This document shows, in pieces, positions 1 through 20,053 of a DNA stretch of 20,053 bases (the stretch's first letter is position 1; the number at the start of each line of letters is the position of its first letter). Position numbers and translations under genes: made by a program. Under the pieces are notes generated by a model that was given only the letters and a program-made list of their open reading frames with translations, searched no databases and had not been told where the DNA came from. The DNA is from a virus: positions 1 through 20,053 of IMG/VR virus record IMGVR_UViG_3300008963_000048. One strand, written 5' to 3'.

Positions 1-2291
1 AAGATACGGTCACGCTGTTTCTCATAGAGCTTAGGGATGCTGTCTTTATTGTCGACCAGCCAAGCTGCGTACACTTCTCCGGCAACGCCAAAGTTCTCGT
101 TAATCTTGTCAAACAGAATGTCAGCGTCTTCAACATACTCACGCTGCACGTGCATCTCGATTAACCGCATCATCTCCCCGTCAGGGCGTGCCTTGGCCTT
201 GGCGAGCTTGCTCATCATCGAGGCGTTTGAGTTGGTCAGCAGGATGGTCTTCCACGAGCTGATGTTCTTACGCTCACGGTTTACGTCGCGCTCCATACGG
301 TGCCTAGCACGGCCCTGAGATACAGCGTAAATCATGTTCGACAGCAGGTCGGGTGCTAAGTTGGTCATCTCGTCTGACATAACAGGCAGGTTATTCATAA
401 CGCCGATACGGTGCATCTTCGATAAGTGCGTATCATCAGCGATTAGCGATGTGCCTTTGGGGTCTCCGAACACGCTCATAGCCAAGTAGCCAGCGGTAGA
501 TTTACCCGTGCCTGACTCATTACTGATTAGGTTGATGGTGGCGCCCGGCAGTCCAGTAAACGACATAAGCGGTGCAGCAAAGCCTGCGCCCGCAACAAGC
601 TGCAGCGGCTCCATATTCGGGCGTGCCAGCACATTAAACGCTGACTTCCATTCCCGCAGGTTGCCTTGCGGCTCAAAGAACCTGATCAAATCCACAGTCG
701 TACTGGACGCTGGGTTGTGCTCGTATGTGCCACCTTTAACGTAGGCACGGTTGCCGACAATGAACTTGTCTCGATCTATGGTCCAGCCAAACTGAAGCTG
801 GGCCTGATGTGCTTTCTGCATTTTCTGCAACTCTTTAGTAAATCTTATCGTGTAATTCATAATTTCTTTCATCTGGTTCTGAGTGGCTGCTACGCCCTCG
901 CCGCCAAACACCTCGCGGAATTGGTCGCCAGCCATAAGCCGCTTAAGCGGCACGGTAAACTCTTTAACGCCGTCCCTCGGCAGGTGCAAACGAAATACAA
1001 TAGACTCGCCGTCGTTTGGGTCGAAGACCCGCTTAACCGGGTACAAATCATACTCGTAAACTTTAACCTCTTGCGCGTCATCGCCTGAGCCTTCTTGGCG
1101 ATACACACCCCCGCCTTCTGCACGGAAATACGGAAATGGCGGTTTGAATCCCTTAAACTTTTCACCCTCATCAACTACCGAGGATTCCTCGGCGGGTGTC
1201 GATTCTTCTTGTGGCTCATCAGGCGTTTCGTTAAACAAAAACATTCCTGACTCATCACGTTTGACTTCACTACCCAGTTGTATAGGACTGCTAATCTTGC
1301 CTTTGTGCGGGCAGCCGTCACATAAACCGGGCATTAACCCTTCTATTGTCTCGCAGGTGTACGGACCTTTGGTCAGCTTGGCTTTCTCAAGCGTGGTCTC
1401 GGCGCTGTACCCAGAATACTTTTTAGACATGAGGTGGATAGCTTCGTCGGCATCCTCACACGCCCATGCAATAGATAGACCCGCGCGCCACAATGGCTCG
1501 TCGAGGTCCTCTTGGTTTGTGACTATATGTTTAATGGCGTTGCAGCCTGTGTCTTTCAAGCTGCGCCGCGCAATCTTTTTAAACTTTGAAGTGCGAGCCC
1601 CGATCAATGCCTTGGCGGTTGCACTCAGTTCCCCATGGCCCTGCGTTGCTGGTGCCTTTTCTGCAGGCAAGTCCAACGCGTCTAGGTTCTCTTCAATGTC
1701 CTCAGCGGTTGTCACCTCGTACTCTTCACCCAGAAGATGCACGGTTTTCAGATTTTCCGGGTCCTTAAAGTTGACCGTCGTAGGCACGCGTAATATGCGC
1801 GCTGAATCTGCGGTGACTGATGGGTCCGCACGTAGCCCGAGCAGGTGACACGCAGCCTTGAGCTTTCTAGCTATCCGCTGCCATGTCTCGCTGTCGATCT
1901 CATCGTGCAGGGGCCAGTACACATGCACGCCGTTGCCAGAATTAACTAGCAAGGGGGCGGGCATACCAGCTTCCCGAATAAAATCTGGCAGTGCTGCCAG
2001 CGCGTCATCCTGTGTTGAGTAGTCCTTACCCGGCCCGCAATCTATGTCGAGCCAAAAAGACCGCATCCACTCCGTATTGTCTTGAGTTCTTCTATCACTG
2101 CCTTCCTTAAATGACGCTACTGCGAAGTACGCGTTGACTCCTTGATCAACTAGGTCGCCTGCTCTCTCTACAATTTCGTCTTTTATGCCGACGAATTGAT
2201 GCCTGACCTTGCCATCATTTTGGATGCCAACAACGCAGTAAGTACCACTTTCAGGAAGCACAGTACCCAGAAAGTCAATTAGTGCTTTCAT
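1..2291 (-). CDS. Primase-helicase: AEP-type primase fused to DUF927-like P-loop ATPase (partial, C-terminus beyond left edge)
   Basis: I translated this from ATG 2291; it is open for 763 codons and leaves the window. The N-terminal part looks like an archaeo-eukaryotic primase: LDIDCG (D82, D84) fits motif I, NSGNGVHVYW (S118, H123) fits motif II, and a basic RILRVPTTVN strand follows near residue 165. A cysteine cluster near residues 315-335 (C-x13-C-x2-C) may bind zinc. After an acidic linker comes a DUF927-like ATPase with Walker A NESGTGKST (K597) and a Walker B-like VMSDE. Such fusions prime and unwind phage DNA at the fork. The start has only a weak GGAAG site, 6 nt upstream. A strong hairpin lies between this gene and the one before it. 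The family assignment is firm for both halves; the end of the protein cannot be judged. Confidence 0.88.
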   Translation of the reverse strand, partial: MKALIDFLGTVLPESGTYCVVGIQNDGKVRHQFVGIKDEIVERAGDLVDQGVNAYFAVASFKEGSDRRTQDNTEWMRSFWLDIDCGPGKDYSTQDDALAALPDFIREAGMPAPLLVNSGNGVHVYWPLHDEIDSETWQRIARKLKAACHLLGLRADPSVTADSARILRVPTTVNFKDPENLKTVHLLGEEYEVTTAEDIEENLDALDLPAEKAPATQGHGELSATAKALIGARTSKFKKIARRSLKDTGCNAIKHIVTNQEDLDEPLWRAGLSIAWACEDADEAIHLMSKKYSGYSAETTLEKAKLTKGPYTCETIEGLMPGLCDGCPHKGKISSPIQLGSEVKRDESGMFLFNETPDEPQEESTPAEESSVVDEGEKFKGFKPPFPYFRAEGGGVYRQEGSGDDAQEVKVYEYDLYPVKRVFDPNDGESIVFRLHLPRDGVKEFTVPLKRLMAGDQFREVFGGEGVAATQNQMKEIMNYTIRFTKELQKMQKAHQAQLQFGWTIDRDKFIVGNRAYVKGGTYEHNPASSTTVDLIRFFEPQGNLREWKSAFNVLARPNMEPLQLVAGAGFAAPLMSFTGLPGATINLISNESGTGKSTAGYLAMSVFGDPKGTSLIADDTHLSKMHRIGVMNNLPVMSDEMTNLAPDLLSNMIYAVSQGRARHRMERDVNRERKNISSWKTILLTNSNASMMSKLAKAKARPDGEMMRLIEMHVQREYVEDADILFDKINENFGVAGEVYAAWLVDNKDSIPKLYEKQRDRI

Positions 2292-2316
2292 TCGTTGCTT
2301 CCGGCGTTGTTATGTA

Positions 2317-2343
2317 GGGGGCGACAATGCCGCCCCCATTTTT
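2317..2343 (+). terminator. GC-rich stem-loop with plus-strand T-tract
   Basis: GGGGGCG and CGCCCCC form a perfect 7-bp stem around a 7-nt loop. On the plus strand ATTTTTG follows, the shape of an intrinsic terminator. The genes on both sides are on the minus strand, where the hairpin is preceded by an A-run and has no T-tract after it. It would therefore stop antisense transcription, or act on the minus-strand mRNA as a stability or processing hairpin between the 67-residue gene and the primase-helicase. Confidence 0.6.
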
Positions 2344-2345
2344 GC

Positions 2346-2549
2346 CTACTTGAAAAGCTTAGATTGCTTTTTTGGGGCAGGAGTACCTACTTTCGGCACA
2401 TCGTCCACAGAAGCTATCAGTTGATCTAGTGCAAGAGCAAGCTGTTCTGCTAAATCTCTATCTAACTCGACCACGTCTCCACAGCTTTTGGATAACGACT
2501 CCTTAAGAAGTAAGCGTAAATCACTGCTTTGCAGGTGTCCGCGCAGCAT
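2346..2549 (-). CDS. Hypothetical 67-residue protein between SSB candidate and primase-helicase
   Basis: The product is a small, probably helical protein: an amphipathic Leu-rich core (LLLKESLSKS, DLAEQLALALDQLI) and a basic tail ending KKQSKLFK. I recognise no family. The ATG at 2549 follows GAGGAG with good spacing, and that SD lies inside the last codons of the upstream SSB candidate; only 2 nt separate the two genes. They are therefore probably translated together, and a role in replication is a guess from position. The gene ends just before the 2317-2343 hairpin. Confidence 0.7.
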   Translation of the reverse strand: MLRGHLQSSDLRLLLKESLSKSCGDVVELDRDLAEQLALALDQLIASVDDVPKVGTPAPKKQSKLFK

Positions 2550-2551
2550 GA

Positions 2552-3469
2552 TTACTCCTCATCCCCCCACTCATCAAGAATGTCAGAAATATCATCAGTT
2601 TGCGGTGCGGGTTCTTTCTTCTTAGAAACCTTCTTAGGCTCTTCAGCTTCCTGCTCCTCGACCGACTCTACTTCTTCCACAGGCTCTGCAGGCTTGCTAG
2701 CCTTTTTCGGCGCGGGCTTAGCCGGAGCTTCTGACTCTTCACTTTCGTTGCGTTCAAACTTACGCTCGCTGGTGTGAGTCTTGGCGTCTTGGCTGTCGCT
2801 GCGGCTCTTGATCTGCGCCCATTCATTCTCAGTCAGGGCACGGACCGCACGAAACATTAGCTTCGGCACAGGTGAGTTAGTGTCGAACTTCATCTCGGTG
2901 ACAACCTTGACTACATCGTAGCCAAAGCCAGAGAGCTTGCGTACATACTCCTGCAGTGACAGATAGTTCTCGCTGTCCACGTCACCAAAGATCGAAGTAG
3001 CTGGAATGTTCAATCCGTAAATGTCGCCGCCCATGTCGCCCTCAAGCACAACGGCAAGACGTGCAGAATACTTACAAGCCCGACCACCGCTAGCGCCTGA
3101 ACCTTTGACGTTCTGCGGGCAAGTCGCACACAGGTTGGACTGAGGCTCTGATACGTTTTCACTCGGTGCGTTGCCATCATCTGACCAGCAGGCAGGGATA
3201 GCCTTGACGCCCTCCTTGTATGAATCAGCGTAGAAAGTCCGCGCATAGCCCGGAGCTGACGCCACGATTACTAGCTTCATCGAACGGTCTTCATTGGTGG
3301 CAACCTGCTGGTCCCCGACCATCATGCGAAACACACTGCCCTTAATACTAATCCATTTTAGGCCGCCACCTGTTGCACCTAGTGCCCGTGCGGTATCGGA
3401 TAGATCGCCGCCACGAAGGTGTTCAGGCACGTTGGACGCGCCCTCGAAAAGTCCAATTTCGTTACTCAT
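2552..3469 (-). CDS. Probable single-stranded DNA-binding protein with zinc-ribbon cysteines and acidic tail
   Basis: The protein has 305 residues. The first 220 or so form a beta-rich globular domain with four cysteines, C94, C114, C117 and C132, spaced like a zinc ribbon. The last 75 residues are low-complexity Lys/Pro/Glu and end DDISDILDEWGDEE, a short acidic tail with one aromatic, as in phage and bacterial SSBs (T4 gp32, T7 gp2.5, E. coli SSB), where it binds replication partners. T4 gp32 also carries a structural zinc. The gene lies in the replication operon, two genes before the primase-helicase. I chose ATG 3469; the GTG one codon upstream leaves only 4 nt to GGAG. The SSB role is an inference from tail, zinc motif and context. 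Confidence 0.62.
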   Translation of the reverse strand: MSNEIGLFEGASNVPEHLRGGDLSDTARALGATGGGLKWISIKGSVFRMMVGDQQVATNEDRSMKLVIVASAPGYARTFYADSYKEGVKAIPACWSDDGNAPSENVSEPQSNLCATCPQNVKGSGASGGRACKYSARLAVVLEGDMGGDIYGLNIPATSIFGDVDSENYLSLQEYVRKLSGFGYDVVKVVTEMKFDTNSPVPKLMFRAVRALTENEWAQIKSRSDSQDAKTHTSERKFERNESEESEAPAKPAPKKASKPAEPVEEVESVEEQEAEEPKKVSKKKEPAPQTDDISDILDEWGDEE

Positions 3470-3480
3470 CACTGATCTCC

Positions 3481-3786
3481 TTAAAGGTTTAATTCGTTAA
3501 TTAGGGTTTGGACGATGTTAGTAGCATGAGCCACATCAGTTTGGATTCCGTAGATATTTTTGAGAAGGCTGCAAGACTCATCGGCAAAGTCTTCAGCAGC
3601 GCTGATACCTTCGGGCCACGACCTTGAGTACATAAGAGGCGACAAAGTCGACACAAGTTCAGCCAAGACGCCGTTCAAGTCTCTCACCCTGTCCTCTAAA
3701 CGATTTAACTGAACCACAACACCTTCTGGGTTGTGCGCGATACTCGATGCTTGTGGGGCTATGGGTTCTTGCCCTTGTCTACTCAT
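3481..3786 (-). CDS. Hypothetical 101-residue protein, mostly helical
   Basis: I see no known domain. After a Gln/Ser/Pro-rich start, residues 25-55 (VVVQLNRLEDRVRDLNGVLAEL) have heptad-like hydrophobics and probably form a coiled coil; the C-terminus is helical too. The start ATG 3786 uses a 20-bp leader (AAGGAGATCAGTGATGAGT) that is identical to that of the next gene. Its TAA stop at 3481-3483 abuts the SD of the SSB candidate, which suggests coupled translation. An accessory role for the SSB is possible but unsupported. Confidence 0.75.
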   Translation of the reverse strand: MSRQGQEPIAPQASSIAHNPEGVVVQLNRLEDRVRDLNGVLAELVSTLSPLMYSRSWPEGISAAEDFADESCSLLKNIYGIQTDVAHATNIVQTLINELNL

Positions 3787-3797
3787 CACTGATCTCC

Positions 3798-3986
3798 TTA
3801 CTCGTAAATTCTCATCTGATTGTTGACGTATTCCACAAGGCTCTCTCGCTTGAAAAACACCTTCTTGCCGAGCTGCACAAACGGCAGCGCGCCTTCCTTA
3901 CGGAGCTTATGTAGGGCTGACGGGGAGAGACGCAAAAACTGCGCCGCCTCCTTAGTCGTCAGAAGCTCCAACTCGTTTTCATTCAC
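3798..3986 (-). CDS. Small helix-turn-helix protein, excisionase/MerR-like (HTH_17 type)
   Basis: This 62-residue protein is essentially one winged-helix domain. LLTTKEAAQFLRLSPSALHKLRKEGALPFVQLGKKVFFKRESLVEYV matches, piece by piece, the pattern of excisionase-type HTH_17 domains: 'TTKEAAQFL' helix, 'SPSALHKLRKEG' recognition helix, then a basic wing. The start is GTG 3986, sharing one base with the TAG stop of the preceding gene; an ATG 4 nt further in is out of frame. It could be an excisionase, but no integrase is in the window, so a DNA-binding regulator or replication accessory factor is equally likely. Confidence 0.85.
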   Translation of the reverse strand: MNENELELLTTKEAAQFLRLSPSALHKLRKEGALPFVQLGKKVFFKRESLVEYVNNQMRIYE

Positions 3987-4372
3987 TATTTGTTGCCTCT
4001 TCTTACTCGGATTGTGTACCGGCTATCTGCGTTAACCGGCGGTTTGATGTCTGGATTGTTTTCCAGAAATTGCTTGAAATTGCCCTGATGGATGCGGCGT
4101 TCTAGCAAGTCGTAACTTCCGCTCTCATCTAGAAATTTAGTAAAAGACTCCCAGTCGGGGGCCCAGTAGCGGGTCTGCACGACGCGAGACGCCGTCCCAT
4201 GCGCGGTCTTAATGCTGTCTAGGCCGTGCTCTTTCGAGAGGTCTAACAGCGACTGCTCGATCTTTTCAAGTTTGGTTCTGTACTCAGCGTCCTGCTCCTC
4301 AAACGTGCGCTTGAGTTCATTGCGGGCGTCACGGAGCCGAACGTAGGCTGCGACTAATTTGCTTGTATCCAT
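3986..4372 (-). CDS. Conserved phage protein of unknown function with N-terminal coiled coil
   Basis: The protein has 128 residues. Residues 10-50 form a charged helix (LRDARNELKRTFEEQDAEYR) likely to be a coiled coil. The C-terminal half carries a distinctive pattern, RYWAPDWESFTKF, LLERRIHQGNFKQFLENNP and YTIRVRR, which I associate with proteins found next to helicases in many phages; no function is known to me. Two adjacent ATGs are possible (4375, 4372); the second gives the better 7-nt spacing to GGAG. It lies 22 bp after the SNF2 helicase gene and overlaps the HTH gene by one base. Confidence 0.8.
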   Translation of the reverse strand: MDTSKLVAAYVRLRDARNELKRTFEEQDAEYRTKLEKIEQSLLDLSKEHGLDSIKTAHGTASRVVQTRYWAPDWESFTKFLDESGSYDLLERRIHQGNFKQFLENNPDIKPPVNADSRYTIRVRRGNK

Positions 4373-4397
4373 CATCTATCTCCGAAGCGTCTGTGGG

Positions 4398-5948
4398 TTA
4401 GCTTTTCAATTCCTGCTCGTAAAGAGCTACCAATGTCTTCTGATTGGTTTCTTTTGATTCTAACGCGTCGTAAACACGCTTTTCAACCTCTGATCCGTAT
4501 ATTTTTATCACTGTCATCTTATTTTCTTGTGAGGGCCTGTTAATTCTCTCATTAGCTTGTAACCAAGTCTCAACTGATGCAACTGGTCCGAACCAAACAA
4601 TCGTATCGGCTGCGGTCAATGTCACCCCGTGCGAGGCACTCTGTGGCTGCACGACCAGAACCCTCGGGTCGTCGCTCTCTTGGAAGTCTTTGAATATCTT
4701 CGTGCGTGCCTTCATCGACACTGAGCCGCTGATGATCTCAGTTGTAAAGCCATCCTTTCTAAGCCGTTCAGCCACAATGTCGATGGCATGCCTGAATGGC
4801 ACGAACACAATTACTTTATGGCTTGCCTCGTTAACAACCTCAGACACTTCGTCGAGCCTGTTCTTGGCGTCGAACTGCACAACCTCATGGTCGTCTGAGT
4901 AAACCGCACCGCAGCTAATCTGCAAAAGTTTGTTCAAGCCTGCCGCTGCATGCACCGCGCTGATACTCTCTCCCGCCGCCTCAATCATCATTTGTTTTTT
5001 GAGTTCTTTGTAGAACTTTTTCTGCTGGGCAGTTAGGTCAATCTCGCGAGTCACGTAAGTCACAGGCGGTAAGTCTAGGCAGTCTGCCTTTGTGTAGCGG
5101 ATGGCTGGTTGCAAGGCTGCTTGGACTACCTTCGTCGAATCTGGTGCCGGAACCCATTTAAATTGTGTAACGCGAATCATCACGCGGTTCTTCCATGACG
5201 TGAAGTACGGCGGCACTCGCTGAGGCACAGCTAGCTTAGCCAAGCCATAAGCATCGGCAGGGCTTTGGGCAGCCGGGGTGCCAGTCAGCATCCACAATTT
5301 AGTTTCCGGTTTGGTTATCTTGTTCAGCGCTTTCCAGCGCCGTGTAGTAGCGGTCTTCACAAAGTTGGCTTCGTCCGCAACGATCAGATCAAACTTGTCA
5401 GCCAGCTCTTTCTCCATGATCGGGATGCCATCGTAGTTGATGATGACGAACTCGTAGCTGCCGTTTATAACCTTCTTTCTTGTGTTCTGCGTACCGTGGG
5501 CCACTGCAGCGGTGCGGTGCATAGCTATCTTGAATATGTCTGTCATCCACGCGGAGTGCATAATGGAAAGCGGACTTACAATCAGCACGCGTTGGATGTC
5601 GCCGACGCTCATTAGGTAATCGGCTGCCCATATCACAGCACCCGTCTTGCCAGTGCCTTGCTCAGAAAAACAAAAAGCGCGGTTGTTCGCGGCTAAAAAG
5701 CTAGCCGTTTGGCGTTGATGGTCGTAAGGCTGAAACACACCCGGCCAGTCATAATCACGGAGAATCGGCGATGGGGTTTTTCGCATGCCAAGGTTGGCAA
5801 GCTTACGGGCGTTATCGAGAGTCCACTTAACCAGCACCTTATCAGCGCCATCTTCTTCGCCAAGGTATCGGCTTTGCGGGATGTGTTTAGTGACTCGCTC
5901 TTGGTCCTTGACTCTAACCAGCAGGCCACGGTCTTCGATAATCTCCAC
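4398..5948 (-). CDS. SNF2-type superfamily 2 DNA helicase/translocase
   Basis: This 516-residue protein has all SF2 landmarks in order: Q-like YDHQ near 75, Walker A EQGTGKT (K101), motif Ia VLIVSPLS, motif II DEAN (192-195), motif III LTGTP (221-225), motif V SASHGVTLTAAD (437-448) and motif VI QANERINRPSQ (R468, R471). The DEAN box and spacing are those of phage SNF2/ERCC3-like helicases. Such enzymes use ATP to move along DNA and are common in phage replication regions, where they probably remodel forks, displace proteins or help recombination. The start is GTG 5948 with AAGGAG 6 nt upstream. A 135-bp gap with a stem-loop lies before it. Confidence 0.93.
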   Translation of the reverse strand: MEIIEDRGLLVRVKDQERVTKHIPQSRYLGEEDGADKVLVKWTLDNARKLANLGMRKTPSPILRDYDWPGVFQPYDHQRQTASFLAANNRAFCFSEQGTGKTGAVIWAADYLMSVGDIQRVLIVSPLSIMHSAWMTDIFKIAMHRTAAVAHGTQNTRKKVINGSYEFVIINYDGIPIMEKELADKFDLIVADEANFVKTATTRRWKALNKITKPETKLWMLTGTPAAQSPADAYGLAKLAVPQRVPPYFTSWKNRVMIRVTQFKWVPAPDSTKVVQAALQPAIRYTKADCLDLPPVTYVTREIDLTAQQKKFYKELKKQMMIEAAGESISAVHAAAGLNKLLQISCGAVYSDDHEVVQFDAKNRLDEVSEVVNEASHKVIVFVPFRHAIDIVAERLRKDGFTTEIISGSVSMKARTKIFKDFQESDDPRVLVVQPQSASHGVTLTAADTIVWFGPVASVETWLQANERINRPSQENKMTVIKIYGSEVEKRVYDALESKETNQKTLVALYEQELKS

Positions 5949-6083
5949 TCTGACTCCTTATTGGACTGTATGAGACGCCCTGATACCTCAATGGACAAAC
6001 ACCACTTACTGCTTTCACAGAAGTGCGCAGGTCAGGTTACAAAAAATGAAATAGGAGAGTCAAGAGGTCTAGGAATTAGACCT
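5949..6083. other. 135-bp gap between HNH-like gene and SNF2 helicase
   Basis: I see no credible gene here. It holds one stem-loop next to the HNH-like gene and the SD of the helicase gene. A TTGTCC-N17-TCTCAT arrangement on the minus strand is too weak to be called a promoter. Confidence 0.5.
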
Positions 6084-6085
6084 CT
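6063..6085 (-). repeat. Stem-loop with GTCTA/TAGAC half-sites
   Basis: AGAGGTCTA and TAGACCTCT form a perfect 9-bp stem around a 5-nt loop. It overlaps the TAG stop of the HNH-like gene. No T-tract directly follows on the minus strand, so it is not a typical terminator; a T-rich stretch comes about 12 nt later. The inner GTCTA and TAGAC half-sites are the same as in the 12-bp palindrome repeated in the right part of the window. Confidence 0.6.
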
Positions 6086-6341
6086 ATTTCATGCGAGCAG
6101 ACTTAGTGCGGGGGTACGAGCGGTTCTTTTTAGCCGTGGTAGCTTTGAGGTTGCTACGCTTGGTGCTGCCACCTTTGCTCAGGGGTTTCTTGTGGTCAAC
6201 GTCCTTGCCGTCACCCTTACTAACCTTGCCTTCCTTCATGAGTTTATACCGCGCACGGTTACGGGCTGCGCGACGGGCTTTGACTTCAGGCTTGCTGTCG
6301 TACTTACGCTCTTTCTTGTAGTCCCGAGGGTTCCTAGGCAT
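6084..6341 (-). CDS. Small basic HNH-like endonuclease or DNA-binding protein
   Basis: The 85-residue protein is very basic. Its core, KDVDHKKPLSKGGSTKRSN followed by LKATTAKKNRSYPRT, follows the beta-beta-alpha HNH pattern: D-x-D-H, a KPLSKGG turn, SNL, and Asn at the third metal position. It has no zinc cysteines, as in the short phage forms of this family. It may be a nicking endonuclease used in replication or packaging, or simply a DNA-binding relic. ATG 6341 follows GGGAGG; the start overlaps the end of the RecB-like nuclease gene by 8 nt. Nuclease activity is unproven. Confidence 0.72.
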   Translation of the reverse strand: MPRNPRDYKKERKYDSKPEVKARRAARNRARYKLMKEGKVSKGDGKDVDHKKPLSKGGSTKRSNLKATTAKKNRSYPRTKSARMK

Positions 6342-7005
6342 CTTTTGCCCTCCCGTTAAACTCGCAATCTTCTACCGGGCACCACTTGCGGCACAAACCG
6401 TTAGGGTTTGGCGGCCAGTTATTGTGCTCGAACGCCCCGTCTAGTATATCGGTTCGGCCTACCCATTTCTTCCAAAGCTTTTCCGCTTCGCTGCGTTTGT
6501 ACTCTCCCTTGATCACCACGTCGTGCAAAAGGAAAGCCAGCGCAGCCTTAACCTCTTGAACTTCAGGGAAATGCTCAAACAGCATCAGCGCCATAAGCTC
6601 AAGTTGTTTCTTGTCAGGGTATTTTGCCGAGCCAGTCTTGTAGTCTATGACCCGAGCTTTGTCGCCGTTGACGATAACCAAGTCAGCGATGCCACGAACC
6701 CAAACATCGTCCGCTTTAAAGTCAGTCACCTGCCTGTCCACGGTGAGCGCCATCTTGAGCTCGACTTTTTTCTCGCCGGGGATTTTATTCAGCGCATCCA
6801 GTGCAGGCTGGAACTTCTCCATGCCCTTCGGCAACGGAGTGCCCTTCCCAATATACTCTTCAGCAGCGAGGTGAACTTCAGTGCCGTAGCGGCTTTGCTC
6901 CGTTTCTTCAAACGGGTATAGCTTGAGAACTTTTTCCGCATGATATTTACGCGGGCAAGTCTCGAACGTCTTTAGTGCGCTGAAGCTCCAAGCATGTTTG
7001 GTCAT
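6334..7005 (-). CDS. RecB/Cas4-like PD-(D/E)XK exonuclease with putative Fe-S cluster
   Basis: The protein has 223 residues. SALKTFETCPRKYH opens the domain as in RecB/AddB/Cas4 nucleases. The catalytic set is visible: H45, E82 (VELK), D108 (GIADLV), D121 and K123 (VIDYKTG), and Q134 (QLELMAL). One Cys near the N-terminus (C17) and three near the C-terminus (C205, C209, C214) match the split 4Fe-4S ligand pattern of Cas4 and AddB. The expected role is 5' or 3' end resection in phage recombination and replication. I place the start at ATG 7005, which overlaps the polymerase stop as ATGA, rather than at a longer upstream ORF start lying inside the polymerase gene. The HNH-like gene follows with an 8-nt overlap. 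No cas genes or CRISPR array are near. Confidence 0.87.
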   Translation of the reverse strand: MTKHAWSFSALKTFETCPRKYHAEKVLKLYPFEETEQSRYGTEVHLAAEEYIGKGTPLPKGMEKFQPALDALNKIPGEKKVELKMALTVDRQVTDFKADDVWVRGIADLVIVNGDKARVIDYKTGSAKYPDKKQLELMALMLFEHFPEVQEVKAALAFLLHDVVIKGEYKRSEAEKLWKKWVGRTDILDGAFEHNNWPPNPNGLCRKWCPVEDCEFNGRAKDA

Positions 7006-8930
7006 TTTTCTGCTGATCCGTAGTCTTTGGCAGTGCCGCCTTCTGACCATGTTACCAGCTCAGGCCACCACGACACACCAGAGCGCATGATGCCTTGCAT
7101 GAACTCAAGCGCCGCCTCAGCCTCAGCTTCATCAACGACCAATATGATTTCATCGTGCACAGTGTGTGCAACAGGGTAGTGCTTCTGAACCTTCAGCATC
7201 ATGTCCGCCATCGCTTCACGGGCAAGGTGCTGCACAATGTTCTCAGTCACTTTCCCAGCGTATATGCGGGCTTTCTTGCGACCGTGGCCGTATACCCACT
7301 CGGTGCGCCTAGTCTCTTCGTTGGTTTCTTGCCTTAGATCAGGGTAACGAATCATGCCAAGCGGCGTTTTAATCCCACCTTCAGCAGTCTTGCACAAGCC
7401 CCACGGGTCGATTTTGATGTCGTGGTGCCCGTAGTAAATGTCAGATAGCCGGTCATGGCAGGTGCGCCAGCCCGAGGCGATGCACCCGTATTCGTTTCGC
7501 CATTTTGAAACGATTTCCTCTGACTCTTTTAGGTTAAGGTCCACGCCGCCCATCAGCCTTGCGACTTTCTGAAACGTAGCAGCCCCGGCGCCAAACCCAA
7601 GCCCAAGGTGTGCAACCTTGCCTACCTGCCTCTCAGTCTTAGTGACATCGGCTTCATCTTTCTTGTAGAGCTTGCTGGCAAAGTCTTTATACAAGTCAGC
7701 CTTTTCCGGGTCGTCTATAAACAACTGCATGCTGACTGGCTCTTTCCACAAAAAGTGGTTCACTCGCAGCTCAATGCCAGACAAGTCAGCGACCACGACT
7801 CTTTTGCCGGGCGGTGCCAACAGGCACTTTCGTAGCGCGTCCGACGGTTTAGGCTTCTTAGGACTGACTCGCGGCAGGTTTTGCTGGTTCATCTTCATGG
7901 TGCCCGACCAGCGTCCGGTAGTATCTGCGCCGTAGTAGCTCAGCGCGACAGGCATTTTGCCTTTGGCAGCACGACCGCAGCTTAAGAACTGCCCGATGCG
8001 CGATTCAAGGATGGTACTTTTTACGCCAAGCCGGGCACAGGCTGCGGCAGCCACCTCAATGTCCTCATGCTCTTGCAAAGCAAGGAACTCCTCGTCAGTC
8101 TTGGCGAGCGCCGGGATTTGCTTCTCAGGGTTAGACGGCGACTCCTTCATCGGCACCGGCACGCCCTTGCTCTCTAGGAACTTGGCAAACTTCGGTGCGC
8201 TGGCCAGAACCTTTTTGGCAGCCTCAACACGCTCGTCTTCAGACATCAAGGTATCCACCTCGGGAAGTAAAACTCTTGACACACCTATCAGCGACTCACG
8301 CTGCGCTTCTTTGATCTCCAGCAGTGTGCGCTCAAGTAGCGCTTCGTCCATATCAAACTGCGGCTCGACTAGCATGCGGATAGTCATGTCAATCAGCTTG
8401 AGTTCTCTAGCGCCAAGCCTCGAAGCCAGCTTGTTGAAAATCCCAGCACACAAGTCAGTATCAACAACGTTGTACTTGCGCATGGACTCAATCTCGTCAG
8501 CCGTAAAATCAGCCAGCTTCTTGCCCTTAGTGTTAGTCGCTTCGAGGTCTAGCTTGGCACCGAGGTCGAGCGCAGCAGCAACTTTTTTTAGTGACAGCCC
8601 GGAAGTTTTGGCGTACCCGAGCGCGCGAGCAATAGCCATCGTGCAGCCCCACGCTTTTGGCTTAATTCCAAACCGCCAAGCGCAGATCATCGCGTCAAAG
8701 CCTGCCATGTTGTGCCCGATTAGCATTACGTCTGAGAAGTCAGTGCAGTCAACCCATGCCTGAATATCTATTTCACCGAACAACACGAACGTCTCACCGT
8801 CGTTGCCTTCTTTAATGGCAACCGATTGAATCTCAGTCTCAGGGTGCATGACATATTCAACGGGGTGAATCTTGGTCAGGCTGTGGTCTTTCGACCAAAA
8901 AGTTTCAAAGTCTAAATAGACTGGCTTCAC
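7002..8930 (-). CDS. Family A DNA polymerase with 3'-5' exonuclease domain, Leu at the Phe762 position
   Basis: At 642 residues it is a short phage-type Pol I. The exonuclease domain shows YLDFETF (D7, E9), LIGHNMAGFDA and YNVVDTD. The polymerase domain has motif A VVVADLSGIELR (D382), motif B RQVGKVAHLGLGFG (R434, K438) and motif C HDE (592-594). The residue equal to E. coli Phe762 is L442, and Tyr766 is replaced by F446. Residue 762 affects nucleotide selection and processivity, and its variants (F, Y, L) split viral polymerases into clades. No 5'-3' exonuclease domain is present. The start is GTG 8930 with AAGGAG 7 nt upstream. It is the replicative polymerase of this phage; the nuclease gene overlaps its stop by 4 nt. 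Confidence 0.97.
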   Translation of the reverse strand: MKPVYLDFETFWSKDHSLTKIHPVEYVMHPETEIQSVAIKEGNDGETFVLFGEIDIQAWVDCTDFSDVMLIGHNMAGFDAMICAWRFGIKPKAWGCTMAIARALGYAKTSGLSLKKVAAALDLGAKLDLEATNTKGKKLADFTADEIESMRKYNVVDTDLCAGIFNKLASRLGARELKLIDMTIRMLVEPQFDMDEALLERTLLEIKEAQRESLIGVSRVLLPEVDTLMSEDERVEAAKKVLASAPKFAKFLESKGVPVPMKESPSNPEKQIPALAKTDEEFLALQEHEDIEVAAAACARLGVKSTILESRIGQFLSCGRAAKGKMPVALSYYGADTTGRWSGTMKMNQQNLPRVSPKKPKPSDALRKCLLAPPGKRVVVADLSGIELRVNHFLWKEPVSMQLFIDDPEKADLYKDFASKLYKKDEADVTKTERQVGKVAHLGLGFGAGAATFQKVARLMGGVDLNLKESEEIVSKWRNEYGCIASGWRTCHDRLSDIYYGHHDIKIDPWGLCKTAEGGIKTPLGMIRYPDLRQETNEETRRTEWVYGHGRKKARIYAGKVTENIVQHLAREAMADMMLKVQKHYPVAHTVHDEIILVVDEAEAEAALEFMQGIMRSGVSWWPELVTWSEGGTAKDYGSAEK

Positions 8931-8942
8931 TGCTGTACTCCT

Positions 8943-9050
8943 TTAGTGCCCATTAAACACGGCCCACAAAAATAAACCGCCTATGATAGCGACAACCACA
9001 GTGGCGACGACCGCCAACGATGCCAGCGCATAACTTAAAATTGAACACAT
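8943..9050 (-). CDS. 35-residue single-pass membrane peptide
   Basis: ATG 9050 follows a clear SD (AAAGGAGAGCAGTG). The peptide starts MCSILSYALASLAVVATVVV and continues AIIGGLFLWAVFNGH; residues 5-32 are one hydrophobic helix with a GG pair. It has almost no charged residues. The TAA stop (8945-8943) abuts the AAGGAG of the polymerase gene, so translation is probably coupled. A tiny membrane protein just ahead of a polymerase is odd. It could be a holin-like or pinholin-like peptide, a membrane anchor, or an exclusion factor; the sequence alone cannot separate these. The SD and tight packing argue that it is real. Confidence 0.65.
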   Translation of the reverse strand: MCSILSYALASLAVVATVVVAIIGGLFLWAVFNGH

Positions 9051-9175
9051 CACTGCTCTCCTTTACTCCCAAAACTCCGCACATAACGCTGACTTACTAA
9101 CATGATTGGTTTAGCTGTGTCGCCAGTTGTTAAGGAGCCCTTGACAACTCAGCCTTTAAGTAAACCATTACTCAT
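9050..9175 (-). pseudogene. Mini gene interrupted by in-frame TGA (opal)
   Basis: A strong start cassette (AAAGGAGAGCAGGGATGAGT) opens MSNGLLKG, then TGA at 9151-9149. The same frame stays open for 32 more codons, VVKGSLTTGDTAKPIMLVSQ then RYVRSFGSKGEQ, ending at TGA 9052-9050. That TGA overlaps the ATG of the membrane peptide by one base, just as intact neighbours do. The last residues SKGEQ come from the next gene's SD, as in the two neighbours ending KGEQG. One base change, for example CGA to TGA, would explain the break. It may be a recent nonsense mutation, a sequencing error, or a gene needing opal readthrough. I do not know the family. Confidence 0.55.
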
Positions 9176-9189
9176 CCCTGCTCTCCTTT
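9170..9189 (-). repeat. Repeated start cassette, copy 1 of the 9-kb subfamily
   Basis: This 20-bp stretch (minus strand AAAGGAGAGCAGGGATGAGT) is identical to 9535-9554, matches 19 of 20 bases at 9717-9736, and is close to 9045-9064. Each copy provides the SD and start codon of one gene and the final codons of the gene before it. The near-identity beyond the SD core suggests copying by duplication or recombination rather than chance. Confidence 0.85.
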
Positions 9190-9540
9190 GGCTTCCTGAT
9201 CCATCTTCGCCATCAACTCCTGTACCACGGCCTCGTGCATTTCGTTCGCCCTGTCGTCTGCGTCAAGCTCGGCAATCGCCCAAGGTGAACTGAACTCGAC
9301 TTCACTGTTTACATCGGCATCCCAGTACCTGCCGTCGTGCTTGGCGTGAAAAGCCCTCGTTTCAAAGTGCCGATTGTGACCAACCGTGGAAAAGCCATCT
9401 GGATGCACCATCGATCCGACTGTGGAAACGACAACACGAGATTCCCCGCATTCCAGCAAAGTGTTTCGGCGGAATCGGCAACGGTTGGCGCAGATAAAGT
9501 GACCTGCCCATCCTCGCTCATAGCGGTTAACCATACTCAT
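9172..9540 (-). CDS. Conserved phage hypothetical protein (122 residues)
   Basis: The protein reads RGWAGHFICANRCRFRRNTL, then VVVSTVG and FETRAFHAKHDGRYWDADV. I recognise this as a family seen in many phages but know no function for it. Three cysteines lie at residues 17-32 (CANRC and LLEC) with basic residues between. The C-terminal third is acidic and helical. ATG 9540 is within the repeated cassette; start and preceding stop overlap as ATGA. The last residues, AKGEQG, are encoded by the SD of the next gene. Tight coupling on both sides supports a real gene. Confidence 0.82.
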   Translation of the reverse strand: MSMVNRYERGWAGHFICANRCRFRRNTLLECGESRVVVSTVGSMVHPDGFSTVGHNRHFETRAFHAKHDGRYWDADVNSEVEFSSPWAIAELDADDRANEMHEAVVQELMAKMDQEAKGEQG

Positions 9541-9722
9541 CCCTGCTCTCCTTTATCTACACCTCTGGATACATAGTGCTGCTTAATTATTTCAAGCATT
9601 CCAATCACAGAAACAACAAGCGTGCTATCAGGCAGATCGTTCTCTATTTTTTCAATAATCTCAGAAGTTAATCTAGCAATCCGAGGGTCGCCTATATTTA
9701 TTACTTCCACATTGTTACTCAT
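9537..9722 (-). CDS. Hypothetical 61-residue protein
   Basis: I start it at ATG 9722 (MSNNVEVINIGDPRIARLTS), which has the repeated AAGGAGAGCAGGG leader; a longer ORF would begin inside the nuclease gene with no SD. The product looks like a small alpha/beta protein: a beta strand VEVINIGD, a long charged helix, then a hydrophobic stretch STLVVSVIGMLEIIKQHYV. No family is recognised. It ends DKGEQG, encoded by the next start cassette, with ATGA overlap. Confidence 0.72.
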   Translation of the reverse strand: MSNNVEVINIGDPRIARLTSEIIEKIENDLPDSTLVVSVIGMLEIIKQHYVSRGVDKGEQG

Positions 9723-9741
9723 CCCTGCTCTCCTTATTACT

Positions 9742-10044
9742 TTAATCGCATAGCTTACGCATGGTCTCTTCAAGCTCGTCTAAATTGTTAGCGTCGATAA
9801 CCAACGCGACTCCACCCGTTGCGTTTATTGCGTTTAAGTTCTTCTGCTGCAACGCCGTGGGGGAACGCTTCTTTGCGTCTGCCTTGACCTCAATGCCAAG
9901 GAACCTGCCGTTATAGCACGCAACAATGTCTGGCACACCGCTGGCACCGAAGCCGCCCGTGACAGGGTAGAAGTAGTAAGCGCCATGCTGTTTTAGAATC
10001 TCAACGACTTTCTTCTTCACCTTTTTCTCTGGCGTGTCAGCCAT
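9742..10044 (-). CDS. VRR-NUC domain nuclease (PD-(D/E)XK superfamily)
   Basis: The protein has 100 residues. A helical start (TPEKKVKKKVVEILKQHGAY) leads to GFGASGVPDIVACYNGRFLG, then IEVKADAKKRSPTALQQKNL and GGVALVID. D39, E52 and K54 form the PD...ExK site, with Q66/Q67 beyond, exactly the single-domain VRR-NUC layout. Phage members are structure-specific nucleases that act on branched DNA, comparable in role to Holliday junction resolvases. ATG 10044 follows GGAGGCGGAGA and overlaps the preceding gene by 8 nt; the longer form with MRSWRRR lacks an SD. It probably clears recombination and replication intermediates. Confidence 0.9.
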   Translation of the reverse strand: MADTPEKKVKKKVVEILKQHGAYYFYPVTGGFGASGVPDIVACYNGRFLGIEVKADAKKRSPTALQQKNLNAINATGGVALVIDANNLDELEETMRKLCD

Positions 10045-10285
10045 TCTCCGCCTCCAGCTTCTCAAGCCGCTTGATCTCAGCGTCGATATAAAACCTCATC
10101 TTCTTGGCATCGCGCAGCATCGGGCTGTGCGCCACTTCATCGTAGCGGTAGCAGGCGCGGAACACCTCACCAATCTGAGCGTTCATATTCTTGTGTGAAA
10201 TCAAGTCTTGCAGCTCTGTCGCCCCCTCCGGGAGCTCGTAGTAGCTGGCAGTGCTGCCGTCAGAAACATAGTTAGCTTTTCTCAT
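10037..10285 (-). CDS. DUF3310-like protein
   Basis: The 82 residues follow the DUF3310 pattern: YYELPEGATELQDLISHKNM, then AQIGEVFRACYRYDEVAHSP and a final helix with LRDAKKMRFYIDAEIKRLEK. In this family a short region is followed by a conserved helix that ends in 'R-A-x(n)-D..K...Y'. Function is unknown; a nucleotide-related role has been suggested for some members. ATG 10285 lies 4 bp after the stop of the oxygenase-like gene, with AGGGGC as a weak SD. The VRR-NUC gene overlaps its end. Confidence 0.68.
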   Translation of the reverse strand: MRKANYVSDGSTASYYELPEGATELQDLISHKNMNAQIGEVFRACYRYDEVAHSPMLRDAKKMRFYIDAEIKRLEKLEAENG

Positions 10286-10288
10286 AAC

Positions 10289-10792
10289 TCATAGCCCCTG
10301 TGATAAACAAAAATCCCGAACGGCTGCGTAGCTCGTCTGGTCGCGTTTTTCAAACTCCACAGTAAATAAGTACCGGGGGTGTTGATAATTCAAAACGGTG
10401 TGGTAAATCTTAGTGTTGAACACGTACAACTCCCAAGGCTGGTACTCCAACCTAGTAATGTCGTAGGTCAAGCCACGGCTGTAATTCTTAGAGAACAGTG
10501 TGTCGCAGCAATGCACATCGCCAACCAGCATGTTCATTCCGACAGTGCGGTCAGTGTCTACATGCCAGTCATAGCCGCTGTTCGGCGGCATCCTGATAAG
10601 CCCCACCTGTTTAATAGGAAACTCATTGTTAACCTGACTAAGGGCGTGGTGCTCGCTCCACATCGTGTTACTCAGCGGCGCTACTTCAAATGAGTAGTAG
10701 TCGTAGTAGACAAACTCTTCCCAGTTAGAATCTTTTAAGTAGTCGTGTATGTTTTGGCCGCCGCTTCGCAAGCGGTAGTAATAGTCAATCAC
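10289..10792 (-). CDS. 2-oxoglutarate/Fe(II) oxygenase-like protein
   Basis: The protein has 167 residues. The beta-helix core shows YDWHVDTDRTVGMNMLVG with H77-x-D79, then YVFNTKIYHTVLNYQHPRYL with H131 and R140. This is the HxD...H iron triad plus the 2-oxoglutarate Arg, arranged as in aspartyl/asparaginyl hydroxylase-like and other small phage oxygenases. Substrate is unknown; protein side chains or nucleotides and DNA bases are the usual options for phage enzymes. The start is GTG 10792 with GGAGG 7 nt upstream, overlapping the preceding gene by 8 nt. The triad is what I see; catalytic activity is inferred. Confidence 0.72.
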   Translation of the reverse strand: MIDYYYRLRSGGQNIHDYLKDSNWEEFVYYDYYSFEVAPLSNTMWSEHHALSQVNNEFPIKQVGLIRMPPNSGYDWHVDTDRTVGMNMLVGDVHCCDTLFSKNYSRGLTYDITRLEYQPWELYVFNTKIYHTVLNYQHPRYLFTVEFEKRDQTSYAAVRDFCLSQGL

Positions 10793-10982
10793 TCACGTGC
10801 CTCCATGTATTGAATTTAATGGCATCCCACGCGGTCGGGTATTTCGTGTTGTACAACTTAGATACACAACGGATACACAGGTCGTAGTCATAATGAAGCT
10901 CGCGCATCCGGCGCACGTCAGCCTCCGTCAATCGAGCGGCATGGTGGCGTTCACCACGAATCTGGTTAATGTGTCTTGGCAT
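10785..10982 (-). CDS. Small HTH protein resembling the DNA-binding domain of HNH homing endonucleases
   Basis: The 65 residues read GERHHAARLTEADVRRMREL, then YDLCIRCVSKLYNTKYPTAW and DAIKFNTWRHV. The 'GE.HH.A+LTE.DVR.+R' start, a middle HTH and a C-terminal 'W+HV' match the HTH module that often follows HNH domains in phage homing endonucleases. Here it stands alone without a nuclease domain. It may be a regulator or a remnant of a homing endonuclease. The SD is weak (AGAGAT), and a 160-bp gap lies upstream. Confidence 0.7.
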   Translation of the reverse strand: MPRHINQIRGERHHAARLTEADVRRMRELHYDYDLCIRCVSKLYNTKYPTAWDAIKFNTWRHVSD

Positions 10983-10986
10983 ATCT

Positions 10987-11052
10987 CTAATCGCTGTGGG
11001 TACGGTCAGATACTTTCACTTTATGAAAGTTTTTTGTAATAAGTGCTGGCAT
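10987..11052 (-). CDS. Possible 21-residue mini ORF
   Basis: ATG 11052 has GGAG 4 nt upstream and encodes MPALITKNFHKVKVSDRTHS plus D before TAG. The same frame extends upstream to GTG 11082, adding MKRRAGRRSY, without an SD. It ends 4 nt before the HTH gene start, in the close-packed style of this genome. It could be a leader peptide or chance; the hairpin at 11012-11030 lies inside it. Confidence 0.25.
   Translation of the reverse strand: MPALITKNFHKVKVSDRTHSD
11012..11035 (+). terminator. AT-rich stem-loop with plus-strand T-tract
   Basis: ACTTTCA and TGAAAGT form a 7-bp stem with a 5-nt loop followed by six T on the plus strand. It is shaped like an intrinsic terminator but points against all genes of the window. 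The low GC content makes termination weak; it may instead be a chance feature of an AT-rich gap. Confidence 0.4.
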
Positions 11053-11145
11053 GTAGCTCCGACGGCCAGCGCGCCGTTTCACATTATGAGCGACAGGAGT
11101 ACAGCATGGAGGTGCCGCTCATGGCCCTAGCTACTAGGGCAGGGC

Positions 11146-11382
11146 TCAGCCTGAACCACCTTCCGAATCTACACCTTTTAGGATGCGAAGCGTGGCATCG
11201 CGTGCAACATCAGCTTCCGTGGTGTCTGTGTCGGGGCTGTCAATATCGGCACGAGCTTCTTCCTCAGAAGCGTACTCAACGCCAGTGCGAGCGTTACGAA
11301 CTGTAAGCTCAACTTCAGGCAGAATGATTTTGCTCCCGTCAGGGCGCGTGCCTCCAACCTTAGACTTTTCAACTGTTGGCAT
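11146..11382 (-). CDS. Hypothetical acidic 78-residue protein
   Basis: No family is recognised. The first half, KVGGTRPDGSKIILPEVELT, looks beta-rich; the middle is acidic (EEEARADIDSPDTDTTEADV) and the end contains a helix and a Gly/Ser tail. ATG 11382 follows AGAGGAA at a long spacing and overlaps the upstream zinc-ribbon gene by 14 nt. The antisense frame is also open (from 11106) and has its own SD-like site, but this strand has the gene overlap and fits its neighbours. Confidence 0.62.
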   Translation of the reverse strand: MPTVEKSKVGGTRPDGSKIILPEVELTVRNARTGVEYASEEEARADIDSPDTDTTEADVARDATLRILKGVDSEGGSG

Positions 11383-11893
11383 CTGTATGTTCCTCTCTTG
11401 GGTCTGCGTCTTTTACTACCACGGGAAACCCGTGCTTGTGAAGTAAAAATGTATTGGACAAGTAATACTCAAGCGGCCTGTCTACGCCGTGCTGAGCATC
11501 GGTATACAGCAACTCTTTGATCTCCTCAAAATACTCTTTCCTGCGCCACTGATACTCTATGGCAGATTCTGTACGGGGCGTGGCCTCGCTGAATTCTACC
11601 TTCTCTGCGTAGCGCCGCAGCTTACTATCAATGCGAGAAATAATCTTGTTCAGCTCTAAAACGCCAGCGTATATCTGCGTGTCACGCATGCGTTCATCTT
11701 GCTGGCGCAAAGCCTCACGAACTTCTTGCCGTTTCTGCCTTTCCATAGATTTAATCTTTTCTCGCTGGTAGCGTTTCTGCCTAGCTTCTTTGCGTCGGCA
11801 GGGTGTGCAGGTTGACTGGGGGCGGCGATGCGGCCCCCAAAACATTTTAACGGGGAGCTCTTCCCCGCACGTGTCACACTCTTTATGGCTCAT
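11369..11893 (-). CDS. Zinc-ribbon plus coiled-coil protein of unknown function
   Basis: The protein has 174 residues. Residues 6-33 carry CDTC and CTPC with 19 residues between the pairs, a four-cysteine zinc ribbon, preceded by a short N-terminus. Residues 34-75 are an extremely charged helix (RRKEARQKRYQREKIKSMER) likely to be a long coiled coil or nucleic-acid-binding helix. The rest is helical and mixed. Similar zinc-ribbon-headed proteins in phages are often HNH endonucleases that kept the ribbon, but no HNH core is visible. The start ATG 11893 lies 10 nt after a 12-bp palindrome and has only a poor SD (AAAG). Confidence 0.72.
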   Translation of the reverse strand: MSHKECDTCGEELPVKMFWGPHRRPQSTCTPCRRKEARQKRYQREKIKSMERQKRQEVREALRQQDERMRDTQIYAGVLELNKIISRIDSKLRRYAEKVEFSEATPRTESAIEYQWRRKEYFEEIKELLYTDAQHGVDRPLEYYLSNTFLLHKHGFPVVVKDADPREEHTDANS

Positions 11894-11903
11894 TGCTTTA
11901 TCA

Positions 11904-11915
11904 GTCTAATTAGAC
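11904..11915. repeat. Palindrome GTCTAATTAGAC, copy 1
   Basis: This is a perfect 12-bp palindrome in the 40-bp gap before the zinc-ribbon gene, 10 nt upstream of its ATG. TTGAAT lies 17 nt before TCTAAT on the minus strand here, so this one copy could double as a -10 box; the other copies lack such a -35. Confidence 0.95.
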
Positions 11916-11933
11916 CGCTCCGTATCAAAGTAT

Positions 11934-12167
11934 TCAATCTTCATCGCTGTCTAAAAACGGTGCGTTCAACAAAGAAACCTTTAGCTGTTCCAGATAAAAA
12001 ATCATCTCAGCGCGGGTTATCCCGTGCGTCGCCCTAGCCTCAAGCATTGAATTGTTGTTAACGCCCAGCAGGCACACACTCTTGAAGTCGCCCTTGGCCA
12101 TCTCTAACAACGCGTCAGGGTCTGATGCGGTTTTCTGAGTAAAAAGCTTTGTGACGTTATCAGTCAT
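11934..12167 (-). CDS. Hypothetical 77-residue protein
   Basis: The middle reads GDFKSVCLLGVNNNSMLEAR, ATHGITRAEMIFYLEQLKVS. A strand followed by two helices seems likely. I have an impression of similar small phage proteins but no function. ATG 12167 shares its A with the TAA stop of the exported-protein gene (TAATG), so translation is coupled. The acidic C-terminus (DSDED) is short. Confidence 0.68.
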   Translation of the reverse strand: MTDNVTKLFTQKTASDPDALLEMAKGDFKSVCLLGVNNNSMLEARATHGITRAEMIFYLEQLKVSLLNAPFLDSDED

Positions 12168-12511
12168 TAGCTAACCTCACGTGAGGCCATCAGGCACTGC
12201 CGGTTCTTTTCATCACCGTATTCACGTGAAAGTCTCTCGCGCTGAGCCTGTGTATAGACCTGCGGTTGCTGAAATACCTCTTTAATAATCGCGTTGACTA
12301 TATTTTCTACCACCGGAGCCATAGGCTCGCCTTGCATAGCCATGCGAATCCTATACTCGCTAGCCCCTAACTGGCGCATCATCATAATGTTCTCAGATAT
12401 ATCTCCAATGTGGCCGCACGCCTCAACCATACCGTTGGACTGCGCGGTGGCTGTGCCAGCACCTGTCAGTGTGCCAAGAGTAATCGCGATACTAAGAATT
12501 AGCTTTTTCAT
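12167..12511 (-). CDS. Exported (Sec signal peptide) small protein with two cysteines
   Basis: MKKLILSIAITLGTLTGAGT followed by ATA-QS is a textbook signal peptide with cleavage after A23. The mature part of about 91 residues is helical with C32 and C106, which could form a disulfide in the periplasm. The pattern, ACGHIGDISENIMMMRQLGA and RLSREYGDEKNRQCL, recalls small exported proteobacterial proteins of unknown function. AGGAGA precedes ATG 12511 at 5 nt. In a phage early region it may be a host-envelope factor, for example superinfection exclusion, or a gene picked up from a host. No lipobox is present. Confidence 0.8.
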   Translation of the reverse strand: MKKLILSIAITLGTLTGAGTATAQSNGMVEACGHIGDISENIMMMRQLGASEYRIRMAMQGEPMAPVVENIVNAIIKEVFQQPQVYTQAQRERLSREYGDEKNRQCLMASREVS

Positions 12512-12668
12512 TGTCGTCTCCTGAACTTTTTGCTTCTCTGTATTTTCTGTTTAGCGTAGTAATGGGCACGCCATAACGACGTGCCGCCCATGCTCTTGTG
12601 TGTCCTGAGTCTATAGCTGCAATAGCTTTTGTAAGACTGCCCTCGTCATAATAACTATACGTTGCCAT
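12492..12668 (-). CDS. Pipsqueak-type (HTH_psq) small DNA-binding protein
   Basis: I start it at ATG 12668 (MATYSYYDEGSLTKAIAAID), which follows GGGAG; the longer ORF has no SD. Residues 7-47 match the pipsqueak pattern: YDEGSL.KAI.AI.SG...AWAARRYGVP..TL.RKYRE. The final 12 residues are charged and disordered. In bacteria and phages this domain is found in small DNA-binding regulators and transposase-like proteins. The gene ends 20 nt inside the exported-protein gene. It is a candidate regulator for the palindromes nearby, which is speculation. Confidence 0.75.
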   Translation of the reverse strand: MATYSYYDEGSLTKAIAAIDSGHTRAWAARRYGVPITTLNRKYREAKSSGDDNEKANS

Positions 12669-12669
12669 A

Positions 12670-12906
12670 TTAAGAGTCTCCCATAATAACCCAGAAAGTA
12701 TCAGTATCAACCCTTGTACCTACATCGGGCAGACTACCGCCCGGCTCAAAGAACAAAAGTTTGGCTAGTCGGTCAGCAATCTCGGGCTCGATCTCACTAA
12801 GATCACAAGCTCGCTCATTGCCGTCACGCCAGTGGGCGGGCGAAACACCCAGCCCCTTGCGCTCTAGCCACCACTCTCCATCAGAATCTCTGAATACTCT
12901 CAGCAT
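12670..12906 (-). CDS. Hypothetical 78-residue protein
   Basis: The N-terminus, MLRVFRDSDGEWWLERKGLG, suggests a small beta-sheet domain with aromatic residues, followed by a helix EIADRLAKLL and a short strand DTFWVIMGDS. No family is recognised. ATG 12906 shares its first base with the TAA stop of the DUF3150-like gene, and no SD is visible, so it depends on translational coupling. It is the cistron right after the AAA+/VWA/DUF3150 set. Confidence 0.7.
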   Translation of the reverse strand: MLRVFRDSDGEWWLERKGLGVSPAHWRDGNERACDLSEIEPEIADRLAKLLFFEPGGSLPDVGTRVDTDTFWVIMGDS

Positions 12907-13766
12907 TAGAACGAAAAAGAATCAAGCACGGAGTTAACCCGCGCACGCACGTCATCACGAATCTCTTTACTCTCTTTCAACTCATCAACCTCCACATGTT
13001 TAATGGCGTTCTCTGCTTCGTCAGCCATAGCCTCGATAGCCTGATCTTTGGTTAGATTCAAAGCACGCACCGAAGCGATAGTCTCTGCAAAGTTCTCAAG
13101 TATGTTGTTACGGAAGCGCTTACGCTCCCCGTCCTCGGTGTCAGTGAACCGCTCGGACAAATGCCGCAGCGAGCTGAGGATACGCTCACGCACATCATTC
13201 ATGGCGTTCTCAAGTCGTTGCTGGTACTCACGCTCATAGCGCTCACGTATTTCCTCCATAGCTTCATTACCAACATCGACGCGGAAGTCTCCGGTCTCGG
13301 GGATTGGCAAGAAGGCTGCGTTGAATCGGAACTTGTTGGCGATTTCTTGCACATCGGGATACTCCTCACGATCAAACATCTGACCAAGCTGAAACGCCTG
13401 CATGCTGATCAAGGTGGGGTAGGCATCGAGAAAGGCTTGCACCTTCTCGTTAAACAGCTGCTCATGCTCGTCCAGCCCCTGCTTGAACTCAAAGAACTTA
13501 TCCGTAGTGACAAGGCGTGGCCCATAATCTGACCACGGCAGTGTGCGCGAAGCAACCCAGTTACGAATCATGGCAGCGTGCTTGACCACCTCGTCTAACT
13601 CTTTGACGCCGGGCAGTAGATTCTTGTTAACGCGCGATGCCTGCTGGCTTGCATGCTTGCTGGTGTTCACCTCGTCTGTCACACCCTTGTCGAGCTTACG
13701 GGCTGTCCAAGTGCTGATTGAAAGGTCAACTAGCATGGCGCTGGATGAAATAGATACGTTACTCAT
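12906..13766 (-). CDS. DUF3150-like protein, third member of the AAA+/VWA set
   Basis: The start is ATG 13766 (MSNVSISSSAMLVDLSISTW), which has AAGGAGTACAGCA in front; a longer ORF reads back into the VWA gene. The 286 residues start with a short strand region containing SISTWTARKLDKGVTDEV and K/R clusters, then are almost entirely helical, with a long charged region near 175-210 (EEIRERYEREYQQRLENAMN). This architecture, together with the two genes before it, fits DUF3150, a phage protein that travels with MoxR-like ATPases and VWA proteins. Its function is not known; it may be the substrate adaptor or structural partner of the AAA+ ring. It starts 14 nt after a palindrome. Confidence 0.72.
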   Translation of the reverse strand: MSNVSISSSAMLVDLSISTWTARKLDKGVTDEVNTSKHASQQASRVNKNLLPGVKELDEVVKHAAMIRNWVASRTLPWSDYGPRLVTTDKFFEFKQGLDEHEQLFNEKVQAFLDAYPTLISMQAFQLGQMFDREEYPDVQEIANKFRFNAAFLPIPETGDFRVDVGNEAMEEIRERYEREYQQRLENAMNDVRERILSSLRHLSERFTDTEDGERKRFRNNILENFAETIASVRALNLTKDQAIEAMADEAENAIKHVEVDELKESKEIRDDVRARVNSVLDSFSF

Positions 13767-13780
13767 TGCTGTACTCCTTA

Positions 13781-13792
13781 GTCTAATTAGAC
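13781..13792. repeat. Palindrome GTCTAATTAGAC, copy 2
   Basis: The palindrome extends to 16 bp (TA on one side, TA on the other; 13779-13794). It overlaps the TAG stop of the VWA gene and lies 14 nt before the start of the DUF3150-like gene. Confidence 0.97.
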
Positions 13793-14949
13793 TACTTGAT
13801 ATGAATTGTCTTGCCGTAGGGAGACCGGTTGTCGCTTGTAGATACCCACAAAGTAGGCTCGTTGAAATTTGGCCAGTCACCGTAGATGTGGCCGTCAGTC
13901 AGCATCAGCACCAGCTCAGGCTTAGTGCCCATCGCATCGACGAACTGCTTGACGCATGTTGGGTCAGTGCCGCCACCGCCCACAGGTTTGGTTGAGCCAG
14001 TCAGTGACTCGTACTCACCGGGCATGTACACCTCGTCGCGCTCAACTTCTGTGCCCCAGTAGAGTAAGTGCATGCGCTCAGGTGGCATCTCTTGTGTAAC
14101 AGCCACGACCTCAGACAGGAACAGGTTGAGCATGTAAGGGTCAATAGAGCCCGAAGTATCAACCGCGACCACGATAGGGCCGATAGACTCAGAGAACGGC
14201 GTGGGCATGTACAGCCCATCAGCCAGCCAGCGTCGGTTCGGCCTGCGCCACGTGCTGCTGTCACGACCAGCGCACACAGACTGTACGAACTCTTGTAGCT
14301 GCTCACGCCAGTTCACCTCCGGCTCAGAAATAGCACCGATGTCACGGTTGGTATTGCCCTTGAGTTTGCCAGCCAGAATGTCGCCCTGCCGGGCAGCCTG
14401 ATCGACCGCTTGCTCCAGCTCCTTGCGCTCCTGCTCACTCATCGACTTGGCTTGGTCAAAGCCGTGCTCGTCAAAGCTGCCCTGACCATCACCGCCATCG
14501 CCCGACTCTTGCTGCTGCTTGAGGTCGTCATAAACCTGCTTGGCATCCCAGCCACGATACTTCGAGTCAAGACACAGATCGACGTCAGGCAATGCAATAA
14601 CGTGGTTCAGCGGGTCGAGGTCAACGATCTGCTGGTTAATAACATAGTCACACGCCATGTTAGTCAGCTTGGGGTCCTCCTTCCACAGCTTCTGCCATGT
14701 AGTCATGTGCTTGTAGAGCACGTGGAAATTCTCGTGTGCCACGACAAAGTTGAGCTGCTTCTCGGTGAGCGTGTCCATGAACTCTTTGCCATAGAACTTG
14801 TCACGCCCGTCGGTGTACGCAGTAGGCACACCGTCTTTCACTCGGCTCTCACCAAGCATGATGATGCCTGATAACAGCGCGAACTCCTTGGATCGCATCA
14901 GCGTAATGTGGCTGCGCTGCAGCCTCTGCTCGGGTGTCAGGTTACTCAT
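13792..14949 (-). CDS. VWA domain protein with N-terminal HExxH metallopeptidase-like domain (DUF2201 type)
   Basis: The protein has 385 residues. Residues 60-81 contain VVAHENFHVLYKH, a HExxH zinc motif (H72, E73, H76). A Gly/Asp/Gln-rich linker (about 145-165) follows. The C-terminal VWA domain has an intact MIDAS: D264-T-S266-G-S268, T328 in GGGGTDP, and D352 in MLTDGH. This is the DUF2201_N plus VWA-like layout. VWA partners of MoxR AAA+ ATPases (CobT, NorD, ViaA, BchD) bind metal-dependent targets and deliver them to the ATPase for remodelling or metal insertion. It starts at ATG 14949 behind AAGGAGTACAGCA and follows the ATPase gene by 27 bp. Its stop lies inside a palindrome. Protease activity is untested. 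Confidence 0.9.
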   Translation of the reverse strand: MSNLTPEQRLQRSHITLMRSKEFALLSGIIMLGESRVKDGVPTAYTDGRDKFYGKEFMDTLTEKQLNFVVAHENFHVLYKHMTTWQKLWKEDPKLTNMACDYVINQQIVDLDPLNHVIALPDVDLCLDSKYRGWDAKQVYDDLKQQQESGDGGDGQGSFDEHGFDQAKSMSEQERKELEQAVDQAARQGDILAGKLKGNTNRDIGAISEPEVNWREQLQEFVQSVCAGRDSSTWRRPNRRWLADGLYMPTPFSESIGPIVVAVDTSGSIDPYMLNLFLSEVVAVTQEMPPERMHLLYWGTEVERDEVYMPGEYESLTGSTKPVGGGGTDPTCVKQFVDAMGTKPELVLMLTDGHIYGDWPNFNEPTLWVSTSDNRSPYGKTIHIK

Positions 14950-14970
14950 TGCTGTACTCCTTGTTGAGTA

Positions 14971-14982
14971 GTCTAATTAGAC
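14971..14982. repeat. Palindrome GTCTAATTAGAC, copy 3
   Basis: The palindrome supplies the TAA stop codon of the AAA+ ATPase gene (GTC TAA) and lies 21 nt before the VWA start codon. Confidence 0.97.
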
Positions 14983-16014
14983 CGCCCAGCTGTTCTCGCG
15001 AGCCCAGTCAGTGAACGACTTGGACTTGACCACAACCGAAGCGGCGCTGCTACGCATAACGTTTTGCACAAACATGAACTGCACTTCGCGTGGCAACCGC
15101 ACAAGGTATGTCATCCATGCGTCGATGTTCTCAGCGGTCATGCGAGTCACTGCACCAAGCGACAGAATCACACAGGCGATGGGCGACTCAGGCACCTGCA
15201 CAGTGTCAGGCTTCTCGATGATGGCTTTGAACGGCGGCAGTGCGTCAGCCACGGATAGAAACGCCTGCATGTCACGGGCGGCAGACTCACCGATAGTGCC
15301 AGACAACGCTGAAATCATCACATCATCGCTCAACGCAAGACGCTGCGAAACAATGTGCGAGGCGTGAGCAAGAGAGCGGGGTGTGACAAACGCGGTCTGC
15401 TGCTGACGTGGGTTGAATATGTACGGGTTGTCAGCCACGCCATCAGGGTCATCAGCATAGCTAGCAAGACAGTGCGGGTACTCTTTGACCCAAGCCATCA
15501 CCGTGGGCTCGACGCCATGATTGACGCCCCACTCGACCCACTCGTCAGCATCAGGCTTACGAACTGTCAGGAATGTCACACGGTTGCGGGCATGCGCCTG
15601 CAGCATGTCGCCCACACCATCGCTTGCCATGTTGGTCGTGCCAAACACCACAGAACCCTCGGGCAGCTTGTGGTTGCCGATGCGGTGCTCAAGCAACAGG
15701 GTCAGCAGGGCGTTCTGCACAGGGCGCATGGCCTTGCCAATCTCGTCGAGCATAATGATCAGCGGCTCGTCACCGACGAACATCTTGTTGGGCACAAACT
15801 CAACAGAGTCATTGACACGCGGCATCTGAAGATCGCCAAGGTCAAGCAACGCACAATCAATGTAGCGTGGCTCCATATCGCACTGATCACGCAGTGTTTT
15901 GAGCATGGCGGACTTACCGATGCCGGGCTCGCCCTGAAAGATGAATGTGTTGGTCTGCCCGCAGTTGCGAACAAGGTTGGCTGCGTCTTTAAGACTTACG
16001 GTTGTTGTCATCAT
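14977..16014 (-). CDS. MoxR/CobS-like AAA+ ATPase
   Basis: The protein has 345 residues. Walker A GEPGIGKS lies at 28-35, Walker B LIIMLDEIGK with D90/E91, sensor 1 VVFGTTN with N128, and Arg finger candidates R143/R145 in AHARNR. The insertion and helix order fit the MoxR/CobS branch, which forms hexamers that work with a VWA protein. Here the VWA gene follows directly, so a two-part chaperone or chelatase-like machine is the natural reading. The target is unknown: cobalamin insertion (as CobS/CobT) has no support, since no cobalt enzyme is nearby. ATG 16014 or 16011 can serve as start; 16014 has AAGGAG at 7 nt. Confidence 0.93.
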   Translation of the reverse strand: MMTTTVSLKDAANLVRNCGQTNTFIFQGEPGIGKSAMLKTLRDQCDMEPRYIDCALLDLGDLQMPRVNDSVEFVPNKMFVGDEPLIIMLDEIGKAMRPVQNALLTLLLEHRIGNHKLPEGSVVFGTTNMASDGVGDMLQAHARNRVTFLTVRKPDADEWVEWGVNHGVEPTVMAWVKEYPHCLASYADDPDGVADNPYIFNPRQQQTAFVTPRSLAHASHIVSQRLALSDDVMISALSGTIGESAARDMQAFLSVADALPPFKAIIEKPDTVQVPESPIACVILSLGAVTRMTAENIDAWMTYLVRLPREVQFMFVQNVMRSSAASVVVKSKSFTDWARENSWAV

Positions 16015-16042
16015 TGCTGTACTCCTTACTCCAAATTGAACA

Positions 16043-16054
16043 GTCTAATTAGAC
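16043..16054. repeat. Palindrome GTCTAATTAGAC, copy 4
   Basis: The repeat is extended to 16 bp (CA...TG, 16041-16056). It lies between the 87-residue gene and the AAA+ gene, 28 nt before the latter's start codon. Confidence 0.97.
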
Positions 16055-16060
16055 TGGCTG

Positions 16061-16324
16061 TTACTTTTCTGACTTGCCGGTGAACTTGCCCTGTAGGTAA
16101 GTGTTGTAGTCGATTAGCTCCATACGGGCGCGGGGAGCTTCAGACCAAACGTGGTGCATCGGCCCGCCATCCTCGCTTCTCCTAAACGTAACGTCATACC
16201 GCTCGGCTTTTTCTAGCGCTCGTAGAATTGTGGTCGCCTCACCGATTGGCAGCACGTAGTCCTCGAAGCCAAGCGTTACCTTGGCCATGTGCTTCTCCGG
16301 TGGTGCTGGTTTTCTATCAGTCAT
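16061..16324 (-). CDS. Hypothetical 87-residue protein, first cistron behind the strong promoter
   Basis: The product has a Pro/Lys-rich start, then a beta-rich core, VTLGFEDYVLPIGEATTILR, ALEKAERYDVTFRRSEDGG, and a basic C-terminus. It looks like a small alpha/beta fold with no recognised family. ATG 16324 has AGGAGTACAGC directly before it and follows the promoter at 16358-16386 with about 27 nt of leader. Being the first gene of the AAA+/VWA/DUF3150 unit, it may be an early host-interaction or regulatory protein; this is inference from position. Confidence 0.75.
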   Translation of the reverse strand: MTDRKPAPPEKHMAKVTLGFEDYVLPIGEATTILRALEKAERYDVTFRRSEDGGPMHHVWSEAPRARMELIDYNTYLQGKFTGKSEK

Positions 16325-16357
16325 GCTGTACTCCTAGTTTTCCCATCGTGAATACCT

Positions 16358-16386
16358 ATTATCTCACATCTGAGTTGAAATGTCAA
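16358..16386 (-). promoter_or_regulatory. Strong sigma70-type promoter with inverted repeat in its spacer
   Basis: On the minus strand TTGACA (16386-16381) is a perfect -35, followed by a 17-bp spacer and GATAAT (16363-16358), a 5/6 match to the -10. The predicted start is near 16350, giving a leader of about 27 nt to ATG 16324. The spacer contains CTCAGATGTGAG (16363-16374), an inverted repeat reaching the edge of the -10, which could be an operator. It drives the 87-residue, AAA+, VWA and DUF3150 genes. Confidence 0.8.
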
Positions 16387-16393
16387 ATCAGTA

Positions 16394-16783
16394 CTATTCA
16401 AGGGGCTCACCCCCTTTGATTTCAATGTCGCGGTGGACGTCTACGATCTCATCTAAATAAAAGTCCACGTCATCTTGGCAATCCTCCTCAATCTCAACGT
16501 CGTCGTAGTCCTCGCCAATTCTCACAACTCGATAGCTAGCGTCGTGATTGCTATTCGCCCACCTAAGCATGTCATATACGGCGCCTACATCATTATAGCC
16601 TCGGTGCCATTTCACGTACTCATAGCAACCAACCAACACGCGCTCGTCTGCGCGCTCCCAATGCTCTGCCACATCTTCTCGCCAGAACTCAGGCTCTTTG
16701 AGTTTGTACGCCAAGATAAACTTATCGCACGCTTCCTTGGTCTTAAACCCCAAGGCAATGCCTACATCACTTCTGTATCCCAT
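16394..16783 (-). CDS. Hypothetical acidic protein of the phage MGYRSDV type
   Basis: The 129-residue protein opens MGYRSDVGIALGFKTKEACD, an opening I know from phage proteins of unknown function. Its central part (YEYVKWHRGYNDVGAVYDML) is mixed alpha/beta; residues 88-125 are very acidic (DYDDVEIEEDCQDDVDFYLD). Such acid patches occur in DNA-mimic anti-host proteins, though acidity alone proves nothing. ATG 16783 follows AGGAGTACAGCG and a palindrome 16 nt upstream. Upstream there is a terminator; no good promoter is seen between it and this gene, so it may rely on readthrough. Confidence 0.8.
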   Translation of the reverse strand: MGYRSDVGIALGFKTKEACDKFILAYKLKEPEFWREDVAEHWERADERVLVGCYEYVKWHRGYNDVGAVYDMLRWANSNHDASYRVVRIGEDYDDVEIEEDCQDDVDFYLDEIVDVHRDIEIKGGEPLE

Positions 16784-16799
16784 CGCTGTACTCCTAGTA

Positions 16800-16811
16800 G
16801 TCTAATTAGAC
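16800..16811. repeat. Palindrome GTCTAATTAGAC, copy 5
   Basis: The palindrome lies in the gap between the terminator at 16815-16836 and the SD of the MGYRSDV-type gene, 16 nt before its start codon. Confidence 0.96.
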
Positions 16812-16814
16812 GAA

Positions 16815-16836
16815 TAAAAAGCCCGTCTCGTGGGCC
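16815..16836 (-). terminator. Intrinsic terminator (minus strand)
   Basis: On the minus strand GGCCC-ACGAGAC-GGGCT folds as four G-C pairs plus a G-U pair, followed by TTTTTATT. It lies downstream of the amber-interrupted gene and the structured region, and 32 nt before the MGYRSDV-type start. It probably ends the transcript coming from the right part of the window. Confidence 0.65.
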
Positions 16837-16920
16837 AAGCGGTCGGTTCCCGAGAAGAACAATCAGCTAGTGCTGAAGGAGGGAAAAACTCGTGCCGACT
16901 GTGCGTGTTTTCGGGCATGA
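16815..16920 (-). ncRNA. Candidate structured RNA in the gap before the MGYRSDV-type gene
   Basis: Between the two terminator-like hairpins the sequence can form a nested fold: GTCGG/CCGAC (16842-16846 with 16895-16899), CGAG/CTCG (16851-16854 with 16889-16892), and an inner hairpin TCAGC-TAGT-GCTGA (16863-16876, plus-strand reading). The 3' end on the minus strand is the intrinsic terminator. No convincing ORF covers it. This resembles a small noncoding RNA of about 105 nt; no known class is recognised and no promoter is obvious. Confidence 0.4.
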
Positions 16921-16951
16921 AAAACCCAAGGCACTACGCACTCACCTTTGG
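16920..16951 (-). terminator. Possible weak terminator (minus strand)
   Basis: CCAAAGG and CCTTGG pair with one bulged A around a 13-nt loop, and GTTTTTC follows on the minus strand. It lies 6 nt after the second stop codon of the amber-interrupted gene. The large loop makes it a weak candidate. Confidence 0.4.
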
Positions 16952-16956
16952 CTTGG

Positions 16957-17226
16957 CTACCTAAACAGGTAGACCTTCGCCGCTTCACGAAACTTCTGAA
17001 TAACTTCTTTGTTCGATATTGATAAGTCTTGTCGGGGTAGCGACAGCACGTAGTCCTCAAGGTTCCCACTCTAAAGGGCAGCGCACAACGCCTCAAGTGT
17101 AAACGCTGATTCATTCAGTGTGATTGTATTGTGCCCAAAGCCGGGGTGGATTACCTCGTCTAAACCTAGCCAGTGATCACCCGGATCGACTGTTACTTGG
17201 CTTGGTTTCTCATCTTTGTCAGCCAT
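16957..17226 (-). pseudogene. Gene interrupted by an in-frame TAG (amber)
   Basis: The start ATG 17226 has AAAGGAGCCGGA and overlaps the preceding gene by 34 nt. Translation gives 51 residues, MADKDEKPSQVTVDPGDHWL ... TLEALCAAL, then TAG at 17073-17071. The same frame continues without a shift for 37 residues, SGNLEDYVLSLPRQDLSISN then KEVIQKFREAAKVYLFR, to TAG at 16959-16957. The downstream part reads as authentic protein, so the original was about 89 residues and probably had Gln (CAG) at the break. TAG and TGA end other genes here, so the code is standard. It is either a recent nonsense mutation, a sequencing error, or a site of amber readthrough. Family unknown. Confidence 0.7.
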
Positions 17227-17702
17227 TCCGGCTCCTTTCTGCGCGTGTACTTCAGCAGATTTCGCTTCTCGTGCCAGTAGTAAGCGCGGTAGCACTCCAC
17301 GGGGTCATCAGAGACAAACTTGTACACGTCTGGCATAGCCAGTGCAAAACGGGCTTGCTTATCCGTTACTAAACCGGGCATAGCGCGCGGCACTATTTGC
17401 AAACAGCTGTTTAGTTTTTGCCATGACTTGTGGACTCTATTGTAGCGGCCCTCATACTCCATGGATAAATAGTGTAGAAGTACATACAGCCACTGGTAGT
17501 TCGCCTGAGACTGAGCCGCCCACTTCACGCTCGGGTGGTTCTTGTGCGTAGGTTTGTACACCGCGCAGGCCCATTCACTTTCATACAGGTGATGCACCGT
17601 GCTTAATATCTGCGCGCTCTCCAGCACCATCTTAACTACATGCTTATCACAGTGCATCTGCGCTGCTTTTGTCGGGTCATTGTCTAGTGCAAATATGTTC
17701 AT
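17193..17702 (-). CDS. Conserved phage protein of unknown function (169 residues)
   Basis: The N-terminus, MNIFALDNDPTKAAQMHCDK then HVVKMVLESAQILSTVHH, is very characteristic of a protein seen in many phages (CDKHVVKM...E.AQ.L). Later blocks are THKNHPSVKWAAQSQANYQW and DPVECYRAYYWHEKRNLLKY. The conserved His, Cys, Asp, Lys and Trp residues suggest an enzyme, but I know no activity. ATG 17702 overlaps the preceding stop as ATGA; it ends 34 nt inside the next gene. The link to the acidic gene before it suggests joint expression. Confidence 0.82.
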   Translation of the reverse strand: MNIFALDNDPTKAAQMHCDKHVVKMVLESAQILSTVHHLYESEWACAVYKPTHKNHPSVKWAAQSQANYQWLYVLLHYLSMEYEGRYNRVHKSWQKLNSCLQIVPRAMPGLVTDKQARFALAMPDVYKFVSDDPVECYRAYYWHEKRNLLKYTRRKEPEWLTKMRNQAK

Positions 17703-18352
17703 GCCTCAACCTCCTCAACCTCAACCTCAAAGGTCTCCTCAAACTCACGCGCCCACTCGATAAACATATCCTCGCTGGTCTGGTAGTCGTGCTCGTCGCA
17801 CATCCACCGATACAACTTAATCTCAACGTCGCGAATGTCCTCGTGTAGAAAGTTAGCCACGCGCTCCTCGTCCTCCTGCTCGCAGAGCTGCGCTGCAGTA
17901 AACAATGGCATACCGTGATATATCCCACCATCCAGAGTCTCATCTGAAATATCAAGATAATCAGAGTGCGGGTAGTCACACGTCCAGTCAGCGCAAGACA
18001 ATGGCCCTCGGCGGCTCAGTCGCGAGCCTACCCACAGCATCTCTCGGCGTAGCATCTCAGCGCACATCGGGAAGCGCTCACGTAACTCGTTAAGTTTCTC
18101 CTCGCTCATATTTTTGTACTCAAGTGTCGCATCGAGCGCCACACCATCGCCTTGTCCATAACTCAGCTGATAGATGACGTTACCCACGTCCCAGCCAGTG
18201 CCCTTGAGCCACTCGGTAGCAAGATCGCTCATGTCACTGTCCCAAGCCTCATCTATGAACTCGCAGTAGGTGTCTAGCCAGATGTCATACTCACGATCAA
18301 ACTCGTCGGGGTAGTGCTCCTTGAGCACGTCAATGTTTACTTGTGTTTTCAT
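17699..18352 (-). CDS. Acidic conserved phage hypothetical protein (217 residues)
   Basis: The protein is strongly acidic, with Trp/Asp/Glu-rich helices (DEFDREYDIWLDTYCEFIDE) and an acidic tail (EEFEETFEVEVEEVEA). Residues 54-75 contain WDVGNVIYQLSYGQGDGVAL, a 'LSYGQGDG' block that I have seen in phage proteins without a known role. It starts at ATG 18352 behind GGGAG, 20 nt after a palindrome. Its net charge invites comparison with DNA mimics, but no structural evidence supports that. Confidence 0.78.
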   Translation of the reverse strand: MKTQVNIDVLKEHYPDEFDREYDIWLDTYCEFIDEAWDSDMSDLATEWLKGTGWDVGNVIYQLSYGQGDGVALDATLEYKNMSEEKLNELRERFPMCAEMLRREMLWVGSRLSRRGPLSCADWTCDYPHSDYLDISDETLDGGIYHGMPLFTAAQLCEQEDEERVANFLHEDIRDVEIKLYRWMCDEHDYQTSEDMFIEWAREFEETFEVEVEEVEA

Positions 18353-18372
18353 CTTTCATCTCCCAGTCGTCA

Positions 18373-18384
18373 GTCTAATTAGAC
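18373..18384. repeat. Palindrome GTCTAATTAGAC, copy 6
   Basis: The repeat is extended to 16 bp (CA...TG, 18371-18386). It lies in the 43-bp gap between the SleB-type gene and the acidic 217-residue gene, 20 nt before the latter's start. Confidence 0.97.
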
Positions 18385-18395
18385 TGTTGTAATAA

Positions 18396-18785
18396 CTATT
18401 CGTAGTACAAGTGTGTACCTATGCGCCCGTGGTAGGCGTAGTCATCTACCCAAACAGGCTCGGCATAGTCCGCGTGATAGTGCGTGGCCATGATGCCCAG
18501 TGACAGTGACCCGTTGAGAACTCCATCGGCAACGTCCTGCGATCTCTGCCATGCGATCATATCGCCGGGCCGCTCGGGTTTACCGTCACAGTAGAAGCTA
18601 AACTGACAGCGGTGCAGGTCTTGCGGGTGCTTGTTGTGCGTGACAACTGAACATACATCGTCGGGGAACCGATCACTCTCGACGCGGTTTATCACTACCT
18701 CAGCCACGGCTATCTGTCCATCGAGCGGCTCGCTGCGAGCCTCGTAATAAACTGCTAGTGCTAGGCACAGTGCTGCGCTAGTCAT
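18396..18785 (-). CDS. SleB-type cell wall hydrolase (Hydrolase_2), probable endolysin
   Basis: The 129 residues cover a whole Hydrolase_2 domain: CLALAVYYEARSEPLDGQIA with catalytic Glu E15, VAEVVINRVESDRFPDDVCS, CQFSFYCDG, and the C-terminal ATHYHADYAEPVW and GRIGTHLYY. SleB-family enzymes are lytic transglycosylase-like and cut the glycan strand of peptidoglycan. In phages they act as endolysins or virion-associated lysins. No signal peptide separate from the domain is seen, so a holin or other route would be needed. ATG 18785 follows AAGGAGGG and overlaps the preceding gene by 8 nt. No spanin or holin gene lies next to it. Confidence 0.88.
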   Translation of the reverse strand: MTSAALCLALAVYYEARSEPLDGQIAVAEVVINRVESDRFPDDVCSVVTHNKHPQDLHRCQFSFYCDGKPERPGDMIAWQRSQDVADGVLNGSLSLGIMATHYHADYAEPVWVDDYAYHGRIGTHLYYE

Positions 18786-19008
18786 GCTCTGCCCTCCTTG
18801 CTGCTAATTCTTTGGCGACTACCCAGTTAGCCGCATCCTCAAGGCTATGCCGGTCAAGGTCTACGGCCAGCACAGGTGTGTTGTTACGCACCCACATGTA
18901 CGCGTCATAAAATCGTTCAAACGGCGTGTTGCGGGAGGCTCTAAGCAAGTCACCATCTGTCATGTCACGAACCCACGGCTCGATCAAAAACGCGATAGCT
19001 TCAGTCAC
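18778..19008 (-). CDS. Hypothetical 76-residue protein, paralogue of the 90-residue gene upstream
   Basis: The sequence AIAFLIEPWVRDMTDGDLLR, ..., YDAYMWVRNNTPVLAVDLDR, HSLEDAANWVVAKEL aligns along its whole length with the protein encoded at 19134-19406. It appears fully helical. The start is GTG 19008, 8 nt inside the small gene before it. Location directly before the endolysin gene suggests co-expression with it. The LIEPWV motif is the best identifier of the family; function unknown. Confidence 0.75.
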   Translation of the reverse strand: MTEAIAFLIEPWVRDMTDGDLLRASRNTPFERFYDAYMWVRNNTPVLAVDLDRHSLEDAANWVVAKELAARRAEHD

Positions 19009-19144
19009 TTTTCACCCCCTTGCGGCGCTGCTTACCCTCAGCCCACGCCGCGTGCATCATCTCGCGCAGCATGTCCGCATCCTGTGTCGTAGTCTCACCT
19101 CGGCGTATACGAACAAGCATTTCGTTGAACTTTTTACTGGTCAT
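19001..19144 (-). CDS. 47-residue basic helical protein
   Basis: ATG 19144 follows AAGGAGAACAGCG, a variant of the repeated start cassette that lies in the final codons of the gene before it. The product MTSKKFNEMLVRIRRGETTT, QDADMLREMMHAAWAEGKQR, RKGVKSD is basic and amphipathic, probably two helices with a small turn, possibly DNA-binding. It overlaps both neighbours (11 nt and 8 nt), which is strong evidence that it is real despite its size. It separates the two paralogues. Confidence 0.7.
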   Translation of the reverse strand: MTSKKFNEMLVRIRRGETTTQDADMLREMMHAAWAEGKQRRKGVKSD

Positions 19145-19406
19145 CGCTGTTCTCCTTAAGTTTTGATGGTGGTATCAACCCTATTAACTGCCCCTGAATA
19201 AGCCGATGCGCCGCTAACTCTAAATCATCGGCGGCAATGTCTTTTAGAGACACATCTGTGTTGTTGGATATATACATCGCTGCTTCAAACAGCACATCAG
19301 CCCGCCCGTGGTTACTACCCAACCGCTGCAACGCGTCATCAGGCAGGTTTACCACCCACGGCTCAATCAGATAGATCAACGCAGCCGCCTCGGGTCTCAG
19401 GTTCAT
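19134..19406 (-). CDS. Hypothetical 90-residue protein, paralogue of the 76-residue gene downstream
   Basis: ALIYLIEPWVVNLPDDALQR, ..., FEAAMYISNNTDVSLKDIAA, DDLELAAHRLIQGQL aligns with the 76-residue protein: LIEPWV, a D..L..R helix, 'NNT', and a final LE-AA helix. About 20 extra residues form the C-terminal tail. ATG 19406 overlaps the preceding stop as ATGA. Duplication followed by divergence, with a small gene between, explains the pair. Confidence 0.76.
   Translation of the reverse strand: MNLRPEAAALIYLIEPWVVNLPDDALQRLGSNHGRADVLFEAAMYISNNTDVSLKDIAADDLELAAHRLIQGQLIGLIPPSKLKENSDDQ

Positions 19407-20053: not shown

Follow-up and report, generated by a model that had tools for sequence, protein, structure and literature searches.

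A three-gene MoxR-VWA-DUF3150 cassette shared by phages and plasmids, probably encoding a protein-remodelling machine

Introduction

What does a viral gene unit that encodes a MoxR-like ATPase, a VWA protein with an HExxH motif and a DUF3150-like protein do for its carrier, and do the palindromes found between its genes belong to that function? The pairing of MoxR and VWA genes is already known in phages, from N4 gp24/gp25 and from jumbo phages. N4 gp24/gp25 are middle transcripts (PMC4193335) and core genes of N4-like phages, and no tested function for the pair was found in the literature searched, in which DUF3150 was likewise found nowhere. For the group 2.2 jumbo phages, PMC7824862 proposes a role of the pair in virion assembly, by analogy with ATV p618/p892. 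The locus studied here lies in the window, the whole 20,053-nucleotide stretch of viral DNA that was analysed.

Results

The unit is read on the minus strand, in the order promoter, 87-aa ORF, MoxR gene, HExxH-VWA gene and DUF3150-like gene. The sigma70-type promoter (TTGACA-17-GATAAT with a TG before the -10 element, 11/12 matches; 16358-16386, minus strand) had been anticipated in a preliminary description of this DNA, and its presence at the head of the unit was borne out: three relatives (G001, G002 and G008) have a near-identical promoter block, likewise 5' of the ORF orthologous to the first gene. The 87-aa ORF (16061-16324, minus strand), the first gene past the promoter, gave zero Pfam or PHROG matches; its orthologs were found in the same three relatives and, in partial form, in G006.

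The MoxR/AAA_5 AAA+ ATPase (14977-16014, minus strand) is N4 gp24-like (phrog_1297, 5.7e-55) and scored 27.5 bits against the AAA_5 profile (3.5e-6), above the cut-off of 22. It carries a Walker A motif, GEPGIGKS, at residue 28 and a Walker B motif, IIMLDE, at residue 86. R145 and R213, which may be arginines of the finger or sensor type, are invariant across 15 phage sequences, and a 15-member phage profile matched the AAA region of Midasin/Rea1 (5e-35). Queried singly against PDB sequences, neither MoxR nor the VWA protein gave a significant match.

The N4 gp25-like VWA protein (13792-14949, minus strand) is a DUF2201 metallopeptidase (HExxH) fused to a VWA domain with a MIDAS, as indicated by the DUF2201_N (108.8 bits, 4.7e-31), DUF2201 (62 bits, 7.9e-17) and phrog_1314 (7e-83) profiles. 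The HExxH motif, HENFH, starts at residue 72, and the MIDAS reads D264-T-S-G-S268. Residue by residue, H72, E73, H76, H81 and D101 were invariant in 14 phage proteins, as were D264, S266, S268, T328 and D352. Among 24 divergent VWA proteins, the MIDAS core DxSxS was present in all 24 and HExxH in 23, the sole exception being plasmid-borne. The structural model of the protein matched PDB VWA domains, including that of the MDN1 MIDAS-UBL complex, with weak E-values. The VWA member is present in more than 600 phage records. From these motifs, the N-terminal HExxH domain is a zincin-like putative metallopeptidase, which may have protease activity.

The third member (12906-13766, minus strand) was matched by PF11348 at 6.4e-4; since its 19.6 bits are below the curated cut-off of 24.9, it is called DUF3150-like here. 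Its start was set at the RBS-supported ATG at 13766 rather than at the GTG at 13880, the frame being open further upstream. An AlphaFold model (pLDDT 81) matched a predicted phage DUF3150 protein in BFVD with a TM of 0.81, and a fold search of the PDB gave no match to a solved structure. Homologs occur in phages, bacterial bins and plasmids, and L107, a homologous chromosomal protein, exceeds the DUF3150 Pfam cut-off. Profiles, motifs and the fold model thus confirmed the three identities first assigned to the central genes from the sequence alone, including the presence of both HExxH and MIDAS in the VWA protein.

To consider the three genes as one unit, their linkage was followed through phages, plasmids and bacteria. 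In the complete phage loci examined, MoxR and VWA genes lie close together. DUF3150 stands beside both in seven phage contigs (the window, G001, G002, G003, G005, G006 and G008), and it accompanies both in the distant phage G012 and in the cyanophage MinM2; the gene order is the same among the relatives of the window phage. In plasmid records carrying DUF3150, the triad was present in at least 41 of 42, always as MoxR-DUF3150-VWA on one strand. Six of these regions were inspected individually; the records come mostly from related Burkholderiales and are hence not independent. The bacterial bins have the same order as the plasmids. Whether in this phage group, MinM2, bacterial bins or plasmids, the pair is thus constantly joined by the DUF3150-like protein as third partner, which is the new element in comparison with the known pair.

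The preliminary description had regarded independent occurrence of the members as evidence against a joint machine, and on this point the outcome was mixed. The kept order and the linkage on plasmids and in phages favour a single unit. However, MoxR-VWA pairs without DUF3150 are frequent (N4 and others), and divergent DUF3150 proteins exist outside the triad: L107, which is chromosomal, has no MoxR or VWA gene within a 19-kb stretch. Profile comparison detected no hidden DUF3150 analogue near the pair-only phages, with MinM2 as the positive control.

The palindrome AGTCTAATTAGACT is found at all three inner junctions of the unit, as CAGTCTAATTAGACTG between the 87-aa ORF and MoxR (16041-16056), as GTCTAATTAGAC between MoxR and VWA (14971-14982), and as TAGTCTAATTAGACTA between VWA and DUF3150, beside the RBS AAGGAGT (13779-13794). 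The idea that it separates every gene stood for these junctions only, since the promoter, and no palindrome, stands ahead of the 87-aa ORF and the gene after the DUF3150-like gene overlaps the latter at a palindrome-free junction, two corrections to what had been noted earlier. The window holds seven exact copies of GTCTAATTAGAC, and exact and one-mismatch copies together number 8, against 0.02 expected from dinucleotide shuffles. Four of the exact copies lie outside the triad unit, 5' of a 174-aa endonuclease VII-like gene (11904-11915), a 129-aa ORF at 16394-16783 (16800-16811), a 217-aa ORF at 17699-18352 (18371-18386) and a 98-aa ORF at 19403-19699 (19713-19726); the one-mismatch copy, at 8910, is inside the DNA polymerase gene.

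Across the phage group, the early region is dotted with palindromes, which precede many unrelated early genes, and nearly all sites are intergenic. Two types exist, GTCTAATTAGAC and TCCTAATTAGGA, and at nearly all sites the two arms change jointly between relatives. Most copies are start-associated, beside start codons and just 5' of the Shine-Dalgarno sequence; several are located upstream of promoters, before terminators or in non-coding stretches. Moreover, the triads of other phages are devoid of these palindromes. The proposal that each palindrome sets the dosage of its own triad gene thus found no support. The early-region spread, the joint arm changes and the sites at promoters and terminators point to a putative DNA operator of a phage-specific trans-acting regulator, which would act over the whole early region as a layer separate from the machine encoded by the triad.

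Alternatively, the palindrome may work as RNA, forming a hairpin positioned at ribosome-binding sites and acting in translation or processing. Most copies are indeed immediately 5' of the Shine-Dalgarno sequence, the stem forms in context for 46 of 66 copies, substitutions are confined to the central four bases or the outermost pair, and in three G001 copies the Shine-Dalgarno sequence serves as the 3' arm. However, isolated stems are mostly of low stability (-2.4 to -5.7 kcal/mol, reaching -8.0 only in G012), and a count of the outermost pair in G002 gave no pairing covariation. Furthermore, in G001, G002 and G009 the first early promoter has a copy ahead of its -35 element, at distances of 16, 16 and 10 bp, respectively, where this promoter does not transcribe it, and some copies directly precede terminators. 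We consider the hairpin a rather unlikely alternative to the operator. Hairpin promoters of the N4 style were rejected because the palindromes directly precede ribosome-binding sites; the 2666-aa protein of G002 gave no RNA polymerase match.

Arrays whose arms change jointly in close relatives offer a natural route to the regulator, the identity of which can so far be suggested by position. The first early gene of G001, G002 and G009 is homologous among the three and adjoins palindromes, which makes it a candidate lead; it matched no known family, and homologs elsewhere were not found. A Psq-HTH ORF at 12492-12710 is unlikely to be the operator-binding protein, because neither G002 nor G008 yielded a counterpart. 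Among the Pfam families recorded for G002, a possibly incomplete genome with our own gene calls, there is no integrase or repressor family. That the palindrome type tracks the triad phylogeny was rejected by an AU test (p = 0.005, six sequences).

Comparable arrays are known from mycobacteriophages. The SAS/ESAS of Cluster K are start-associated repeats in the non-structural half, with an inverted-repeat consensus that varies by subcluster (PMC3203893); nevertheless, the 17-bp inverted repeats of ESAS are imperfect and contain a spacer, whereas the window has a compact perfect palindrome of 12-16 bp, also found before promoters and terminators. The 17-bp palindromes of Cluster O are likewise numerous, intergenic and dyad-symmetric (PMC4351075), but they have invariant arms and about a third of them lie inside genes, while close relatives within the window group differ in their arms and have nearly all sites between the genes of the early region. 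Mycobacteriophage stoperators are asymmetric, oriented with transcription and associated with a repressor and lysogeny, unlike the symmetric sites described here.

Discussion

The three genes probably build one ATP-driven machine for protein remodelling and protein cutting. The conserved HExxH and MIDAS fit the chaperone-protease suggested beforehand, as a predicted activity. By analogy with NorQ-NorD, in which the VWA domain engages the ring pore (PMC9976466; PMC13036017), the presumed MoxR AAA+ ring would be coupled to a target through the MIDAS of the VWA domain, and the fused HExxH domain would be poised to cut or hold that target. To judge from its linkage, the DUF3150 protein is most likely a dedicated third subunit, serving as a target adaptor or scaffold. 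Carried by mobile elements, phages and plasmids alike, the machine would most likely remodel or cleave an intracellular protein early in establishment, either a host factor or a nucleoprotein complex of the phage or plasmid. Inactivation of a host or rival-phage factor, as the preliminary description suggested, is possible. Gene position, the promoter and the N4 precedent suggest the early timing: in G002, the triad lies within an early/replication block, with structural genes on the opposite strand from about 24 kb. We assign a probability of roughly 0.5 to this reading, in which an early-expressed MoxR-VWA-metallopeptidase machine of mobile elements, with DUF3150 as a subunit, acts inside the cell. 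That the pair has a fixed third partner when it occurs on plasmids limits the options, since the function should suit an infecting phage and a plasmid; besides, with three genes the plasmid cassette is of a size that allows laboratory expression and testing.

The neighbours of the genes suggest that the machine may act on the replisome, partition or transfer complexes of its own element. DNA polymerase, helicase or primase genes adjoin the pair or triad in N4, Kc283, Vibrio D505, Rhizobium TM27B, MinM2 and the window phage group; T4SS/PRTRC genes are near the triad on two Burkholderiaceae plasmids and PRTRC genes on a third. However, no neighbours of the replication type are annotated around the pair in Phage G and the Pseudomonas 30-3 phage, and the triad of a Variovorax plasmid is an isolated cassette amid unrelated genes. 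Neighbourhood alone cannot separate such complexes from a host target. We regard this reading as rather unlikely. Also rather unlikely is a counter-host weapon, an unfoldase-protease cassette that lytic phages and plasmids would express upon entry and in which the DUF3150 protein would recognise a host protein, for example a defence protein, to be extracted and cut.

Assembly and proteolytic maturation of structural proteins by a MoxR-VWA-metallopeptidase chaperone is the role proposed for the group 2.2 jumbo phages. Their pair resembles that of the window, with a VWA domain fused to an N-terminal metallopeptidase and a MoxR partner, and DUF3150 and plasmid occurrence are not mentioned in the available text (PMC7824862). 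ATV p618, a viral MoxR ATPase, is a virion component and is stimulated by its interacting VWA partner p892 (PMC4124505); an equivalent interaction is predicted for the window triad, which, unlike the ATV system, has a peptidase domain and DUF3150 and lies among early-region genes. In the cyanophage S-TIM5, genes with a virion structural annotation lie on either side of the pair, and a use in assembly is therefore possible for some phages. Nevertheless, the same triad is carried by plasmids, which have no virions, and the triad or pair keeps company with early/replication genes in this group and with helicase or DNA polymerase genes in N4-like phages, D505 and TM27B, instead of being confined to viruses and their structural modules. 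The plasmids thus argue for an intracellular target, without naming it, and make virion assembly unlikely as a general role; for the window, where the triad has a promoter of its own and lies in an early region marked by palindromes, an early intracellular role is most likely. Overall, we consider the assembly chaperone quite unlikely. The pair of N4 and its Schitoviridae homologs has the MoxR and HExxH-VWA architecture and close linkage of the window genes but no DUF3150 nearby.

Superinfection exclusion, or defence against incoming phages or plasmids, would suit a portable three-gene cassette on phages and plasmids, and the MoxR-VWA pair of pSYSA has toxin-antitoxin-like genes as well as a DUF262 gene in its vicinity. 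Published conflict systems contain MoxR-vWA modules; the VMAP ternary systems combine these two with a third constant protein and at times peptidase domains (PMC7159879). However, the third component of the window is DUF3150-like, the VMAP-type protein being absent, and the bpMoxR profile scored 12.7 bits on the window MoxR where 27 are needed. PADLOC gave no convincing defence model match, and the NCBIfam and PADLOC searches yielded nothing useful. This function appears very unlikely.

Insertion of a metal or cofactor, as by NorQ-NorD or CobS-CobT, shares the ATPase/VWA pairing and the mechanism class but is highly improbable, as no metalloenzyme target was recognised among the window neighbours of the triad and the fused HExxH and the phage and plasmid spread do not suggest one common metalloenzyme. 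For NorQ-NorD, RavA-ViaA, CobS-CobT and Midasin/Rea1, no HExxH peptidase is noted in the sources consulted and the targets are dedicated metalloenzymes or ribosomes; what they have in common with the window is the remodelling principle of a MoxR/AAA_5 ring working with a MIDAS-VWA partner.

Organization of the triad and its promoter

The window is a virus record 20,053 bases long. The preliminary description had placed a MoxR ATPase, a HExxH-VWA protein and a DUF3150-like protein behind one promoter, and this unit proved to be real. On the minus strand, the promoter is followed in order by an 87-aa ORF, the MoxR ATPase (14977-16014), the HExxH-VWA protein (13792-14949), and the DUF3150-like protein (12906-13766). 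The promoter (16386-16358, minus strand) was a strong sigma70-type match (11/12), with TG before the -10. Three relatives kept the block TTGACATTTCAACTCA-n-GAGATAATAG ahead of their orthologous ORF, with one substitution in phage contig G008, and these orthologous ORFs were only 45-70% identical.

Identity of the three proteins

The MoxR protein, a homolog of N4 gp24, matched AAA_5 and phrog_1297; when 15 phage MoxR sequences were built into a profile, this matched the AAA region of Midasin/Rea1. The VWA protein, composed of DUF2201_N and DUF2201, is a homolog of N4 gp25 and has relatives in 647 phage records. Its AlphaFold model (pLDDT 75) gave weak matches to VWA domains, including the MDN1 MIDAS. 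HExxH, H81, D101, the MIDAS D-x-S-x-S, T328, and D352 were invariant across 14 divergent phage VWA proteins, and a wider set retained HExxH in 23/24 and DxSxS in 24/24. The VWA protein of a Paraburkholderia dioscoreae plasmid (locus L104, 12911-14188) kept the MIDAS and had no HExxH, suggesting that the peptidase site may be dispensable in one lineage. PHROG (phrog_1314) labels the family of 13792-14949 'HNH endonuclease', and many phage records say HNH or homing endonuclease. Since the HNH domain was absent from the domain content of the DUF2201 metallopeptidase-VWA family, this label looks like a propagated misannotation. The DUF3150-like protein scored below the Pfam cut-off; its model (pLDDT 81) matched a predicted phage DUF3150 at TM 0.81, and a PDB fold search with it returned zero matches.

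Linkage of the triad

The order MoxR-VWA-DUF3150 was found in the close relatives G001, G002, G006, and G008, as well as in G003 and G005, the last with extra room between the genes; most relatives are metagenomic fragments whose genes come from our own simple calls. All three genes were also present in the distant phage G012 and the cyanophage MinM2. In the regions read, DUF3150 was not detected beside the pair in N4, Kc283, D505, TM27B, phage G, Pseudomonas phage 30-3, S-TIM5, and rV5. A bacterial bin contig had the order MoxR-DUF3150-VWA. DUF3150 occurred in 42 plasmid records, which are phylogenetically clustered; when the coordinates of the DUF3150, MoxR, and VWA searches were compared by eye, at least 41 of the 42 showed the order MoxR-DUF3150-VWA, with all three genes on one strand, and in one record the partners were not among the matches listed. 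Six plasmid regions were inspected. T4SS genes adjoined the triad downstream and PRTRC genes lay upstream in two Burkholderiaceae plasmids, a third plasmid had the triad near PRTRC, and a Variovorax plasmid carried it as an isolated cassette. The chromosomal DUF3150 of locus L107 had neither MoxR nor VWA within 19 kb; locus L108 was cut by the contig end, and L109 held only fragments of DUF3150 and VWA. In the VWA tree, in which several branches are long, triad-bearing sequences clustered beyond chance, and approximately three changes were needed. On the Synechocystis plasmid pSYSA (locus L112, 4955-7233), MoxR and VWA genes stood side by side, with toxin-antitoxin-like genes and a DUF262 gene as neighbours.

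Proposed role of the triad

In NorQ-NorD, a finger of the VWA protein reaches into the pore of the ring, and hydrolysis of ATP has been proposed to drive the twisting of a linker (PMC9976466, PMC13036017). Because the triad has the MoxR-VWA architecture in common with NorQ-NorD, its default reading would be an ATP-driven remodelling machine, and the conserved HExxH suggests that cutting may occur. A role in virion assembly, proposed for the MoxR-VWA-metallopeptidase pair in PMC7824862, is improbable as a general role, since plasmids have the same triad and, in this phage group, the triad sits in a block with replication genes. The structural genes of G002 were on the opposite strand from the triad, beyond ~24 kb. 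In N4, the MoxR-VWA pair is a middle transcript (PMC4193335). Given the plasmid triads, the position in the replication block, and the N4 transcription, we prefer an intracellular target and infer that it is engaged early in establishment. This target could be either a host protein or the element's own nucleoprotein complex.

Palindromes of the early region

The palindrome core GTCTAATTAGAC occurred in the window in 7 exact copies, and in 8 when one mismatch was allowed, versus 0.02 expected. By our simple gene caller, the exact copies were intergenic in 7/7; the one-mismatch copy at 8910 fell inside the DNA polymerase gene, in its first codons. The palindromes in the window and its relatives were not specific to the triad, and their usual place was just past the upstream stop, 11-21 nt ahead of the next start. 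G002 had 15/15 copies in 2.1-11.7 kb and zero in the remaining 51 kb. Zero CTAATTAG palindromes were found in three other carriers of the triad, G003 and G005 (their contigs) and MinM2 (the region read).

In G001 and G008, TCCTAATTAGGA replaced GTCTAATTAGAC before the same gene families (MoxR, VWA, DUF3150, a 174-aa gene, and others), and the G012 palindrome was GTCCTAATTAGGAC. The type switch was coordinated across nearly all sites of each genome, the exception being G002 with thirteen GTC-type and two TCC-type copies. The latter (locus L015, 5355-5383 and 8764-8777) are possibly traces of a site-type switch; 3 bp separate one of these two from a copy of the GTC type. Palindrome type was at odds with the triad tree (AU test, p = 0.005), for which recombination could be an alternative cause. 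When each genome was scanned with its own palindrome type, the 14 single-mismatch copies, some from related sites, differed in the central four bases (ten) or the outermost pair (four), and none in the inner arms. In G001, G002, and G009, the first early promoter had some palindromes upstream of its -35, and other copies preceded terminators or sat in non-coding stretches; in G012, four copies were 68-78 bp past the start of a -35.

A rival reading, that the palindromes act as RNA hairpins, is possible but less likely; 46/66 copies formed a stem in context, mostly a weak one. Taken together, the coordinated type change, the mismatch pattern, and the copies before promoters, before terminators, and in non-coding stretches favour a DNA operator, which would be bound by a trans-acting, dimeric regulator. 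The first early gene lies at 2229-2762 in G002 (locus L029), 168-680 in G001 (locus L005), and 2507-3058, minus strand, in G009 (locus L031). Its homologous products (170-183 aa) matched no known family, and their conserved stretch varied with palindrome type. A promoter and a palindrome precede the gene, which in G002 and G009 is followed by a further palindrome and by a terminator. This product is a candidate autoregulated operator-binding protein.

Other features of the window

A near-identical ribosome-binding block (TAAGGAGATCAGTGATGAGTA type), without palindromes, was common to the replication-region genes at 3463, 3780, 9169, 9534, and 9716. Two small DNA-binding ORFs carried a Psq-type HTH (12492-12710, PF05225) and an excisionase-like HTH_17 (3798-3986). 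The early region also encoded a pyrimidine-dimer glycosylase-like protein (17193-17702, PF03013) and a SleB-like cell wall hydrolase (18396-18785, PF07486).
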